Shown here: one piece after another, positions 1 through 54,728 of the stretch
Layout: every line of letters starts with the position of its first letter
Numbering within the stretch: the first letter of the stretch is position 1
Source of the DNA: an uncultured Candidatus Saccharibacteria bacterium
Lineage (GTDB): Bacteria > Patescibacteriota > Saccharimonadia > Saccharimonadales > Saccharimonadaceae
Length of the DNA: 54,728 bases
Assembly (NCBI GenBank): GCA_946548715.1
Contig: CAMNPZ010000005.1
Span: 1-54,728, forward strand
Reading direction: 5' to 3'
Notes under the pieces: generated by a model
Told to the model about the DNA's origin: nothing
Database searches by the model: none
Seen by the model: only the letters and a program-made list of their open reading frames with translations
Translations under genes and position numbers: made by a program

Positions 1-139
1 TATAAGAAAAAGCAGATTAAGAAGTGATTCTCATATGTTCGTTTATCCTACAGTGTAATACATACTTAATCAGAGTATTGCGTTGGCAAGCCGGGAATGT
101 CGTGTTATAATTAACATAAGTAAGAAAGGATTAATTAAA

Positions 140-739
140 ATGGCAAAAATCAATCGAAGATATATAGACAAACACTGGATGGTGTTTCTAATTCGCGGCG
201 CTGTGGCGGCGATATTTGGAGCGTTTGCGTTATTCCGTGGACCCGTAGAAATGGAGAACACGGTTGCAATATTGGGTGTATTTCTGTTATTTATGGGAAT
301 CATTGATTCCGTTGGCGCACTTTATTGCTCTTCCAAAAAACATGGCTGGATTAATGCCGTTATTGATGCACTGGTCGATGTAGTAGCGGCCGTCGCATTG
401 TTATTTGTGGCAAAAAACGATTTGACGAATAGCGTAATCATCATTTCGATTTATACAATAGTGTCTGGTATTATTGATATATTTCACGGGTTTCTTTCGA
501 CCGTTGACCCAACTGATCGTTTTATCCGAATACTAGCGGGGGTTTGTGGTTGTATTATCGGAGCGGTAATTCTTAACGCTGGAGATTTTGAGATTACTAC
601 CTTCGTGCGGTTCTTTGGTGCTTATATGCTGATTGTGGGGGTCACTAGCTCGATTTATGGAGTGCATAACCGCGCTCAAAACATCGAAGACAAGGTTGCT
701 AGGAAAGAATCTTATAGGAAAAAGAAGTCGAAAAAATAG
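140..739 (+). CDS. HdeD/DUF308-like small multi-pass membrane protein
   Basis: A 199-residue protein made mostly of about six hydrophobic helices joined by short loops, ending in a strongly basic tail (KKKSKK). The pattern of paired short membrane repeats fits the HdeD/DUF308 family, whose members are integral inner-membrane proteins, some linked to acid stress. I chose ATG 140 because GAAAGGA (124-130) sits at Shine-Dalgarno distance; an in-frame TTG at 83 has no such site. A TATAAT box at 106-111, preceded by TGT, gives a short leader. The gene stands just before galU with its own promoter. Family placement rests on hydropathy and general resemblance, and the function here is unknown. Confidence 0.7.
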   Translation: MAKINRRYIDKHWMVFLIRGAVAAIFGAFALFRGPVEMENTVAILGVFLLFMGIIDSVGALYCSSKKHGWINAVIDALVDVVAAVALLFVAKNDLTNSVIIISIYTIVSGIIDIFHGFLSTVDPTDRFIRILAGVCGCIIGAVILNAGDFEITTFVRFFGAYMLIVGVTSSIYGVHNRAQNIEDKVARKESYRKKKSKK

Positions 740-784
740 TGTTTACGATGCCCATATGATATAATTGGGTTTTAAGGAGACTTT

Positions 785-1663
785 ATGAAAGCAATAATCA
801 CTGATGCGGGGTTTGCGAGCCGCTATCTACCAATCACTAAAACTATCCCTAAGGCGATGATTCCAATCGGAGCAAAGCCAGTAATGCAACTTTGCGTAGA
901 AGAATGCGTCGAAGCCGGAATTGATGAAATAATCATTGTGGCAACGCCAAATACTAAGGCTAAAGAGATTTATGATGATTATTTTCATAGTAAAGCGGAA
1001 AATGTAAAAGCTTTACTTGAGAAGCAAGGCAAGACGGAACGATTTGAACCGGTTGAGAAAGTATTGAATTTTCCTAACATTATTGTCATCGAACAGGATC
1101 CGAGTTTACCTTATGGAAACGGGTCACCGATTGTTTCGGCAAAAGATTATGTAAAGGATGACGAAGCTTTCGTGGTGCTGTATTCCGATGACCTAATTCT
1201 AGGAAATAGCGACGTCAAAACTTTGATTGAGACTTACCGAGCACACCCAGAAGCGAAAGCAGTAATCGCGGCGCAAGAAATGCCTGAATCGGTCTGGAAC
1301 AAATATGGCATGATTGCCCTCAAGGAAAATGGAACCTTAAGCCACATCGTTGAGAAACCCAAGACACCAGATTTGTCACCGAGCAACTTAACATCATACG
1401 GACGATATCTATTAACACCAGAGGTATTCGATTACCTCGTGCCATCTAATACCGGACTGGATGGTGAACTATGGACCGTGGATGCTATTACGCGGTTAGC
1501 TGAACATGGCGATGTGATTGTGGCTCGAAGCCAAGGGCACTGGATTACAACTGGTGATCCGAAGAATTATTTCTTAGCTCATTTGGAATACGTACTACGG
1601 GAAACTGATTATGCGGATGACGTGCGGAAAATAGTGTATAATAACGATAAGGAGGATAAATAA
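785..1663 (+). CDS. galU: UTP-glucose-1-phosphate uridylyltransferase (GalU-like)
   Basis: A 292-residue nucleotidyltransferase predicted to make UDP-glucose from UTP and glucose-1-phosphate for glycolipid or surface glycan synthesis. The N-terminus reads KAIITDAGFASRYLPITK, the nucleotide-binding loop, followed by IPKAMIPIGAKPV. Further family features are VIEQDPSLPYGNGSPI, the SDD metal-binding segment near residue 137, and VEKP near residue 194. Length matches the family (about 290-300). The loop has FASR where most homologues have LGTR, so substrate preference should be read with care. TATAAT at 760-765 and AAGGAGA at 774-780 give a normal leader and a clear start. It is followed after 3 nt by a small membrane protein and is probably cotranscribed with the next two genes. 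Confidence 0.88.
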   Translation: MKAIITDAGFASRYLPITKTIPKAMIPIGAKPVMQLCVEECVEAGIDEIIIVATPNTKAKEIYDDYFHSKAENVKALLEKQGKTERFEPVEKVLNFPNIIVIEQDPSLPYGNGSPIVSAKDYVKDDEAFVVLYSDDLILGNSDVKTLIETYRAHPEAKAVIAAQEMPESVWNKYGMIALKENGTLSHIVEKPKTPDLSPSNLTSYGRYLLTPEVFDYLVPSNTGLDGELWTVDAITRLAEHGDVIVARSQGHWITTGDPKNYFLAHLEYVLRETDYADDVRKIVYNNDKEDK

Positions 1664-1666
1664 TAA

Positions 1667-1951
1667 ATGAACGTAGCGGAATGGATATTGGTTGCAATTC
1701 TTAGCATGACACTTTTGGTGTTTTTAGTGATGGGGATTGTGCTAGTTGTGAAGCTGATTGGGCTGAGCGATGAGATTAAAGAAGTAATCGTTGAGGGGCA
1801 AGACATCGCTAAGAATGCGAACGGCATCGTCAATAACGTCAAAGGTATGACTTCAATTGGCGGAACGGTCGAAATGTTTGTTGATAAATATATTAACCCA
1901 AGATTAAAAGAAAAGAAGAAGGAAGGAGAGAAGAAAAATGGCGGAAAATAA
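1667..1951 (+). CDS. small single-pass membrane protein, DUF948-like
   Basis: A 94-residue protein with one N-terminal membrane helix (about residues 6-32). A short amphipathic stretch with repeated Asn and Asp follows, then a very basic Lys/Glu tail. The arrangement resembles DUF948-type envelope proteins, but the match is only by layout. Its ribosome-binding site (AAGGAGG) lies inside the last codons of galU, so it is translationally coupled to galU. Its last 14 nt overlap the next gene. The pair of small proteins may act together at the cell envelope; that is inference. Confidence 0.6.
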   Translation: MNVAEWILVAILSMTLLVFLVMGIVLVVKLIGLSDEIKEVIVEGQDIAKNANGIVNNVKGMTSIGGTVEMFVDKYINPRLKEKKKEGEKKNGGK

Positions 1952-2252
1952 CAAAAAAGGTGGTGCAGGCAAATTTATGCTTGGAGCGGCACTTGGTGCG
2001 CTAGCTGGAATATTTGCAGGAAAATGCGTGTCGAAGAAGCTAGAAGAGGATGGCGAGGAAATTGACGACAGAATTGATGATATTGAAGAAGATATCGAGG
2101 AGAATATCGACGACGCGGCAGAATGGGCTGAAGAAAAGGCTGACGATATCAAGGAAAAGGCTGGCGAGGCTAAGAAAAAGGCAACAACTGTAGCCAAAGA
2201 AGCCAAGAAAACCGTCAAAGATACCGCAAAGACCATCAAGAAATCGAAGTAG
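1938..2252 (+). CDS. YtxH-like small envelope protein
   Basis: A 104-residue protein. A Gly/Ala-rich hydrophobic segment (about residues 9-30, with GAALGALAGIFAG) is followed by a highly charged region. That region is first acidic (EEDIEENIDDAAEWAEEKADD) and then a Lys/Ala-rich helix resembling YtxH or LEA-type repeats. YtxH proteins are small, membrane-associated and poorly characterised. The start is supported by GGAGAG upstream and by the 14-nt overlap with the preceding gene. It is the last gene of the galU transcript before the dnaE promoter. Confidence 0.6.
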   Translation: MAENNKKGGAGKFMLGAALGALAGIFAGKCVSKKLEEDGEEIDDRIDDIEEDIEENIDDAAEWAEEKADDIKEKAGEAKKKATTVAKEAKKTVKDTAKTIKKSK

Positions 2253-2273
2253 TAGTTTATAAACTTCGCTTTG

Positions 2274-2289
2274 TGATATAATTTTAGTA
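2274..2289 (+). promoter_or_regulatory. extended -10 promoter giving leaderless dnaE mRNA
   Basis: TG at 2274-2275 and TATAAT at 2277-2282 end 6 nt before the dnaE ATG (2289). The expected transcription start is the A of ATG, and there is no Shine-Dalgarno site. Confidence 0.7.
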
Positions 2290-5200
2290 TGACAGTGGAG
2301 TTAAAACCTAGTGATTTCGTGCATTTGCATAACCATACGCACTATTCGCTTTTGGATGGGCTGACGAAGATTCCGGAACTCGTGCAATATGTGAAGGAAC
2401 AGGGAATGGAAGCCGTGGCGGTAACCGACCACGGTACTATGTCGGGGCTCGTGGAGCTTTATAAGGAATGTAACGACGCTGGAATTAAACCACTGCTCGG
2501 ACTAGAATCTTACGTTGCGGCACGCAAGAAGACTGATAAGGACCCGGCGCACGACAAGCAGAGATTTCATATTACTTTGATTGCGATGAATAACAAAGGA
2601 TATGAGAACTTGTGTCGGATTATGTCGGCGGCGGAGATTGATGGTAAATACTACAAGCCGCGTACTGACCACGAAGATTTGGAGAAATATAGTGAGGGGG
2701 TGATTTGCCTGTCGGGCTGTATGGGTTCGGAGATTTCTGAGGCAATACGAGCAGGCGATGATGAGAAGGCGCTTGAGCTAATCGACTGGTACCGAAATGT
2801 TTATAAAGATCGGTTCTACCTCGAGATGCAGGACCATGGCCATCCAAAATCCACCACGCATTCCGCGGAACAAAAGAAAATCAACGACTGGCATATGGCG
2901 CACGCCAAGGAACTGGGGCTGCCTTTGGTGGTAACTTGCGATGCGCACTATTTGAAGAAGGAAGATCAAGATGCACACGAAGTACTGCTTTGTATCGGTA
3001 CGGCGGGGAACTTGTCGGACAAGAACCGGTTTTCTTTGAAGGATTATGATTTGCATGTAATACCGGCACAGGAGATTATCGAGCATTGGCAGGATACTTG
3101 CCCGGAAGCAGTTTTAAATACAAAGCGAATTGCAGAACGTTGCAACGTAGATTTGCAGCTCGGACGGATTTTGATTCCGAAGTTTCCGATTCCAACCGAC
3201 GAGGACGAAAAGACTTACTTGGACCGGTTGGTGTTCCAGGGATTAGTGTACCGCTATGGCGGAAAGACGTTGCAGGAAGCTTCGGAGATACCAGTGCCGG
3301 AGTGCCGAAAGATACTGGAAGAGGCCGACAAGGAGCGTGACGAGGCACACAAAGTACTGCCGCGGATTGACTATGAGCTTTCCGTGGTGGACAAGATGGG
3401 CTATAATGGATATTTCTTGATTGTACAAGACTTCATCAACTGGGGGAAGTCGCAGAGAATTGTGTATGGACCGGGACGTGGCTCAGCAGCTGGGTCGATT
3501 CTAGCGTATGCGCTGCGTATTACAGAGCTTGACCCGCTGAAGTACGATTTACTATTTGAGCGGTTCTTGAATCCGGACCGGATTAGTATGCCAGATATTG
3601 ATACCGATATTCAGGATACGCGACGCGATGAGGTGATTCAATATTGTTCGGACAAATATGGGTTCAACCGGGTGTCAAATATTGCGACGTTTGGTAAAAT
3701 GATGGCCAAAAACGCAGTACGCGACGTAGCGCGAGTGCTCGAAGTACCGTATGCGGAAGCCGACAGGCTGGCGAAGATGGTGCCAGATCCGGTGATGGGG
3801 CACCATGTGAAACTAGCCGATGCGATTAAAGACGTGCCGGATTTGAAGCAAGAATACGAAACCAACCCGACCTCGAAGGAGGTGATTGATTTTGCTTCGC
3901 GGCTTGAAGGAACGATTCGCAACCACGGCGTGCACGCCTGTGGCGTGATTATTGCGCCGGATGATTTGGTGAAGTTCCTGCCGCTTGAAGTCTCGGCCAA
4001 GGGGCCGATTGCGGCACAATTCCCGATGGGGCAGGTAGAGGAAATTGGACTACTCAAAATGGACTTCTTGGGACTATCAAACTTGTCGGTGATTAATAAT
4101 GCACTCCGGATGATTCGGAAGGTTTACCATAATGATATTGATATGTATTCGCTACCACTAGATGACGAGAAGACCTACGAATTATTACAACGGGCAGAGA
4201 CGACTGGCGTATTCCAGCTAGAATCGGCGGGGATGAAAAGATATCTGCGTGACCTCAAGGCATCGTCGTTTGAGGATATTATCGCTATGGTAGCCTTGTA
4301 TCGTCCGGGACCGATGCAGTTTATCGATTCATTTATTCGACGCAAACATGGCGAGGAACCGATTACTTACCTACATCCAGGGCTGGAGAATTCTCTGAAA
4401 AACACTTACGGGATTATGATTTACCAAGAGCAGTTCATGCAGATTTCGAAGGAATGGTGCGGGTTTACTGGTGGTCAGGCAGATACTTTGCGAAAGGCGG
4501 TGGGAAAGAAAAAGATTGACATGATGAAGAAAGTAAAACCGCAGTTCATCGAGGGTGCCGTAAAGATTGGTGGGGCGACCGAGGAGATTGCGGAGACTTT
4601 CTGGGCGCAGCTGCTGGATTTCGCGAACTACTGTTTCAACAAGTCGCACGCAGCGTGTTATGCGCTGGTGGCATACTGGACGGCGTATCTGAAGGCGCAC
4701 TATCCAGATGCATTCATGGCGGCATTGATGACGGCAGATATGCGGTGGACTGACCGGCTTGCGATTGAGATTGCCGAGTGCAAACGTATGGGAATCAAGG
4801 TGCTAGGGCCGGACATTAATCAGTCGTATGGTGATTTTGGTATTGTGGGTGGCGAGAAGACGATTCGGTTCGGGCTATCTGGCGTAAAGGGAATCGGTAA
4901 GGCTTTGATTGAGGAGATTGTAATCCCGGAGCGCGATAAAAACGGGCCATTCAAATCGGTGTGTGATTTTGCTAAGCGAGTAGATTCGACGAAGTTTAAT
5001 AAGAAGGCGTGGGAGAGCGCAATCAAGACAGGAGCATTTGATAGTTTCGGACATACGCGGTCGGATTTGCTATACAATCTCGAAGCAGTGCAGGCGTATG
5101 GATCGAAAATCCAAAAAGACGTAGGATCGGGACAAACTGATCTCTTCGGCATGATGGGCGAAGCGGGGGCGATTCCAGAAGTAGAAATCAAGCCAGCGCC

Positions 5201-6032
5201 TGTCCAGCACCCGGAAAAAGAGCAGTTATTGTGGGAGCGAGATCTGATGGGACTATACCTGTCGGCACATCCTTTGGATAAGTACGATACATACTTCGAA
5301 GAGCAGACGCACCCGATGTCGCTGGTATCGGCGGAAAATGATGGGAAGATGGTAACAGTGGGCGGAATTATTACAGCGGTGCGGACGATTCTGACGAAGA
5401 AGGGCGACAAAATGGCTTTCATTAAGATGGAGAACAAGACCGACGAGATAGAGTTTATCGTGTTCCCGAGCGTATTTGCCGAGCATGGAGCGAAATTGGC
5501 GGTCGATAACGTAGTGCGAGTAAAAGGTAAGGTGAATGCGAAGGATAAGGATGGTAATATTACTTCCGATGTGAAATTACTGGCCGAAGTAGTAGAACTG
5601 GTGTCAGATGAAGTATTGGAGTCATATGAATCGACGGGTACGAAGCTAGCGGCACCAGCAGCGGCGCCCGAAAAGAATTTCCGTCGCCGTTCGCGCGTTT
5701 CGGCGGAGCGGGTATCTAATAATGGGGGTGGCGGAAGTAGTGGAGGTTCGTCGTCGGCGATTATTGACGAGCCGCGCGTACTGAAGAAACCGCCGAAAGA
5801 TCCACGCAAGGAACGGTTGTATATTTTAGTTGAAGATGCGTCGGACACGGAGACTTTGACCGCGATACGAAGACTAGCGGATATTTATGTTGGTATGCAG
5901 GAAGTGGTGCTGGTATTGAAGGATGAAGAATCAAAACGGCCGCTTCGGATGCCGTTTCGGGTGGATGCCTCAAAAGAACTCACCGATAAGCTGTCGGAAC
6001 TCGTCGGTGAGAGTAATGTGAAGGTTTGCTAG
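2289..6032 (+). CDS. dnaE: DNA polymerase III subunit alpha
   Basis: A 1247-residue replicative polymerase. An N-terminal PHP domain begins HLHNHTHYSLLDG. The polymerase core has GPGRGSAAGS and the catalytic PDIDTD at residues 435-440. The fingers include GIMIYQEQFM and the FNKSHAACYALVAYWTAYLK helix. Beta-binding and helix-hairpin-helix segments follow (FGLSGVKGIGKA), then an OB-fold near 1010-1100. A Gly/Ser linker (about residues 1145-1155) connects to a short C-terminal domain that resembles the alpha C-terminal region. Length is typical of DnaE1. The promoter makes it the first gene of its own transcript. No proofreading exonuclease gene is in the window. Confidence 0.97.
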   Translation: MTVELKPSDFVHLHNHTHYSLLDGLTKIPELVQYVKEQGMEAVAVTDHGTMSGLVELYKECNDAGIKPLLGLESYVAARKKTDKDPAHDKQRFHITLIAMNNKGYENLCRIMSAAEIDGKYYKPRTDHEDLEKYSEGVICLSGCMGSEISEAIRAGDDEKALELIDWYRNVYKDRFYLEMQDHGHPKSTTHSAEQKKINDWHMAHAKELGLPLVVTCDAHYLKKEDQDAHEVLLCIGTAGNLSDKNRFSLKDYDLHVIPAQEIIEHWQDTCPEAVLNTKRIAERCNVDLQLGRILIPKFPIPTDEDEKTYLDRLVFQGLVYRYGGKTLQEASEIPVPECRKILEEADKERDEAHKVLPRIDYELSVVDKMGYNGYFLIVQDFINWGKSQRIVYGPGRGSAAGSILAYALRITELDPLKYDLLFERFLNPDRISMPDIDTDIQDTRRDEVIQYCSDKYGFNRVSNIATFGKMMAKNAVRDVARVLEVPYAEADRLAKMVPDPVMGHHVKLADAIKDVPDLKQEYETNPTSKEVIDFASRLEGTIRNHGVHACGVIIAPDDLVKFLPLEVSAKGPIAAQFPMGQVEEIGLLKMDFLGLSNLSVINNALRMIRKVYHNDIDMYSLPLDDEKTYELLQRAETTGVFQLESAGMKRYLRDLKASSFEDIIAMVALYRPGPMQFIDSFIRRKHGEEPITYLHPGLENSLKNTYGIMIYQEQFMQISKEWCGFTGGQADTLRKAVGKKKIDMMKKVKPQFIEGAVKIGGATEEIAETFWAQLLDFANYCFNKSHAACYALVAYWTAYLKAHYPDAFMAALMTADMRWTDRLAIEIAECKRMGIKVLGPDINQSYGDFGIVGGEKTIRFGLSGVKGIGKALIEEIVIPERDKNGPFKSVCDFAKRVDSTKFNKKAWESAIKTGAFDSFGHTRSDLLYNLEAVQAYGSKIQKDVGSGQTDLFGMMGEAGAIPEVEIKPAPVQHPEKEQLLWERDLMGLYLSAHPLDKYDTYFEEQTHPMSLVSAENDGKMVTVGGIITAVRTILTKKGDKMAFIKMENKTDEIEFIVFPSVFAEHGAKLAVDNVVRVKGKVNAKDKDGNITSDVKLLAEVVELVSDEVLESYESTGTKLAAPAAAPEKNFRRRSRVSAERVSNNGGGGSSGGSSSAIIDEPRVLKKPPKDPRKERLYILVEDASDTETLTAIRRLADIYVGMQEVVLVLKDEESKRPLRMPFRVDASKELTDKLSELVGESNVKVC

Positions 6033-6088
6033 AAATATGGCTCGGACCAGCACTCTTCATCGTATGATATGATAGAATTGAAACATTA

Positions 6089-7285
6089 TTAGCGGTTGCG
6101 AGGCTGGATTGTTTTATATCGTTCAGCCTTACCTTCACGTTCAAGTGCTCTCAATGATTTAACTTCCGAGATTAATGTCCGATATTTAGGGTCCTGTCTT
6201 CGGTAAATGTCAGAAACAAGTTCATATAGTTCCATTCTGAGCTTGCGAATCTGGTGTGCTTTTTCTTGCTGAGGAAGGTCAGAGTTGCGGCAATCCTTAA
6301 TTTGTTCCAGTAATTGTTTGCGTTTTTCTTTCGCTTCAAGAATCGCTTTATCATCATCTGAAAGAACAGTATTATTTGAGGCAAGTGCTATTATACTGGG
6401 TTGAAGTGGGCATCGTTCAGCAGCGCGCGCCAGAGCAGACCAAAGTTTTTTGTCGATGTATTGCAACTTAGCCCTCGCATCATCGATAATTCGATTATCT
6501 CTGCCGTTATGCTCTGGAAGCATTGCTAAGGCCAGTCGATTCTGTTCAAAGATTTCCGAAAGAACTATAAAGCGAGCCTTGTCATTAAAGAATCGCAGGA
6601 AATTCTTTGCTTCTTGTAGGCGTTTTGGATTAAGGGATTCTTGGTCTGGGCTTTTTATGTAGTCATAATGATGTCTGTATGTTTTAACAGTATTCTCGTC
6701 TATATTCATAGCAATACAATAATGTGGAACATTCGACTCTCTTGCAAGCAAGGTGCCGTCTTCCAAGTAGGAATAGTCTAGTCCCGAGAAACCGAATGGA
6801 AGGTTTTTGCGAGAGTCATTAGTGGTCCTGAGGAGCTTCGTGCGAATCTCGTCGTCATTTAGCGTGACGTCAAAACCCATATAAGCTTGTTCGCCGCCGT
6901 CAAAGTCACTGATTCTTACAGCGCAGTCGATACGATTCACCACATCGTCGTAGCCAATACCATTAACATTAGCGGTATAGACGGGTGAAACCATGAATGG
7001 AATATGGCCAGTGCGACTAGGAACGTCGCCTAGCCATTTACCTTCGACAAAACCATGTGCTGCGATAGCCTCGAATTGCGACGCTAGCCAGCCTTTATCG
7101 CTAAAATCCTTTTGTCTTTCCTCTAGATATTGTTTGTCTCTTTCTACCACGTTGTTGTTGCGCGAATCCTTAAAATCATCCATAGTCTTAAGGCTCGCAG
7201 TTATAGCCATGTGTCCATAACGCCGGACCGAATCTTCGGATGGTTTTTCTGCTTTGGGCTGTTCTATATTGTTTATTCTTTCCAT
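6089..7285 (-). CDS. hypothetical protein, possible nuclease-like fold
   Basis: A 398-residue soluble protein that I cannot assign to a named family. The N-terminal half is globular. The segment DDVVNRIDCAVRI, then 20 residues later MGFDVTLND, loosely resembles the D...(D/E)xK pattern of PD-(D/E)XK nucleases, but no lysine is placed convincingly, so this is only a hint. The C-terminal half is rich in charged helices. AGGAG precedes the ATG. A TATAAT element lies in the intergenic space on the minus strand at about 7301-7306, overlapping the tail of the terminator of the upstream gene. Base use resembles its neighbours. Confidence 0.75.
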   Translation of the reverse strand: MERINNIEQPKAEKPSEDSVRRYGHMAITASLKTMDDFKDSRNNNVVERDKQYLEERQKDFSDKGWLASQFEAIAAHGFVEGKWLGDVPSRTGHIPFMVSPVYTANVNGIGYDDVVNRIDCAVRISDFDGGEQAYMGFDVTLNDDEIRTKLLRTTNDSRKNLPFGFSGLDYSYLEDGTLLARESNVPHYCIAMNIDENTVKTYRHHYDYIKSPDQESLNPKRLQEAKNFLRFFNDKARFIVLSEIFEQNRLALAMLPEHNGRDNRIIDDARAKLQYIDKKLWSALARAAERCPLQPSIIALASNNTVLSDDDKAILEAKEKRKQLLEQIKDCRNSDLPQQEKAHQIRKLRMELYELVSDIYRRQDPKYRTLISEVKSLRALEREGKAERYKTIQPRNR

Positions 7286-7311
7286 ACTATTCTCCTGGGG
7301 TTATTATAGCA

Positions 7312-7336
7312 CAAAAAGCCCCTCCGAAGAGAGGCT
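7312..7336 (-). terminator. intrinsic terminator of the 7344-7670 gene
   Basis: On the minus strand AGCCTCTC-TTCG-GAGGGGCT forms an 8-bp stem with a UUCG-type tetraloop, followed by TTTTT. The next promoter starts within its tail. Confidence 0.85.
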
Positions 7337-7343
7337 ACAAAAA

Positions 7344-7670
7344 CTAACAGTAATCATCATAATCATCGTCGTCGACGACGCGATGATCGAAGAGGAACCT
7401 CGTAATGGATTCCTTTATCATCTCGCTCGTATGATAATGAAGAATTGTAGGATTGATTACTAAGGTAATCACGCCCCAGTAAAGCTCCGACAAGTTCAAT
7501 GTAACGGCTGCATTGGTCTCGCACTGCAGCGTTTTTGCAAATTCCTTTGTTTCATCCTGCTCAACCTCGAAGTACTCCGGGTTGAAGAAGAAGAGCGTCA
7601 TGTTTTCACCGACTTCCTGAATCGTGAAATCGTCGCGCCCTTCAATCATGAATCCCTTATACTCCTTCAT
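7344..7670 (-). CDS. hypothetical small acidic protein
   Basis: A 108-residue protein of unknown function. I chose ATG 7670 (MKEYKGFMIEG) because AAAGGTGG lies just upstream; the longer reading from 7700 lacks a site. The sequence alternates short strands and helices and ends in a run of aspartates (VVDDDDYDDYC). No membrane segment or known motif is visible. It has a long leader of about 190 nt from a TATAAT near 7874-7879, containing a hairpin and a possible 33-codon ORF, so expression may be post-transcriptionally controlled. Confidence 0.65.
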   Translation of the reverse strand: MKEYKGFMIEGRDDFTIQEVGENMTLFFFNPEYFEVEQDETKEFAKTLQCETNAAVTLNLSELYWGVITLVINPTILHYHTSEMIKESITRFLFDHRVVDDDDYDDYC

Positions 7671-7735
7671 CTTTGCCCACCTTTCTAAAAACAGGTCCAC
7701 ATCGTTACTCTGATTAATGGATCCGCTGCGTCGCG

Positions 7736-7837
7736 TTACTTGAGTTTATATCCTGACTCAGCAATATCCGAGCTTTCCGCTCGTGAACACTGCCGAGTCG
7801 GTTTACTGCTAAAAACTAAAACGTACTCGCCCTTCAC
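7736..7837 (-). CDS. possible 33-aa leader ORF
   Basis: GTG 7837 to TAA 7736 encodes a 33-residue peptide beginning MKGEYVLVFSSKPTRQ within the leader of the downstream gene. GGGGAGG lies directly against the GTG, which is too close for a normal start, so translation is doubtful. The stretch folds into a hairpin (about 7753-7802) with arms GACTC/GAGTC and CGAGC/GCTCG. It may be a regulatory leader rather than a gene. Confidence 0.25.
   Translation of the reverse strand: MKGEYVLVFSSKPTRQCSRAESSDIAESGYKLK
7753..7802 (-). repeat. leader hairpin
   Basis: Inverted arms GACTC/GAGTC enclose a second stem CGAGC/GCTCG in the 5' leader of the 7344-7670 gene. It could be an attenuation or stability element. 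Confidence 0.45.
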
Positions 7838-7950
7838 CTCCCCTCGGAATATTGATTATTGGCGTATTCGCGTATTATAGCATACATTATGAATATTGTC
7901 AATATTTACGCGTTACAGATTAGCCACGCGCTTGCCTCGAATAGAAATGC

Positions 7951-7966
7951 TGGTATAATACAATTA
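7951..7966 (+). promoter_or_regulatory. extended -10 promoter giving leaderless smpB mRNA
   Basis: TGG then TATAAT (7954-7959), 6 nt before ATG 7966, with no Shine-Dalgarno site. Confidence 0.7.
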
Positions 7967-8382
7967 TGAAGAAGAAGCAGGTGCCAGATATGGTTACGGT
8001 GAATCGAAAAGCAAAATTCGATTATGTTCTTGGTGACGAATTAACAGTAGGAATGGTTTTGACCGGGCCGGAGGTACGTGCAATTCGCGACCACCATGTG
8101 CAACTTAAAGGTTCTTATGTAACGATACGCGAAGGGGAGCTGTGGTTATATGGACTAACTCTGGGAGCAGAAACGGCGCAGAATATCAAGTTGTTAGCAA
8201 CGCGGAGACAAATCACAGAGTTAGAGCGCGAGAAAGTAGCTGGTTCAACAATTGTGCCAGTGAGATTATTAGGCGGCAGTCGCCATATTAAATTAGTGAT
8301 TGCAGTCGGGCGCGGGAAAAAGAAATACGACAAAAGGGAAACAATTAAGAAACGCGATATAGAAAGAGGGAGATACACCTAA
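7966..8382 (+). CDS. smpB: SsrA-binding protein SmpB
   Basis: A 138-residue SmpB, the partner of tmRNA in rescuing stalled ribosomes. Family features are NRKAKFDY near the start, VLTGPEVRAIRDHHVQLKGSY, GELWLYGL and the C-terminal GRGKKKYDKRETIKKRD tail that enters the mRNA channel. It is slightly shorter than the usual 150-160 residues because the central loop and tail are trimmed. It is a single-gene transcript from a leaderless promoter. I found no tmRNA gene in the window. Confidence 0.93.
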   Translation: MKKKQVPDMVTVNRKAKFDYVLGDELTVGMVLTGPEVRAIRDHHVQLKGSYVTIREGELWLYGLTLGAETAQNIKLLATRRQITELEREKVAGSTIVPVRLLGGSRHIKLVIAVGRGKKKYDKRETIKKRDIERGRYT

Positions 8383-8460
8383 AAGGCAAATCTCCCTATA
8401 TTATCGTACGCTAGCTATACCTTAACGATGTTTTAATGTCAAGTTATCAAACAGAGGCGG

Positions 8461-8871
8461 CTAGATTTGATTTAGCTCGTCAAAGAATGGTTTTTGCTTA
8501 TCATATTCTTCAACGGCGCCGCCTTCTTCCGTGTGGGCGTCTTCTCTCATAATTCTGGCCTTGCGAAGCATCTTCCATGCTTCTTCCTCCTTACCCGCTA
8601 ACATTAAATCCCTAGCCTCTTTTTTTAGTTTTTCAGTCTCAGTCTCTAGTATATCTCCAGCCATTGCCATTGCGTGAGCTTTATTCGGGTCTTCTTCGCG
8701 CTTGCCTGGCTGATATGCCTCCATAGCTTTCTTTTTCGCTTCGCTTCGATCGAGCATTTCATAAAAGTCTATTGGCCCCGAAGTTGTAATTTTTCTACCT
8801 CGCTCTCGATGGTCCTCCCTCTGTTGAGTAAGATCTTCTGCATCATCATTAGCTAGTTTTTCTCCTGACAT
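8461..8871 (-). CDS. hypothetical charged helical protein
   Basis: A 136-residue hydrophilic protein of unknown function, rich in Glu, Lys and Ala and predicted mainly helical, without signal peptide or membrane segment. The middle (about residues 75-115) looks like a single helical hairpin with LKKEARDLMLAGKEEEAWKM, resembling a tetratricopeptide-type turn, but one repeat is not enough to assign a family. The start is well supported by AAAGGAGGT upstream of ATG 8871, with an AT-rich TATAAT region before it. It is transcribed divergently from the exonuclease III gene. Confidence 0.7.
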   Translation of the reverse strand: MSGEKLANDDAEDLTQQREDHRERGRKITTSGPIDFYEMLDRSEAKKKAMEAYQPGKREEDPNKAHAMAMAGDILETETEKLKKEARDLMLAGKEEEAWKMLRKARIMREDAHTEEGGAVEEYDKQKPFFDELNQI

Positions 8872-8979
8872 ATATACCTCCTTTGAAGTTTATTAAATTA
8901 TAAATATAATTATAAAGTTTCCCAATAGACTACGTCAATAGCTGGAGTGGTTTTTGCAATGATATTGAGTAGCGAAATG

Positions 8980-8995
8980 TGATACAATTATTCTA
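8980..8995 (+). promoter_or_regulatory. extended -10 promoter giving leaderless exonuclease III mRNA
   Basis: TGA then TACAAT (8983-8988), 6 nt before ATG 8995. Confidence 0.65.
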
Positions 8996-9777
8996 TGAGG
9001 ATTTTTTCTTGGAATGTGAATGGGCTACGGGCAGTGATTCGGAAGGGGGCTTTGCAAGAATTTATTGATGGTTATGCGCCGGATATCCTTTGCTTGCAGG
9101 AGACAAAGGCGAAACAGGGACAGGCGGAGGTGGATTTGCCGGAATATGAGGAGATTTGGAATTCGGCGGAGCGGCCAGGATATGCGGGGACAGCGATTTT
9201 TACGAAGATAAAACCATTGTCGGTGAAATATGGGTTACCGACGGAAATAGAGATGAATGATGAATATGGCAATCCTTTGAGTGAGGGGAGGGTACTAACA
9301 GCGGAGTTTTCTGAGTTTTTTCTAGTAGATGTGTACACGCCAAATTCGAAAAACGGCTTGGAGCGACTAGGACTGCGCGCAGAGAAATGGGATAAGGAGT
9401 TTCTGCGGTATTTGAAGGAATTGGAGCAAGTGAAGCCGGTCGTGGTCTGTGGCGATTTCAACGCGGCACACGAGGAAATTGATATCGCGAGACCAAAAAC
9501 GAACCATCATTCGGCAGGGTTCACCGACGAAGAGCGACAGGGAATTACGAATATGATTGACGCTGGATTCGTGGACACTTTTCGGGCATTACATCCAGAT
9601 GAAGTGCGGTATACTTGGTGGTCGCATTGGGGCCAGGCGCGAGCAAATAATGTGGGGTGGCGAATTGATTATTTCTTCGTATCATATGGGCTGATGCCAC
9701 GAGTGGACAAGGCAGAGATTCATGAGGATGTGATGGGGTCGGACCATTGTCCGGTGTCGATTGAACTGGAGGTGTAA
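8995..9777 (+). CDS. xth: exodeoxyribonuclease III / AP endonuclease
   Basis: A 260-residue member of the endonuclease/exonuclease/phosphatase fold that cuts at abasic sites in base-excision repair. Landmarks in order are SWNVNGLRA (metal-binding Asn), CLQETKA (Glu ligand), VDVYTPN, GDFNAAHEEIDIARP (catalytic Asp and Asn), WRIDYFFVS and GSDHCPVSIEL (catalytic Asp-His). All active-site residues are present and length matches Xth/ExoA. The gene is followed after 2 nt by the next ORF, whose ribosome-binding site lies in its last codons, so the two form an operon. Confidence 0.95.
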   Translation: MRIFSWNVNGLRAVIRKGALQEFIDGYAPDILCLQETKAKQGQAEVDLPEYEEIWNSAERPGYAGTAIFTKIKPLSVKYGLPTEIEMNDEYGNPLSEGRVLTAEFSEFFLVDVYTPNSKNGLERLGLRAEKWDKEFLRYLKELEQVKPVVVCGDFNAAHEEIDIARPKTNHHSAGFTDEERQGITNMIDAGFVDTFRALHPDEVRYTWWSHWGQARANNVGWRIDYFFVSYGLMPRVDKAEIHEDVMGSDHCPVSIELEV

Positions 9778-9779
9778 AA

Positions 9780-10553
9780 ATGGATTATTTCGAGAAGATT
9801 GAGGGAAATCCGTACGAGGATTTGAGGTGGAACATTCCCGAACACAAACAGGGCACCGTGAATGTGATTGGTGGGAATGCGCAGAGATTCCGAGACGAGG
9901 TTAGAGTTGCAGAGTTCTTAGGGCGAGAGTTCCCGCTCGAGGCCGTACGATTAGTGTTGCCGGATACCCTGAAAGGTAAACTACCAGAGATGCCGAATTT
10001 TGTGTTTATACCATCGTCGGAGTCGGGGTCATTTGCAGAGAGTCAGGAGTTGCTCGATGTATTCAAGATGGCGGACTACAATCTGGTGCTGGGAGACTTA
10101 TCGCGAAATAGCGTGACGGGGCGAGCTGTAGCGAGCGCGTGTCGCGGTGCCGAGAAAATGACCTTGATTACGCGCGACAGCGTTGATTTACTGGCAGACA
10201 ATATGCCGGAACGATGGTTGATGAATGAAAACATCGTTGTGATGGCTTCGGTAGCACAGCTTGCTAAACTGCTGCGATTAGTATATTACCCCAAGATGCT
10301 ACTAATGTCGGCGTCCTTAGTGCAAGTAGCGGAAGTGTTGCACAAATTCACATTGAGCTACCCAGTAGGGATAGTAACTTTACATAATGGGCAGGTCGTA
10401 GTGGCACACGGTGGGACCGTGAAGGCCGTGGCACTATCTGGGTATTCGCCGCTGGCGTTCTGGAGCGGAGAAGTAGCAGCGAAGATTGTGGGGGTAAACC
10501 TATATAATCCGAGCCGGCTAGTTGAGGCGGTAGTCTTGAGCTTGAATAATTAA
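9780..10553 (+). CDS. YjeF C-terminal/NAD(P)H-hydrate dehydratase-like protein
   Basis: A 257-residue protein that resembles the ribokinase-like C-terminal domain of YjeF/NnrD. The N-terminus has GTVNVIGGNAQRF, similar to the glycine-rich start of that fold, and the C-terminus has SGYSPLAFWSGEVAAKIVG. The usual catalytic GTGD near the C-terminus is not evident, so the protein may be a diverged or non-catalytic version. GGAGG in the end of the exonuclease gene drives its start, indicating coupled translation. The repair of damaged NAD(P)HX would be its role if the assignment holds. Confidence in a CDS is high; in the function, moderate to low. Confidence 0.6.
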   Translation: MDYFEKIEGNPYEDLRWNIPEHKQGTVNVIGGNAQRFRDEVRVAEFLGREFPLEAVRLVLPDTLKGKLPEMPNFVFIPSSESGSFAESQELLDVFKMADYNLVLGDLSRNSVTGRAVASACRGAEKMTLITRDSVDLLADNMPERWLMNENIVVMASVAQLAKLLRLVYYPKMLLMSASLVQVAEVLHKFTLSYPVGIVTLHNGQVVVAHGGTVKAVALSGYSPLAFWSGEVAAKIVGVNLYNPSRLVEAVVLSLNN

Positions 10554-10615
10554 TAAGCTCCGATTCGTAGCATCAGAACACATAAAGGGCTTTTATGCCA
10601 TAATAAAATCTATAC

Positions 10616-10644
10616 TTGACATTTTGTAGATTATATGCTATAAT
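10616..10644 (+). promoter_or_regulatory. consensus -35/-10 promoter
   Basis: TTGACA (10616-10621), a 17-nt spacer and TATAAT (10639-10644) with TGC before the -10: a complete housekeeping promoter for the long leader of the 10857 gene. Confidence 0.9.
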
Positions 10645-10700
10645 GCAAGTTATGAGCTATTTATTGGGATAGATGTACTTTAACTTTGTTGGACTATTTG

Positions 10701-10760
10701 ATTGCAGAGTAGTCTCTCCGTGCCGTATGTCGGCCATTGACGGAGGAACTATTCTGCAAT
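10701..10760 (+). ncRNA. structured 5' leader hairpin
   Basis: ATTGCAGAGTAGT pairs with ACTATTCTGCAAT over 13 positions (one G-U), enclosing CTCCGT/ACGGAG and GCCG/CGGC. This gives one 60-nt hairpin about 55 nt after the expected transcription start. A cis-regulatory role is inferred. Confidence 0.6.
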
Positions 10761-10809
10761 CATATACCTAAATACACAAGTCGAGAATAAGGAGGCTCGC
10801 TACGAGGTG

Positions 10810-10857
10810 ATGTTTGTGGAAAAAACTATTCATTTACCACATGGAGGAAAACCGTGA
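10810..10857 (+). CDS. possible 15-aa leader peptide overlapping the regulator start
   Basis: ATG 10810 to TGA 10857 encodes MFVEKTIHLPHGGKP. Its stop overlaps the downstream ATG as TGATG, which would couple translation. The Shine-Dalgarno site of the downstream gene (GGAGG, 10843-10847) lies inside it. An upstream AAGGAGG is about 17 nt away and GAGGTG is only a few nt away. Plausible as a coupling peptide but unproven. Confidence 0.35.
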   Translation: MFVEKTIHLPHGGKP

Positions 10858-11747
10858 TGAAAACGAATATTTGTGGCTCAAAGTTTAACACGCCGGGACA
10901 GAATCTTGCAGCAGCAGTTGAGGGATGCGATCAGGCGATTGGCATTCCGTCGTATAGCTACGACAAGGCTTTGGAGATTCTTTCAACGGCACTTACAACT
11001 GAAGAATTTGACCTGGTCTGTCGTGGATTTGCATTTAACTATCCTCGACACACACAGAAGGAAATTGCTCAAGAATTGGGTGTACCGGAGTTTTACGTCT
11101 CTAAGACAATCCGAAATGCAATAAAAAAGCTGCAGGGTTCGCCTTATCGCGTTCAGCTTCGTGCTCTCATTCCCACCGTCGAAGAGCTCTTTCGTGAGAT
11201 TGAGACGCTTCGAAATGAAACCGTCAATAAGAAAGCATTAAAGGAGTCTCAGTATAGGCTGGAAGAGGCTAAAGCTAAGCTCGCTGCCTCCAATGAAGCT
11301 TTGAAAAAGGCCGAAATGGCTCAAGCTTCGGTCTCTTTCGAGAACGAAAAGCTTACCAAAAAGCTGGCATTATCCAATGCCACTTTGGCCATGACGGAGA
11401 AGCGTGTGACTGAGCTTGTTTTCGAAGCTAAGCGACAAAAAGCTCGTGCTGATGCCGCAAAAGCTTCTTACGACCAGCTCGTTGCAGCTATAAGGAGTAG
11501 CATCGCGGAAAACAACAGAAGCTTTGCTGCAAAAGTGAAGCAGGCTGAAGCAGAAAATGACTCCTTTGAGGCTTTAGGGTTCTCAGAGAAAGAGATTTAC
11601 GCCCTCAGAAGGATCAATTGCACCTCTTTGAAGCAACTTCTCGGGATGACCCCCAGGATGCTCAAGAAGATGGCAGTCGGTGCTGAAAACCTTGCTGGGA
11701 TTCAGAGCAAGCTTGAAGAGCACGGATTCTCACTACGCAAGGAGTAA
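10857..11747 (+). CDS. sigma region 4-like / coiled-coil / alpha-CTD-like DNA-binding protein
   Basis: A 296-residue protein with three parts. Residues about 45-95 resemble sigma-70 region 4: EEFDLVCRGF then TQKEIAQELGVPEFYVSKTIRNAIKKL, a helix-turn-helix. Residues about 105-225 form a long coiled coil of Ala, Glu and Lys heptads. Residues about 236-296 resemble the RNA polymerase alpha C-terminal domain (INCTSLKQLLGMTPRMLKKM, NLAGIQSKLEEHGFSL), which is a helix-hairpin-helix fold. The start is ATG 10857 with GGAGG nine nt upstream. It has a consensus promoter and a structured leader, so it is probably regulated. A role in transcription control is inferred from the domains; such a fusion is not a standard sigma factor because region 2 is absent. 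Confidence 0.75.
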   Translation: MKTNICGSKFNTPGQNLAAAVEGCDQAIGIPSYSYDKALEILSTALTTEEFDLVCRGFAFNYPRHTQKEIAQELGVPEFYVSKTIRNAIKKLQGSPYRVQLRALIPTVEELFREIETLRNETVNKKALKESQYRLEEAKAKLAASNEALKKAEMAQASVSFENEKLTKKLALSNATLAMTEKRVTELVFEAKRQKARADAAKASYDQLVAAIRSSIAENNRSFAAKVKQAEAENDSFEALGFSEKEIYALRRINCTSLKQLLGMTPRMLKKMAVGAENLAGIQSKLEEHGFSLRKE

Positions 11748-11821
11748 GTCTCAAAGCAACTCGTCAAATTCAGGCCTTCGCTGCATAAGACGTAAGGTCT
11801 AACAGTAGGTATTGGTCCAAC

Positions 11822-11855
11822 AAAAAACCACGGGCTCATTCGTCTGTGGTTTTTT
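11822..11855 (+). terminator. intrinsic terminator of the 10857 gene
   Basis: AAAAAACCAC and GTGGTTTTTT flank a 14-nt loop, ending in a T run; the A run makes it work on both strands. Confidence 0.8.
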
Positions 11856-11888
11856 GTCGCCTCGTTACCTTCTAGTCATCATTGGTTT

Positions 11889-11917
11889 TGAAAAACCCGC
11901 CTGTTGTAGGCGGGTTT
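11889..11917 (-). terminator. intrinsic terminator of the 11928-12227 gene
   Basis: AAACCCGCCT/AGGCGGGTTT, a 10-bp stem with a 5-nt loop, followed on the minus strand by a T-rich tail. Confidence 0.85.
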
Positions 11918-11927
11918 GAAGAAAAAA

Positions 11928-12227
11928 CTAATAGGTTGCAGGATTAAGGATCTGCTCATTCATGTATTTTTCAATATCTTTTATGGCTATCTTGGTTGCT
12001 ATTGTTGGGCAATCATGACTATCAATTAAGTCAAGCTTAAGAAGTGTTGCCCTAATAGAGTCGTCCATTCTCACTGGAGCTTTGGAGTTTACTTTGAGTT
12101 CTAGAACGAAATATGCCCTTGGGTTATCCCAGACCAGTTGACTTAGTCGTTGTAACGCTTCAGCCTTTGTGAGATGTTCGACTGGTTGTCCCCCCTTGCG
12201 GTCGAACAAATGAATGATTTTTCCCAT
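11928..12227 (-). CDS. hypothetical protein, 99 aa
   Basis: A small soluble protein with no recognised family. Short strands and helices alternate (MGKIIHLFDRKGGQPVEHLT, then LVWDNPRAYFVLELK). GAGAGGA lies about 9 nt before ATG 12227 and TATAAT on the minus strand near 12279-12284 gives a leader of about 45 nt. It has its own terminator and stands alone between convergent and parallel neighbours. Confidence 0.7.
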   Translation of the reverse strand: MGKIIHLFDRKGGQPVEHLTKAEALQRLSQLVWDNPRAYFVLELKVNSKAPVRMDDSIRATLLKLDLIDSHDCPTIATKIAIKDIEKYMNEQILNPATY

Positions 12228-12336
12228 CTGACGTTTCCTCTCTTTCTAAATGTACTACGACCATTGTGTCGTTTTCATATTATATCATTTTAACTTGCTT
12301 AAGTCAAGGCTATTCTTCGATGTTTTCTTGTGATAG

Positions 12337-13002
12337 TTACTTGCGACGTTGCTGAGTAGGGGCAGGTTTCTTGGACGCCTTCGTGAGTTTTTGCTCAATA
12401 TCGACAGCGTCACGAGAGACGTTTTTGCGGCGCTGGCGGAGAAAAAACCAAATGAAGACAAAGATAGAGCAGCCAAAGGCAAAGAGGCCGTATTTGACGG
12501 GGTCGGGCCAGTTGGTAGCGAAGAGGATGACGGCGTTAACGACGCCGAGGCAGATGGTATAGAGGTAGCGACGGGCGAGGACAATTTTCTTGGCAAGCGG
12601 AAAATTACGGGCGGTAAGTGAGTTCTTGGTGCAATTGTCGGGGTGACCGAAGAGTTTGCCGTAGAGGATTAGTTCAAGCGAACCGCAGATGACGGTGTAA
12701 TAGAGAATAACAATGAGCCCCACAATCCAGTTGACGCGAAGAGCACAGAATAGAACTTGGCCAGCGGCGAGCAAAACATCCGAGACTATATCAAACTGGG
12801 CGGCGTATTTGCGATATTTTGGCGTCTTATCCTTCGGGAAAGGCCATTTACGAGCGCAAGTGCCGTCGAAAGTATCGGTCAGCTCGGCAGTAAGAAAAAT
12901 GATAAAGGCTTGCTCTGGCGTACCACCAGTAAAACTGATTGCAATTAGAATTAGGCTTAAGATTAATCTGGTTAGAGTTAAAATGTCTGCTAAATATCTC
13001 AT
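12337..13002 (-). CDS. CDP-alcohol phosphatidyltransferase family protein
   Basis: A 221-residue membrane enzyme that transfers a phosphatidyl group from CDP-diacylglycerol to an alcohol. The signature is DTFDGTCAR near residues 42-50, followed by FDIVSD; the canonical motif is DxxDGxxAR...GxxxDxxxD. Here the middle Gly appears as Ala and the spacer is longer than usual, so the acceptor cannot be told from sequence. About five to six hydrophobic helices follow. The C-terminus is basic (KKPAPTQQRRK). The start is ATG 13002 directly after a -10 box. It follows the glycosyltransferase gene by 36 nt, suggesting a membrane lipid or glycolipid unit. Confidence 0.8.
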   Translation of the reverse strand: MRYLADILTLTRLILSLILIAISFTGGTPEQAFIIFLTAELTDTFDGTCARKWPFPKDKTPKYRKYAAQFDIVSDVLLAAGQVLFCALRVNWIVGLIVILYYTVICGSLELILYGKLFGHPDNCTKNSLTARNFPLAKKIVLARRYLYTICLGVVNAVILFATNWPDPVKYGLFAFGCSIFVFIWFFLRQRRKNVSRDAVDIEQKLTKASKKPAPTQQRRK

Positions 13003-13017
13003 GGAATAATTATACCA
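13000..13017 (-). promoter_or_regulatory. extended -10 promoter giving leaderless phosphatidyltransferase mRNA
   Basis: On the minus strand TGG then TATAAT (13014-13009), 6 nt before ATG 13002. Confidence 0.7.
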
Positions 13018-13038
13018 CCAAATACATAGACACGACGA

Positions 13039-14316
13039 CTAGTGATTGTTATGCTCGGTAATCTCGACAAATAGAGCAAGTAGCGATTCGATGCGGGCAC
13101 TTATGAGCGTTTCGCGGCGGTGTTGTAGCATGGTTTTGGACATTTTAGCGATGCGGTCGGGGTGAGTTAAGAGGACGTTGAGGGCTTTTGCCATATCTTC
13201 GGGGGATTCGGATTTACTGAGTATATAGCCGCCTTCTGGGATGATTTCTCGCATATCTGGGTCGCAGATGAGGCACGGCACGCCGCAGGCTTCGGCTTCG
13301 ACCAGAGTCATGGGATAGTTGTCGAAATTATAAGAGGCAAGGATGTCGAGGTGGGAGCGCTGGATTTGCTGCTGGACTTTTTTGAAGGGGGTGGCGCCGT
13401 GGAAGGTGACATTCAGATGATGGCGACGAACGAAGCGCGTAGCTTTATTCAGATCGGGACCGTCGCCGTAGATATCGAGGTGGTAGAGTGTATCGGTCTG
13501 GCGAGTAGAATCGGAGCGGTGTGTTTTCTCGAGTTGTGCTAGGGCTTGCAGAAAAGGAAGAATGCGTTTCTCGCCAGAGAGGCGAGAGTGCCAGATGATG
13601 TTAAGCGGTTCGCCGGATTGCAGTGATTTGACTGGGGGTTCGGGCGGAAAATTGGCGTCGGGATAGCCGTTTGGTACGATGTGGATTTGATGTTTGACGC
13701 CGTAGTGTTTGAGTTTCTTGGCAAAGTGATGCGAGGGGCAGACGACATGAGCGGCGTAATTTGCGTGGTTTACCATCATGGTCCACATTTTGGCTTTGGC
13801 GGTGGTATCGGCAAGATAGGTGTCTTTTTTGATTCTGACAGGGTGGGGAAGATACCAAGAATGGAACCAGTTAAGCGCCGTCGCGACAATGGTACGGAAA
13901 CCGTGCGGGATGATGCTGGTCACGCCCATGTCTTCGCGGCCATGCATGACCTGGACGGTAGGGATTTTGAGTCGCTTTCCTAGGCGGAGACCAGCGATGG
14001 AACAGCCAGCTTCGTAGTGGATATAGAAAATGTCGTATTCTTTTAGTTCGGGATGGATAGTAATAAGCCAGTTTTCGACGATTTTGGGTCTTCTGGAAAC
14101 TGGGGTGGCGCCACGAATGAGATACTTGCAACTGGGAACGACATAGATGTGGTCTTTCGCAAGGTCTCTAAGTTCTTTGGCGGATTTCGGATAGGCGGTG
14201 GTGAAAATAGCAACTTCGTGGCCGTTTTGTTCGAGGGCGTGCTTCTGGGCGTTGATAGAGCTCACGATGCCGCCAGTATTGTCAAGATAACAATCGGAAA
14301 AGATGGCGATTTTCAT
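13039..14316 (-). CDS. glycosyltransferase family 4 protein
   Basis: A 425-residue GT-B retaining glycosyltransferase. The N-terminal Rossmann domain starts MKIAIFSDCYLDNTGGIVSS with a Gly-Gly acceptor loop typical of GT4. The C-terminal domain has HSRLSGEKRILPFLQAL, LDIYGDGPDL and YPMTLVEAEACGVP, with the E-x7-E-like nucleotide-sugar site. Length is normal. Next to the phosphatidyltransferase gene it may glycosylate a diacylglycerol lipid, as relatives in Gram-positive bacteria do; that is inference. UDP-glucose from GalU would be a plausible donor. Confidence 0.9.
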   Translation of the reverse strand: MKIAIFSDCYLDNTGGIVSSINAQKHALEQNGHEVAIFTTAYPKSAKELRDLAKDHIYVVPSCKYLIRGATPVSRRPKIVENWLITIHPELKEYDIFYIHYEAGCSIAGLRLGKRLKIPTVQVMHGREDMGVTSIIPHGFRTIVATALNWFHSWYLPHPVRIKKDTYLADTTAKAKMWTMMVNHANYAAHVVCPSHHFAKKLKHYGVKHQIHIVPNGYPDANFPPEPPVKSLQSGEPLNIIWHSRLSGEKRILPFLQALAQLEKTHRSDSTRQTDTLYHLDIYGDGPDLNKATRFVRRHHLNVTFHGATPFKKVQQQIQRSHLDILASYNFDNYPMTLVEAEACGVPCLICDPDMREIIPEGGYILSKSESPEDMAKALNVLLTHPDRIAKMSKTMLQHRRETLISARIESLLALFVEITEHNNH

Positions 14317-14331
14317 GTTTATATTTTACCA
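14314..14331 (-). promoter_or_regulatory. extended -10 promoter giving leaderless GT4 mRNA
   Basis: On the minus strand TGG then TAAAAT (14328-14323), 6 nt before ATG 14316. Confidence 0.6.
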
Positions 14332-14365
14332 CGCGGTGTGCTACAATGGTAATATTAACAATTTA

Positions 14366-14467
14366 ATATCAAGAAGGAGCGAGGGAGCGGCCCGGTGACC
14401 TCCTGCCAACCTAGCACGCCAAGACGGCGAGCCAAGGTGGTAAATCCGACCAGAAAGGAAAGATATG
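14366..14467 (+). promoter_or_regulatory. SAM-I (S-box) riboswitch of metK, translational type
   Basis: The leader carries the S-box core in order: ATCAAGAAGGAGCGAGGGA, GGCCCGGTGA, CC-TGCCAACC, then GGTGGTAAATCCGACCAGAAAGGAAAGAT. P1 pairs ATATC (14366-14370) with GATAT (14462-14466). The 3' strand of P1 therefore includes the first two bases of the metK ATG (14465) and abuts the GGAAAGA ribosome-binding site. SAM binding should thus hide the start and block translation. No terminator hairpin is present. The promoter is TACAAT at 14342-14347. Confidence 0.88.
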
Positions 14468-15508
14468 TTCTATCGAACTGCGGAGAGCGTTTCTCCGAAA
14501 CACCCAGACAAATTATGTGACCAAATTAGCGATGCGATTTTGGACGCATATCTTAAAGAGGACCCAAATGCGCGCGTGGCGGCCGAGGCTTGTGGCGGAC
14601 ACGGCGTAGTATTCGTAACTGGCGAAATTACGTCGACGGCTGGCGAGGTTGACATTCCCGCCATCGTGCATCGTATCGCTGGCGATGACATGGAAGTACA
14701 CACGAAAATCGTCAAACAATCGCCCGAAATCGCTGCGGGGGTAGATACCGGCGGGGCTGGCGACCAGGGAATCATGATTGGTTATGCTTGCGATGAAACA
14801 CCGGAAATGTTGCCGCGCGAAGTGGTTTTGTCGAGAAGGCTAAATCAGTTCATTTACGAGAAACACCCGTATGATGGTAAGACCCAGGTCACGATTGCGC
14901 CAGATGGGTCGATTGATTCTATCGTAGTAAGCTTCCAAAACGTATCATCGAAGGAACTGTCCCATTTGGTGTCCGAATGGCTGGATACCGAAGGAGTCCT
15001 GGAAAAACAGCAGGTTACGATGCTATCAAAAAGAATCCTGGATGAGCCTGAGGAGTTTGAATTATTGACAAAAAATAACGATTCAATTATTGCGTATATT
15101 AACCCAGCTGGCGACTGGAATCAGGGTGGATTTGAAGCCGATACCGGCCTGACTGGTCGTAAGTTAATCGTGGATAATTACGGTCCACGCGTAGCTATTG
15201 GCGGTGGCTGTTACTCAGGCAAGGATCCGTCCAAGGTAGATCGTTCAGCGGCTTACATGGCACGCAGGATAGCAGTGGACTATCTGCGCAACCGCAAAGC
15301 ACACGAAGTACTAGTGCGACTGGCTTACGCGATTGGCTATGCTGAGCCACTAGAGAAAACCGTGATTATCGATGGTAAGCCAGAGGAAATTAATGGATAC
15401 GATTTAACCCCAAATGGCATCATTAAACATTTGAACCTGAAACGCCCGATTTACGAGGCGACCGCGCGCTACGGTCACTACGGCGAAGGATTCGACTGGG
15501 ATAAATAA
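14465..15508 (+). CDS. metK: S-adenosylmethionine synthetase
   Basis: A 347-residue MetK that makes SAM from methionine and ATP. The N-terminus has ESVSPKHPDKLCDQISDA (ATP-binding His and Asp). GAGDQGIMIGYA is the methionine-site hexapeptide region. The P-loop-like segment is GGGCYSGKDPSKVDRSAAYM. It is some 35 residues shorter than the Escherichia coli enzyme, through trimmed loops. The riboswitch upstream gives feedback by the product. It ends with a strong terminator and is monocistronic. Confidence 0.96.
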   Translation: MFYRTAESVSPKHPDKLCDQISDAILDAYLKEDPNARVAAEACGGHGVVFVTGEITSTAGEVDIPAIVHRIAGDDMEVHTKIVKQSPEIAAGVDTGGAGDQGIMIGYACDETPEMLPREVVLSRRLNQFIYEKHPYDGKTQVTIAPDGSIDSIVVSFQNVSSKELSHLVSEWLDTEGVLEKQQVTMLSKRILDEPEEFELLTKNNDSIIAYINPAGDWNQGGFEADTGLTGRKLIVDNYGPRVAIGGGCYSGKDPSKVDRSAAYMARRIAVDYLRNRKAHEVLVRLAYAIGYAEPLEKTVIIDGKPEEINGYDLTPNGIIKHLNLKRPIYEATARYGHYGEGFDWDK

Positions 15509-15509
15509 C

Positions 15510-15543
15510 AGAAAATACCAGAGCAAAAGCTCTGGTATTTTCT
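15510..15543 (+). terminator. metK terminator
   Basis: AGAAAATACCAGAGC-AAAA-GCTCTGGTATTTTCT, a perfect 15-bp stem. Confidence 0.85.
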
Positions 15544-15544
15544 G

Positions 15545-15631
15545 TGGTGGGCGAGAAGGGACTTGAACCCTTACGACCCGAAGGTCACAAGATTTTGAGT
15601 CTAGCGCGTCTACCAGTTCCGCCACTCGCCC
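15545..15631 (-). tRNA. tRNA-Leu (CAA)
   Basis: 87 nt including an encoded CCA. The acceptor stem is GGGCGAG/CTCGCCC, the D arm has GGCGGAACTGGTAGACGCG, and the anticodon loop CTCAAAA gives anticodon CAA. A long variable arm (TGACCTTCGGGTC) of the class II type is followed by T arm GGGTTCAAGTCCC. One T-T mismatch lies in the anticodon stem. The promoter TGC-TATAAT on the minus strand is at about 15640-15645, back to back with the sortase promoter. Confidence 0.95.
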
Positions 15632-15663
15632 ATACGACAATTATAGCATAAAACACTAGAATA

Positions 15664-15679
15664 TGCTATAATTATCTTA
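15664..15679 (+). promoter_or_regulatory. extended -10 promoter giving leaderless sortase mRNA
   Basis: TGC then TATAAT (15667-15672), 6 nt before ATG 15679. Confidence 0.7.
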
Positions 15680-16884
15680 TGGATTCAACAAACGGTGGGC
15701 AGTCTTCTGATTTGGCCCGTCAAGCCGCAGCTCAACTCGCCAGGAAGAAGGTTCTGGCGGCCTATACTGAGAAGGCGCAAAAATCGGCACGTGCCGCCAG
15801 TGGCCAAGAAGGTAGGCTAAAAGACGAACCGATTACAACCCGTATTAATTCCGAGTCTTGGAAAAGGTATCATTCTGCATGGCAAAATTATTATCAGAAA
15901 TACTACAGCGACTACTATTCAAAGGCAGCGCAAGACTATATCGCCAAGGAAAGACTGAAAGATGCCCGCGAGAAGGCCGAAGAGGAGGAAATACTAAGCT
16001 CACTTTCGAAGTTTAGCAAAAAGACCGATCAAAAAGCCGGTTTATCCCTAGGAACAGATAAAGCTTCCCAAGAGAGCGCCGAGATAGATTCCGCAAGCAT
16101 TGGCGATAGATTGCGCCAAAAAATTCGTAAAAAAGCCACTGAGAATGCTAAGCATACACACCGAAGACGCAAGTTTATCCCAATTGCAGCTGGCATTTTC
16201 GTAGTGCTGCTGGTATTGTTTTTACAATACAACCGTCTTATTTTTGCGCCCATTATGGCATACGTTTCACCAGGTAATGCTCCTGCTTCAGGAATCGACG
16301 CAATAGATCCGACCGTAACCCAGACCGTATCAGCTGAGCCGCGTTTGATTATCCCGAAGCTGAACGTCGACGTGCCTGTTCGGTTCGGCGTTCCGCTCAG
16401 TGACGTAATGGCAGCCATGAACGACGGCGTGGCACATTATCGTATCGCTGGGGCTAGCGCATATCCCGGCGAGGTGGGTAATTTTGTCATTACTGGACAC
16501 TCGGCCGGAGACGTCTATAGTTCCAACCAATACAAATACATCTTCTCTGGTTTGGAACGTTTAGAAGATGGTGATTTGATATACGTGAATTACAACTCGG
16601 TACGCTACACTTACAGAGTCATCAAAAAACAAATCGTCGATCCATCCAACGTGGCGGCACTAGTTATGGACACAGATAAGCCCTTACTCACTCTAGTGAC
16701 CTGTACACCACTAGGGACATCGCGAAACCGACTGCTTGTAACGGCGGAGCAAATCTCGCCTAATTATGATAATGCTACAGAGGCAGACAAGGTTACCCCT
16801 GTAGTCGATGGAGCCGCCGAGCTATTGCCCGCCAATGAGCCTTCCTTCTTTGAAGGAGTATGGAATTTCTTAACTGGTCAATAA
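15679..16884 (+). CDS. sortase family transpeptidase with long cytoplasmic N-terminus
   Basis: A 401-residue membrane-anchored sortase. Residues 1-160 are charged and helical, with a Tyr-rich patch (NYYQKYYSDYYSKAAQDY). One membrane helix lies near residues 172-190 and the sortase domain follows. Catalytic residues are visible: His274 in TGHS, Cys342 in TLVTCTP and Arg349 in SRNR. The TLVTC-TP form resembles class C/D/E enzymes, but the class is not certain. The extended N-terminal tail is unusual. None of the secreted proteins here shows an LPxTG signal, so its substrates are elsewhere or use another motif. It ends one base from a convergent gene. Confidence 0.9.
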   Translation: MDSTNGGQSSDLARQAAAQLARKKVLAAYTEKAQKSARAASGQEGRLKDEPITTRINSESWKRYHSAWQNYYQKYYSDYYSKAAQDYIAKERLKDAREKAEEEEILSSLSKFSKKTDQKAGLSLGTDKASQESAEIDSASIGDRLRQKIRKKATENAKHTHRRRKFIPIAAGIFVVLLVLFLQYNRLIFAPIMAYVSPGNAPASGIDAIDPTVTQTVSAEPRLIIPKLNVDVPVRFGVPLSDVMAAMNDGVAHYRIAGASAYPGEVGNFVITGHSAGDVYSSNQYKYIFSGLERLEDGDLIYVNYNSVRYTYRVIKKQIVDPSNVAALVMDTDKPLLTLVTCTPLGTSRNRLLVTAEQISPNYDNATEADKVTPVVDGAAELLPANEPSFFEGVWNFLTGQ

Positions 16885-16885
16885 A

Positions 16886-18310
16886 CTATTTGGCGACCAA
16901 CCATTCGCGAACGAGTTTACCGTCGCTGAAATAATATAGCCATCTATCATTAGTAATGACGGCTGGGAAATGATCTGAGACGCTGTGTGCCAGTACGCGT
17001 CGATTCAGCCCGTCGAAGTCATAGACAATTAAGCTGCCTTCCGAAACAACATATAACATATCGTTATCAATCCAACCATAATGATCATTTTCTATAACCC
17101 ATTCGTGCATCGATTCGGCCTCAAAGTCCAGCGTAGCTAGTGAGTTTTCCTTGTTTAGGAGCAAAAACTCGCCATTGTGCCCCACCTTAATGTTGTTAGG
17201 GCTAAAAGATAAACCGTACTCAGAAAAGTCCATAGCATAATCTTCTTTCTGATGTACGGTGACGGCATTATCAGTTAAAGTAGCGATATACTCAGATTCA
17301 TAGAATTTGCCAATCACAACTTTAGCCGGCGCCGATAATGTTCCCAGAGTTTTGACATTGCGGTCGCCTAGTCTAAAATATCCCACATAGTAACCAGATG
17401 GATTCTCTTGCGATACCGCGGAACTATCTTGGGCAGAAAAAACGACTTCATTATTGTAATGGTCAAAATCGATAACGTTTTTAACGATAACAGCAGAAAT
17501 AGAGCGCCCAGGTATATCAATTCTATGCAGGTTACGATCGCGTACGGCGAGGAGATTGTTGGAATTATTATCTATGATTTCGATATGTGAAAAATCCGCG
17601 CCAAACTCTTTGGTCAGATTGATGCTTTTATCTACATTATGGATGTCCAGCAAGACCCATTCTATTGAATTAGCATTGCGCGATTTGATTAAGACATGGG
17701 AAGCATCGTAATCCCAGTTCACTTCTAGAATATCACTGTTTAGTGCGGTCATCTTCGCATCCTCATTGCGAGTTGCCGCAGCGAAGAGATTTGAGACATC
17801 GAGCCTGCGGGAAACCGGTTCGTCGGCGTCTAGATTAATGTACGACCACTCTGAAGTATTATTGACTAATAAAACGGCGTTGTGATCGGAAGAAATAAAT
17901 GCGCTAGTGTAATCTTTTACATCCGCGACGGATTCTAGTTGTCGTTGTTCTAGGAATAATCTAGGATAGTGGAGCCGATAAAGCAGCCCTTCAGAAATAT
18001 TGACTGTCTTAGACCAGGAGTCGTATCCGTCCTTAGTGAGCCGAATAGTATGAGAACCACTGGAGAGAATTTTGGACGAATTAGTACGTTCGAGCCATGA
18101 AGTAGTCTGACCATCTATTTCAACACTGGCACCAGTGGGGATAGACGAGATTTGGAGCATACCATTACGTTCTATTTCAAAATTAGAATTAAGCCAATAA
18201 CCAGAAACCAATAGAGCCAATACAATTACCGTTATAATAACGGCAATCACCATAAAGACTTCAGAGATGATAACTTTGATGTTCTGTTTTTTGAAGCTAT
18301 CTGGATCCAT
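16886..18310 (-). CDS. membrane-anchored PEGA-domain protein with C-terminal beta-propeller-like region
   Basis: A 474-residue protein. A membrane helix (about residues 14-38) is followed by a PEGA-type domain: ISSIPTGASVEIDGQ, then GSHTIRLTKDGYDSWSKTV. The rest, about 350 residues, is a series of short beta-strand repeats (for example LLLNKENSLATLDFE, DNDMLYVVSEGSLIVYDFDG) that looks like a degenerate propeller. It probably faces outside and binds surface polymers or proteins; that is inference. TATACT on the minus strand ends 10 nt before the ATG, so the leader is at most a few nt. Confidence 0.75.
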   Translation of the reverse strand: MDPDSFKKQNIKVIISEVFMVIAVIITVIVLALLVSGYWLNSNFEIERNGMLQISSIPTGASVEIDGQTTSWLERTNSSKILSSGSHTIRLTKDGYDSWSKTVNISEGLLYRLHYPRLFLEQRQLESVADVKDYTSAFISSDHNAVLLVNNTSEWSYINLDADEPVSRRLDVSNLFAAATRNEDAKMTALNSDILEVNWDYDASHVLIKSRNANSIEWVLLDIHNVDKSINLTKEFGADFSHIEIIDNNSNNLLAVRDRNLHRIDIPGRSISAVIVKNVIDFDHYNNEVVFSAQDSSAVSQENPSGYYVGYFRLGDRNVKTLGTLSAPAKVVIGKFYESEYIATLTDNAVTVHQKEDYAMDFSEYGLSFSPNNIKVGHNGEFLLLNKENSLATLDFEAESMHEWVIENDHYGWIDNDMLYVVSEGSLIVYDFDGLNRRVLAHSVSDHFPAVITNDRWLYYFSDGKLVREWLVAK

Positions 18311-18403
18311 ATCTATTCATAGTATAACATATTTTCTCAAAAATTAAACTCTTGCATTTTCAAATTAACAATAGTATTATAGATACAGAATAAGAGAGGT
18401 AAT

Positions 18404-19279
18404 ATGCAAAAAAACAATGGAACGGCAAAATCCGCGCAGCGGAAGACACAAAACTCTACGACTCTCAATAGGAGGTATGTTAAGAGACCCACTCAAAGAG
18501 TAGTAACAACTACCGATATTGATAGGAGCGAGAGAATCCAGCATTTTAAAACTGAGCCGGTAGGTGAGAGCATTCCAATTAGGATTAATGAGCAACAAGG
18601 AATCACCAACACAGTCCAGAGACATCCACTTCAGACTACCGCGATTAAGCGGATGCAAGCGTTAAACTCCCAACAATTGGCATTTGAACAGCAGGCTAGC
18701 AAAAGATTATCCGCCAAAGAAATCAAAGAGCAGGCCATCCAGAAAGCCCTACAAAGTGCCACCACGGCAAATCAAGACGCTCAAGAAAAGTCTTCAAGCA
18801 AGCTGCATAAGATGCATTTTGGGTTTGGACGAGTCGCACTAGCCTTAGCTTCGGCGGCGGTTGTTGTTTTTGCAATAGTTTATTTCGTTAATCTAAACAT
18901 GCCGGATGTATCATTACGTGTAGCAGCCATGCAGACTGGTATCAATGCTTCTTATCCAGGCCACGTACCGCGAGGTTACGCGGTCTCTAGCATTACCTCT
19001 GAAAGCAAAAAGATTGTACTAGAATTCTCCAACAGCAGTGAGGGCGCTTCTTTTGAGTTGACCGAGGAAGCTTCATCATGGGATTCCAATGCTCTACTAA
19101 ATAACTACGTCAAATCAGAATTTGGCGACAATTACAAAACCATCAAGGAACAGGGATTGACGATTTATATTAGTGGTAGTCGTGCGGCTTGGGTGAATGG
19201 CGGAGTCGTGTACAAGATTACGGCAGAGAACGGTACTTTGTCTAATAAACAGATTTGCTCCATTGCAACTTCTCTTTAA
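18404..19279 (+). CDS. membrane protein with DUF4367-like extracytoplasmic domain
   Basis: A 291-residue protein. A hydrophilic cytoplasmic part of about 140 residues is rich in Gln and Lys. One membrane helix lies near residues 143-165 (VALALASAAVVVFAIVYFV). The extracellular domain resembles DUF4367: YPGHVPRGYAV, LEFSNSSEGASFEL, TIYISGSRAAWVNGGVVYKI. GAGAGG precedes ATG 18404. Divergent from the PEGA gene with overlapping promoter space, so the two may be expressed together. Function unknown. Confidence 0.72.
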   Translation: MQKNNGTAKSAQRKTQNSTTLNRRYVKRPTQRVVTTTDIDRSERIQHFKTEPVGESIPIRINEQQGITNTVQRHPLQTTAIKRMQALNSQQLAFEQQASKRLSAKEIKEQAIQKALQSATTANQDAQEKSSSKLHKMHFGFGRVALALASAAVVVFAIVYFVNLNMPDVSLRVAAMQTGINASYPGHVPRGYAVSSITSESKKIVLEFSNSSEGASFELTEEASSWDSNALLNNYVKSEFGDNYKTIKEQGLTIYISGSRAAWVNGGVVYKITAENGTLSNKQICSIATSL

Positions 19280-19288
19280 TGAGGTCTT

Positions 19289-19319
19289 AAAAAATCACCC
19301 ATTGACTGGGTGATTTTTT
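19289..19319. terminator. bidirectional terminator between 18404 gene and gltX
   Basis: AAAAAATCACCC/GGGTGATTTTTT, a 12-bp stem with a 7-nt loop and T runs on both strands, serving convergent genes. Confidence 0.9.
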
Positions 19320-20766
19320 ATTGGATTGCACGCGCAACCGCATTGAGGCGTGCTAGGGAAGCGTCACGGCCCAGCACCTCCATAGTAAGATTAAGGGCTG
19401 GACTAAATGGCGCGAAGCTAAGTGCGAGGCGAATTAGGCTAAATAATTCCGCTGGTTTTTTGCCAGTCTCTTGCAATAGCTGATTAAGCGTAGATTGCAA
19501 TGAGTCTGCATTCCACGTAGTCTCCGGTAAGCTCGATAGCTTCGCGATTGAAGTCTTGAGTAGGTTTTCCAACTCGGATTCGGAAAGTTTTTTGAGGAAT
19601 TTATTGTTGAGAAGCATATTCATGTCGAGCTCTGGATCGGCAAAGAAGTAGGCGGTCATTTCGCGTAAATCTGATAAGGTTTTGAGTCGGTCGTAGATAA
19701 TGGAAAGAACTTTTTTACGATATTCTACACTATGTTCATCGGCAACATCTGGCCAAAAGCCTTCTGTGCGTTCAAACAAGGCGTCGACACCCCGTTCGTT
19801 AAAGATTCTACGTATCCATTGACCATTCATCCAAAGAAGCTTTGTCTCATCGTAGCGAGCACCCGATGTTTGAATGCGGTCGAGTGAAAATCGTTCGATG
19901 AGTTCTTCTTTGGTGTAGATTTCTTGTTCCGTACCATCATTCCAACCAAGACACGCTAGGTAGTTCAGCATTGCTTCTGGTAAAACACCATCGTCGCGAT
20001 ATTCGGTGACTGATTTGGCACCATCGCGCTTGCCGAGTTTTTTGTTGCCCTGAGGGGCTAAAATATGCGGAAGCGAGACCAGCTTGGGGCGTGTCAGCCC
20101 TAACGCGTCATAGAGAGCCAGGTAGTTGGGCGTGCTTGAGAGATATTCTACGCCACGCATCACATGTGTGACGCCCATTTCGGCGTCGTCCACAATATGA
20201 GCAAAGTTATAAGTCGGATAGCCGTCTTTTTTGATTAGGATAATATCATCCTGTACTTCTGGTCCGGCATGCATATCGCCCATTACTTCGTCGCGCCACT
20301 GGTAGTTTTGCGGCTCAGCCTTGAAGCGTAAAGGAATACCGGGATGCCATTCTGGCGTATCCGTAGGTCGATAGTTGCGGTAAAGGAAAGGGATTTTCTG
20401 GTCGTTGCATTCCTTACGATATTGCTCAATCTGCTCGGGTGGAGTCGGGTCAGCATAGGCGCGACCGGCTTCGATTAATCGCTTCGCGTAGGCGTGGTAG
20501 ATTTCTTTACGCTCACTCTGGAAATACGGAGCTTGAGGCCCGCCAACTAGGGGACCTTCGTCCCAATCAAGAGTTAACCATCGCAATGTATCCTCGATGA
20601 GCTCAGTGGCACCTTCAACATAGCGCCCCCTGTCGGTATCTTCAATGCGCAGAATGAATTTACCGTGTTGTTGCTTGGCTAGTAAATACGGGTAGATAGC
20701 CGAGCGAACATTGCCAATGTGGATGTATCCAGTAGGGCTCGGCGCGAACCTTGTAACTGTTTCCAT
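19318..20766 (-). CDS. gltX: glutamyl-tRNA synthetase
   Basis: A 482-residue class I synthetase that charges tRNA-Glu. The HIGH motif appears as PSPTGYIHIGN at residues 9-19 and the KMSKS counterpart as KKLGKRDGA near residue 243. The catalytic-domain signature RIEDTDRGR is near residue 40. The C-terminal helical anticodon domain is complete. No zinc-binding Cys cluster is seen. A cognate tRNA-Glu(CTC) lies about 2.6 kb away. Expressed alone from a leaderless promoter and ending at a shared bidirectional terminator. Confidence 0.96.
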   Translation of the reverse strand: METVTRFAPSPTGYIHIGNVRSAIYPYLLAKQQHGKFILRIEDTDRGRYVEGATELIEDTLRWLTLDWDEGPLVGGPQAPYFQSERKEIYHAYAKRLIEAGRAYADPTPPEQIEQYRKECNDQKIPFLYRNYRPTDTPEWHPGIPLRFKAEPQNYQWRDEVMGDMHAGPEVQDDIILIKKDGYPTYNFAHIVDDAEMGVTHVMRGVEYLSSTPNYLALYDALGLTRPKLVSLPHILAPQGNKKLGKRDGAKSVTEYRDDGVLPEAMLNYLACLGWNDGTEQEIYTKEELIERFSLDRIQTSGARYDETKLLWMNGQWIRRIFNERGVDALFERTEGFWPDVADEHSVEYRKKVLSIIYDRLKTLSDLREMTAYFFADPELDMNMLLNNKFLKKLSESELENLLKTSIAKLSSLPETTWNADSLQSTLNQLLQETGKKPAELFSLIRLALSFAPFSPALNLTMEVLGRDASLARLNAVARAIQ

Positions 20767-20784
20767 ACTGATTATTATATCACA
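20764..20784 (-). promoter_or_regulatory. extended -10 promoter giving leaderless gltX mRNA
   Basis: On the minus strand TGA then TATAAT (20779-20774), 7 nt before ATG 20766. Confidence 0.7.
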
Positions 20785-20787
20785 AGA

Positions 20788-21873
20788 TTAGATTAAATCT
20801 TCTTCTTCGTCTTCTTCGTCATCCTCATCACGCTTCGCTAGGATAAAGAATATCATGCCAGCGGTAGCTGTTGCGACTGAAGTAGCAGCCAATCCAAGAG
20901 GGATGGAAGAGCCATTTTCGACGATATTTGATTGAGTGGATATACTGACACCATGTGGTTCCACATAAGAGCCCGTATTGTTGCCAGCGCTGATTTCGGT
21001 CGTATCAGTAGAAGTGGCAGGAGTGCCTGAATTCGTAGCCCTGACAGTACGCACGGTAGTTCCATTGGTTCCGCTAATACCAGTCCCGACAGTGCTAGTG
21101 TTGCCAGTATAGACCGGAACCGTATCACTGGGGTTAGGATCTGTGCCTGGGTTTGCCGGGTTTACTGGAGTGATTGGGTTAGTTTCTGAATCGATGACAC
21201 CAGTCACAACACTAATGACGACCGTATTAAGGTAGGTGCCAGCTGGTTTTTCGGCGTTGACTTTGGTACCGAAATAAACACTTTGTTCACCGCTTTTGGT
21301 GCCGGCGGCGGCAGTGATGATTTTGATTGGGGCAGTAGTGCTATCGGTTAGTGGATAATATGTACTACTCGTATTACCGGCGTCGGTCTCACCATATGTC
21401 TTGCCGTCGAGAGAGGATGACTTCAGAGAATAACCCCAAGTGTTGATAGGGAAGGTGCCACGAGAAGCGCTGTTGCTCATGGTCGGTATGTAATAAGACG
21501 AACCGAGCATGGTATGGGTGAGATTGGTGTTGTTCCTGGAATACATTGAAGCAGTAAAGCCATTGGCAACATTGGTGTTAATCTCTACATCGACAGTATT
21601 GCGCAAAAACTCATTTATATCTCCGGTCGCACCAGATACCGGTGTAGTAACCGCTACAGCAATTGTATCTTTAACATTGACTTGAAATGTAGTATTAGAT
21701 GATGAATCTACTGCAGATGTATTGTCTGCAATGACCGATGCGAGCCCGGATGCGGTTACCCAAGATAGCAGCGTCATTATTGCGATTAAACTGACGTATG
21801 TTTTTTTGTGATATGTTACTTCGAGCATCAAAGCACGGAGGTTTTTTCTTATTTTTCGTTTATTCATTTGCAT
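20788..21873 (-). CDS. surface protein anchored by N- and C-terminal membrane helices
   Basis: A 361-residue exported protein. The N-terminus is basic, followed by a hydrophobic helix (about residues 26-50). The extracellular part has repeated Thr/Ser-rich strands and shares its style (VANGFTASMYSRNN) with the other secreted proteins nearby. A linker rich in Thr, Gly and Asn (about residues 245-310) leads to a C-terminal membrane helix and a very acidic tail (RDEDDEEDEEEDLI). A sortase signal would end in basic residues and contain LPxTG; neither is present. It probably stays membrane-bound. Start ATG 21873 has AAAGG upstream; ATG 21867 is an alternative. Confidence 0.7.
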   Translation of the reverse strand: MQMNKRKIRKNLRALMLEVTYHKKTYVSLIAIMTLLSWVTASGLASVIADNTSAVDSSSNTTFQVNVKDTIAVAVTTPVSGATGDINEFLRNTVDVEINTNVANGFTASMYSRNNTNLTHTMLGSSYYIPTMSNSASRGTFPINTWGYSLKSSSLDGKTYGETDAGNTSSTYYPLTDSTTAPIKIITAAAGTKSGEQSVYFGTKVNAEKPAGTYLNTVVISVVTGVIDSETNPITPVNPANPGTDPNPSDTVPVYTGNTSTVGTGISGTNGTTVRTVRATNSGTPATSTDTTEISAGNNTGSYVEPHGVSISTQSNIVENGSSIPLGLAATSVATATAGMIFFILAKRDEDDEEDEEEDLI

Positions 21874-22031
21874 ATGACCTTTATTGTCTTATAAATATAT
21901 TAGCATAAGAAAAATTCTATGTAAATAGGTTTTTCGAAAAAAATCGAATTCATTTCAGCAATAAGCTAGAAATTGTGGAAAAATCTTATGTTTTTATATA
22001 TAATATATATGAGCTTAATTTGGAGCATATT

Positions 22032-23324
22032 ATGGATAGAAACAATCAACAAATCACAAATAAAGAGCTTGCCACAGCATTTACTGAGACAAGTACAACC
22101 AAGACAGGAGAACCTCTGGACGCACCAAAGGACAAATCTCGGTCCAAAAAGAGCAAACTCAAAAAGTCAATAGACAAGATGGTGCTTTGGTTTAGCATAG
22201 TAGGGGGTCTGGGATTTGTCGGTGGGGTTGCCATGCTCCTATTTGCGTTGTTCACATCATCGGAGATTATCGACTCGATACAATACCCCGATTTGGCTGG
22301 GGGCGCGTCGAGTGAGGCAATATATAGTGATTTGACTGGCGAACCTTTAGCCGACGCGTCACTTAAGACTGCTCCTGCTTATTGTATTCAGACCCCTAAT
22401 GGCACAGATGGCGCCCGCCCACACGCCGGATTGAATCAAGCTGGGGTAATATTTGAAGCGATTGCCGAGGCGGGCATTACGCGTTTTGCGGCAATCTACC
22501 AGAATCCGACTGCGTCGATTATTGGTCCGATTCGGTCTCTGAGGATTTACTATCTACAGTGGGATACACCGTTTGATTGTACAATTGTGCACGCTGGAGG
22601 CTCTGGGGACGCGCTCGCCGCCGTGTCACGAGGATATAAGAACTTAGATGAGAATTATACTTATATGTATCGCGGGACCGTGGGGTCAAGATTATGGAAT
22701 AATTTATTCACCACAGCAGGGAATTTACGGAGATTCAGTGATGATAATGGTTACACAACGTCCGAGATTAAGGGGTTCAAACGGATGACGCCGGAGGAAA
22801 GTAGCCGTTCGCGGATTGATGCTTTGGCGGTTGAGAAACTGGATATAGTAAAACCAGCTTCTGGGAATACCTCCGAGTTGAAGCCGGCTGTCTCTGATAT
22901 TACTCTGAGGCTTGGTGGATGGGGAGATTTTAATGTGAAATATCAATATGACGAGCATAGCAACAAGTATTTCCGAAGTTACGAGTCGGGTGCTGCGCAT
23001 GAGGTGTATGACTGTGCGGAGGGTGATGGCAATGGGCAAAACCCCGAGAGTGGCTGCACTTTGACCCAGATGGCACCATCAGTAGTGGTGGCGATGGTAG
23101 TATCTGAACGACGCGCTGCCGATAACTACCATGAAGATATAGATGTGATTGGTATGGGCGATGTCTATATTTTCCAGAACGGAGTTGCTTTGCGCGGGAC
23201 CTGGAAAAAAGACTCCGCCGAGGCTCAGATCCAATTCCTCGATGCTGATGGAAAGGAAATCGCTTTAGCGCCTGGGCAGACCTTTATTACGGCCGTGCCA
23301 AATTACGGAAGTGTTGACTTTTAA
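22032..23324 (+). CDS. DUF3048 (YerB-like) extracytoplasmic protein
   Basis: A 430-residue protein with a cytoplasmic N-terminus of about 50 residues, one membrane helix (near residues 55-77) and a DUF3048 domain: RPHAGLNQAGVIFEAIAEAG, TRFAAIYQ, IGPIRSLRIYYL and the C-terminal FITAVPNYGSV. YerB-type proteins are extracytoplasmic and of unclear role. The start is ATG 22032 because TATAAT lies at about 21998-22003 and GGAG at 22022-22025; an upstream in-frame GTG at 21975 precedes that promoter. Confidence 0.85.
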   Translation: MDRNNQQITNKELATAFTETSTTKTGEPLDAPKDKSRSKKSKLKKSIDKMVLWFSIVGGLGFVGGVAMLLFALFTSSEIIDSIQYPDLAGGASSEAIYSDLTGEPLADASLKTAPAYCIQTPNGTDGARPHAGLNQAGVIFEAIAEAGITRFAAIYQNPTASIIGPIRSLRIYYLQWDTPFDCTIVHAGGSGDALAAVSRGYKNLDENYTYMYRGTVGSRLWNNLFTTAGNLRRFSDDNGYTTSEIKGFKRMTPEESSRSRIDALAVEKLDIVKPASGNTSELKPAVSDITLRLGGWGDFNVKYQYDEHSNKYFRSYESGAAHEVYDCAEGDGNGQNPESGCTLTQMAPSVVVAMVVSERRAADNYHEDIDVIGMGDVYIFQNGVALRGTWKKDSAEAQIQFLDADGKEIALAPGQTFITAVPNYGSVDF

Positions 23325-23348
23325 ATTGAAGTGCGCTATAATGATGCT

Positions 23349-23376
23349 ACGGACCTAACCCCCCTTAGGTCCGTAT
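23349..23376 (+). repeat. hairpin at the 5' end of the tRNA-Glu precursor
   Basis: ACGGACCTAA-CCCCCC-TTAGGTCCGT is a perfect 10-bp stem between the TATAAT (about 23337-23342) and the tRNA. It would be the first thing transcribed. Confidence 0.7.
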
Positions 23377-23385
23377 CTTGTATAT

Positions 23386-23462
23386 GGTTCCGTCGTCTAG
23401 TGGTCTAGGACGTCTGGTTCTCATCCAGAAAATCGCGGGTTCGACTCCCGCCGGAATCACCA
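23386..23462 (+). tRNA. tRNA-Glu (CTC)
   Basis: 77 nt with encoded CCA. The acceptor stem is GGTTCCG/CGGAATC (one G-U), the anticodon stem TCTGG/CCAGA holds loop TTCTCAT, so the anticodon is CTC, and the T arm is GCGGGTTCGACTCCCGC. Confidence 0.95.
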
Positions 23463-23503
23463 GAAATTAAAAGAAGACTCCAAAGGAGTCTTATTTTAAT
23501 TTC
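23463..23503 (+). terminator. tRNA-Glu terminator
   Basis: GAAATTAAAAGAAGACTCC/GGAGTCTTATTTTAATTTC, a long stem with a 3-nt loop. Confidence 0.8.
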
Positions 23504-23760
23504 TAATGGCTCTGACGGGAGGCGAACGAAGTTCGCTCGTAGTAGGAGCCGAGGAAATATCCGAAACTTGTTTTGGATATTTTGAGGCGACGCCCTACGA
23601 AAAGGATTTGCGAAGCAAATCCTTACTCCCGCCAAGACGAAGCGGGTTCGCTCGCCGAAGGCGAATAGCCGAAGCGGAGCGAAGGCTAACTCCCGCCGAA
23701 GCAAATCCTTACTCCCGCCGGAACCCACTCCCGCCGCGTCCCACCGGCCTAATCATGTCC
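23504..23760. repeat. cluster of small hairpins and repeats of the tRNA-Glu 3' end
   Basis: No gene. ACTCCCGCC occurs four times, two of them within AAATCCTTACTCCCGCC. GCGGGTTCG and ACTCCCGCCGAA match the two halves of the tRNA-Glu T arm but are separated by inserted sequence. GAA-loop hairpins include GCGAAC-GAA-GTTCGC, GGATTTGC-GAA-GCAAATCC and ATATCC...GGATAT. It looks like decayed, repeatedly duplicated tRNA 3' sequence mixed with hairpin units. Confidence 0.6.
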
Positions 23761-23882
23761 CTATATATGTAATAGTCGGAGTAATTACAGAGTCCTCACG
23801 TTCTAAGTTACCTTTTCTGAGATCATGAAAAAAGATTTTTCTCTTATGAGCGCCCGTAACCGCACCAGGTTTCTATACATCC

Positions 23883-25400
23883 CTACTGTTTTGTATACCG
23901 AATCGTGGATTCAGTTGCTTCCTTATGCTGCTCAAAATTCGTAGTGGTTAAGTCATTACAATTAATAACGAGTTTATGAGCGCCAGTAACTTTATACCAG
24001 TCTGGCGTAATCCAATACGGGACTGCTTCTACATAATTACCTGGAACAAGGTATTTCTGGTCGCTAGTATATTCCAAAAAGTCGTTTATTCTGTTCTTTG
24101 CGCCGGTCGCTAATGGATTTATACTTGCAGGAGTATAAGTATTCTCGGTTTTTGTTGTTCGGATAGTAAGAGTATATCTCTTGTGTGTGACCGGATTCTC
24201 TTCAGGTGTGCCATCTTGCCCTACCGCTATGTCGAAACCGATGTTACGATACATAAGATCGTCCGTGTTGTTCATATAATATGCAGCCATGAGCTTCAAA
24301 GTACTGGTATGGAATAGATAATGGAATCTAACATCCAAATAAACGTCTTCCGGTACTTCTTTAATAATATAGATTGTGCCATCCGTAGGCGTAAGATTCG
24401 ATGCGTCCATGGTGTAAGCCATGCCACCTGAAAGATCTGGAAGATAATAATTTGTGCCATCATATACATCGTGACTTTCGGCAAACTCCATAAACTCACT
24501 TCGGCTTCCTTTAAAAATATAATACCCACCATACAGTGTTTCTGGAGTCAGTTTATCATATGAGCCATATTCTGTGCCCATCATATTATAAGTGCCGCTC
24601 TCTGGCAAATCAGTCATGCGAACATAGACTGGGTTTTCATGGCCCGGCTCCGTTGAGAAAGGTCGTCCAGTATAGAAAACCCTGAACGAAGGTGGTTCTG
24701 GGGCGTCATAATTATACGGATGCACCATCGTATACTTAACCTGTCCAGTATAAGTATCGGCAGCTTGGGTGCTGGAAATATAAGTAGCATAGGTGGTTTC
24801 TATCTTGGCGCCTAGGGTGGTGTCCGTAGTAGCTGGGTCTGTGGTGGTTGAATGGTATTCGGCTACTTTGGTGTATACATCCGGAATTGCTTGCCAAGTA
24901 TTAAAGCTACCTACAACGTTCATGTTTTGCGGGTTGTAGACTATGGGGTCACCGGAAACGGGATTATCCACTTTGTTTATTTTCATGGACCAGTTGGAGC
25001 TTGTGTCGCCCGATTCGTAGGGCTTAGTATCAATTGTTTGGTTGGTGTTTTGGCCTACAAGCTTAGTATGGAGGTCTCCTTCGTATAAATCATTGGTGTA
25101 GCCTATAGCGTAAATAGAAAAGCCGTTGCTGTCATTACAGAAAACAGTGAGAGTAGTCTTGCCGATGCCGTTTTCATATTCATTGCCAGCGGCTCCAGAA
25201 TAAGTACCCGGACTCATGGAGGCGTTATGAGAATCGGTACCAACACCGCCCATAGTGCAGGCAACTGGAACAGTAAGACTAACTTCATCTATGACTTCCG
25301 TATCAGCCGAAACATGAGATGACATTAATACTTCGCCAGCAAACAGGACTATAGTAAGTAAGCTAAATATGCTTACAGCAATAATATGATTTGTTTTCAT
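23883..25400 (-). CDS. secreted surface protein sharing the N-terminal domain of the BspA-like proteins
   Basis: A 505-residue secreted protein. A signal peptide (about residues 1-32, ending SSHVSA) is followed by the conserved domain VDEVSLTVPVACTMGGVGTD, VFCNDSNGFSIYAIGYTND, ATYISSTQAADTYTGQVKY. The C-terminal half has no DUF285 repeats; it is Tyr- and Thr-rich and contains TLTIRTTK, and it ends without membrane helix or LPxTG. The two Cys residues in the conserved domain could pair. AAAGGAA precedes the ATG. It follows its paralogue on the same strand, separated by 119 nt. Confidence 0.75.
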   Translation of the reverse strand: MKTNHIIAVSIFSLLTIVLFAGEVLMSSHVSADTEVIDEVSLTVPVACTMGGVGTDSHNASMSPGTYSGAAGNEYENGIGKTTLTVFCNDSNGFSIYAIGYTNDLYEGDLHTKLVGQNTNQTIDTKPYESGDTSSNWSMKINKVDNPVSGDPIVYNPQNMNVVGSFNTWQAIPDVYTKVAEYHSTTTDPATTDTTLGAKIETTYATYISSTQAADTYTGQVKYTMVHPYNYDAPEPPSFRVFYTGRPFSTEPGHENPVYVRMTDLPESGTYNMMGTEYGSYDKLTPETLYGGYYIFKGSRSEFMEFAESHDVYDGTNYYLPDLSGGMAYTMDASNLTPTDGTIYIIKEVPEDVYLDVRFHYLFHTSTLKLMAAYYMNNTDDLMYRNIGFDIAVGQDGTPEENPVTHKRYTLTIRTTKTENTYTPASINPLATGAKNRINDFLEYTSDQKYLVPGNYVEAVPYWITPDWYKVTGAHKLVINCNDLTTTNFEQHKEATESTIRYTKQ

Positions 25401-25519
25401 TGTATAATTGTAGTTCCTTTAAATGGTTATGTATATTGTAACATAGAAAAGCAGAAAGCGCCGCTAAATTTCCTTAATCGTCCTCGTTGCGGTAAATCTA
25501 GATTGACACATGATTATTA

Positions 25520-27229
25520 TTACGGTGCCAATGTGAAGGCTTTGCCGCTGGATGGAGTGGCGTAGACAGATACAGTGTTGCCATACATTCGGCTGGTAGT
25601 GTTATCGATACCGTTACCATTAGTTTGCGGGATAATTACTGACCAAATAGACGCATTGGGACCAGCACCTGACAACATAGTACCCATATTAGGAACTACA
25701 CCGCTCATGTTGGTTACCCTGGAAGTGTCCCAATTAGAAAGATCTAATGAGAAGGTGGAAGCACTCATGCCAGCATCATAAAACATTGCATTCATATTAG
25801 TGACGCTAGAAGTATCCCAGTCGGAAAGGTCAAGTGAAAAAGTAGAGACGTTGAGGCCAGTACTGAGAAACATACCACTCATATTAGTGACGCTAGAAGT
25901 ATCCCAGTCGGAAAGGTCAAGTGAAAAAGTAGAGACGTTGCGGCCAGCGGCATAGAACATGGCGCCCATATTAGTCACACTGGAAGTGTTCCAGGAAGAA
26001 AGGTCACCGATAGACCAGTCGGTGGCACTAAAGCCGACCGAGCGAAACATGGATGCCATGTCAGTCACACTAGAAGTATCCCAAGAGGATAGGTCTAGCG
26101 AGAAGGTGGGGGCATCATAACCTGCGTCATAGAACATGCTATACATATTAACTACACCAGAAGTATCCCAGTCGGAAATCGCTGGCGCAGTAGAAAGAGA
26201 TCGCAAGCTGTAAAACATATATGACGAATCTGGATTGAGTACCGGAGTGGCATTGCCAGAATAAACATACATAATGCCAGCATCATTGGTATTATCAAAG
26301 AAAATATAGGCAGGCTTATCTGAAGTAGAAAGCGAGATAGTGTTGGCTTCGGTTGGTTCGAAATCGGCAGGGAGGGAGTCGGCGGTTTGAATGGATTTAA
26401 TAAGACTGTCACTATTATTGTAGGTTTTTGTTTCACCTGCGGCGAGAGACTTCATCTTGGCGTTGACGTTTTGGCCTGTATCAAGGAAGGCAGGAATGAT
26501 TGGAGCTGGGTGATTAGCTGGATGAACGAGTGTGTATATCACCTGTCCACTATACGTATCCGCAGGCTGAGTCTTGCTGATATAAGCTGCATAAGTAGTA
26601 GTAAGTTTAACTCCACCAGTAGTTTCAGTCATATCAGTGCCAGAGTTCTTATGAGCTACTTTAACGTATTCATTTGGGACTACATGATATTGTGAGAAAG
26701 GAGCCTGAGTAGCACCAGATTCTGCTTGGCTAGGAAGAGCTACATTGGGAGCAGAATCAATAGTGAAGGCATTGTCAGCTGAAGTATCTCCTGAGTCCTG
26801 AGTCATAGTAAGTTTCATGGCCCAGTTAGATACATCAGGGTTACCAGCAGTCGTAGCAATACCTGATTCTATAGTTGCATCACCAGAAGCAGTTGTTCCG
26901 ACTAGTTTATTACTATTTGTTCCTCCTACTTCATTCCCTGTATATCCTGCTGCATATATAGCGAATCCTTCATTATCATTACAGAATGCATGGAGTACTG
27001 TAGAACCTATATCATGGTCATATAGTCCATTATTAATATTGGCATTATGGGACTGCATGCCAGTACCGGACATAGTGCAGGAGATAGGCACTGTAATATT
27101 TATCTCATCTACGACGGAAGGGTCGTCGGCGGAGACATGGGAAGAAGCCAATACGCCACCAGCGAGCAGACTAATACTAGCTAGACTTAGCGGGATTAGG
27201 TTGATGTTGTTTAATTGTCGTTTGTGCAT
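25520..27229 (-). CDS. BspA-like (DUF285) secreted surface protein behind a homopolymer promoter
   Basis: A 569-residue protein read from ATG 27229 (AAAGG upstream; ATG 27244 is an in-frame alternative). A signal peptide ends near SSHVSADDP. The conserved domain VDEINITVPISCTMSGTG and CNDNEGFAIYAAGYTGNE follows. From about residue 330 there are repeated BspA/DUF285 units of the form LSDWDTSSVTNMSGMF, about seven copies. BspA repeats bind host proteins and other bacteria in oral species. No anchor is visible at the C-terminus. Transcription is probably controlled by the G19 tract upstream. Confidence 0.85.
   Translation of the reverse strand: MHKRQLNNINLIPLSLASISLLAGGVLASSHVSADDPSVVDEINITVPISCTMSGTGMQSHNANINNGLYDHDIGSTVLHAFCNDNEGFAIYAAGYTGNEVGGTNSNKLVGTTASGDATIESGIATTAGNPDVSNWAMKLTMTQDSGDTSADNAFTIDSAPNVALPSQAESGATQAPFSQYHVVPNEYVKVAHKNSGTDMTETTGGVKLTTTYAAYISKTQPADTYSGQVIYTLVHPANHPAPIIPAFLDTGQNVNAKMKSLAAGETKTYNNSDSLIKSIQTADSLPADFEPTEANTISLSTSDKPAYIFFDNTNDAGIMYVYSGNATPVLNPDSSYMFYSLRSLSTAPAISDWDTSGVVNMYSMFYDAGYDAPTFSLDLSSWDTSSVTDMASMFRSVGFSATDWSIGDLSSWNTSSVTNMGAMFYAAGRNVSTFSLDLSDWDTSSVTNMSGMFLSTGLNVSTFSLDLSDWDTSSVTNMNAMFYDAGMSASTFSLDLSNWDTSRVTNMSGVVPNMGTMLSGAGPNASIWSVIIPQTNGNGIDNTTSRMYGNTVSVYATPSSGKAFTLAP
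25720..26190 (-). repeat. tandem BspA/DUF285 repeats in coding sequence
   Basis: Units encoding DWDTSSVTNM are repeated, and two neighbouring units are nearly identical at the DNA level (about 25800-25940). This is a substrate for copy-number change by recombination. Confidence 0.75.
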
Positions 27230-27250
27230 GCAGTGGCCTTTCATTTATAC

Positions 27251-27316
27251 ATAATATATTATCATAAGTATTATCATAATAATACCCCCCCCCCCCCCCC
27301 CCCGCGAAGTTGTCAA
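27251..27316 (-). promoter_or_regulatory. promoter with G19 tract between -35 and -10 (candidate phase-variable switch)
   Basis: On the minus strand TTGACA (27316-27311), 7 nt, G19 (27303-27285), then TATTAT (27284-27279) and further -10-like GATAAT boxes at 27275 and 27263. The spacer to TATTAT is 26 bp here and would be 17 bp with about ten Gs. Confidence 0.7.
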
Positions 27317-27396
27317 GGAGAAATTTTGTTGTAATTTTTACAACAATGTATTGTACGGAAGCCCGAAAAGCATCTGATTGATTTTTGCAAGATTTA

Positions 27397-27412
27397 TGGT
27401 ACAATATGTTTA
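27397..27412 (+). promoter_or_regulatory. extended -10 promoter giving leaderless der mRNA
   Basis: TGG then TACAAT (27400-27405), 6 nt before ATG 27412. Confidence 0.65.
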
Positions 27413-28878
27413 TGAAAAAATTACCAATCGTTGCATTAATCGGCCAGACCAATGCTGGGAAATCCAGTCTATTAAATCGGATGGCGCGCAAAAATATCGC
27501 TATCGTGGCTCGCGAGGAGGGAACTACACGCGATAACGTGGTGGCGACGATTGATAATGCTTTTATTTTGGTTGACACGGCGGGACTAAAAGACCCGAGT
27601 GATGATTTCGAGGCGTCTATTCAAGAGCAGATTCAGGATGCGATTGAATCTGCTGACATGATTCTAGTGACGCTTGATTCGTCGAAATACTTCGACCATC
27701 GGGACCGCAAGATTGCCAAGGACGCTTTGCGCTCTGGTAAGCCTGTTTTCCTAGTCTTAAACAAGTGCGACCTCGGCGAGTCCTTACCGATCGAGGAATT
27801 CCGGGCGCTTGGTATTGCACCCGAAAATATCTACTATACTTCCGCTACGACCGGGCAAGGGATAGAGAAACTTAAAGGAATGGTATTGGACGGAATAGCT
27901 GGATTTTGCTCATCGAAGGGGGTCCGGAGGCTGGCAAGCCGAGGGGTAGCGCCGGCCGCCCGTGGCGACGGGCCGGCCGGACGCGCCCCGAGAGGAGCAA
28001 AATCAGCTATTCTGTCTGAATCCACTCCACTTAAACTTGCCCTAATCGGGCGGCCGAATGTAGGGAAGTCATCGCTGTTTAATACACTTGGTAAGAAACA
28101 ACAGGCGATTGTGTCGAGTCGTCAGGGAACTACGCGCGATGTGAATCGAGTACAAGTGAAGTATAAGGGCAGAGAGCTGGAAATACTAGACACAGCGGGT
28201 TTACGCAAGCCAGGCAAACGCGAGGTAGGGATTGAGAAATTTAGCGCCATCCGCACACTGGCGGCCATAGAAGAGTCGGACGTTTGTTGTTTGTTAGTGG
28301 ATTCCACCGAGCCGCACAGTAAGCTCGACCAGTCTCTCGCAGGACAGATTGTCGAGGCAGGCAAGGGAATCATTATGGTGGTAACAAAGGCAGATTTACT
28401 AGAAAACGCCGAACCGACTAACTACTTCGGCGAGGAAAATATCGGTAATCGTACGGCGGCAGATTTCCTAATTGACCAGCTGGAGAAAGATTATGATTTT
28501 CTTCCTTATGCTCCAGTAATACTGACCTCGTCGGAGACGGGTGAGAATGTAACACAACTGTTCGAACTAGCATTACAGGTAGATGAGGCACGTCACACTG
28601 AAGTTAAAACAGCCGAGCTTAATAAGATTTTAAACGAGGCCATCGTCTCTCACCCGCCAGCAGGACTCAAAAACACCCGACCGAAACCAAAATACATCGT
28701 ACAAACCGACACCTGCCCGCCGTGGTTCGTGGTGCACGGGCACGATTTGGGATTACTGCACTGGTCATGGAAACGATTCTTGGAGCGCAAAATTCGCGAA
28801 AAATACCCCTTCATTGGTACGCCAATTATGTTTTCTTACCGAAGCGATAACAGAGATAAAATTGACAAAAAAGCTTAA
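27412..28878 (+). CDS. der: ribosome-associated GTPase Der (EngA) with in-frame palindromic insertion
   Basis: A 488-residue tandem GTPase needed for 50S assembly. The first G domain has GQTNAGKSSL (Ala where Val is usual), DTAG and NKCD. The second has GRPNVGKSSLFN, DTAGLRKPGKR and TKAD. The C-terminal KH-like domain is present. Between the two G domains, about residues 168-196, lies an Ala/Gly/Arg/Pro-rich insertion encoded by a GC-rich palindrome (27913-27998). It is in frame and sits in the linker, so both G domains remain intact. I start at ATG 27412 because the -10 box ends 6 nt upstream; ATG 27406 is possible. Confidence 0.95.
   Translation: MKKLPIVALIGQTNAGKSSLLNRMARKNIAIVAREEGTTRDNVVATIDNAFILVDTAGLKDPSDDFEASIQEQIQDAIESADMILVTLDSSKYFDHRDRKIAKDALRSGKPVFLVLNKCDLGESLPIEEFRALGIAPENIYYTSATTGQGIEKLKGMVLDGIAGFCSSKGVRRLASRGVAPAARGDGPAGRAPRGAKSAILSESTPLKLALIGRPNVGKSSLFNTLGKKQQAIVSSRQGTTRDVNRVQVKYKGRELEILDTAGLRKPGKREVGIEKFSAIRTLAAIEESDVCCLLVDSTEPHSKLDQSLAGQIVEAGKGIIMVVTKADLLENAEPTNYFGEENIGNRTAADFLIDQLEKDYDFLPYAPVILTSSETGENVTQLFELALQVDEARHTEVKTAELNKILNEAIVSHPPAGLKNTRPKPKYIVQTDTCPPWFVVHGHDLGLLHWSWKRFLERKIREKYPFIGTPIMFSYRSDNRDKIDKKA
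27893..28012. mobile_element. palindromic element family A, copy in der
   Basis: The core 27913-27994 is GC-rich with stem CCGGCC-GCCCGT-GGCG-ACGGGC-C-GGCCGG (27952-27980). Outer arms GAATAGCTGGATTTTGCTC (27893-27911) and its near-perfect inverse (27995-28012, one base shorter) are specific to this locus. It reads through on the same strand as the ftsQ-like copy. Confidence 0.8.
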
Positions 28879-28930
28879 GTGTGATATAATAAGTATATAG
28901 TTTTTCTTGTTTTTATGGTAAAATATAGAT

Positions 28931-28956
28931 GTGGGCAGGTAGCCCACTTTTGTTTT
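28931..28956 (+). terminator. terminator/attenuator before the phoH gene
   Basis: GTGGGC-AGGTA-GCCCAC followed by TTTTGTTTT, downstream of two -10-like boxes and 74 nt before the phoH start. It could end der transcription or attenuate phoH. Confidence 0.65.
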
Positions 28957-29029
28957 AGGGGTTAATATTGAAGGGAGTTATCATAATTACCTTTTGACAC
29001 CCAGCACATTGACAAGGAGGTGTAAGACT

Positions 29030-30913
29030 ATGTCGAAAGGGAAATACCACGATGTCGGCAAAACTCGCCGAGTCATAACGGAAAGACGACAGAAACGCGA
29101 GCTCTTTGACGCAAATAGGGGGATTGTAGAAGAAGAACTGATTGACGAGGCGTTTCCTATGCGGAGAGAAGACTCTCCAGCCTCAGATTGGATACCCTAC
29201 GATAAACGGAAATGGTATGTGATTGACACCAATTTAATACTGTCGTGCGTCGATGTGATTTACGATGCAGATGACGAGAATTGGCGTCCGCCACTCGATT
29301 TTCGCCCGAGTTTAGATAGTGCACATATTATCATTCCGAGTGTAGTATTTGAAGAATTGAATCATTTGAAGGATGGCCACACTCATAATCGCACTATTGC
29401 AAGAAAGGCTTTTCGGAGACTGATGAAGTTCTTCCCGAACAGTGAACGGAGCTTGCGAGAGATTATGGAACTGTCCAGGCCGATTCCGACTGGTTGGAAA
29501 CAGCAGACGATTTCGATTCTGCCTTTACATCGGGACTTTGCCAGATCTTTGCCTTGGGTGCCACAGCCCACCGACAATGATGGCTGGATTGCAGTTACAG
29601 CACTCGCTGCGACTATGATTCGTGAGCGGTTACCCGTAGACGGAACAGCATCAGTCGACGAAGTATTAGAGCATAATAACAGTCGAAGAGACGTCGTTCT
29701 TTTAACCAATGATAACCCGTTGTTGATTAAGGCAGATGAATTCGGAGTCAGGGCCAAGTCGTATAGTTTCAAGACACGTCCAGTTTTTACTGGGATGCGC
29801 GACTTGGTAGTGCCAGCCGCTCTGTTTGAACAATTCTGGCAGGAGGATGGACTGAGCAAAAGCGATTTTGAAGCCGCTATGCCGAATGAGCCGCCATTGG
29901 TGGCAAACGAGTATATCGTAATGACCCCGGAGGGGGACGTGTACCCCAAAGGATATTTCGCAGCTGATTTGCCGTTTTCGAATGTCATGCGTTACCATAA
30001 GGAAAAGCAGATGTTTTACCCGTTACGCTTCATGAAACGCGAACAGCTCACGCCACCGAATGCCGGAATTGCTACTTATTATGATGCAATGAACGATGAT
30101 TCGGTTAGTGTTATAGTTGCGACCGGTAAGGCCGGAACTGGTAAAACATATCAGATTGTTAGGCACGCAATTCGGGTACTCGGGGCAGGAAAGTATACCA
30201 GAGCGGTCCTGATTGTAAATCCCGATAATGGGGTTGGATATCTGCCTGGCAGTCAGGAGAAGAAGCTTGAGCCGATGATTGCATTTTGTAAGGATGCGAT
30301 TCGGTCGTATTTAGCCGAGACGCCAGAGTTTAAACGGAAACGCGAGGCTCTGCGCAAGTTTGGCGATACGAACGATGAGCCTTCCGAGACCAGAACTGAC
30401 AGAAAACCCAATAAATATCGTGAGTTGGTTGATGAATTGACCGACGGTCGTATCGAGAAGAGACGCTGTCGAGTCGAAAAAGTCGAAAAAGCCGAAAAAA
30501 CAGCGAGATCTGGCCGTAAGACCTACGCTGAACTGCTCGACGAACAGGTTGACTATTACTATGAGCGGTATTTCACGGCTATCCCTTACAAGCAGGCCCA
30601 GGGTCGGACCTTCGAGGACACAATCATTATCATAGACGAGGCACAGAGAATTATCATAGACGAAATGGAGACATTTATTACTAGATTGGGTAAAAACTCA
30701 CTGTTGGTAGTATGTGGCGACGTTAATCAGATTAAGTATAATTCTCCGGAAAAACGGATCAAAAACGGTCTCATCTTTACAAGGATGATGTACTATGACT
30801 GGGAAGGTTGCGTCAATATTCATCTGACCGAGAATATGAGACACCAGGCCGCCGATATCGCCAATCGCAACTACGAGAGAGTGCTCGAAGAGATTGGCGA
30901 ATTGCAGACGTAA
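29030..30913 (+). CDS. PIN domain-PhoH family ATPase
   Basis: A 627-residue protein. An N-terminal PIN domain (about residues 60-235) with VIDTNLILSCVD and VVFEELNHL is followed by a PhoH-type ATPase. The Walker A is GKAGTGKT and Walker B is IIIIDEAQ, then VVCGDVNQI. PIN-PhoH fusions couple RNA cleavage with ATP-driven unwinding in characterised members. The region between the Walker motifs carries an extra basic stretch (KRRCRVEKVEKAEKTAR). The start at 29030 has AAGGAGGTG upstream. Its leader includes a terminator-like hairpin. It ends at a strong terminator at 31004. Confidence 0.92.
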   Translation: MSKGKYHDVGKTRRVITERRQKRELFDANRGIVEEELIDEAFPMRREDSPASDWIPYDKRKWYVIDTNLILSCVDVIYDADDENWRPPLDFRPSLDSAHIIIPSVVFEELNHLKDGHTHNRTIARKAFRRLMKFFPNSERSLREIMELSRPIPTGWKQQTISILPLHRDFARSLPWVPQPTDNDGWIAVTALAATMIRERLPVDGTASVDEVLEHNNSRRDVVLLTNDNPLLIKADEFGVRAKSYSFKTRPVFTGMRDLVVPAALFEQFWQEDGLSKSDFEAAMPNEPPLVANEYIVMTPEGDVYPKGYFAADLPFSNVMRYHKEKQMFYPLRFMKREQLTPPNAGIATYYDAMNDDSVSVIVATGKAGTGKTYQIVRHAIRVLGAGKYTRAVLIVNPDNGVGYLPGSQEKKLEPMIAFCKDAIRSYLAETPEFKRKREALRKFGDTNDEPSETRTDRKPNKYRELVDELTDGRIEKRRCRVEKVEKAEKTARSGRKTYAELLDEQVDYYYERYFTAIPYKQAQGRTFEDTIIIIDEAQRIIIDEMETFITRLGKNSLLVVCGDVNQIKYNSPEKRIKNGLIFTRMMYYDWEGCVNIHLTENMRHQAADIANRNYERVLEEIGELQT

Positions 30914-31003
30914 ACACAAGCAATATCACGCTTGCAATCTAAGATGCGCCATAACGACACCGAGATCTCTCGGACAAATAGCGAGTTACACCCCCCCTAT
31001 CAA

Positions 31004-31030
31004 CCCCGCACGCGCCAGTGCGGGGTTTTT
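31004..31030 (+). terminator. phoH terminator
   Basis: CCCCGCAC-GCGCCA-GTGCGGGG-TTTTT; the pth promoter begins within 6 nt of its tail. Confidence 0.92.
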
Positions 31031-31032
31031 CA

Positions 31033-31048
31033 TGATATAATTATGACA
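31033..31048 (+). promoter_or_regulatory. extended -10 promoter giving leaderless pth mRNA
   Basis: TGA then TATAAT (31036-31041), 6 nt before ATG 31048. Confidence 0.7.
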
Positions 31049-31572
31049 TGAAGCTAATAGTAGGACTAGGGAACCCAGGGAATCGGTATAACTTCACGCG
31101 ACACAATGTGGGTTTTTTGGCGCTCGACTATTATTTTAAGCGGCATAAGTTCGAGTGGCGCGATAAAGCATTTTTGGGTGCCATAAGAGGCTCCGTGGAT
31201 GATGTTTTGTTTATTAAGCCGCAAAATTTCTACAACGAGACTGGCAAGGTAGTGGCTGATTATATGCGACATTATCAGATTGCTGCCTCTGATATTTTGG
31301 TGATTTGTGATAATTTTGACTTAAAATTCGGTTTAGTGCGAGAGCGAGCTTCGGGGTCGGCCGGAGGAAACAACGGGTTAAAATCTATCGATGCGGCTCT
31401 AGGTACGTCGGATTATGCTAGAATCAGGATTGGAACAGGGAACGATGAGTTGCGCTCTAAGTTGGGTGACATTGAGTTTGTTTTGTCGCGATTCACAGAC
31501 GAGGAAAAGAGCCAGTTGCCGTCAGTATTAGAGGAAGTACTACATAAAATTGATGATTTCGTCTTAGGCTAA
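31048..31572 (+). CDS. pth: peptidyl-tRNA hydrolase
   Basis: A 174-residue Pth that recycles tRNA from peptidyl-tRNA dropped by ribosomes. LIVGLGNPGNRYNFTRHNVGF holds Asn9 and the catalytic His19. KPQNFYNETG replaces the more common MNLSG loop, and DNFDLKFG corresponds to the conserved Asp region. RASGSAGGNNGLKSI matches the substrate-binding segment. It is about 15-20 residues shorter than usual at the C-terminus. Its last 9 nt overlap the end of the convergent dprA gene, so no terminator lies between them. Confidence 0.93.
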   Translation: MKLIVGLGNPGNRYNFTRHNVGFLALDYYFKRHKFEWRDKAFLGAIRGSVDDVLFIKPQNFYNETGKVVADYMRHYQIAASDILVICDNFDLKFGLVRERASGSAGGNNGLKSIDAALGTSDYARIRIGTGNDELRSKLGDIEFVLSRFTDEEKSQLPSVLEEVLHKIDDFVLG

Positions 31573-32571
31573 ACTCCAGTGATTAGCACCGAGCGAGCGG
31601 ATACGGCCTTTAATTTCAAGAAGGGTAGTGGTTTGATTAAACACCTCTGGTGGGAGATGCGTGTCTGTCATGATTTGCTCGCCAGCTCGGAGACCATTAG
31701 CAAGAGCAACTAGCACTAGAGTTTCGGTATCAGTGTCGCCAATGAGAGATTGTTGGCGAAGCTTGCGATGTTTCTTGAGATATTCTTCTGGAAAGAGCTC
31801 GCGCAAAACATCATCGGGTTCAGTGTAAGGAATAGCGCCTTGCTTGATGAGTTTATTGCAGCCCTGCGAGTATGGATTCGTGATGTTGCCAGGGACAGCA
31901 AAGACAGTCTTGCCTTGTTCAAGCGCATGAGTAGCGGTATTAAGTGAACCAGATTGTTCCGCGGCTTCCACCACGACTACAATGTCGGAAAGACCTGCAA
32001 TGATGCGGTTACGATAGAGGAAGGAGCCTTTGGGGTCTTGGGTACGTTTGCCAGAATCGGCATAGTATTCGCCTGGAGCCAGTTCGGCGGCATCATACTC
32101 TGGAGTATGTGGGGCATATTCGGAGACAATAGCGCCGTTCTGTGACACAATTTCGCGTGCCAGACCAGTATGCGCGGTGGGATAGATGCGATCAATGGGT
32201 GTGCCGAGGACCGCTACGGTAACGCCTTGTGCAGCGAGGCATCCTCGATGTGCAATGCTATCTATACCGTAAGCTAGACCGGATACTACCACTACGCCAC
32301 GTTTGCCTAGCTCGTAAGCTAGTTTGTAGGCAACTTCTTCGCCGTATTTGGTATTGTGTCTCGATCCAACGATGGCGACGGTTTTGGGCCTTGCTGTTCG
32401 GGTTTGTTCGGGTTTTTGTCTGGGTGCTTTTGACATATTTTCTGGCATTTTGCCACGAAAATACAATGTTTTAGGCGTAAGCGCAATAGCATCTAACACC
32501 TCTGTAAAATCGTGTTCTTGGGGTGAAATTTGGTTGATTTTTGTAAAAAAGTGTGAAGAAAGTGTTGACAT
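31564..32571 (-). CDS. dprA: DNA-processing protein DprA
   Basis: A 335-residue DprA, which binds incoming single-stranded DNA and loads RecA in natural transformation. The Rossmann-like core has VAIVGSRHNTKYGEE, GVVVVSGLAYGIDSIAH, AVLGTPIDRIYP and VVVEAAEQSGSLNTA. The C-terminus carries a winged-helix-like region (TDTHLPPEVFNQTTTLLEIKGRI). I place the start at ATG 32571 (MSTLSSHFFTK) because CAGGAGG is immediately upstream; a reading from 32625 lacks a site. Its presence suggests DNA uptake ability. Confidence 0.93.
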   Translation of the reverse strand: MSTLSSHFFTKINQISPQEHDFTEVLDAIALTPKTLYFRGKMPENMSKAPRQKPEQTRTARPKTVAIVGSRHNTKYGEEVAYKLAYELGKRGVVVVSGLAYGIDSIAHRGCLAAQGVTVAVLGTPIDRIYPTAHTGLAREIVSQNGAIVSEYAPHTPEYDAAELAPGEYYADSGKRTQDPKGSFLYRNRIIAGLSDIVVVVEAAEQSGSLNTATHALEQGKTVFAVPGNITNPYSQGCNKLIKQGAIPYTEPDDVLRELFPEEYLKKHRKLRQQSLIGDTDTETLVLVALANGLRAGEQIMTDTHLPPEVFNQTTTLLEIKGRIRSLGANHWSLA

Positions 32572-32640
32572 ATTTTTCCTCCTGTGATATAATTGACTCA
32601 GTTGGTACGAAAAAACGTGCCACACCGCACCTAAATAAGT

Positions 32641-32912
32641 TATAATTTCGCTATACTACTCGTAGTATAGCAGAAATTGCGAGCTTTTGAAACCCTTTCG
32701 GGCTTAAAATTTCTTCAAAGGTTTTAAGTTTATAAGTATTACCTCCACTTTGAAAGGAAACTTTCGAAGGCTTAGCAATCCCTCTAACCGGCGGGCCCTT
32801 GTATTGTGTGAGGTGGGTCGCGCTTCCGGGGTTCACCCGGTATAGTAGTGAAGCGTTAGAGGGCCAAAAAGACCTTAGGTGATGCCCACCCTTACCTAAG
32901 GTCTTTTTTGTT
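32641..32912 (+). ncRNA. candidate structured non-coding RNA upstream of topA
   Basis: No ORF fits. A -10 (TATAAT, 32641-32646; another TGTGATATAAT at 32583-32593) is followed by a 9-bp palindrome CTATACTAC-TC-GTAGTATAG (32651-32670). Next comes hairpin CTTTGAAAG-GAAA-CTTTCGAAG (32748-32769). A long-range stem CCCTCTAAC/GTTAGAGGG (32780-32788 with 32855-32863) encloses CGCTTC/GAAGCG and CCGGG/CCCGG. It ends in a strong terminator. I see no RNase P, tmRNA or SRP signature. An unpaired-looking ACCTCC near 32741 resembles an anti-Shine-Dalgarno. Confidence 0.6.
32869..32909 (+). terminator. terminator of the candidate ncRNA
   Basis: AAGACCTTAGGT and ACCTAAGGTCTT, a 12-bp stem with a 13-nt loop and T6; topA begins 33 nt later. 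Confidence 0.9.
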
Positions 32913-32925
32913 GTCTTGACGGATG

Positions 32926-32942
32926 TGATATTATAGTATATA
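32926..32942 (+). promoter_or_regulatory. extended -10 promoter giving leaderless topA mRNA
   Basis: TGA then TATTAT (32929-32934), 7 nt before ATG 32942. Confidence 0.6.
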
Positions 32943-35500
32943 TGGCAAAAAATTTGGTAATAGTAGAGAGCCCAGCGAAAGCGCATACGATCGAGAAGTA
33001 TCTCGGGCCGGATTTTAAGGTGTTGGCTTCGGTCGGACATATTCGCAAGGACACGAAAGTAGATAAGGCGACATTTGATGTAACGTATGAGATTGATCCG
33101 GGACACAAGTCGATTATTGCCGAATTAAAGAGTGAAGCTAAAAAAGCTGACAAAATCTGGCTCGCAACCGATGAAGACCGCGAAGGAGAGTCGATTTCGT
33201 GGCATCTTTGCGAGGTGTTGCAGTTACCGAAGAATACGGCGCGAATCACTTTTCATGAAATTACAAAACCAGCACTCGAGAATGCGATCAAAAACCCACG
33301 CACGGTGGATATGGACATGGTCTCATCGCAGCAGGCACGGCAAACTCTAGATATGTTAGTAGGATATGATTTATCAGATATGGTGCGCAAAAAGGTGCCC
33401 GGAGCGATTTCAGCGGGGCGCGTACAGTCGCCGGCGCTCAGATTAATCGTAGAGCGAGAAAAAGAAATCGAGAAGTTCGATTCCAAGTTTAACTTCAAGA
33501 TTACTGGTGAATTCGCTGCCAGCAGTGTAAAATCAGGTGCTTCTCGGGACGCTTCGTCGCGCCCGTCGTTACGGGGCTCCTCGCTCACTCGCTCCCCGTT
33601 GGTCGCGCAAGCCCTCGAAACACCTGATTCTTACACTGCCGAAAGCACCACATTCACAGCCAACTACGACGGTAAAGCTCCTGAAACCGAAGACGAAGCG
33701 AACAAACTACTCGAATTATTGTCACAGTCGGACTTTGAGGTGGAAGATGTTGAAGAAACGGAAGGAACGAAGGCAAATCCAGTACCGTTCACGACTGCGG
33801 CTTTGCAAATTGAGGCTAATAGTAAACTAGGGTTCGCATCGCGCACTACGATGAGTGCAGCACAAGGACTGTACCAGGCTGGCTTGATTACTTACCACAG
33901 AACCGATTCACTCAATTTGTCCTCGCAGGCGGTTGGGGCGATTGCGAGGTATATCGAAGAAACATTTGGGAAGAATTACTTAAAGGTACGGCATTTCAAA
34001 ACCAAGGATGCTTCAGCCCAGGAGGCGCACGAGGCAATCCGTCCAACTGATGTTTTTCGAACTAAGGCAGGGAAGAATGATTACGAAAAACGGCTTTATC
34101 AATTGATCTGGTCTCGTACTGTGGCTACTCAAATGGCCAATGCAAAAGTCGCCAAAACTACGATTCGCCTTACCGCAAAGGAGCTCGAAATGGCTTCTCT
34201 CGGGGCGCGTCCAGCCGGCCCGTCGCCACGGGCGGCTGGCGCTACCCCTCGCGCTGCCGCGCTCCGGACCCCCTTCGATAAGCCATCTTCAAGCTCCTTT
34301 GTCGCTAAAGGCGAAGTTGTAGTTTTTGATGGATTTTTGAGGGTTTATGGGAAGTCGAAGGACTTGGAGTTACCGAAGGTAGCAAAAGGCGACAAGATGG
34401 ATTGCTTAGAGCTAACTGCGAAACAGACTTACGGCAAACCGCCGGCAAGATACACTGAAGGGTCTCTGGTAAAGAAGCTGGAAGAGCTTGGAATTGGCCG
34501 TCCGTCGACTTACGCATCGATTATGACAGCGATTCAGGCCAGAAAATACGTTGAAAAAGGCGAATCCGAAGGAACTGAACGCGACGTAATAGAATTAAAG
34601 GCTACAAAAGGTCAAGTCTCACGTAGTACCGTAAAAGAAAAATACGGTGCCAATAAGGGACGTCTCGTACCGACGCCAATCGGCGAGCTAGTTAGCGGAT
34701 TTTTGACAGACAACTTCAAGAGTATCGTCGATTACAAGTTTACAGCAAACATCGAGAAGGATTTGGACCTGGTGGCAGAGGCGAAATTAGAGCGCGTCAA
34801 GATGCTCCGAGATTTCTATGGGCCATTTCACGATACAGTACTAGCCGCCAACGGTGTAGAGCGTTATAATAATGCACGTTTGCTAGGACATCATCCGGAG
34901 AACGGAAAACCAATTTATGCCAAAGTAGGCAAAACTGGTGGCTTTATCCAGCTAGGTGATAACGAGAAGGAGGCTGGCGAAAAACCGGTATTCGCACCGC
35001 TTCCTAAGCGAAAATCAGTGAAAACGGTAACTTTGGAACAGGCACTGAAGCAGTTGGCCTTACCATCACTGCCGCGTTCGCTAGGCAACGCGCCCGATGG
35101 GACCGAGTTAATTGCCGCTAATGGGCCGTTTGGACCATATCTTAAGGGTGGCAAATACAATGTACCAATGAAAGATTTAGATCCATACACGGTGACTCTA
35201 GCGGAGGCTTTGCCTTTGTACCAGAAAAAAATCGATTCAATGATTGCCGATTGGGATGACATCCAGATCATTAACGGCGCTTATGGACCATACGTGAAGG
35301 GACCTGGTCGACGCAACAATGTCAAAATTCCGAAGGAGATGGACCCGAAGAAGATTACCAAAGAAGAAGCGCTCAAAATGCTCGAAAACAAGCCAAAAAC
35401 TACTCGACGCGGCGTGCGTGGTGGACGTAAGAAGACCACCAAGACAGCCAATAAGAAGGCAGCCAAGAAGACCACGACAAAGAAGAAAACTAGTACATAG
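32942..35500 (+). CDS. topA: DNA topoisomerase I with two in-frame palindromic insertions
   Basis: An 852-residue type IA topoisomerase that relaxes negative supercoils. The Toprim domain has NLVIVESPAKA (Glu9) and ATDEDREGE. The active-site Tyr318 is in GLITYHRTDS. C-terminal repeats of the FGPYLKGG / YGPYVKGP type replace zinc ribbons, and the tail is Lys-rich (KKTTTKKKTST). Two foreign-looking stretches are in frame: about residues 200-223 (ASRDASSRPSLRG...) and about 420-447 (GARPAGPSPRAAGATPR...). Both lie in loops of the cleavage and hinge domains, and all catalytic motifs are intact. Confidence 0.95.
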   Translation: MAKNLVIVESPAKAHTIEKYLGPDFKVLASVGHIRKDTKVDKATFDVTYEIDPGHKSIIAELKSEAKKADKIWLATDEDREGESISWHLCEVLQLPKNTARITFHEITKPALENAIKNPRTVDMDMVSSQQARQTLDMLVGYDLSDMVRKKVPGAISAGRVQSPALRLIVEREKEIEKFDSKFNFKITGEFAASSVKSGASRDASSRPSLRGSSLTRSPLVAQALETPDSYTAESTTFTANYDGKAPETEDEANKLLELLSQSDFEVEDVEETEGTKANPVPFTTAALQIEANSKLGFASRTTMSAAQGLYQAGLITYHRTDSLNLSSQAVGAIARYIEETFGKNYLKVRHFKTKDASAQEAHEAIRPTDVFRTKAGKNDYEKRLYQLIWSRTVATQMANAKVAKTTIRLTAKELEMASLGARPAGPSPRAAGATPRAAALRTPFDKPSSSSFVAKGEVVVFDGFLRVYGKSKDLELPKVAKGDKMDCLELTAKQTYGKPPARYTEGSLVKKLEELGIGRPSTYASIMTAIQARKYVEKGESEGTERDVIELKATKGQVSRSTVKEKYGANKGRLVPTPIGELVSGFLTDNFKSIVDYKFTANIEKDLDLVAEAKLERVKMLRDFYGPFHDTVLAANGVERYNNARLLGHHPENGKPIYAKVGKTGGFIQLGDNEKEAGEKPVFAPLPKRKSVKTVTLEQALKQLALPSLPRSLGNAPDGTELIAANGPFGPYLKGGKYNVPMKDLDPYTVTLAEALPLYQKKIDSMIADWDDIQIINGAYGPYVKGPGRRNNVKIPKEMDPKKITKEEALKMLENKPKTTRRGVRGGRKKTTKTANKKAAKKTTTKKKTST
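33522..33639. mobile_element. palindromic element family B, copy in topA
   Basis: The core contains CGCGCCCGTCGTTACGGGGC (33558-33577), shared with the copy at 46382. Locus-specific arms are GCAGTGTAAAATCAGGTG (33522-33539) and its inverse at 33621-33639, one extra base. In frame in topA. Confidence 0.75.
34178..34300. mobile_element. palindromic element family A, copy in topA
   Basis: Inserted opposite in reading strand to the der copy. Stem CCAGCC-G-GCCCGT-CGCC-ACGGGC-GGCTGG (34211-34239). The arms AAAGGAGCTCGAAATGGCTT (34177-34196) and inverse (34280-34300) differ by one base and one indel. No stop on either used strand. Confidence 0.8.
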
Positions 35501-35596
35501 AACGTTTTTAGCATCATAAAGTTTATGTTTTAATATTTTTTTCGGTATTTGTAAAAAATATGCTACAATAATAAACAGGAATTCATAAATTCATAG

Positions 35597-35628
35597 TTGA
35601 CAGAATGCCTAACATATGATATTATAAT
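35597..35628 (+). promoter_or_regulatory. TTGACA promoter of the sigma4-HARE gene
   Basis: TTGACA (35597-35602) with TATTAT 17 nt downstream (35620-35625) and an overlapping TATAAT (35623-35628). Confidence 0.6.
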
Positions 35629-35671
35629 ATGAATTGATAATAATAACAGATATAAGATAAGGAAGAATCTA

Positions 35672-36712
35672 ATGGAGCAAAATGCGGAAACTCTCAAAAA
35701 AGCAATCTCCGGAAGCCTGAAAATTATTGAGCAAGAGCGCGAAAGAGAAATCATTACCCGACGTTTCGGACTAAAAGGCCAAAGAGAAACACTTGAACAG
35801 ATTGGTGAAATGCTATCTATTACGCGTGAGAGAGTACGCCAGCTCGAAAAAGCAATCTTGATTCGCCTTCAAATTTCCGCAGAAGAGAACCAAATCCCCG
35901 AGCTTGCTGCCGCCGAAAAACTACTAGTGCGCAACCTTACCGAGATGGGCCGCGTAGCAAAGCTTTCCAGCATTGCAGACAAAGTATACGGCAGGAAGAC
36001 CAGCTCCTCTGAAAGAATGGGGATTTATTTTATCGCAACTTTCGCTAAGAATCTGACTATCGTTGAAGAAAATGACAAATATTATGCTGCGATTGGTATA
36101 GCAGAATACGGCAATAGCCGTACGATACGTGAGCGGGTAGATGCAATAGTTGGCATTATCAAGGCCAACAAGCAACCGATGACTATTGATGAGCTTGACG
36201 AGAAACTAGATTACGAACACCCGGATCACATTAAGGCCATAGCGTCGGTTTCAAAACTCCTCGCAACATTAAACAATGTATGGGGACTAGCCAAATGGCC
36301 AGCCGTAAACCCTAAAAACATTCGCGATAAGATTTACGTTATTCTCGAGGCAAAGAAAGAGCCGATGCATTTTTCCGATATTGCGAAGGCGATTAAAGAA
36401 TCTAGTTTCAAACGCCGCAATGTCACAGTGCAGGCAATTCATAATGAACTAATTAAGGATTCCCGTTACGTTCTCATTGGTCGCGGAATCTATGCTCTAT
36501 CGTCATGGGGGTACAAGAAGGGAACTATTTCCGATATTATTAATTCTATTTTAGCAAAATCAGAAAAACCATTAACCAGAGAGGAAATCGTCAAACAAGT
36601 CCTCAAGGTTCGTAAGGTTAAGGAAACTACGATTCTCCTTAATTTGCAGAATAAAAAACTCTTCAAGAAAACAGGGAAAAACGCCTACACTTTGGCCGAT
36701 ATTCAAAAATAA
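35672..36712 (+). CDS. sigma region 4 / HARE-HTH fusion regulator
   Basis: A 346-residue DNA-binding protein. The N-terminus is a clear sigma-70 region 4: REREIITRRFGLKGQRETLE then QIGEMLSITRERVRQLEKAI. Regions 2 and 3 are absent. The rest holds two or more winged-helix segments of the HARE-HTH/RpoE-delta type, for example RDKIYVILEAKKEPMHFSDI and ALIGRGIYALSSWG-like ends (VLIGRGIYALSSWGY). Such proteins could bind RNA polymerase through the region 4-like part. AAGGA precedes the ATG and the promoter carries TTGACA. It could be an accessory transcription factor common in this lineage; the function is inferred. Confidence 0.8.
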   Translation: MEQNAETLKKAISGSLKIIEQEREREIITRRFGLKGQRETLEQIGEMLSITRERVRQLEKAILIRLQISAEENQIPELAAAEKLLVRNLTEMGRVAKLSSIADKVYGRKTSSSERMGIYFIATFAKNLTIVEENDKYYAAIGIAEYGNSRTIRERVDAIVGIIKANKQPMTIDELDEKLDYEHPDHIKAIASVSKLLATLNNVWGLAKWPAVNPKNIRDKIYVILEAKKEPMHFSDIAKAIKESSFKRRNVTVQAIHNELIKDSRYVLIGRGIYALSSWGYKKGTISDIINSILAKSEKPLTREEIVKQVLKVRKVKETTILLNLQNKKLFKKTGKNAYTLADIQK

Positions 36713-36721
36713 GCTAGAGTA

Positions 36722-36737
36722 TGATAAAATAAAAACA
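36722..36737 (+). promoter_or_regulatory. extended -10 promoter giving leaderless ATPase mRNA
   Basis: TGA then TAAAAT (36725-36730), 6 nt before ATG 36737. Confidence 0.6.
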
Positions 36738-39700
36738 TGGAAGCAATAATACATTTTATTCTGATGCCGATATTCTGGATTCCCTTGGTGGGTATTTTGG
36801 CGTTTTTAACTTATCGAAACTACAAAAAACTCAATAAACTCAAAGTATTGAATGTCGATTCGGTACTATTAATGCTCGAGATACCGCGAGAAAATGATAA
36901 GAAAGAATTAGCAGCAGAACAACTTTTTGCAAGTCTGCATGGAATTTTGCGTGACAGACAAGAACTACGTAATTCCGGTGGTGTACAAGAACATCTATCG
37001 TTCGAAATCGTATCGACGGCTGGACAGATTAGATTTTATGTGTGGGTGCCGAAAATCCTACAAAGCTTTGTTGAGGGGCAAATCTACTCTCAATACCCGA
37101 CTGTGCAGATTTACAAGATGAATGAAGACTACGTAGATGAACGTACTAAGTATCCGGTAGTCTATTCATCCGAATTGGGCTTGGTCGAAAATGATGCGTT
37201 ACCAATTAAGACGTTCGATTCTTTCGAGGTGGATCCGTTGGCCGGGATTACAGGGACTTTGGCCAAACTTGATGCCGATACGTCAGAGGAACTTTGGATT
37301 CAAATCTTAGCCAGGCCGATTGCTGATGATTGGCACAAGAATACTACCGATAAATGGATTCGACGCGTCAAAACTGGCACCAAATCTCTGTTTATGGGTA
37401 CCGGGATAGATTGGACATGGATTTCGGAAGTTTTCATGGCGCTATTTAGGCCACCGGCGGGCGGCACCAATTCCGATACTACGGTCGAGCTATCAGAGAG
37501 AGCTAAGACTCAAATAGCAAAAGCCGAGGAAAAAGCCACGAAACTAGGGTATGAGGTCAAGATACGCCTTGCCTATCTTGGCCAAAACCAGACCGATGCC
37601 AAACTAAACATGCAAGCCCTAGTGGGAACGTTTAAGCAGTTTAATTCCACTAATCTTAACGGTTTTAGGCAGCTCGGCGGAAGTTTTAATGCGGCCGATT
37701 TAGACGCTTATAAGTTACGACAATTTTCCAATCGCGGTTTTATTCTAAACATCTCAGAACTAGCCTCAGTTTATCATTTGCCTCATACTTCCGTCGAGAC
37801 ACCAAATATCGTCTGGGCTTCTTCTAAGACCGCCGAACCACCCGCCAAACTACCCGTCCTTACCGGTGATGTTTCGATTGATGAAAACATTTCTGCATTC
37901 GGTTTGACTAATTTTCGTGGCATCAATCATCAGTTTGGGTTACTCCGACGGGACCGCTCGCGTCACATCTACATCATTGGTCAGACTGGGGCAGGAAAAA
38001 GCGGTATGTTGGAACTATTGGCGTTGTCTGATGTATTCTACAATCAAGGCTATTGTATCATCGATCCACATGGTGATTTTGCCATCGACAACCTAAAATT
38101 CGTACCAGCATCTAGAATTAATGACGTAATATATTTCAATCCGGCAGATACGGCTTTTCCGGTAGCCTTTAATCCGTTGGAGGTATCCGACCCTGCACGT
38201 AAACCAAATATTTGTTCGGAGGTGATTGGGGTGCTAAAACGGATGTTTGGAGACTCCTGGGGCCCGAGGCTTGAGCATATCCTTAGGTATACATTGCTTG
38301 CCCTACTCGATCGACCATCTGCTACCCTACTAGATATATCACGATTACTCACCGATAAGGAGTTCCGTAAGGAAACTTTGGATTACTGCCAAGACGTAAC
38401 AGTGCTACAATTCTGGAAACATGAGTTTGGACAGTGGAACGATAAACAGGTCAATGAGTCGATTGCACCAGTGCTAAATAAGGTTGGAGCATTTACGGCT
38501 AATCCTATCATTCGAAATATCATCGGGCAGCCAAAGTCGTCGTTCGATATTCGTAAGATCATGGACGAAGGTAAGATTCTAGTCGTGAACCTATCGAAAG
38601 GTTTGATTGGTGAGGATAATGCGGCAATTCTGGGTTCTTTCTTAGTAACCAAAGTACAGCTCGCTGCGATGTCACGTTCTGACATCCCTCGAGTTGAAGA
38701 CAGGCGGCCGTTTTATCTTTATGTTGACGAGTTCCAAAACTTCGCCACTGACTCATTCTCGGTGATTCTTTCAGAAGCTCGCAAATATGGCCTGAATCTC
38801 ACCGTAGCCAATCAATATGTAGCCCAGATGACCGATTCGGTGCGAGACGCAGTGTTTGGTAACGTAGGTACAACAATCTCTTTCCGCGTATCAGCAGACG
38901 ACGCGCCCGTCCTAGTCAAGCAATTCGAGCCAACTTTTGACGAGTCGGATTTGTTGCAGTTAAACAACCGTCACTTTGTTATTTCGATGATTATTAATGG
39001 TGAGAAAGTACCAGCCTTCTCTGCCACCACGCTGTCGATTCCGGCTACTCCGGCGGATAATTTCGACGCAATTGTAGCCCATTCACGCGAGTATTATGCG
39101 CGCCCACGCATGGAAGTAGAGGCCGAGATTCGCGAGACCATTGAACAATCCGAAAAATACAAACGTGAGCTCTCCGACTCTGGCAGGCAAGAGGGAACTG
39201 CTGAACCGAGACTGGTAATTAATTCTAAAGATGAAAAACCCGTCTTCCGTTTGATTCCACAACCAGAAGTTAAATCTGGACGCTCTACCGAACAAAAACC
39301 GAACTACAAGAACTTGACGCCGCAAGCTGATTTGAGACGCTCTGGTATGAGCCCCAACGCCGTTGAGGGTAAAGAACGCTTGGGGCTCAAAGATTTAGCC
39401 AGGCTGGCCGCTGAGCAGAAAGACAGCAAAGTCGAGTTCAAGAAGCCTGAAATCACCAAGACCGAATCAGGCAAAAAAGGGAAAGGCAGCCTCAAGAAAA
39501 AAGGGAAGAAAGATCACAAGAGAAAAGACTCGAGTCCGAAAGTCTCTACCCCAATTAGTTCCCCCGTAATCCCGGTAGAGGCTCCTGTTCAGACACCGCA
39601 TAAGACGTCTTTCCCCACCCCTGTTACACCAGAGGTAGAATACCAAGAAAAGTCGACTGTGACAATTCAGCCCTCCCATAACAAAACACCCCTGTCTACC

Positions 39701-39772
39701 CCTATAAAACGAACTGAGGACTTTGCAGGCAAAGATAATTCGGTAGACGGATTCTTGAGTATAAAGCATTAG
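36737..39772 (+). CDS. VirD4/TraG-like type IV secretion ATPase
   Basis: A 1011-residue ATPase. A membrane helix is at residues 5-25 and the N-terminal domain is about 380 residues. The P-loop is GQTGAGKS at 415-422, with IIDPHGDF and VIYFNPAD after it, and Walker B LYVDEFQNF lies near residue 662. The order and motifs fit coupling-protein ATPases of type IV secretion or pilus systems. The final ~200 residues are disordered, Lys/Pro-rich and probably bind partners. No VirB4, VirB6 or relaxase gene is nearby, so it either serves a system encoded elsewhere or acts in DNA or protein export alone. Confidence 0.85.
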   Translation: MEAIIHFILMPIFWIPLVGILAFLTYRNYKKLNKLKVLNVDSVLLMLEIPRENDKKELAAEQLFASLHGILRDRQELRNSGGVQEHLSFEIVSTAGQIRFYVWVPKILQSFVEGQIYSQYPTVQIYKMNEDYVDERTKYPVVYSSELGLVENDALPIKTFDSFEVDPLAGITGTLAKLDADTSEELWIQILARPIADDWHKNTTDKWIRRVKTGTKSLFMGTGIDWTWISEVFMALFRPPAGGTNSDTTVELSERAKTQIAKAEEKATKLGYEVKIRLAYLGQNQTDAKLNMQALVGTFKQFNSTNLNGFRQLGGSFNAADLDAYKLRQFSNRGFILNISELASVYHLPHTSVETPNIVWASSKTAEPPAKLPVLTGDVSIDENISAFGLTNFRGINHQFGLLRRDRSRHIYIIGQTGAGKSGMLELLALSDVFYNQGYCIIDPHGDFAIDNLKFVPASRINDVIYFNPADTAFPVAFNPLEVSDPARKPNICSEVIGVLKRMFGDSWGPRLEHILRYTLLALLDRPSATLLDISRLLTDKEFRKETLDYCQDVTVLQFWKHEFGQWNDKQVNESIAPVLNKVGAFTANPIIRNIIGQPKSSFDIRKIMDEGKILVVNLSKGLIGEDNAAILGSFLVTKVQLAAMSRSDIPRVEDRRPFYLYVDEFQNFATDSFSVILSEARKYGLNLTVANQYVAQMTDSVRDAVFGNVGTTISFRVSADDAPVLVKQFEPTFDESDLLQLNNRHFVISMIINGEKVPAFSATTLSIPATPADNFDAIVAHSREYYARPRMEVEAEIRETIEQSEKYKRELSDSGRQEGTAEPRLVINSKDEKPVFRLIPQPEVKSGRSTEQKPNYKNLTPQADLRRSGMSPNAVEGKERLGLKDLARLAAEQKDSKVEFKKPEITKTESGKKGKGSLKKKGKKDHKRKDSSPKVSTPISSPVIPVEAPVQTPHKTSFPTPVTPEVEYQEKSTVTIQPSHNKTPLSTPIKRTEDFAGKDNSVDGFLSIKH

Positions 39773-39803
39773 AATCTAACAAGTGGGGAAATGATCCAAA
39801 AAT

Positions 39804-39836
39804 AATCCGGCCAACAAGCCAAATGGCCGGATTTTG
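39804..39836 (+). terminator. terminator of the ATPase gene
   Basis: AATCCGGCCA/TGGCCGGATT with a 10-nt loop and TTT tail. Confidence 0.75.
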
Positions 39837-39956
39837 GCTGAAGTCTGGATTGCGATTTTAGCATAAGCTTAATGTCGCACAATATAGATTTTAAGACATA
39901 AGCACTTTGGATTTTAGACGGTTAAGTTATCGTCTAATATAGGCAAATAATGTTGG

Positions 39957-40191
39957 GCGGGCGGGAATTAGTGTCTGTGAGGGCTTTCTAACAGTCCGTT
40001 CGCGATGACTTCGCGCCATGCTAGTTTTTACAACGTTTCACTCAATCCTCGCCTCGATCAAGTTATCAGACTCGCTTCGCGAATCTGTAACTTTACTCGT
40101 CTCGGATGAGGAAAAGTTGTAAAAACCACCTGGGCTCGTCACATGCTCACGGACTCATCAGAAAGCCTCCACAGGCAACAATCCTCGCCCG
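39957..40191. mobile_element. ~235-bp near full-length palindrome (MITE-like or structured RNA)
   Basis: The outer arms GCGGGCGGGAATT and AATCCTCGCCCGC pair. Further in, GTGAGGGCTTTCT pairs with AGAAAGCCTCCAC, AGTCCGT with ACGGACT, and GTTTTTACAAC with GTTGTAAAAAC. The centre is AAGTTATCAGACTCGC-TTC-GCGAATCTGTAACTT. About three quarters of positions pair over the full length. No ORF crosses it. Confidence 0.75.
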
Positions 40192-40523
40192 CTAAATTCT
40201 GTAGGATTCACAACTATCCGGGTCCTTCTATGCCTTTATATTGGCTTGGTTAGCCGTCACCTCTGTTAGACGTTTGTCTTGATCGGATTTTTGTTGGATT
40301 TTTGGCTAAAATTTGCAGATTTGACGTTTCCCCGTTTTGTTTCCTTTTTTTCGTGTTTCCCTGTTATTTTGGCTGGTTCTGCCCTGGTCGATGTTTTGTA
40401 ACTGTTTTATGTCTGAACAAAAACCGAACATAAACAGGGTATTACCGAAAGCGTTTTTACAGGGGTAGACCCCTGTAATGCTATAATGGTTTGTTTTTTG
40501 CCATTGTCGTCCGCAGGAGAAGC
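40192..40523. other. intergenic stretch without a supported gene
   Basis: T-rich sequence with no supported gene. It has CTGAACA (40413) and CCGAACA (40424) 11 bp apart, matching the repeat at 50455-50541. A hairpin CAGGGG-TAGA-CCCCTG (about 40459-40475) precedes a plus-strand TATAAT at 40482-40487 that serves no visible plus-strand gene. Confidence 0.5.
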
Positions 40524-40751
40524 TCACTCGTTAATACTTGTACCAAACAGTGGTAGTAGATCTTCTTTCTCTTTGCTATCCGTGATAACCCTTATTTTGC
40601 CGTTAGTAACTTCGGCAAAGAGGATTTTTAATGGCTTTTCAACTGTAGCTAGGCAAATGTATTTTCGTGCGTCTTTTTCGGCACTAATAACAACACTGTA
40701 TCTTTCGCCGTTCGTAAATTTAATAGTAGTACCTATTGGATAATTATCCAT
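40524..40751 (-). CDS. hypothetical protein, 75 aa
   Basis: A small, probably all-beta protein (MDNYPIGTTIKFTNGERYSV... SLFGTSINE-type end) of unknown family. AAAGGAG lies upstream of ATG 40751. It follows the previous minus-strand gene by 33 nt and is probably the last gene of that transcript. Confidence 0.6.
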   Translation of the reverse strand: MDNYPIGTTIKFTNGERYSVVISAEKDARKYICLATVEKPLKILFAEVTNGKIRVITDSKEKEDLLPLFGTSINE

Positions 40752-40784
40752 TTTTTCTCCTTTCTCTAATAGTATTTGTCGGGT

Positions 40785-42182
40785 TTAGATAACGACGAGG
40801 TCTCCTACGTCAACGAAGCCGACATAGCCGCCTTCGGTAGCGAGAAGTACTTCTATCGTGTCGGGGTTAATTAAAGAATCTGCATCACTACTTGCATCCC
40901 CAGATAAGCTTTCAGCAACTTCTTGCAGATACTCACCTAAACCTTCACCCTCTTGAAGAGTCTTAAACTCACCTTCTTGGAGAGATTCTTGGTCTAAGAC
41001 GTAGAAACCAGCAATCGTGTAATCTCGGTCACTCGGTAGCAAAGCTCCGCCAATAACTCCTTCCCTATTTGCGCCGCCGTGTGCATAATCCGCCGATTCG
41101 TGGACTATAGTTCCCTCTTCAACCTGGACACTATCACCAATCCGCAAGCCTGCATATTTCTTTAATTCACTCTCTTCGCCCTGACTTGTGGCTTCCGGAG
41201 TGGTGTCGGAATCCCCTACCGGTGTTACCTCTGGTACCCCTGATACTTCTGTTGCACTTTCCGTTGCGGCCTCAGTCTCTTGCGTGGCAAGCTCAGTTTC
41301 TGGTGTGGCAAGCTCAGTTTCTGGTGTGGCGAACTCAGTCTCGGTCTCTGGCATAGCTTTGGTTTCGTCTTCCATTGTTACGGTCACAGGTGCTGGCGGA
41401 ACGATATCGCCTCTATGATTAGCCGCAAGCGTATCTTCACCAGTCCGTGTTGCAAATAAGAGTGATAGCGATAGAGTTAGGGCGGCAATTATAGCCCCAA
41501 TCTTACGAGATTTTCTGGCGGTTTCGGGTTGAGGCGGATCAACCACATCGACGTCAGCATTGAAGACAGTAGTTTCGAAAACATAACCCGACAAAGCCTC
41601 CATGACAGATTCGTATGATATATAAGCTTCCCCTTCGGGCAGCCATTTTTCGCCCCAGCTCTTTTGGCCTCCTCTAATAAAGGAGCCTAGGGCCTTCTTC
41701 GTTTTTTCGACCAAAATACGTCTAGCGTCGTGATATGGAAATCTTTGATCGTATTCTATCCTAATAGTGTCATCACTAGCTTTAGCCTTGTCGATAATGG
41801 ATTCTACGCCTTGAAGTAAACCGAGTTTCGTTTGTTGATCTACATCGACGATTTCGGTGTCTAATGAAGGGGCTGAATCATGAATAATAGAACGAATGGC
41901 ACTTTCTGGATAATACTTCTTGCCTTCTTTTGTTAGTCCTAGCTCTTGTGCTTTTTGGCCTTTGCTTGTGTCAAAAATAGTGCCACGCCTAGCATGTTGT
42001 GCGCCACCATAATGCGTTTCTATTGTTTTAGTACCGTTGCCTAATTCACCTGCTTTTAGGATGACCGCATCTTCTTCTCTTGGACGAAATGGTATTTCGC
42101 TACGTAGAGTCTGCCATCCATCTGCATTTGACGATTCTTCTGCGTCACTTTCTTGTTCTGTTCCTTTAAGTCGTTCACTCAT
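40785..42182 (-). CDS. membrane-anchored hypothetical protein with PETELAT repeats
   Basis: A 465-residue protein. The N-terminal ~215 residues are cytoplasmic and mixed. A membrane helix follows (KIGAIIAALTLSLSLLFA). The external part begins with a low-complexity Glu/Thr/Ala region that includes a seven-residue repeat (TPETELA), and ends in a small beta-rich domain (GGYVGFVDVGDLVVI). ATG 42182 has AAGGAGGT just upstream; a longer reading to 42215 has none. It lies 38 nt downstream of the ftsQ-like gene in the same direction and is likely in the same operon. Function unknown. Confidence 0.7.
   Translation of the reverse strand: MSERLKGTEQESDAEESSNADGWQTLRSEIPFRPREEDAVILKAGELGNGTKTIETHYGGAQHARRGTIFDTSKGQKAQELGLTKEGKKYYPESAIRSIIHDSAPSLDTEIVDVDQQTKLGLLQGVESIIDKAKASDDTIRIEYDQRFPYHDARRILVEKTKKALGSFIRGGQKSWGEKWLPEGEAYISYESVMEALSGYVFETTVFNADVDVVDPPQPETARKSRKIGAIIAALTLSLSLLFATRTGEDTLAANHRGDIVPPAPVTVTMEDETKAMPETETEFATPETELATPETELATQETEAATESATEVSGVPEVTPVGDSDTTPEATSQGEESELKKYAGLRIGDSVQVEEGTIVHESADYAHGGANREGVIGGALLPSDRDYTIAGFYVLDQESLQEGEFKTLQEGEGLGEYLQEVAESLSGDASSDADSLINPDTIEVLLATEGGYVGFVDVGDLVVI
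41284..41346 (-). repeat. three 21-bp tandem repeats in coding sequence
   Basis: GTGGCAAGCTCAGTTTCTGGT occurs twice exactly (41284-41304, 41305-41325) and a third time with changes. Each codes for seven residues, so copy-number change keeps frame. Confidence 0.85.
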
Positions 42183-42220
42183 TAATACCTCCTTTTTTGT
42201 ATTATAACATGCCAACTTGG

Positions 42221-42901
42221 TTATTTCCAGAAGGCGCGGCCGTCGACGCGGACGTCGACGTATTCGAAGGTAGTGATTCCCTGTCCCGCTAGATAACGGA
42301 GCATGCGGTCGATGTCTTCGGCAGTGATGGCGGCGTCGCGGTCGATGGTGGTTTTAAAATAACCCGTGTAACCGTCGAGATAGAGGTCGACTTCGCGAAT
42401 AGAGTCGGTTGGGATAACAGCTTTGATGGGTTGGTAGCTGTATGATTTGAGGTCGGACTCGATGAGGCCGATGTAGTTTCGCATCCGTGAAGTGATTTTG
42501 CCGCCGGTGGCAGAGGCGGAAGCGTCGATGATTTCGATGGTGGGCTCGGCGGTAAGAATTGGTTCGGGGGCGACTTCTTCTGGCGATAGTGGTTCGACTT
42601 CTTGGTGAAGAAAAGTAGTAGCAAGCACAATCAAGATAACTATTAGGCTCACGAAACCGAGGCTAACAGAAACTACTCGTGTAAGGTATCTCTGTTTATC
42701 TTTCTTGCGCGCTGCGGCGCGTTCGTTCTTAGTCTCGAGCTTTTCCCTTTTGGCGCCAATAGTGAGGCCTACAACAACCTGGGAAGAGCGTCTACTAAAC
42801 TTCGGGGCGCGTCCGGCCGGCCCATCGCCATGGGCGGCCGGCGCTACCTCTCGCGCTGCCGCGCTCCGAACCCCCTCGTTTTTAGTAGACTCTCTTCCCA
42901 C
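42221..42901 (-). CDS. FtsQ/DivIB-like division protein with N-terminal palindromic insertion
   Basis: A 226-residue protein with a cytoplasmic N-terminus, one membrane helix (near residues 73-95, VVSVSLGFVSLIVILIVLA) and an extracellular domain. Length, topology and place after murG fit FtsQ/DivIB, but I see no clear POTRA signature, so the name is by context. GTG 42901 follows GGGGAGG in the end of murG. Residues about 9-34 come from a GC-rich palindrome. The left arm of that palindrome, in gene direction, encodes the start itself. The protein normally joins FtsL and FtsB in the divisome. Confidence 0.65.
   Translation of the reverse strand: MGRESTKNEGVRSAAAREVAPAAHGDGPAGRAPKFSRRSSQVVVGLTIGAKREKLETKNERAAARKKDKQRYLTRVVSVSLGFVSLIVILIVLATTFLHQEVEPLSPEEVAPEPILTAEPTIEIIDASASATGGKITSRMRNYIGLIESDLKSYSYQPIKAVIPTDSIREVDLYLDGYTGYFKTTIDRDAAITAEDIDRMLRYLAGQGITTFEYVDVRVDGRAFWK
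42781..42899. mobile_element. palindromic element family A, copy in the ftsQ-like gene
   Basis: Stem CCGGCC-G-GCCCAT-CGCC-ATGGGC-GGCCGG (42813-42841). The arms GGGAAGAGCGTCTACTAAA (42781-42799) and inverse (42881-42899) match at 18 of 19 positions and are unrelated to the arms of the other copies. Confidence 0.8.
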
Positions 42902-42908
42902 CTTCTTC

Positions 42909-44135
42909 TTAGACCTCCCCTAAGATTATTTCGGCGAGGCGGCGGGCGGAGTCAGAACGAGCTTCTTCGTGGAGCTTGTCGGCCATGTTGGCCCGGAGGC
43001 GAGGAGACCTGATGAGGTGACGGATTTCATCAAGGAGAATGGTCGGATCTTGCACCATGTCATAATCTTTGACTACCGAGATAGCGTCAACCGCCGCGAG
43101 ACGTTCAGCGTTCTTGACCTGGTGTCCGCCAGGTAGCGGTGCGAATGGAACTAGAATAACTGCCTTCTTGAGCGAGGCTAATTCGGCAATAGTGGTGGCG
43201 CCAGCACGCGAAACAATAATATCGGCGGCGCCCATGAGTTCGTTCATAGTAGTATTAAACTCCCACATACGGAAATTCGACTCTAGCGAGGCGTGATCCC
43301 AGTTTTCGTATTGTTTCAAATCAACCATGTTTTCATAGTGTTTGCGTCCAGCAACTAGACCTACAGAGGTGAATTTGAGGAGTTCTGGCAAGATAGCGCG
43401 CGTGGCTTCGTTGAGGTTTTCGGAGCCTTGTGAGCCGCCCGTAACCACGACGAGTGGTTTGTCTGGATTGAATGAAAAGGCTTTTTTAAGTTCAAGTTGC
43501 TTGGAGGGGCTGACGGATTTGAATTCTGGTCCGACCGGAATGCCGGTCCAGACATAATTAGGATGCTGTGCTTGTAAATCATCTGGGATAGGCATGCCAA
43601 AAGCAACTTTGGCGGCTTTTTTCATGAGAATACGATTAGCAAGGCCCGCTACGACGTCCGACTCGTGGATAATGTAAGGGATTTTGAAAAGCTTTGCCAT
43701 AATGCCGACTGGTAGGCAGACGTAGCCACCTTTTAGAAAAATAACATTGGGGCGCGAAGATTTCTTGACGAGACGGCAAAAGGCCGTAACGAGCCCCATC
43801 AGGAAGCCAAAAAAACCTAAGATGTTGCCCAAGATGATATCTTTTAATGTAAGTCCAAAATGGATGAAGTAGTCCTTGAGTTTCCAATTAGCATAGCGAT
43901 GAAACTTGCCGGCCGGGATGCGGCGCACTCGAATGTATGGAGTGTTCCTGTGGCTAGCTTCTTCGCCCCAGGCTACTCCTATTTCGGTGGTGAGACGAGT
44001 GACGTTTTTGTAATATTTAAAATCAGTCCAAAATTCAACCTCAGCACGAGGTTTGCGATTTAGAATTTCACGCACTACGGCGACGACTGGCGTGATGTGT
44101 CCCCCCGACCCGCCGCCGACTACTAATATTTTCAT
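42909..44135 (-). CDS. murG: UDP-GlcNAc:lipid II transferase MurG
   Basis: A 408-residue GT-B enzyme that adds GlcNAc to lipid I to give lipid II. The N-terminal GGGSGGHITPV loop is the lipid-substrate site. GGSQGSENLNEA, ISRAGATTIAEL-like SRAGATTIAELASL and PLPGGHQVKNA build the nucleotide-sugar site. It is longer than usual (about 350-370) through inserts around residues 55-120. GGGAGG lies upstream of ATG 44135 inside ftsW, whose end it overlaps by 68 nt. It belongs to the mraY-ftsW-murG transcript. Confidence 0.93.
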   Translation of the reverse strand: MKILVVGGGSGGHITPVVAVVREILNRKPRAEVEFWTDFKYYKNVTRLTTEIGVAWGEEASHRNTPYIRVRRIPAGKFHRYANWKLKDYFIHFGLTLKDIILGNILGFFGFLMGLVTAFCRLVKKSSRPNVIFLKGGYVCLPVGIMAKLFKIPYIIHESDVVAGLANRILMKKAAKVAFGMPIPDDLQAQHPNYVWTGIPVGPEFKSVSPSKQLELKKAFSFNPDKPLVVVTGGSQGSENLNEATRAILPELLKFTSVGLVAGRKHYENMVDLKQYENWDHASLESNFRMWEFNTTMNELMGAADIIVSRAGATTIAELASLKKAVILVPFAPLPGGHQVKNAERLAAVDAISVVKDYDMVQDPTILLDEIRHLIRSPRLRANMADKLHEEARSDSARRLAEIILGEV

Positions 44136-45297
44136 GGTTTGTTGTTACCTCCCTACTAGTATAACACGAAAGTTGGCAAACAAGGCCAATTGCAAAAGCG
44201 ATAAAGATCATGCTAGTGCCACCATAAGACAAAAGTGGTAAAGTAATGCCAGTAACGGGAACGAGTCCGGTCATGGCTGCGATATTGACAACGACTTGGG
44301 CAAGAGCCCAAGAGAAAACTCCGACGATATAGAGGTGCGACTCGAAATCTGGAGTGTGGTCGGCGACTTTAAGCATGCGAATTAACATGGCCGCAAAAAC
44401 AATTAGGACCAGAAAAAGGCCGACAAAACCGAAGGTTTCGCCCATGATAGCGAAGACTGAGTCATTGATGGATTCCGGCAAGTAGCCCGTGGCCTGAACG
44501 GAATTGCCGATACCGACGCCAAATAAACCACCAGTACCGATGGCAAGCATAGCATTCTCGATATGATAAGTGGAATCCGTAACTTCTGCACCTTGCAGAG
44601 TATCTAGCCAAGCGTTGACGCGTTCCATACGATGCGTTGAGGTGACCACCGAACCAACCGCAATAGCAATCACTAAGGCAAGCATAATGAGATATTGCTT
44701 GGCCGGAATGCCAGACGCTAGGAGCATACCAAAAATAATGGCAATTAATGCCACTCCGGTACCCAAATCGCCCTGTGCAATGACTACTAGAAATAGTGAA
44801 GCCCCGCAAATAACGATGAGCGGAAGCCAGAATTCTTGCCATTTGCCTAGTTCCCCGTTCTGCTGCTTGCGAGTGATAAAGTCAGCAAGATAAACGACGA
44901 GGGCCAGCTTGATGAGCTCGGCAGGCTGAAAACTGACAATGCCTAAATTGAACCAGCGACACTCACCGAGTTCACATTTGGCGAGTGAGGAGCCGGCCAT
45001 GGAGAGGAGCCATAACAAAACCGACAGTGCAAGAGCGACGAGCATGAAGGGTTTAGCATATTTCTTGAGATATTTATAAGGTATTACCTTGAAAGCTAGG
45101 AAAAAAGCGACTAGTGAGAGCACGACTGAGCGCAGTTGACCGATGAAGAAATAATTGGAAGCGTAATCTGTGCCATATGCATTATTGAGAACGTTGGCAC
45201 GCATGGGTCCAATTGCATAGATAATAATAAGACCCAAAGCCATGAGCCCCAAAGTACTAAATAAAATAGTCAAATCCGCATGGTGTTTGCGAATCAT
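44068..45297 (-). CDS. ftsW: SEDS glycosyltransferase FtsW/RodA family
   Basis: A 409-residue protein with about ten membrane helices. Motifs include GDLGTGVALI, SYHIENAMLAIGTGGLFGVG (STYHI...), and TLPLLSYGGTSM. The position between mraY and murG supports FtsW, the septal peptidoglycan polymerase. The C-terminal tail (SSRRRVGGTHHASRRRSA) is basic and encoded by the 68-nt overlap with murG. Translation is coupled to mraY by an ATGA overlap at 45294-45297, with GGAGGGG upstream. Confidence 0.92.
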   Translation of the reverse strand: MIRKHHADLTILFSTLGLMALGLIIIYAIGPMRANVLNNAYGTDYASNYFFIGQLRSVVLSLVAFFLAFKVIPYKYLKKYAKPFMLVALALSVLLWLLSMAGSSLAKCELGECRWFNLGIVSFQPAELIKLALVVYLADFITRKQQNGELGKWQEFWLPLIVICGASLFLVVIAQGDLGTGVALIAIIFGMLLASGIPAKQYLIMLALVIAIAVGSVVTSTHRMERVNAWLDTLQGAEVTDSTYHIENAMLAIGTGGLFGVGIGNSVQATGYLPESINDSVFAIMGETFGFVGLFLVLIVFAAMLIRMLKVADHTPDFESHLYIVGVFSWALAQVVVNIAAMTGLVPVTGITLPLLSYGGTSMIFIAFAIGLVCQLSCYTSREVTTNHENISSRRRVGGTHHASRRRSA

Positions 45298-46316
45298 ATC
45301 GCCCCTCCGGTAGCTGCAACAAATATGCCCACTATAGCACAGACACCGGCTACGATCCAGAAACGCATTACGATTTTGGCTTCACCCCAGCCGATGGCTT
45401 CAAGATGATGGTGAAGCGGAGCGGAAATGAAAATTTTGCGATGGAAGAATTTCTTGCTAGCAAGCTGAATAAGCGAAGAACCAGCCTCAATCACAAATGG
45501 TAGCCCAATAATCGGTAGCAAAAAGAACGAATTCGTCATCATAGCAACCACCCCAAGGCCGGAGCCCAGCGCGAAAGAACCAGTGTCGCCCATCATAAAA
45601 CGTGCCGGCGGGACATTGAACCAGATGTAAGAAAGAAGCCAGCCGACTACAGTCATACAGAACCCGAATAGCAACACATTGCCCTGAAATAGCGCGATTA
45701 CACCAAAAGCGGCGTAGGCGAGCATCGAAAGTCCGCCAGATAAGCCATCAAGACCATCAGATATATTGACTGCGTTGCTAGTTGCCACTACGGCAAAAGC
45801 AAAAATCATAATCATGCCAGCAATTCCTACTTCGATGTCCCCCACAAATGGGACGAGGATAGAGGTCCAACCGAGTTTGACTGAGAAAAACCATCCCAAC
45901 ACAAGGCCTACCACTGTAATCAAAAAGAATTTCACGGGGCCCCGTAGGCCAGCCGCGCCACGACCGGTACCGAAAATATTAATAACATCATCAATGACGC
46001 CGACTAGGGCGCCACCAAGAAATCCAACCAGAGGAAGCCAGGTTTGGCCGCGGTCGAGATTAAAGAGCCACGTGACAGCAGTAACAGAGACTACGCCAAC
46101 TAGCCCAGCCATGGTCGGGAAAACGTGCTTAAATTTATGAGCGTGAAGTTTGCGCATGATTGGCAAATCTTTACCATCGACGGTAGTCTGTTTCTGTTTT
46201 TTCCAGAATTTATATTTGTAAGCAAAATGTGTGTAAAACGGCGTAAGCGCCATTGAGAACAGGAAGCCGGCGAGAGCTAGCAATAATCCTTGGAATAATT
46301 CATCATTTAATGTCAT
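45294..46316 (-). CDS. mraY: phospho-MurNAc-pentapeptide translocase MraY
   Basis: A 340-residue membrane enzyme that links UDP-MurNAc-pentapeptide to undecaprenyl phosphate. Motifs include DDVINIFGTGRGAAG (catalytic Asp pair), NAVNISDGLDGLSGG and SAPLHHHLEAIGW. I start at ATG 46316, 6 nt after a -10 box; a GTG at 46322 precedes it. A family B element separates it from ftsI, so mraY starts a new transcript within the cluster. Confidence 0.95.
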   Translation of the reverse strand: MTLNDELFQGLLLALAGFLFSMALTPFYTHFAYKYKFWKKQKQTTVDGKDLPIMRKLHAHKFKHVFPTMAGLVGVVSVTAVTWLFNLDRGQTWLPLVGFLGGALVGVIDDVINIFGTGRGAAGLRGPVKFFLITVVGLVLGWFFSVKLGWTSILVPFVGDIEVGIAGMIMIFAFAVVATSNAVNISDGLDGLSGGLSMLAYAAFGVIALFQGNVLLFGFCMTVVGWLLSYIWFNVPPARFMMGDTGSFALGSGLGVVAMMTNSFFLLPIIGLPFVIEAGSSLIQLASKKFFHRKIFISAPLHHHLEAIGWGEAKIVMRFWIVAGVCAIVGIFVAATGGAI

Positions 46317-46331
46317 AACCACATTATATCA
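46314..46331 (-). promoter_or_regulatory. extended -10 promoter giving leaderless mraY mRNA
   Basis: On the minus strand TGA then TATAAT (46328-46323), 6 nt before ATG 46316. Confidence 0.7.
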
Positions 46332-46344
46332 CATCCAGCACAAT

Positions 46345-46538
46345 AGCAACCCAAGCAACACTTTTCAGGGACGGGGTTCCTCGCGCCCGTCGTTACGGGG
46401 CTCGGACCCCTCATCCCTCGACCAAGGGTCGCCCACTGGGCGTCGCCTCGAGACGAAAAGCAAGCTTTCCGCCTGCTCGGCTCCTACAGTGGTCGGTCGT
46501 AACCTGCGGAAGCCCCTCAAAGTGCTGTCTGGGTTGCT
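46345..46538. mobile_element. palindromic element family B, intergenic copy between ftsI and mraY
   Basis: Shares CTCGCGCCCGTCGTTACGGG (46380-46399) and following GCTC with topA. The arms AGCAACCCAAGCAACACTTT (46345-46364) and inverse (46519-46538) match at 17 of 20 positions. It ends directly at the ftsI stop codon. Confidence 0.75.
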
Positions 46539-48416
46539 CTACTGGTTAGGTTTGATTTTGTAATAATCAATGAGGTAATTAGATAAGGAGTTAAAAAGAT
46601 TCATGGCGTCACCAGAACCGATGGACTGCCCTTCGCCCCACATCTTGGTCATGATGACATATTGCGGCATTTCGCCGCTGGGTGCAATAAAACCAATATA
46701 GGAGCCGATAAGTTCGGCAAAAGAATCATCGTAGGCACCATTTCTGACAACTTGGGCTGTACCGGATTTACCACCAATATCGTAACCTGGGCGGTCAATG
46801 CCGCCACGTACCAAGTACTCGCGGTTATTGATTAGCATACTGCGCATAGAAGCAGAAGTTTCGTCGGTGAGGATCTTGTCTTCGACGGGTCCTGCCGATG
46901 TGCTATTCTCGACGGGTTCTGTCGTCGTCTCCTCCCCCGCGAGAACTTCGCGGGGGGGCCCCTCCGACGACGCCACCCGTCCATGTAAAGCATCTTTTGG
47001 AATAACCTTGCCGTCTTCATAATATCCTTTGATGACAGAGGGGGTGCGCCAAGTGCCACCGTTGACGACGGCCGAGAAAGCAGTAGCAGTTTGAAGCATT
47101 GTAATACTGAGGTTTTGGCCGAAAGTAAGATTAGCATAGGTAGAATCGCGGCCCCAACCTTCATTTGGGTCTGGGATGAACCCCTCGGCTTCGGCCAATT
47201 CGACGCCAGTAGGCTGGCCTAAGCGGAATTTGTTATAGTAATAGTCAAAGAGCTTTTCCCTGCCTTGTTGATTAATAGAGTTAGGATTGCCGCCCAATAG
47301 TTTGAGTGCATAAATAGAACCGGTGTTTAGTGACCAGTACAAAGCGTCTTTCATAGTTAAAGTGCCATAGAGGGAGCTACGTTGTTCGGCATTCCAAATC
47401 TTCCAATCATCGACTTCTTCATAATGTTTATTAAAGAATGTCGTATCAGGTGTCATAACACCTTCGTTGATAGCCGCCGAGAAAGCGAAGTTTTTGCAAA
47501 TTGAGGCCGGTTCGTATGGAACATCAAGAGTATAGTTGTTGTAAACGGATGCGTCGGTGACATTGGCGTAATTTGCGGGGTCATAATTTGGCAAATTAGC
47601 CATGGTAAGGATTTCGCCAGTATTGGGATTCATGATGAGTACAGACGCGTTGGTGGCGGCCGTATGAGAGATGGCTTCGGCCGTGATTCTTTCGACACCT
47701 TTTTCGAGACCGCGATCAATGGATAGCACGACGTTTTCGCCGTCTTCGGCGGGGATTTTGGTATTGTCTTTACCGATGGAGAGCGCTACGTTGTTAACAT
47801 CTGAAGTGGTTTTAAGTAGGCCATCTTTGCCAGATAGGATGTGATTGAGTGAACCTTCGACGCCGTACTGACCAACGCCGTCAGCATTGACGAAGCCGAG
47901 TAATCCTGAAGCCAGTTGCCCTTCAGAATACACTCGTTGGTTGTTTTTCTTGAACCAGACGGCACCGATGTCTTCGGAAGCGATTTTTTCTGCAAGTTCG
48001 CGCGGGACGTTTTTGGCGACGATGGCGTATCGGAGACCTTCTTGCTGGTATATATCGTCAAAATTAACCGCAATGTAGGGTTCGGCGTAAGTCTTGAGAG
48101 CTTGTTCGATGGGTTCCCTTTTGGTGACGGTCGGATCGATAATAATCTGATAGGCTGTTTGGTTCAACACGACTGGTACCGGTTCGCCCTTATCCATCAT
48201 ATAGATTTCGCCGCGCCGCGCCGTAATGGTTTCAAGTAGGGTGTGCTGTTCTTCGGCTTTAGCTACCCAAGCGTTGTGTTCGATGATTTGAATGAAAAAA
48301 AGCCGCACCACAATAATTGCAAAAGTAATCAGAACGACATTTTGCAAAATTTTAATGCGACTATGAGTCGATTGTGCAGAAGATTGCTTGATGGACGACT
48401 GACTATTCCGTGGCAT
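46539..48416 (-). CDS. ftsI: penicillin-binding protein 2/FtsI transpeptidase
   Basis: A 625-residue class B penicillin-binding protein that cross-links septal peptidoglycan. A membrane helix lies near residues 25-45 and the dimerisation domain follows. The transpeptidase motifs are SICK (Ser305, Lys308), SLN in YWSLNTGS, and GGKSGTA near residue 560. Between SxN and KSG (about residues 479-502) lies an in-frame GC-rich palindromic stretch (GRVASSEGPPREVLAGEE). It overlaps the ftsL-like gene by 14 nt. No PASTA domains are present. Confidence 0.94.
   Translation of the reverse strand: MPRNSQSSIKQSSAQSTHSRIKILQNVVLITFAIIVVRLFFIQIIEHNAWVAKAEEQHTLLETITARRGEIYMMDKGEPVPVVLNQTAYQIIIDPTVTKREPIEQALKTYAEPYIAVNFDDIYQQEGLRYAIVAKNVPRELAEKIASEDIGAVWFKKNNQRVYSEGQLASGLLGFVNADGVGQYGVEGSLNHILSGKDGLLKTTSDVNNVALSIGKDNTKIPAEDGENVVLSIDRGLEKGVERITAEAISHTAATNASVLIMNPNTGEILTMANLPNYDPANYANVTDASVYNNYTLDVPYEPASICKNFAFSAAINEGVMTPDTTFFNKHYEEVDDWKIWNAEQRSSLYGTLTMKDALYWSLNTGSIYALKLLGGNPNSINQQGREKLFDYYYNKFRLGQPTGVELAEAEGFIPDPNEGWGRDSTYANLTFGQNLSITMLQTATAFSAVVNGGTWRTPSVIKGYYEDGKVIPKDALHGRVASSEGPPREVLAGEETTTEPVENSTSAGPVEDKILTDETSASMRSMLINNREYLVRGGIDRPGYDIGGKSGTAQVVRNGAYDDSFAELIGSYIGFIAPSGEMPQYVIMTKMWGEGQSIGSGDAMNLFNSLSNYLIDYYKIKPNQ
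46911..46981. mobile_element. palindromic insertion in ftsI, core unlike families A and B
   Basis: The centre is CCCCCGCGA-GAAC-TTCGCGGGGG (46934-46955). The arms GACGGGTTCTGTCGTCG (46911-46927) and inverse (46965-46981) match at 14 of 17 positions. Confidence 0.65.
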
Positions 48417-48750
48417 AGCCGGTTACCGTGGCATTCTCCATGGCAGCCGCAACCGTGCTGTTTTCGGCAGTAGCGACGGAGTTCAGACGGGCTTTTTCGA
48501 CTGCTAGGTCATCTTTCTTGGCATTCATTTCAGTAATTTCTGCTTCAACAGAGGAAATTTCGTAGTCAAAACCAGTGGCCTTGGTTCCCTCAGCCACATA
48601 GATGAGACCAAACACCAATGTCAACATGCCAACAATGACGATTTGTGAGATAGAGCCTAAGCTCCTCTTGGTGTGACGGACGGTATTGCGGTTACGGACG
48701 AAAGTCGTACCGGTGGCGCGTCGTGAAATATAGGTTGTTTGGTTATGCAT
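48403..48750 (-). CDS. FtsL-like septum protein
   Basis: A 115-residue bitopic protein with a basic cytoplasmic N-terminus, one membrane helix (near residues 35-55, ISQIVIVGMLTLVFGLIYV) and a short coiled coil (ISSVEAEITEMNAKKDDLAVEKARL). Size, topology and place before ftsI fit FtsL; sequence alone would not be enough. It overlaps ftsI by 14 nt. A structured RNA lies between it and the upstream 21-aa ORF. Confidence 0.7.
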   Translation of the reverse strand: MHNQTTYISRRATGTTFVRNRNTVRHTKRSLGSISQIVIVGMLTLVFGLIYVAEGTKATGFDYEISSVEAEITEMNAKKDDLAVEKARLNSVATAENSTVAAAMENATVTGYATE

Positions 48751-48804
48751 TATTTTCCTCGCTTTTTTTGTTTTTATTTTGTTATCAGTTTGATTATTCT
48801 TATC

Positions 48805-48984
48805 TTAGACCGGGCAGCCTTTACAGCCAGAGCTATAAGTAAACTGTAAAGCTGGTCCCGGGAAGGTCATACACTCCACACTCTCCTGTGTGAACTCTAA
48901 ATTGGTGGACCCTAGAGGTCCATATCACTAGTCCTGGAAGCCCGAGTGGGGATTCGCTCTACCCACTCGGTAAAGGGAGACTAG
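48805..48984 (-). ncRNA. structured RNA element in the division operon
   Basis: Three hairpins in 180 nt with no ORF. CTAGTC/GACTAG (48928-48933 with 48979-48984) encloses CCGAGTGGG/CCCACTCGG. TGGACC/GGTCCA lies at 48906-48922. CCGGG/CCCGG plus CTTTACAG/CTGTAAAG lie at 48810-48861. The first hairpin contains the stop codon of the 21-aa ORF. It lies in the leader of the ftsL-like gene; riboswitch, attenuator or processing element are all possible. Confidence 0.55.
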
Positions 48985-49046
48985 CGGAAATTAACCTTAA
49001 TGGTTTGTTTGCGGGATTTATTCGCAACGACAATTTGTTTTGGCAT
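48981..49046 (-). CDS. 21-aa basic small protein between rsmH and ftsL
   Basis: ATG 49046 to TAG 48981 encodes MPKQIVVANKSRKQTIKVNF-R, a basic peptide. The ribosome-binding site AAAGGAGG is ideally placed 4-5 nt upstream of the ATG. It follows rsmH by 32 nt. Its stop codon is part of the first hairpin of the RNA element, so translation of this ORF could open that hairpin and affect downstream expression. It could be a small functional protein or a sensing leader peptide. Confidence 0.6.
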   Translation of the reverse strand: MPKQIVVANKSRKQTIKVNFR

Positions 49047-49078
49047 TTTGCCTCCTTTTATTTTTATTGTTTGTTTTA

Positions 49079-49951
49079 TCAATTCCGTTTCGCTACGCGC
49101 AGTTTAGCGCTTCTAGCTCGCGGGTTGATAACTAACTCCTGGGCATCCGCAACGATAGGCTTCTTGTTAATGATAGTCAAAGGCGATTCCTCGCCGAGGC
49201 TGGTTTGCTCTCTTAGGAAATCTTTGACAAGCCGATCTTCTAGACTGTGAAAAGTGATGATACCGACGCGGCCGTGCTGGCGCAGAAGTTGCGGAATAAG
49301 CGGAAGCGATTGCTCGATTTGACCGAGTTCGTCGTTTACTACGATGCGGATTGCCTGGAATACTTTGGTAGCAGGATGATGGCGAAAATAACCGTGAATT
49401 CGAGTGGCGATGAGGTCGGCGAGTTGCTTAGTACTCTTGATGGGGCGATGATGGACGATGATACGAGCAAACATGGCAGCGGTACCCTTCTTCTCTTCAC
49501 CGTACTTTACAAATATCTCTGCTAATTCCCGTTCGCTATAGTGATTAATAATATCTGCTGCTGTGAGGCTCTGTCTACGATCCATCCGCATATCGAGAGG
49601 GCTATCATATCGGAATGAAAAACCGCGCTCTTCTCTATCTAGTTGCGGAGAAGAAACACCAAAATCAGCGAGTATTAAATCAAAAGTTTCTCCACGTGTT
49701 AAAAGCTGCAGCATAGCACTATAAAAATCCGAATGCATGGTGGTGGTCGACGGGAACTCCTGATTTAAATAATTGACAGCGAATTCATCGCGATCCACTA
49801 AGACCGAATTCTTATAGTCCTGTGTTACATCCAAAATTTTACTAGCGTGACCTCCGTAGCCGGCAGTGAGGTCTAAATACCGTTCACCGGGATGCGGGTC
49901 CAAATTTGCTAGAACTTCCGATAATAATACAGGCGTATGGGGTTTCTCCAT
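49079..49951 (-). CDS. rsmH: 16S rRNA (cytosine-1402-N4) methyltransferase
   Basis: A 290-residue RsmH (MraW). PHTPVLLSEVLANL opens the protein, and YLDLTAGYGGHA is the SAM-binding loop. ILADFGVSSPQLD, RGFSFRYDSPLDMRMD and FHSLEDRLVK are conserved. It is the first gene of the division cluster, as in many bacteria. I use ATG 49951, 7 nt after a TATAAT; a reading from 49984 crosses that promoter. Confidence 0.95.
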   Translation of the reverse strand: MEKPHTPVLLSEVLANLDPHPGERYLDLTAGYGGHASKILDVTQDYKNSVLVDRDEFAVNYLNQEFPSTTTMHSDFYSAMLQLLTRGETFDLILADFGVSSPQLDREERGFSFRYDSPLDMRMDRRQSLTAADIINHYSERELAEIFVKYGEEKKGTAAMFARIIVHHRPIKSTKQLADLIATRIHGYFRHHPATKVFQAIRIVVNDELGQIEQSLPLIPQLLRQHGRVGIITFHSLEDRLVKDFLREQTSLGEESPLTIINKKPIVADAQELVINPRARSAKLRVAKRN

Positions 49952-49966
49952 ACTATATATTATACA
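49949..49966 (-). promoter_or_regulatory. -10 promoter giving leaderless rsmH mRNA
   Basis: On the minus strand TATAAT (49964-49959), 7 nt before ATG 49951; no TG extension. Confidence 0.55.
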
Positions 49967-49984
49967 ACGTTTGAGATCGTTCAA

Positions 49985-50400
49985 CTAGAAACTTCAGCGG
50001 TTTTGTTTTTGCTTTGATTTTTGTTTGTAAGACACAATTTATCCACCATGATTGTGCGGTAGGCCGAAGCTCACCATATAATCATGGCCGTTGAGAGACT
50101 TATTGTGCAACCATAATAGAGTTTTATTGGGAGGTGTGTTTAACGAAAGAACGCACGATTTTTTTGTCGCATCTCGCTTGAGTTTTAATGCGCGCGAAGC
50201 TCCTAGATGGTCGATCTCAAACTTTTTTAATGTGCTTGCCTTCAAGGCTCATGTTTGTTTAGCGTTTTTGTTTATTATTTGCGCTGGTTTTATTGTATGA
50301 CATATTTTTGAAAAATGCAAGTGCTTTTTTGAAAGAATTTTGATTATTATTATATATAGGTGAAGAAAAGGATTTTTATAGGGGCAGATGAATAATTCGG
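49985..50400. other. intergenic stretch without a supported gene
   Basis: No supported gene. CCATGATT/AATCATGG arms (about 50046-50087) form a hairpin. Sequence from 50330 is AT-rich. A TTG-started 68-codon ORF on the minus strand (50039-50245) lacks a ribosome-binding site. Confidence 0.5.
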
Positions 50401-50418
50401 TTGGCTGCAGATGGAGAG

Positions 50419-50438
50419 TTTTCCACAGGTGTGGATAT
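50419..50438. promoter_or_regulatory. inverted pair of DnaA-box-like sites
   Basis: TTTTCCACA (50419-50427) and TGTGGATAT (50430-50438) face each other 2 nt apart. Each differs from TTATCCACA by one base. Confidence 0.4.
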
Positions 50439-50454
50439 TTCCCCTGTTATTTGA

Positions 50455-50541
50455 CCGAACAAGTGTTGGTTTAGCGACCGAACATCAGAGGTAGAAAAAA
50501 CCGAACAGTTTGGCTCTCAGACCCGAACACGGAACCGAACA
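50455..50541 (+). repeat. five direct CCGAACA repeats at helical spacing
   Basis: CCGAACA begins at 50455, 50478, 50501, 50523 and 50535; intervals are 23, 23, 22 and 12 bp, or two turns and one turn. The array ends next to the -35 region of the 50619 gene. Confidence 0.8.
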
Positions 50542-50548
50542 TATATGG

Positions 50549-50576
50549 TTGATTTTTATAGTGTTTTGTGGTATAA
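50549..50576 (+). promoter_or_regulatory. promoter of the 50619 gene
   Basis: TTGATT and TATAAT about 17 nt apart, directly downstream of the CCGAACA array. Confidence 0.65.
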
Positions 50577-50618
50577 TTATGCTAATAAGTGTGCACTTGT
50601 TTGAAAGGGGTGATATAG

Positions 50619-51176
50619 ATGCGCACCGATAGTACTTTTTTGGGTTTTGAGAGGTATCGTTTTTGCTTTTTAAGGTATCTTGACGTAGCTGATAGGCTTT
50701 TAAGGCTCCATGACAATGCGAATTGCATTCAGTCATATCTGTCCATGACTAAGGAAGGTAGAAGATTTGAGAGCGAAGAAGCAATCCTCCGCCAGCAAAA
50801 TGTTTCTATTGAGGTTGGAATGATATTACTGAGATTCGGAGGAGGCCTGAGTCATTTTTCCCTTTCTGGTATAAAAAGATGTCTCAGACAGATTGAAACA
50901 GAGATAGAAATTCTTTCAGCTGAAAGCGATTTTTGTTGGGAGAACTTATATCAGAGTGTTGCTCAGGTCTATTCTACGGATGATGGAGTATGGGCAGATA
51001 GCGACGAGGCTCACCGTTTACTGTTTACTACAGAAAACAAAGCAGCGAGTGAGCGAATCCGCTATTACAACACGATTTTAACGAGGTGGGATAGCCTTCC
51101 ACCTAAGCCGGCTGCCTTGGAAGATGTTTTTCTATTACATTATGATGGATTACTCCATCTGATACCTTTCAATTAA
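50619..51176 (+). CDS. hypothetical protein, 185 aa, behind a repeat-array promoter
   Basis: A soluble, largely helical protein that I cannot assign. It begins MRTDSTFLGFERYRFCF and ends HYDGLLHLIPFN, with no membrane segment. AAAGGGG precedes ATG 50619 and a strong terminator follows. Its promoter is flanked upstream by five CCGAACA repeats, so a dedicated regulator likely controls it. It is not KwaA, which is a membrane protein, although a KwaB-like gene follows. Confidence 0.75.
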   Translation: MRTDSTFLGFERYRFCFLRYLDVADRLLRLHDNANCIQSYLSMTKEGRRFESEEAILRQQNVSIEVGMILLRFGGGLSHFSLSGIKRCLRQIETEIEILSAESDFCWENLYQSVAQVYSTDDGVWADSDEAHRLLFTTENKAASERIRYYNTILTRWDSLPPKPAALEDVFLLHYDGLLHLIPFN

Positions 51177-51186
51177 ACCCATTTCG

Positions 51187-51217
51187 GTGGCCATTTTATG
51201 ATAATGGCCACTTTTTT
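51187..51217 (+). terminator. terminator of the 50619 gene
   Basis: GTGGCCATT/AATGGCCAC, with a 7-nt loop and T6. Confidence 0.9.
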
Positions 51218-51309
51218 ACGTAATGCGCTAGAACATAAGTCCTTTAAATAAAATAGCCCAAGAATGTCGCAGAACGTGATATAATAAAAAGAATTAAGTG
51301 GAGATAATT

Positions 51310-52323
51310 ATGGATAATAATACAGATGCGGGTGGCAATATTGGTTCTAATGGTGAATCATTTGATGTTTTTCTCTGGGCGAATGAGATTGACGAAGTAA
51401 AAAACAACGTGTCGGCAGAGTTGTTTCTTTTCAACAAGAACTACACGCCGTTTAAGATTAAATATTCGGACAAGTTGACGGGCGCAGTGAAGGCGATGTT
51501 CATGCAGGAGGCGATTTCATACATCATTACGGAGGCCGACAAGGGTCTGGAATGCCGTGAGTACGAGCGAGCTGATGGTGAGGAGAAAGTAATCTATCGG
51601 ACGACAATTGATAAGGTCGGGCGAGCGGAGACCTTAGTCCACCTGATTGAGAATGAGTATAAAGATATTGATTATTTTTCAGAAAACGAATACGATTTTA
51701 AGAAAGTAAAAGGTATTATTGCGCGGTTTACTTATCCGGGTGAAGAAGGCATGAAGACTTTCTATATCGCGAAGCTATTACCCGCATCGGCGGCGCTGAA
51801 GGGTGCGACTTCGTGGGAGATTAATGGCGAATCGTTTGAACCGTTCTCGGCTGAGATTGCGCTAAAAATGCCAGATGACAACCAAGTCGCGATTGTGGAC
51901 GGTAATATTGTAGTGTTCAATCAGGCGAAGTTCGAAAATCTGTTCCAGTATGATTACAAATCACAGGTGATTGCAGAGGCAAAGGCGCGTGAATTGACTG
52001 AGAAATATAAATTATCGTTTGCAGAAGGATTGACTCTTGATGGGCTGCTGGCTGATAAGAAGCCGATTTTGAAGAAAGTCCAGGCAATGGATATCGCAGA
52101 GGAGATGCCACAGGATAAGCTACTGGATTACGCTGATGAGATGCAGCTTGAGTTGATGACTGATGATGATGGCTCGATTATCATTATGGACGATAAGGAT
52201 CTCACGATGTTTGTGAATCTTTTGAATGAGGATTATTACATTTCGCCGGTGAATGGTAAGCGGTACGAGATTAAGTCGAAGAAGCTACTTGGCGAACCCG
52301 ATGGCGAGCCACCGCGTGGGTAG
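51310..52323 (+). CDS. DUF4868/Kiwa KwaB-like protein
   Basis: A 337-residue soluble protein. The central and C-terminal parts follow the DUF4868 pattern: VKGIIARFTYPGEEGMKTFY, IALKMPDDNQVAIVDGNIVV, FNQAKFENLFQYD, and near the end LLNEDYYISPVNGKRYEIKS. KwaB, the DUF4868 subunit of the Kiwa anti-phage system, works with the membrane protein KwaA. No KwaA-like gene is next to it, so this is an orphan. ATG 51310 has GTGGAG upstream and TATAAT at 51280-51285. Family call is by memory of conserved segments; a defence role is inference. Confidence 0.6.
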   Translation: MDNNTDAGGNIGSNGESFDVFLWANEIDEVKNNVSAELFLFNKNYTPFKIKYSDKLTGAVKAMFMQEAISYIITEADKGLECREYERADGEEKVIYRTTIDKVGRAETLVHLIENEYKDIDYFSENEYDFKKVKGIIARFTYPGEEGMKTFYIAKLLPASAALKGATSWEINGESFEPFSAEIALKMPDDNQVAIVDGNIVVFNQAKFENLFQYDYKSQVIAEAKARELTEKYKLSFAEGLTLDGLLADKKPILKKVQAMDIAEEMPQDKLLDYADEMQLELMTDDDGSIIIMDDKDLTMFVNLLNEDYYISPVNGKRYEIKSKKLLGEPDGEPPRG

Positions 52324-52333
52324 AGCCTTACTC

Positions 52334-52864
52334 TTATATTTCAAAGTAAGGACTATCCACAAAGTGGGATTCGCCGAGGGTGCGGAAGGTCTTCTCGAGG
52401 TCGGCGTGGGCGGCCTCGACAGAGTCGGTGGATTGGAGGTTGGATTCGATCTTGGCGTAGTAGCCGGCGAGGTTGTCGACTTTGTCGAGATAGATAGTAG
52501 TTCCCTCCCCCATGCTTAGCTCTTGGCGACGGCGAGAGACTTCGGCGATGGGTTTGAAGCCGAGCTGAAGGATGATATTGACGAGTTTTTCATAATCGGT
52601 GACCGCAGTTTCTTCGACGATATCAACGCCGGAATCTTCGATGTGGCGACGCAGGATAAAGTAGTATTTGGCGGGTTTGTCGACGGATTTCATCTCGGTG
52701 CGCATGACGAGCTTTGGGAAATTGGCGTGCGGCTTGTAATTGCGTGGCACATAGATGCGGTCGTGCTGCCAGTAAATCGGGCTAAAATCTAGGTCGATAT
52801 CGGAGAGCTTCTGTTCGAAGCTGTCGCGGTTAGTGAGTTTACATTTGAGAATGATTTTTTTCAT
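52334..52864 (-). CDS. CYTH-domain protein (class IV adenylyl cyclase/thiamine triphosphatase-like)
   Basis: A 176-residue protein of the CYTH type, which forms a beta tunnel that binds triphosphates. Visible features are MRTEMKS..YYFILRRH, then VSRRRQELSMGEGTTIYLD and YYAKIESNL. The N-terminal ExExK signature reads KCKLTN here, so metal binding may be altered and activity is uncertain. The start ATG 52864 follows a -10-like TATAAT closely. It lies convergent to the KwaB-like gene with only 10 nt between them. Confidence 0.75.
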   Translation of the reverse strand: MKKIILKCKLTNRDSFEQKLSDIDLDFSPIYWQHDRIYVPRNYKPHANFPKLVMRTEMKSVDKPAKYYFILRRHIEDSGVDIVEETAVTDYEKLVNIILQLGFKPIAEVSRRRQELSMGEGTTIYLDKVDNLAGYYAKIESNLQSTDSVEAAHADLEKTFRTLGESHFVDSPYFEI

Positions 52865-52932
52865 GGTTATAATTATACATTACTTAAGAGAAAAAGTATA
52901 GACAATAAGGGCGGATAGGACGACTTGATATC

Positions 52933-54728
52933 CTATTCTGACGGGATAAAGGTGCCTTCGCTATTCCAGGTACCGGCACGACGAGCGAAAGTGGGATGAG
53001 CCGGCGCTTTTCCGAACATACTATAGAAATTATTAGCGGCCGATGTAGAGCTACCAGCAGTAGCGGTAACGTTAGTAATATTCCAGTTATTGATTGCTGA
53101 GGCGTCGGTGAGCGAGACAGAATCAAAGAACATAGAGTTCATATCTGTTGCACTGGAAACATTCCAGTTTTCTAGACCAGCTAGGGTAGTAGTAGTTGAT
53201 TTATCAGTTTGGTTAAAGGCACCTTTGAAGCTTTCCACTTTACTAACATTCCAGTTTCCCAGAGGCAAGAATGAGGCTATATTATTATTCTGAAACATGA
53301 AACTCATATCTGTCACGCTGGAAACGTTCCAATTCTCTAGTGGGGACAAATCGATAATAGCATCATCAAATTTAGATTCACTTGGACCCATGGCGAACAT
53401 CCAGCTCATATTTGTTACTTTGCCTGTATCCCATGTTGACAGCCCTCGAAGAGAGGTTAAGTGACTTGTCTCATAGAACAACGCGGTCATAGAAGTCACA
53501 TTGCTCACATTCCAACCGCCTAGAGCAGAAATATCTGAAAGATTAGACGCCCCACAGAACATCTGGTACATGGTTTCAACGTTACCTGTATCCCAATTAG
53601 CTAAGGCCGAAATATCTGAAAGATTAGACGCCCCGAAGAACATATTCCGCATTGTGGTGACCTTGCTTGTATCCCAGGATTCTAAACCTCTAAGTGAAAC
53701 CAAGCCTGTTGCCCCTTGAAACATGTTTGCTGTCGTCGTCACATTACTTACGTCCCATCTTGCTAGGCCGGAGATGTCCGCATGCAAATAGTTTTCTGCA
53801 GGGCAAGTTGAATCGGATGCAAATAAAAGGGACATGTCCGTAACATTTGAGACATTCCAAGCCGAGATGGCATCTAAATTTGTGAACTTAGAAGCACTAC
53901 AAGCGAACATAGCTTTCATGTTTGTCACTTTTGAAGTATCCCAAAACTTGAGACCGGAGATGTCGGAGAGATTAGTAAGCCTAAGGAATGCAAAAGAAGA
54001 ATCCGGATTCATGGTTACTTGATAACCACCAGAATAGAAATACATAATCCCAGCATCGTCAGTGTTGTCGAAGACAATGTAAACTGGGTGGGCGGATTCC
54101 GGAGTAGTGACGGTGTTTTCAGCAGTAGCAACGAAACCATCGGGGAGTGAGTCTGCCATGCGAATAGCCTTGATTCTAGTATCCAAGGTTTGCGTCGAAG
54201 CGTCCGTGATTCCCCCAGAAAGGTTTTTCAGCTTATTCGATAGCTCTTTACCAGTAATAAGCATAGAATCGGTCTGTGGGATAGGGTGGGAGGCTGGGCG
54301 TACGAGAGTGTAAATAACTTGTCCTGAGTAGGTATCTGCCGGTTGAGTCTTAGAAATGTAAGCAGCATAAGTAGTAGTAAGCTTAACTCCACCAGTAGTT
54401 TCAGTCATGTCGGTCATGGAGTTCTTATGGGCTACTTTAACATATTCATTTGGGACTACATGGTAGTCTGAGAAAGGAGCTTGAGTTGCACCTGATTCTG
54501 CAGTACTCGGAAGAGCTACATTTGGAGCAGAGTCTATGGTGAAGGCATTGTCAGTTGAAGTATCTCCACTATCCTGAGTCATAGTAAGTTTCATAGCCCA
54601 GTTAGATATGTCATTACTGCCTACTGGTCCTGTTGCAATACCTGATTCTATAGTTGCATTACCAGAAGCTGTTGTTCCTACTAGTTTATTACTATTTGTT
54701 CCTCCTACTTCATTTCCTGTATATCCTG
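52933..54728 (-). CDS. BspA-like (DUF285) surface protein, 5' end outside the window
   Basis: At least 598 residues; the start and signal peptide lie beyond 54728. The N-terminal part present here (GNEVGGTNSNKLVGTT..., YAAYISKTQPADTYSGQVIY) is nearly identical to that of the 25520-27229 protein at DNA level. It is followed by about ten DUF285 units such as LANWDTGNVETMYQMF. These units differ strongly from those in the paralogue. It ends FIPSE with no anchor. Likely a second adhesin-like protein of the same family. Confidence 0.85.
   Translation of the reverse strand, partial: GYTGNEVGGTNSNKLVGTTASGNATIESGIATGPVGSNDISNWAMKLTMTQDSGDTSTDNAFTIDSAPNVALPSTAESGATQAPFSDYHVVPNEYVKVAHKNSMTDMTETTGGVKLTTTYAAYISKTQPADTYSGQVIYTLVRPASHPIPQTDSMLITGKELSNKLKNLSGGITDASTQTLDTRIKAIRMADSLPDGFVATAENTVTTPESAHPVYIVFDNTDDAGIMYFYSGGYQVTMNPDSSFAFLRLTNLSDISGLKFWDTSKVTNMKAMFACSASKFTNLDAISAWNVSNVTDMSLLFASDSTCPAENYLHADISGLARWDVSNVTTTANMFQGATGLVSLRGLESWDTSKVTTMRNMFFGASNLSDISALANWDTGNVETMYQMFCGASNLSDISALGGWNVSNVTSMTALFYETSHLTSLRGLSTWDTGKVTNMSWMFAMGPSESKFDDAIIDLSPLENWNVSSVTDMSFMFQNNNIASFLPLGNWNVSKVESFKGAFNQTDKSTTTTLAGLENWNVSSATDMNSMFFDSVSLTDASAINNWNITNVTATAGSSTSAANNFYSMFGKAPAHPTFARRAGTWNSEGTFIPSE

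Follow-up and report, generated by a model that had tools for sequence, protein, structure and literature searches.

The window, by which we mean the whole 54,728-nucleotide stretch of Candidatus Saccharibacteria DNA analyzed here, contains an inserted pair of convergent genes, of which the larger encodes a protein that combines a sigma region 4-like domain, a predicted long helix, and a domain similar to the C-terminal domain of the RNA polymerase alpha subunit (alpha-CTD). The features of this locus are as follows.

10554-12336, no strand assigned: insertion that forms a cassette of two genes; its limits are approximate and are set by the stops of the genes on either side
10616-10644, plus strand: near-perfect sigma-70 promoter, TTGACA-17-TATAAT, extended -10
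10662-10787, plus strand: leader element of the R1 covariance model, with the GTACTTTAAC motif, a hairpin, and the CCTAAATA motif
10699-10762, plus strand: long 5' leader hairpin with the arms TGATTGCAGAGTAG / CTATTCTGCAATCA, single copy in its genome
10857-11747, plus strand: sigma region 4 / long helix / alpha-CTD-like gene, 296 amino acids from ATG 10857
10857-10946, plus strand: N-terminal family motif (NICG...TPGQNL...GIP), residues 1 to 30, conserved in the 15-member alignment A4
10947-11171, plus strand: sigma region 4-like domain, residues 31 to 105 (Pfam, PDB profile match, structural alignment)
11178-11555, plus strand: predicted single long helix or coiled coil, residues 108 to 233 (AlphaFold2 model)
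11559-11744, plus strand: alpha-CTD-like domain, residues 235 to 296 (profile, Foldseek, structural alignment)
11928-12227, minus strand: partner gene, 99 amino acids, predicted helical bundle, convergent to the family gene
12279-12307, minus strand: promoter of the partner gene, TTGACT-17-TATAAT, extended -10

An alternative start of the larger gene, GTG 10854, would give 297 amino acids. Relatives collected by homology search share 21 to 35% identity with the window protein over the alignment; the named relatives of family loci belong to Candidatus Saccharibacteria from roe deer omasum and other metagenomes. When 174 genomes of one Saccharibacteria genus were searched with a profile of nine homologues (A1), 15 yielded a full-length family member, with one per genome. 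The L010 match was rejected as a chance match in a prfA region. Pairs of closer homologues have dN/dS values of 0.11 to 0.19, and the family gene is therefore real and under purifying selection.

The assignment of the two terminal domains is based on several types of data. (i) Pfam Sigma70_r4 matched the window protein above the cut-off (E 3.3e-6, residues 59 to 94), and RNA_pol_A_CTD gave a suggestive match below it (E 0.02); since the latter is weak for a single protein, it was tested with the family profile. (ii) The C-terminal columns of this profile retrieved RpoA, and the N-terminal columns sigma factors, in almost all genomes of the genus, at E values of about 1e-6. The C-terminal-column matches in nearly all other genomes of the genus were ORFs of about 316 to 329 amino acids, and the examples inspected were full RpoA ORFs and, for the N-terminal columns, RpoD ORFs. 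(iii) The 15-member profile A4 matched alpha-CTD best in the PDB (1doq, E 7.2e-8) and also sigma-A region 4 (4g6d, E 0.0045). (iv) AlphaFold2, run with A4 on the window protein, returned a model with a mean pLDDT of 89.6 and a pTM of 0.43, a value expected because the two domains sit on a long helix. The model shows N-terminal helices at residues 32-45, 48-58, 67-74, 78-94, and 97-103, one central helix of 126 residues (108-233), and the four alpha-CTD helices at 244-252, 258-262, 266-271, and 276-288. (v) Foldseek searches with the model placed alpha-CTD and sigma region 4 in the top rows. With VIA-align 2, alpha-CTD structures aligned to residues 235 to 296 with Z scores of up to 10.5 (1.5 Å over 61 residues), superposing at about 1.5 to 2 Å, and sigma region 4 aligned to residues 31 to 105 with a Z score of 9.5 (1.6 Å over 74 residues). 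As modeled, the window protein is thus a sigma region 4 fold, a long helix, and an alpha-CTD fold joined in one chain.

An earlier note on this DNA had read 10857-11747 as a fusion of sigma4 and alpha-CTD-like modules, normally found on separate polymerase subunits, through a long coiled coil. The fusion is borne out by Pfam, the family and PDB profiles, and AlphaFold2, which also predicts the joining helix, and the alpha-CTD fold, with whose absence from a predicted structure that claim was to fall, is present at the C terminus. The coiled coil holds in part: the helix is long and its heptad period of 3.5 residues is strong in most relatives, but it is weak in the window protein.

Family members were aligned with Escherichia coli RpoA and RpoD to inspect the residues that contact promoters. 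In all 15 members, a K, N, E, G, or D takes the place of alpha R265, and none has an equivalent of the sigma residues R584, E585, and Q589, which contact the -35 element; the RpoA and RpoD of the genus itself retain R265, N268, R584, E585, and Q589. Residues 31 to 105 share fold and sequence similarity with region 4 of RpoD/SigA (PF04545), but R562 is likewise missing in 15/15 members, and searches of the window protein for sigma region 2 with Pfam, NCBIfam, and structure found region 4 only. Residues 235 to 296 have the four-helix fold of alpha-CTD (PF03118) and are homologous to it in sequence, but the family protein lacks the alpha N-terminal domain and the determinant for UP DNA at position 265, and the domain is borne on a long helix. 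Since the residues for -35 and UP contacts are absent, the protein is neither a sigma factor nor a classical promoter reader. The helix-turn-helix region is basic in all members (+1 to +8), which makes nucleic acid binding plausible, though not of the canonical kind.

A near-perfect promoter of the TTGACW-17-TATAAT type precedes all 15 family genes and is followed by a leader of roughly 200 nucleotides. In 14 of the 15 members (all except L008), a long hairpin lies between promoter and start codon, always with unchanged orientation and comparable spacing, and with one hairpin per cassette. The window leader has a folding z score of -3.9. RNAalifold predicted 18 pairs for 13 aligned leaders, of which 15 show at least one compensatory double change. 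Pairing amounted to 94% in the leaders, compared to 81% in shuffled and 32 to 44% in slid alignments, and the covariation score was 0.539 versus 0.267 after shuffling, a value reached by none of 500 shuffles; sequence relatedness inflates such counts, yet the slid controls, which keep this relatedness, stay far lower. The R1 covariance model, run with a filter that can lose weak matches, matched 13 of the 174 genomes, always at the family locus. No Rfam 15 family matched the hairpin at the gathering score, and the search of the window returned two tRNAs and a SAM riboswitch only. The latter (RF00162; 14363-14469, plus strand) lies directly upstream of the S-adenosylmethionine synthetase gene at 14465-15508.

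The position in the transcribed leader, pairing that in several members continues through unalignable but self-complementary sequence towards a small loop at the apex, and a widely varying loop length are evidence for an RNA rather than a DNA palindrome. The G-U test does not settle this point, since the share of G-U among non-Watson-Crick pairs is only weakly enriched (0.54 to 0.60 versus 0.43 to 0.46 in shuffled alignments). Both arms carry the same conserved core. In the genome of the window, exact matches to the arm half-site are confined to the two arms, none occurs elsewhere with one mismatch, and the number of matches with two mismatches is close to the control. The idea of a regulon was rejected on this search, and the lack of half-sites elsewhere in this genome favors a role in cis. 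A leader peptide was also considered and rejected; short ORFs with a ribosome site occur in a few leaders and are not conserved.

Five relatives without the cassette have the two genes that flank the locus (9780-10553 and 12337-13002) immediately next to each other, and 10554-12336 is thus an insertion. Across the members, the family gene is inserted at several fixed sites. At the window site, next to the CDP-alcohol phosphatidyltransferase gene, the unknown genes that are present differ in other genomes (L075, 11-1495; L003, 154-1185); a gene for 494 amino acids is found at this site in G001 and an extra gene for 343 amino acids in G251, which makes it an insertion hot spot.

Family and partner genes each have their own strong promoter. 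In seven genomes the window-type partner adjoins the family gene, and apart from these loci the 174 genomes contain no strong match to it. Two weak relatives lie away from the family gene, beside unrelated proteins of 420 to 450 amino acids (L070, 37-1908; L071, 1414-3049), possibly as another cassette type with the same partner. At the fusA-tuf site, the small neighbor of six other members is of another kind and divergently oriented (alignment A5), and two further members have a third kind (alignment A6); profile comparison showed that the three partner families are mutually unrelated. AlphaFold2 predicted a four-helix arrangement for the first partner (pLDDT about 93 to 96 over residues 21 to 90), for which a comparison with the PDB gave no convincing match.

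Sequence identities of cassettes and flanks are discordant in both directions. Between the window and L003, which share the same site, the flank is 85.5% identical, compared to 35.5% for the family protein and 32.3% for the partner, and the corresponding values for L004 and L005 are 82.5, 27.4, and 31.3%. The reverse pattern was observed for L005 and L015, with 85.8% for the flanking dinB, 96.0% for the family protein, and 98.0% for the partner. These data indicate that whole alleles have been replaced between genomes, most simply, as we infer, by horizontal exchange.

The reading that we favor, with a probability of roughly 0.4, is that the gene encodes an accessory regulator and that its leader hairpin controls its expression, plausibly with the gene's own product acting there. 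Such a regulator would be confined to one Saccharibacteria genus and would travel with its partner gene in a cassette subject to horizontal exchange. The protein would be an elongated, probably dimeric rod whose head, a basic helix-turn-helix, derives from sigma region 4 and whose foot derives from the polymerase alpha-CTD; both retain their folds, and neither retains the residues for -35 and UP recognition. The strong housekeeping promoter would drive a roughly 200-nucleotide leader with the long conserved hairpin, through which expression is most likely set; protein or partner may plausibly bind this hairpin, and the protein may contact polymerase. The lack of a hairpin in L008, the weak G-U enrichment, and the weak heptad pattern of the window protein speak against this reading. 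An extension of it, which we put forward tentatively and regard as rather improbable, is a new kind of ribonucleoprotein control cassette in which a rod of decommissioned modules would recognize its own leader hairpin, with interchangeable partners, as an exchanged conflict or regulatory system. Both promoter-reading add-ons of bacterial polymerase, sigma region 4 and alpha-CTD, have here been brought together in a single accessory protein and have lost their DNA contacts, and this in bacteria whose genomes are very small. The leader adds a structured element absent from Rfam 15 and tied to one gene, which allows a direct bind or no-bind test of what the repurposed modules recognize.

The main rival to the accessory regulator is a conflict system, in which protein and partner would form an effector-control pair acting on polymerase or transcription, with the hairpin RNA as sensor or brake. 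We consider this explanation rather unlikely, although it would account for the patchy presence (15/174 genomes), the insertion at several fixed sites, the very divergent alleles with recent swaps, the interchangeability of unrelated partners, and the strong promoter on each gene; if true, it would be a conflict system built from transcription parts. It is opposed by the lack of an enzymatic domain, by a partner fold without a match, and by the absence of family relatives from phage, plasmid, and IMG/VR collections. The PADLOC defense models gave only weak coiled-coil matches, which were taken as noise, and PHROGs and PADLOC searches with the window protein returned such noise or plain sigma4 matches.

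That the arms are half-sites of a DNA palindrome, to which the dimeric helix-turn-helix protein binds so that polymerase is stopped beyond the promoter and the gene is repressed by its own product, appears to be quite improbable. The basic helix-turn-helix region and the core common to both arms fit an operator of this kind, and co-change of the arms would also be expected if one protein reads both. However, a hairpin of 18 or more contiguous pairs exceeds what one helix-turn-helix reads, and an operator would not explain pairing that runs towards a small apical loop, nor the wide variation in loop length. We hold it to be very improbable that the protein mimics polymerase and bridges a -35-like and an UP-like site, as proposed in the earlier note. 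Both modules do have the right folds, but this proposal is not supported because not one of the 15 members has the known contacts of sigma (R584/E585/Q589) or of alpha (R265); moreover, at a helix rise of 1.5 Å per residue, a straight helix puts the rod ends about 19 nm apart, far beyond the spacing from -35 to UP. A hairpin serving cassette movement, as a recombination or single-strand site, instead of expression is hardly tenable: the cassette does move in effect and the inverted repeat is strong, but its one copy lies inside the cassette and not at the ends, always between promoter and gene, in constant orientation and at a similar distance.

The cassette may represent an unknown type of regulator or conflict system, given that no characterized relative was found. 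The earlier note knew of no characterized protein of this form and suggested a search for the domain pair in the CPR. This view holds in part: no characterized sigma4-alphaCTD example emerged from the literature searched, most subscription papers lying outside its reach, but the bare pair is not unique to the window family, since fusions occur elsewhere in genus and phylum. In the same genus, L041, L042, L043, L044, L048, and L049 carry both domains, and among 59 genomes sampled from the phylum as a whole, two have an ORF matched by both Pfam models (G563, 467 amino acids; G560, 348 amino acids). Like the window family, the uncharacterized fusions L041 to L044, L048, G560, and G563 have sigma4 before alphaCTD in one chain; unlike it, they mostly keep the canonical contacts, have no R1 hairpin, and, as far as examples were inspected, join the domains by short linkers. 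The fusions of the genus, whose contact residues are mostly canonical, may be genuine promoter readers. L049 has two alpha-CTDs, one sigma4, and a weak HARE-HTH match. The sigma4-like part of MzaA of the MZA anti-phage system (NF041931) matches L043, L044, and L048, whereas the window protein is not among the matches listed. A relative in another genus (L059, 1300-2180) is located beside nusG and rplK; two in-frame stops break its reading frame, and its alpha-CTD part retains R265, N268, and C269. About 60 to 170 nucleotides upstream of position 789, the leader of L042 contains the 'GTACTTTAA' motif, as in family leaders, without the R1 hairpin. The window itself encodes, at 35672-36712 on the plus strand, a protein of 346 amino acids (relative L046) that combines sigma region 4 (E 7e-11) with HARE-HTH (E 5e-8), a domain combination that is delta-subunit-like.

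Follow-up and report, generated by a model that had tools for sequence, protein, structure and literature searches.

The locus and its promoter

The window, the whole stretch of 54,728 nucleotides that was analysed, contains a gene for a BspA-like protein, of a leucine-rich-repeat-like kind, that is divergent from der (Table 1). The protein matches the DUF285 repeats (PF03382) in Pfam with an E-value of 5.1e-41, and its N-terminus is hydrophobic by a simple hydropathy measure; on these two grounds the label "BspA-like, secreted", given in an earlier note on this DNA, seems a fair one. Translation likely starts at the ATG at 27229-27227 rather than at the ATG at 27244, because the GAAAGG motif precedes the former with a spacing of 7 nt, whereas the latter has no such site.

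The earlier note had also described, on the minus strand, a TTGACA followed by 7 nt, G19 and TATTAT, making a spacer of 26 bp (7 + 19), and this layout proved exact when the sequence was read again. The homopolymer is found between recognisable -35 and -10 hexamers, as in a promoter of the porA type. It is the only run of at least nine Gs on either strand of the whole genome of 781,578 bases (~782 kb), in which runs of at least seven Gs number eight, and in 100 dinucleotide shuffles of the window a run of G12 is expected 0.00 times. Among the later boxes on the 3' side of TATTAT, one, TGATAATAT, is an extended -10-like element of the form TGnTAnnnT, and some transcription independent of G19 is therefore possible from this site. 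The divergent der gene has a promoter-like site of its own, TTGATT-16-TACAAT (27378-27405), which lies outside the tract, and a role of G19 as part of the der promoter was rejected for that reason.

Table 1. Features of the G19 promoter and its neighbouring genes (positions in the window).
Feature	Position	Strand	Basis
-35 hexamer TTGACA	27311..27316	-	sequence
Constant part of spacer, ACTTCGC (7 nt)	27304..27310	-	sequence
G19 homopolymer, proposed slippage tract	27285..27303	-	sequence
-10 hexamer TATTAT, directly abutting G19	27279..27284	-	sequence
TGATAATAT, possible second, extended -10 promoter, tract-independent	27256..27264	-	consensus match only
Shine-Dalgarno-like GAAAGG	27237..27242	-	sequence
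Putatively secreted DUF285/BspA-like protein, 569 aa, likely start ATG 27229	25520..27229	-	hydrophobic N-terminal signal, N-terminal half of paralogue family, DUF285 repeats
Next gene downstream, same family; upstream region without repeat	23883..25400	-	sequence
der/engA (EngA GTPase), divergent neighbour of the BspA-like gene	27412..28878	+	same neighbour beside orthologous promoter in G186

Recurrence in related genomes

Promoters of this kind recur in relatives. A search for TTGACA followed by 3-10 nt and then at least seven Gs picked out 15 of 60 congeneric genomes, and the backward control none; with a TANNNT box added to the pattern, 34 of the 174 congeners searched were positive, again with no backward matches. 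In the family, TTGACA-N2-10-G8+-TANNNT is present in 62 of 394 genomes as compared with two backward-control matches (the scan tolerated up to 21 nt before the tract, but nearly all sites use at most 10). Nearly all positive genomes in an order-wide scan belong to the family of the window, and a phylum-wide scan of Patescibacteria elsewhere gave scattered positives (12/286). At nearly all sites the -10 box abuts the G tract. A poly-C counterpart of the promoter was searched for in 170 congeners and gave only two matches, neither promoter-like; being practically absent there, it was rejected as a promoter element.

Strict restriction of the pattern to Saccharibacteria was likewise rejected, given the positives elsewhere in Patescibacteria and the occurrence of the strict pattern in many phyla among the matches listed. 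Among these matches, TTGACA-N-G10+-TAWWAT (L202-L318) is also seen in Bacilli, Clostridia, Spirochaetes and others, with Streptococcus suis, Treponema ruminis and Streptobacillus notomytis as named carriers.

Spacing between the hexamers

The spacing was studied in 109 G-tract sites, excluding duplicates and most cases of a non-abutting -10 box; these sites came from the TTGACA/TANNNT query, which partly builds in their likeness to promoters, a bias that the backward and poly-C controls share. Their spacers range from 11 to 26 bp with a mode at 18-19 bp (58 sites), and about 77% fall at 15-19 bp, a looser distribution than that of ordinary promoters. Exactly 17 bp is found at only 8 sites and is not the commonest value; poly-G DNA has a twist that may differ, which could, as a speculation, account for the mode at 18-19. 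The 26-bp spacer of the window is the longest among the G-tract sites, homopolymer length in an assembly being uncertain, above all at G19. Tracts run from G8 to G19, with compensating flank length: the constant part of the spacer anti-correlates with tract length (rho -0.24, p 0.012), and their sum has a smaller variance than under permutation (p 0.001, or 0.011 after duplicates were removed by flank). Ordinary TTGACA..TATAAT promoters without G runs at the same loci have a sharp peak at 17 bp (13/19), which lends support to the idea that transcription would depend on tract length. Total spacing thus matters, being kept close to the sigma-70 optimum from locus to locus, yet the G-tract promoters are caught at many lengths, a spread that would be expected if some were on and others off.

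These data bear on an alternative in which the tract is hypermutable but transcription starts mainly from the extended -10 element TGATAATAT downstream, so that tract length would have little effect on output. Besides the presence of that element in the window (27264-27256), many family members elsewhere have extended -10 promoters of the TATGCTATAAT type with no good -35, and similar elements lie 3' of the repeat in L106, L146 and L073. However, L159 and L344 have no such element, with the start within tens of bases of the -10 box of the tract, and the alternative leaves unexplained why TTGACA and an abutting -10 persist, at a constrained total spacing, in unrelated genes and species. We regard it as unlikely.

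Tract length in copies and orthologues

Tract length differs between close copies with conserved flanks, both among duplicates and among orthologues in relatives. Two tandem copies in genome G030, with flanks 97% and 87% identical, have G11 and G10; near-identical promoter copies in G107 have G17 and G16; and copies in G445 with identical downstream sequence have G12 and G13. The G107 and G445 pairs lie at contig ends, and the idea that each is one locus assembled twice was rejected because the flanks show different copies. In G018 one copy reads TTGACT-17-TATACT with G9, while in a near-identical copy the run is broken to GGAGGTGGG and the 17 bp are retained. Across orthologous promoters that belong to one family of secreted proteins, the tract is G9 in G019, G11 in G158 and G134, and G12 in G112. 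The locus syntenic with that of the G19 promoter, in G186, has der (72% identical) beside a BspA-family gene that is 58% identical, with G8 and a 17-bp spacer, and in G086 a gene whose start is very similar has G10, also with a 17-bp spacer.

Sequencing or assembly could in principle have created G19, for example through the poly-G of two-colour Illumina chemistry, or misjudged its length badly, as the genome is a metagenomic draft assembly of 26 contigs and homopolymers are error-prone. The tract nevertheless has intact flanks within its contig, tracts orthologous to it occupy the same place in other assemblies (in one case beside der), and in dozens of independent genomes it is strand-specific and located in promoters, which makes an artefact extremely improbable.

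Repeats in the paralogue family of the same genome

The BspA-like protein has about two dozen matches in its own genome. When 17 of the upstream regions were read, most had ordinary promoters, several of them so close to the ATG that the mRNA would be leaderless. In the family, leaderless mRNA is expected at L109, L112, L115, L120 and L344, where the ATG lies ~6-10 nt 3' of the -10 box. Since repeats are absent from most of the upstream regions read, where the promoter is an ordinary or an extended -10 one, the view that all paralogues in the genome are switchable was rejected. A truncated close paralogue at 53545-54728 of the window, on the minus strand, runs off the contig end. Contig ends also hold several other family members, as repeated sequence would lead one to expect.

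The closest paralogue (L106, contig C9) has a TA repeat between TTGATA and TACAAT, at ~705-723 of the locus, with a spacer of 17 bp. It is the only run of (TA)8 or more in the genome, and this spacer is a candidate for a second switch, of the hif type. Another paralogue (L121, contig C11) has a 19-nt (CT) run in its 5' leader, the only run of (CT)6 or more in the genome; its near-identical copy (L114, contig C18) has a shorter one. The (CT) run sits in a possible short upstream ORF, which keeps its frame in both copies. For G, TA and CT alike, the longest repeat of its kind in the genome thus immediately precedes a member of one gene family. The upstream regions of this family make up, by our own estimate, around half a percent of the genome, and we take this to be the strongest sign that repeat instability is under positive selection here.

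The paralogues also help to judge whether the tract is a fixed structural or binding element, either a G-quadruplex of the non-template strand or a regulator site, rather than a variable spacer. Long G runs can form quadruplexes, and the sense strand always carries G and never C, as such an element would have it. But tract lengths range from 8 to 19 with compensating flanks, recent duplicates differ by one G, and in the spacer of the nearest paralogue the same part is played by a (TA) repeat, which is unable to form a quadruplex. A fixed element is accordingly very unlikely.

Genes behind G-tract promoters

Genes downstream of G-tract promoters are enriched in those for putatively secreted proteins. 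Counting genes of at least 100 amino acids, 48 of 91 have a strongly hydrophobic N-terminal segment, a higher share than among neighbouring ORFs (33 of 154; odds ratio 4.1, p 7e-7). Their Pfam matches include DUF285, collagen repeats, Listeria-Bacteroides repeats, Fib_succ_major, TIG, LRR, SpaA and pilin-type domains, and several other downstream proteins resemble type IV pilins at their N-termini. Outside the genus, many of the downstream genes look cytosolic.

In other genera of the family, genes whose N-termini are like those of type IV pilins lie behind G-tract promoters at L145, L160, L163, L164 and L193. A family of proteins starting with M(T/P)RLP(T/H/Q)PG..G.WG.ILNDYLS is found repeatedly behind such promoters, several per genome (L104, L128, L130, L140, L161, L162 and L166), some with collagen-like repeats.

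Cultivated Saccharibacteria are epibionts on Actinomycetales hosts, and type IV pili contribute to their binding of the host (PMC12206443). The earlier note had called the BspA-like protein a sensible antigen to vary; a surface protein it does appear to be, but with an epibiontic life "antigen" is less apt than a protein facing a bacterial host or the mucosa.

Proposed mechanism and known systems

Slipped-strand phase variation acting through promoter spacing is the best explanation of the G19 element, and most likely the right one. The proposal in the earlier note, a spacer made variable by slippage in front of the BspA-like gene, gains support as a reading from the recurrence of the element, its strand specificity and the abutting -10 box, and further from the unequal tracts at near-identical and orthologous promoters, the 17 bp at the syntenic orthologue and the (TA) repeat in the spacer of the nearest paralogue. 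The element would be a sigma-70-type promoter with a hypermutable G tract in its spacer. Slipped-strand mispairing at replication would add or remove Gs, and this would alter both the distance from TTGACA to the -10 box and the helical phase of the two. Transcription of the surface protein would be high near 17-19 bp (about G10-G12 in the window) and low at longer or shorter spacers. The sequenced state of G19, with 26 bp, would then be low or off, save for possible basal transcription from the extended -10 element. The G19 switch would be one of many in the family, most of which would control secreted or surface proteins. Whereas the anatomy, the recurrence, the spacing distribution and the unequal tracts at near-identical promoters are observed, we infer that tracts slip in populations, that this changes transcription and brings a benefit, and that on and off states exist.

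Homopolymers near surface-protein promoters are also found in tpr of Treponema pallidum and opc of Neisseria. Unlike the poly-G of the window, the tract of opc is poly-C, and in the tpr promoters the position differs in detail. In porA of Neisseria meningitidis a poly-G lies between -35 and -10, and the level of PorA transcript tracks the number of Gs (PMC3899988). The window likewise has a poly-G in the promoter spacer of a surface-protein gene, but in another phylum and another gene, with a near-perfect TTGACA and a longer tract in the sequenced state. In hifA/hifB of Haemophilus influenzae, a dinucleotide (TA) repeat alters the -35/-10 spacing of genes for surface appendages (PMC3899988). 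The (TA) spacer repeat of the paralogue L106 is similar, although the hif promoter is bidirectional whereas that of L106 drives one gene. The promoter-spacing mechanism itself is thus already known from porA and hif (PMC3899988). In the open-access literature no relevant report of phase variation in Saccharibacteria or Patescibacteria was found, and as far as that literature shows, it is new that the mechanism is widely used in Saccharibacteria and that one paralogue family combines several repeat types.

More tentatively, and with somewhat less than even confidence, the paralogues with different unstable repeats (the G19 spacer, the (TA) spacer and the (CT) leader), members of a family of modular surface proteins in ultra-small episymbionts, may form a stochastic switchboard, each cell showing a random subset of surface proteins. 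If so, the population could spread its bets across host bacteria, phages or mucosal conditions. Attachment to a bacterial host is something that Saccharibacteria cannot do without, and host choice and change are little understood. In animal pathogens, phase variation of surface proteins is a classic phenomenon; if it is widespread in episymbionts with minimal genomes, reversible random switching would also shape symbiosis of bacterium on bacterium, and transcriptomes or host-binding tests on one clone would sample only one setting of the switches. The loci listed here make switching directly testable from existing long-read metagenomes.

Other G runs and shared promoter cores

The idea that promoters account for most G runs of the genus was rejected: among 40 other runs of at least nine Gs that were sampled, about four resemble promoters and the majority fall within long open frames. 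Other G10-G13 runs of congeners (L398, L400-L402, L412-L413, L416, L419 and L421) are inside ORFs; several are just 3' of the start codon and recur in paralogues of the same genome, which suggests phase variation of the frameshift type as well. The promoter core TTGACATCCCCGCCA-G10-TATACT is common to two genera (G432, contig C16, L162; and G522, contig C14, L191), possibly spread by transfer. By sequence, the congeners G114 and G077 match the MAGs "Candidatus Saccharibacteria bacterium" RGIG4362, from roe deer jejunum, and RGIG5782, from sheep ileum, respectively.

Follow-up and report, generated by a model that had tools for sequence, protein, structure and literature searches.

The ends of known bacterial transposable repeats belong to the repeat itself, and direct target duplications are the usual trace of their insertion. 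To our knowledge, no bacterial repeat family has been reported with site-specific mirror-image arms copied from adjacent DNA, and the open-access literature contained no report of such elements in Saccharibacteria. Among the closest described systems, the Rickettsia palindromic elements (RPEs) comprise ten families, with 44 insertions in R. conorii (PMC10969869), and are cited as losing their repeat identity with time (PMC6649704). Nematomorpha mitochondria have coding palindromes whose locus-specific arms stay matched as the sequence changes between species, for which template switching has been proposed (PMC6649704). Within a single replication event, quasipalindrome correction, or template switching, gives rise to perfect inverted repeats and preserves them (PMC7202029, PMC8794818).

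Here, we describe a palindrome from a very small gut Saccharibacteria genome (the target) together with its relatives. Like RPEs, these are palindromic repeats of approximately 100 to 150 bp, belonging to several unrelated families in a small-genome bacterium, and many RPEs lie in frame inside protein genes, as does a short GC-rich family here. The target, however, is intergenic with only short ORFs, and neither PMC10969869 nor PMC6649704 reports flank-derived copy-specific arms. The Nematomorpha palindromes share the locus-specific inverted arms that are kept matched, but as described they are mitochondrial, consist mostly of perfect repeats, and have no conserved mobile core at their centre. 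Template-switch mutation accounts for concerted change of both arms, but it is a process without a mobile element, while here it would apparently be coupled to insertion of a repeated core. REP/REPIN-RAYT (Y1) repeats and MITEs are likewise short, multi-copy, palindromic, intergenic bacterial repeats; they differ in that the Y1 transposase is absent from this genome (G000) and in that the ends of the present elements are not shared between copies. We consider it reasonably probable that the target represents one copy of a DNA hairpin that is mobile but non-autonomous, with arms written by snap-back or template-switch synthesis from flanking DNA.

A palindrome of two layers

The window, i.e., the whole 54,728-nucleotide stretch of DNA that was analysed, contains the target as two layers: a conserved inner core, and an outer inverted repeat without counterpart in other copies.

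39957..40192, no strand assigned: whole palindrome (left arm, core and right arm), with a 3-nt loop at 40076-40078
39957..39999, plus strand: left copy-specific arm; its first bases, GCGGGCGGGAATTA, include the native motif GGCGGGAATTA
40000..40148, minus strand: long-family hairpin core, conserved and 149 nt long (covariance model R1, 168.5 bits)
40149..40192, minus strand: right copy-specific arm, an inverted copy of the left arm

The first-pass annotation had described a 235-bp near full-length palindrome at 39957-40191, lacking an ORF and following a T4SS-like ATPase gene. This description holds, with the true end one base later, and the paired blocks that it quoted are found in the sequence. 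The palindrome is imperfect: its halves (39957-40075 and 40079-40192) contain small bulges, and the target matches its own reverse complement at approximately 71% over 235 nt. It lies 184 bp 3' of a 1011-aa TraG/VirD4-like ATPase ORF, and no ORF above 36 aa overlaps it. The predicted MFE is -104.2 kcal/mol (dinucleotide shuffles, -59.6 +/- 4.7; z -9.5), and the gapped self-complement score is 56 compared to a maximum of 24 anywhere in the shuffled window, so that the palindrome is not due to chance. A scan for intrinsic terminators (a GC-rich stem with a T run directly after it) gave no site at the palindrome, and a terminator role was rejected because the T run is absent.

Distribution and spread of the core

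That the element might be present as a single copy had been named earlier as a reason to dismiss it, but a search of the same genome (approximately 782 kb) gave three more copies of the target core, at C12:7664 (94%), C20:9711 (90%), and C9:15610 (86%). With the covariance model, the core was matched in 67 of 174 congeneric genomes, with approximately 60 strong copies; at the loci examined, these long-family copies lie between genes. A DNA search of 25 other genera of the order did not find the core. The exact core pattern matched 28 stretches among GTDB contigs, all from Candidatus Saccharibacteria and mostly from ruminant gut, and gave no match in viral contigs.

Fifteen well-aligned cores fold as one hairpin, in which the same asymmetric one-sided bulges are kept, and across these copies 12 of 32 core pairs show changes on both sides. 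The nearest core was found at another locus of the same genome for 20 copies and at the same locus in another species for 7, indicating within-genome spread of the core.

Arms are specific to each copy

Own-arm pairing scores reach at least 24 in 54 of 55 copies (median 38). When the left arm of one copy was paired with the right arm of another, the median dropped to 10, and only 4 of 647 such combinations reached 24. Young-looking copies have perfect arms of approximately 18 to 23 bp. Two copies within a single genome (L146 and L147, both in G153) have cores that are 97% identical but unrelated arms, which argues that arms are made locally; slow drift of the arms as part of the element was rejected on this basis. 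Arms travelling with the element were rejected as well, as similar arms nearly always share the same flanks, with one weak exception (L179 versus L015).

A flank comparison showed that many loci are filled in several species, in 12 groups, one of which consists of three copies in a single genome. For 29 of 34 copies at shared loci, self-pairing scores higher than pairing with the arm of any other species at that locus; the remaining cases involve near-identical species or a tie. Upstream of adk, G000 and G060 both have a copy with perfect arms, yet the arms differ between the two on both sides, which implies a joint change of both arms or two separate fillings of the site. Arms that differ together between species, with complementarity kept, are thus seen in the adk-upstream copy and in the 29 self-pairing copies, although self-pairing at shared loci may also reflect independent re-insertion at the same locus.

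These data bear on the suggestion that the target is MITE-like. In a conventional MITE, a transposase would mobilise a pair of transposon ends and produce direct target duplications, and the arms would be old terminal repeats that have diverged between copies. The target family is indeed short, multi-copy, non-coding, palindromic, and spreading within genomes, and that part of the suggestion stands. However, MITE terminal repeats are shared between copies, whereas in this family each site has ends of its own around a conserved core (own-arm versus cross-copy medians of 38 and 10). Moreover, no transposase partner was found in a search confined to the Y1 class: Y1 transposase (PF01797, TnpA_REP) is absent from G000 and above the cut-off in only 7 of 170 congeners, and was rejected as the mobiliser for being absent here and rare in the genus. 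We therefore regard a conventional MITE as quite unlikely.

Short GC-rich elements inside genes

Unrelated GC-rich cores inside genes of the window behave like the long family. The genome contains approximately 20 copies of the short GC-rich family, of which most lie within genes and nearly all have unique arms.

27877..28028, minus strand: short-family element with unique inverted arms, within an open frame
33522..33639, plus strand: another arm-bearing palindromic insertion in topA, in frame and absent from G060
34154..34326, plus strand: short GC-rich element in topA whose inverted arms are unique; it is translated through in frame and lacking from most orthologs
42764..42917, minus strand: short-family element at the murG/ftsQ junction, shared with G060

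The proposal that the target is a larger form of the arm-duplicating elements is supported: it shares with the short elements of topA and ftsQ a conserved core with copy-specific inverted arms. Both topA insertions are missing from most orthologs. The two TopA loops are hot spots for insertion, with unrelated in-frame palindromic insertions at the same positions in other species (L047, L049, and L050). At the murG/ftsQ element, the right arm overlaps the murG 3' end, and the ftsQ-side arm is therefore the likely copy.

By hand counts, the net extra length is 105 nt in uvrB, 99 nt in dnaX, 144 nt in priA, 102 nt in trmD, 87 nt in pepN, and 117 and 120 nt in topA. All seven values are multiples of three, as tolerance of in-frame insertion demands. 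Such cases show how, in reduced genomes, an inserted hairpin or the inverted copy of a gene end turns into protein sequence (topA, dnaX, uvrB, and trmD). The length gained beyond the element itself, also counted by hand, ranges from approximately 2 to 62 nt, i.e., from about zero to two arm lengths, and this variability speaks for replication-like copying over duplication of a fixed length.

Empty sites and the source of the arms

For comparisons of empty and filled sites, one genome per species was used, the nearest relative being approximately 80% to 90% identical. The clearest case is the tsaE-tsaB junction, which is empty in nine relatives (35 to 41 nt in eight, 88 nt in one) and contains no palindrome there. 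In the filled genome, G153, homology links the left arm (AGAAGTGTAAAACCTA...) to the native C-terminal coding sequence with which tsaE ends in relatives that are empty here; the right arm repeats the left one in inverted orientation. At the folA-glyA junction, self-complementarity is 15 to 20 in empty relatives, again without a palindrome, compared to 59 when filled, and in the G018 copy the folA stop region lies inside the left arm. Native gene ends or promoters are found inside one arm. At folA-glyA in G165 and at priA, both arms seem new, so copying of one flank fails to cover all cases. Inverted arms dominate at these comparisons, although the divergence leaves room for very short direct duplications.

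A different explanation is that the core inserts into the loop of pre-existing palindromes, e.g., terminators, with arms that are older than the element. Several short-family sites lend this some support, since at priA (ATGTTCGGT..ACCGAACAT), trmD, uvrC, and topA partial complementarity between the outer flanks is already seen in empty relatives, and a preference for quasi-palindromic targets may contribute at several of these coding sites. The tsaE and folA-glyA empty sites, being free of palindromes, largely refute it at those two loci; coding ends and promoters lie in the arms, and at most short-family sites the element by itself does not account for the full gain in length over the empty site. 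As a general account, insertion into older palindromes is in our judgement unlikely.

The target locus beside a dif-like site

The target lies downstream of a site resembling the recombination sites of Xer.

39872..39902, plus strand: dif-like (Xer recombination site-like) motif AATGTCGCACAATATAGATTTTAAGACAT, identified as dif by resemblance

Of 20 congeners, 18 have a single match to this motif, the form in relatives being AATGTCGCACAATRYATATTTTACGACATT; in G104, it occurs twice, 178 bp apart. The GC skew, examined for signs of a replication terminus at the dif-like site, drops to about zero, with no clear sign change within the window. Most syntenic relatives have some palindrome beside the dif-like site, drawn from several unrelated families.

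The native motif GGCGGGAATTA is also present beside the dif-like site in relatives without the target element. A downstream inverted copy of this motif is significant in the target (p 0.003), in L091 and L092 (p 0.003), and in L086 (p 0.010), but not in L078, L087, L088, L090, or L095. At the target locus, L092 has a different core and L091 a strongly diverged one, suggesting that arm copying does not depend on one core. G060 has kept the left arm and the left edge, after which a different hairpin takes the place of part of the core, so that the target has no clean empty site. For the dif-locus copy of G156, G104 was considered as an empty site and dropped as too diverged. Downstream of the target (window 40300-40470), conserved non-coding blocks (TTTGACRTTTCCCCGTTTTATTTCCCTTTTT and CCGAACAAAAACCGAACA) are present in 14 genomes, and these are possibly linked to the dif-like site.

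Pairing at the DNA or the RNA level

If arm pairing were kept for RNA, G-U should dominate the departures from perfect pairing. Arm mismatches in the short family on coding strands are G-T in 19 cases, A-C in 13, and other in 36; in the long family, the numbers are 43, 33, and 80. No clear excess of G-U over A-C is seen in either family, so the pairing looks to be at the DNA level, and maintenance in DNA is the simpler reading.

This weighs against the possibility that selection maintains the entire hairpin with its arms as an RNA structure (e.g., for processing, termination or mRNA protection), the arms covarying by compensatory mutation. The strong predicted fold, the both-side changes in 12 of 32 core pairs, and the filling of the same loci in several species would all agree with it. 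However, cores that are 97% identical bear unrelated arms, unrelated cores behave alike, and in many congeners the hairpin is not kept at its locus. Rfam covariance models gave no match at the target, and a scan of the target region found no sigma-70-like promoter. The earlier proposal of a long hairpin RNA is not supported, and we judge selection on an RNA structure to be improbable.

Proposed mechanism

The reading that we prefer, a mobile hairpin with locally written arms, draws its direct support from the multi-copy core, the locus-specific arms, near-identical cores with unrelated arms, the native gene ends or promoters within one arm, palindrome-free empty sites, and the lack of a clear G-U bias. 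An imperfect hairpin core of approximately 150 nt would be inserted at many loci, moved either by some recombinase or through errors of replication. At each locus, an inverted arm of approximately 18 to 45 bp would lengthen the hairpin on either side, one arm being local flanking DNA, at least in its outer part, and the other its inverted copy. We infer that the 3' end of the folded core primes synthesis and is extended by a polymerase on its own flank; the extension would then rejoin the downstream flank, often at a pre-existing short stretch of complementarity. Continued correction of the arms by the same process could keep them paired while their sequence drifts. Template switching at the arms is, in this scheme, deduced from sequence comparison.

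More tentatively, the elements may represent a class of mobile hairpins that insert via an inverted copy of the target flank, i.e., an inverted target-site duplication, with several unrelated core families in one Saccharibacteria genus and a dedicated putative enzyme. We consider this broader proposal possible but doubtful.

If our preferred reading is correct, the ends of a repeat are rewritten at each site from local DNA, which would be a different way of inserting DNA, each copy becoming a near-perfect hairpin with its surroundings. The elements would also constitute a natural, large-scale record of bacterial template switching, with dozens of sites in many species and the cores as internal clocks.

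Other structured sequences

Several further hairpins were observed. At window 23439-23527, a hairpin with a 3-nt loop and 43-nt arms (81%) consists of the 3' part of a tRNA gene (23386-23459) and, after it, an inverted copy of that part; no element core lies between these arms. At window 10695-10766, an 18-nt loop separates the 27-nt arms of another hairpin (GCCGTATGTCGGCCATTG). Elsewhere in the genome, at positions 1340-1453 of L006 (G000:C9), inverted arms that are long and unique enclose a short GC-rich loop (CCCAGCCCGAAGGGCGAATAA), and this hairpin adjoins a fragment of the long-family core end. Finally, a SAM riboswitch (RF00162) is present at window 14363-14469.
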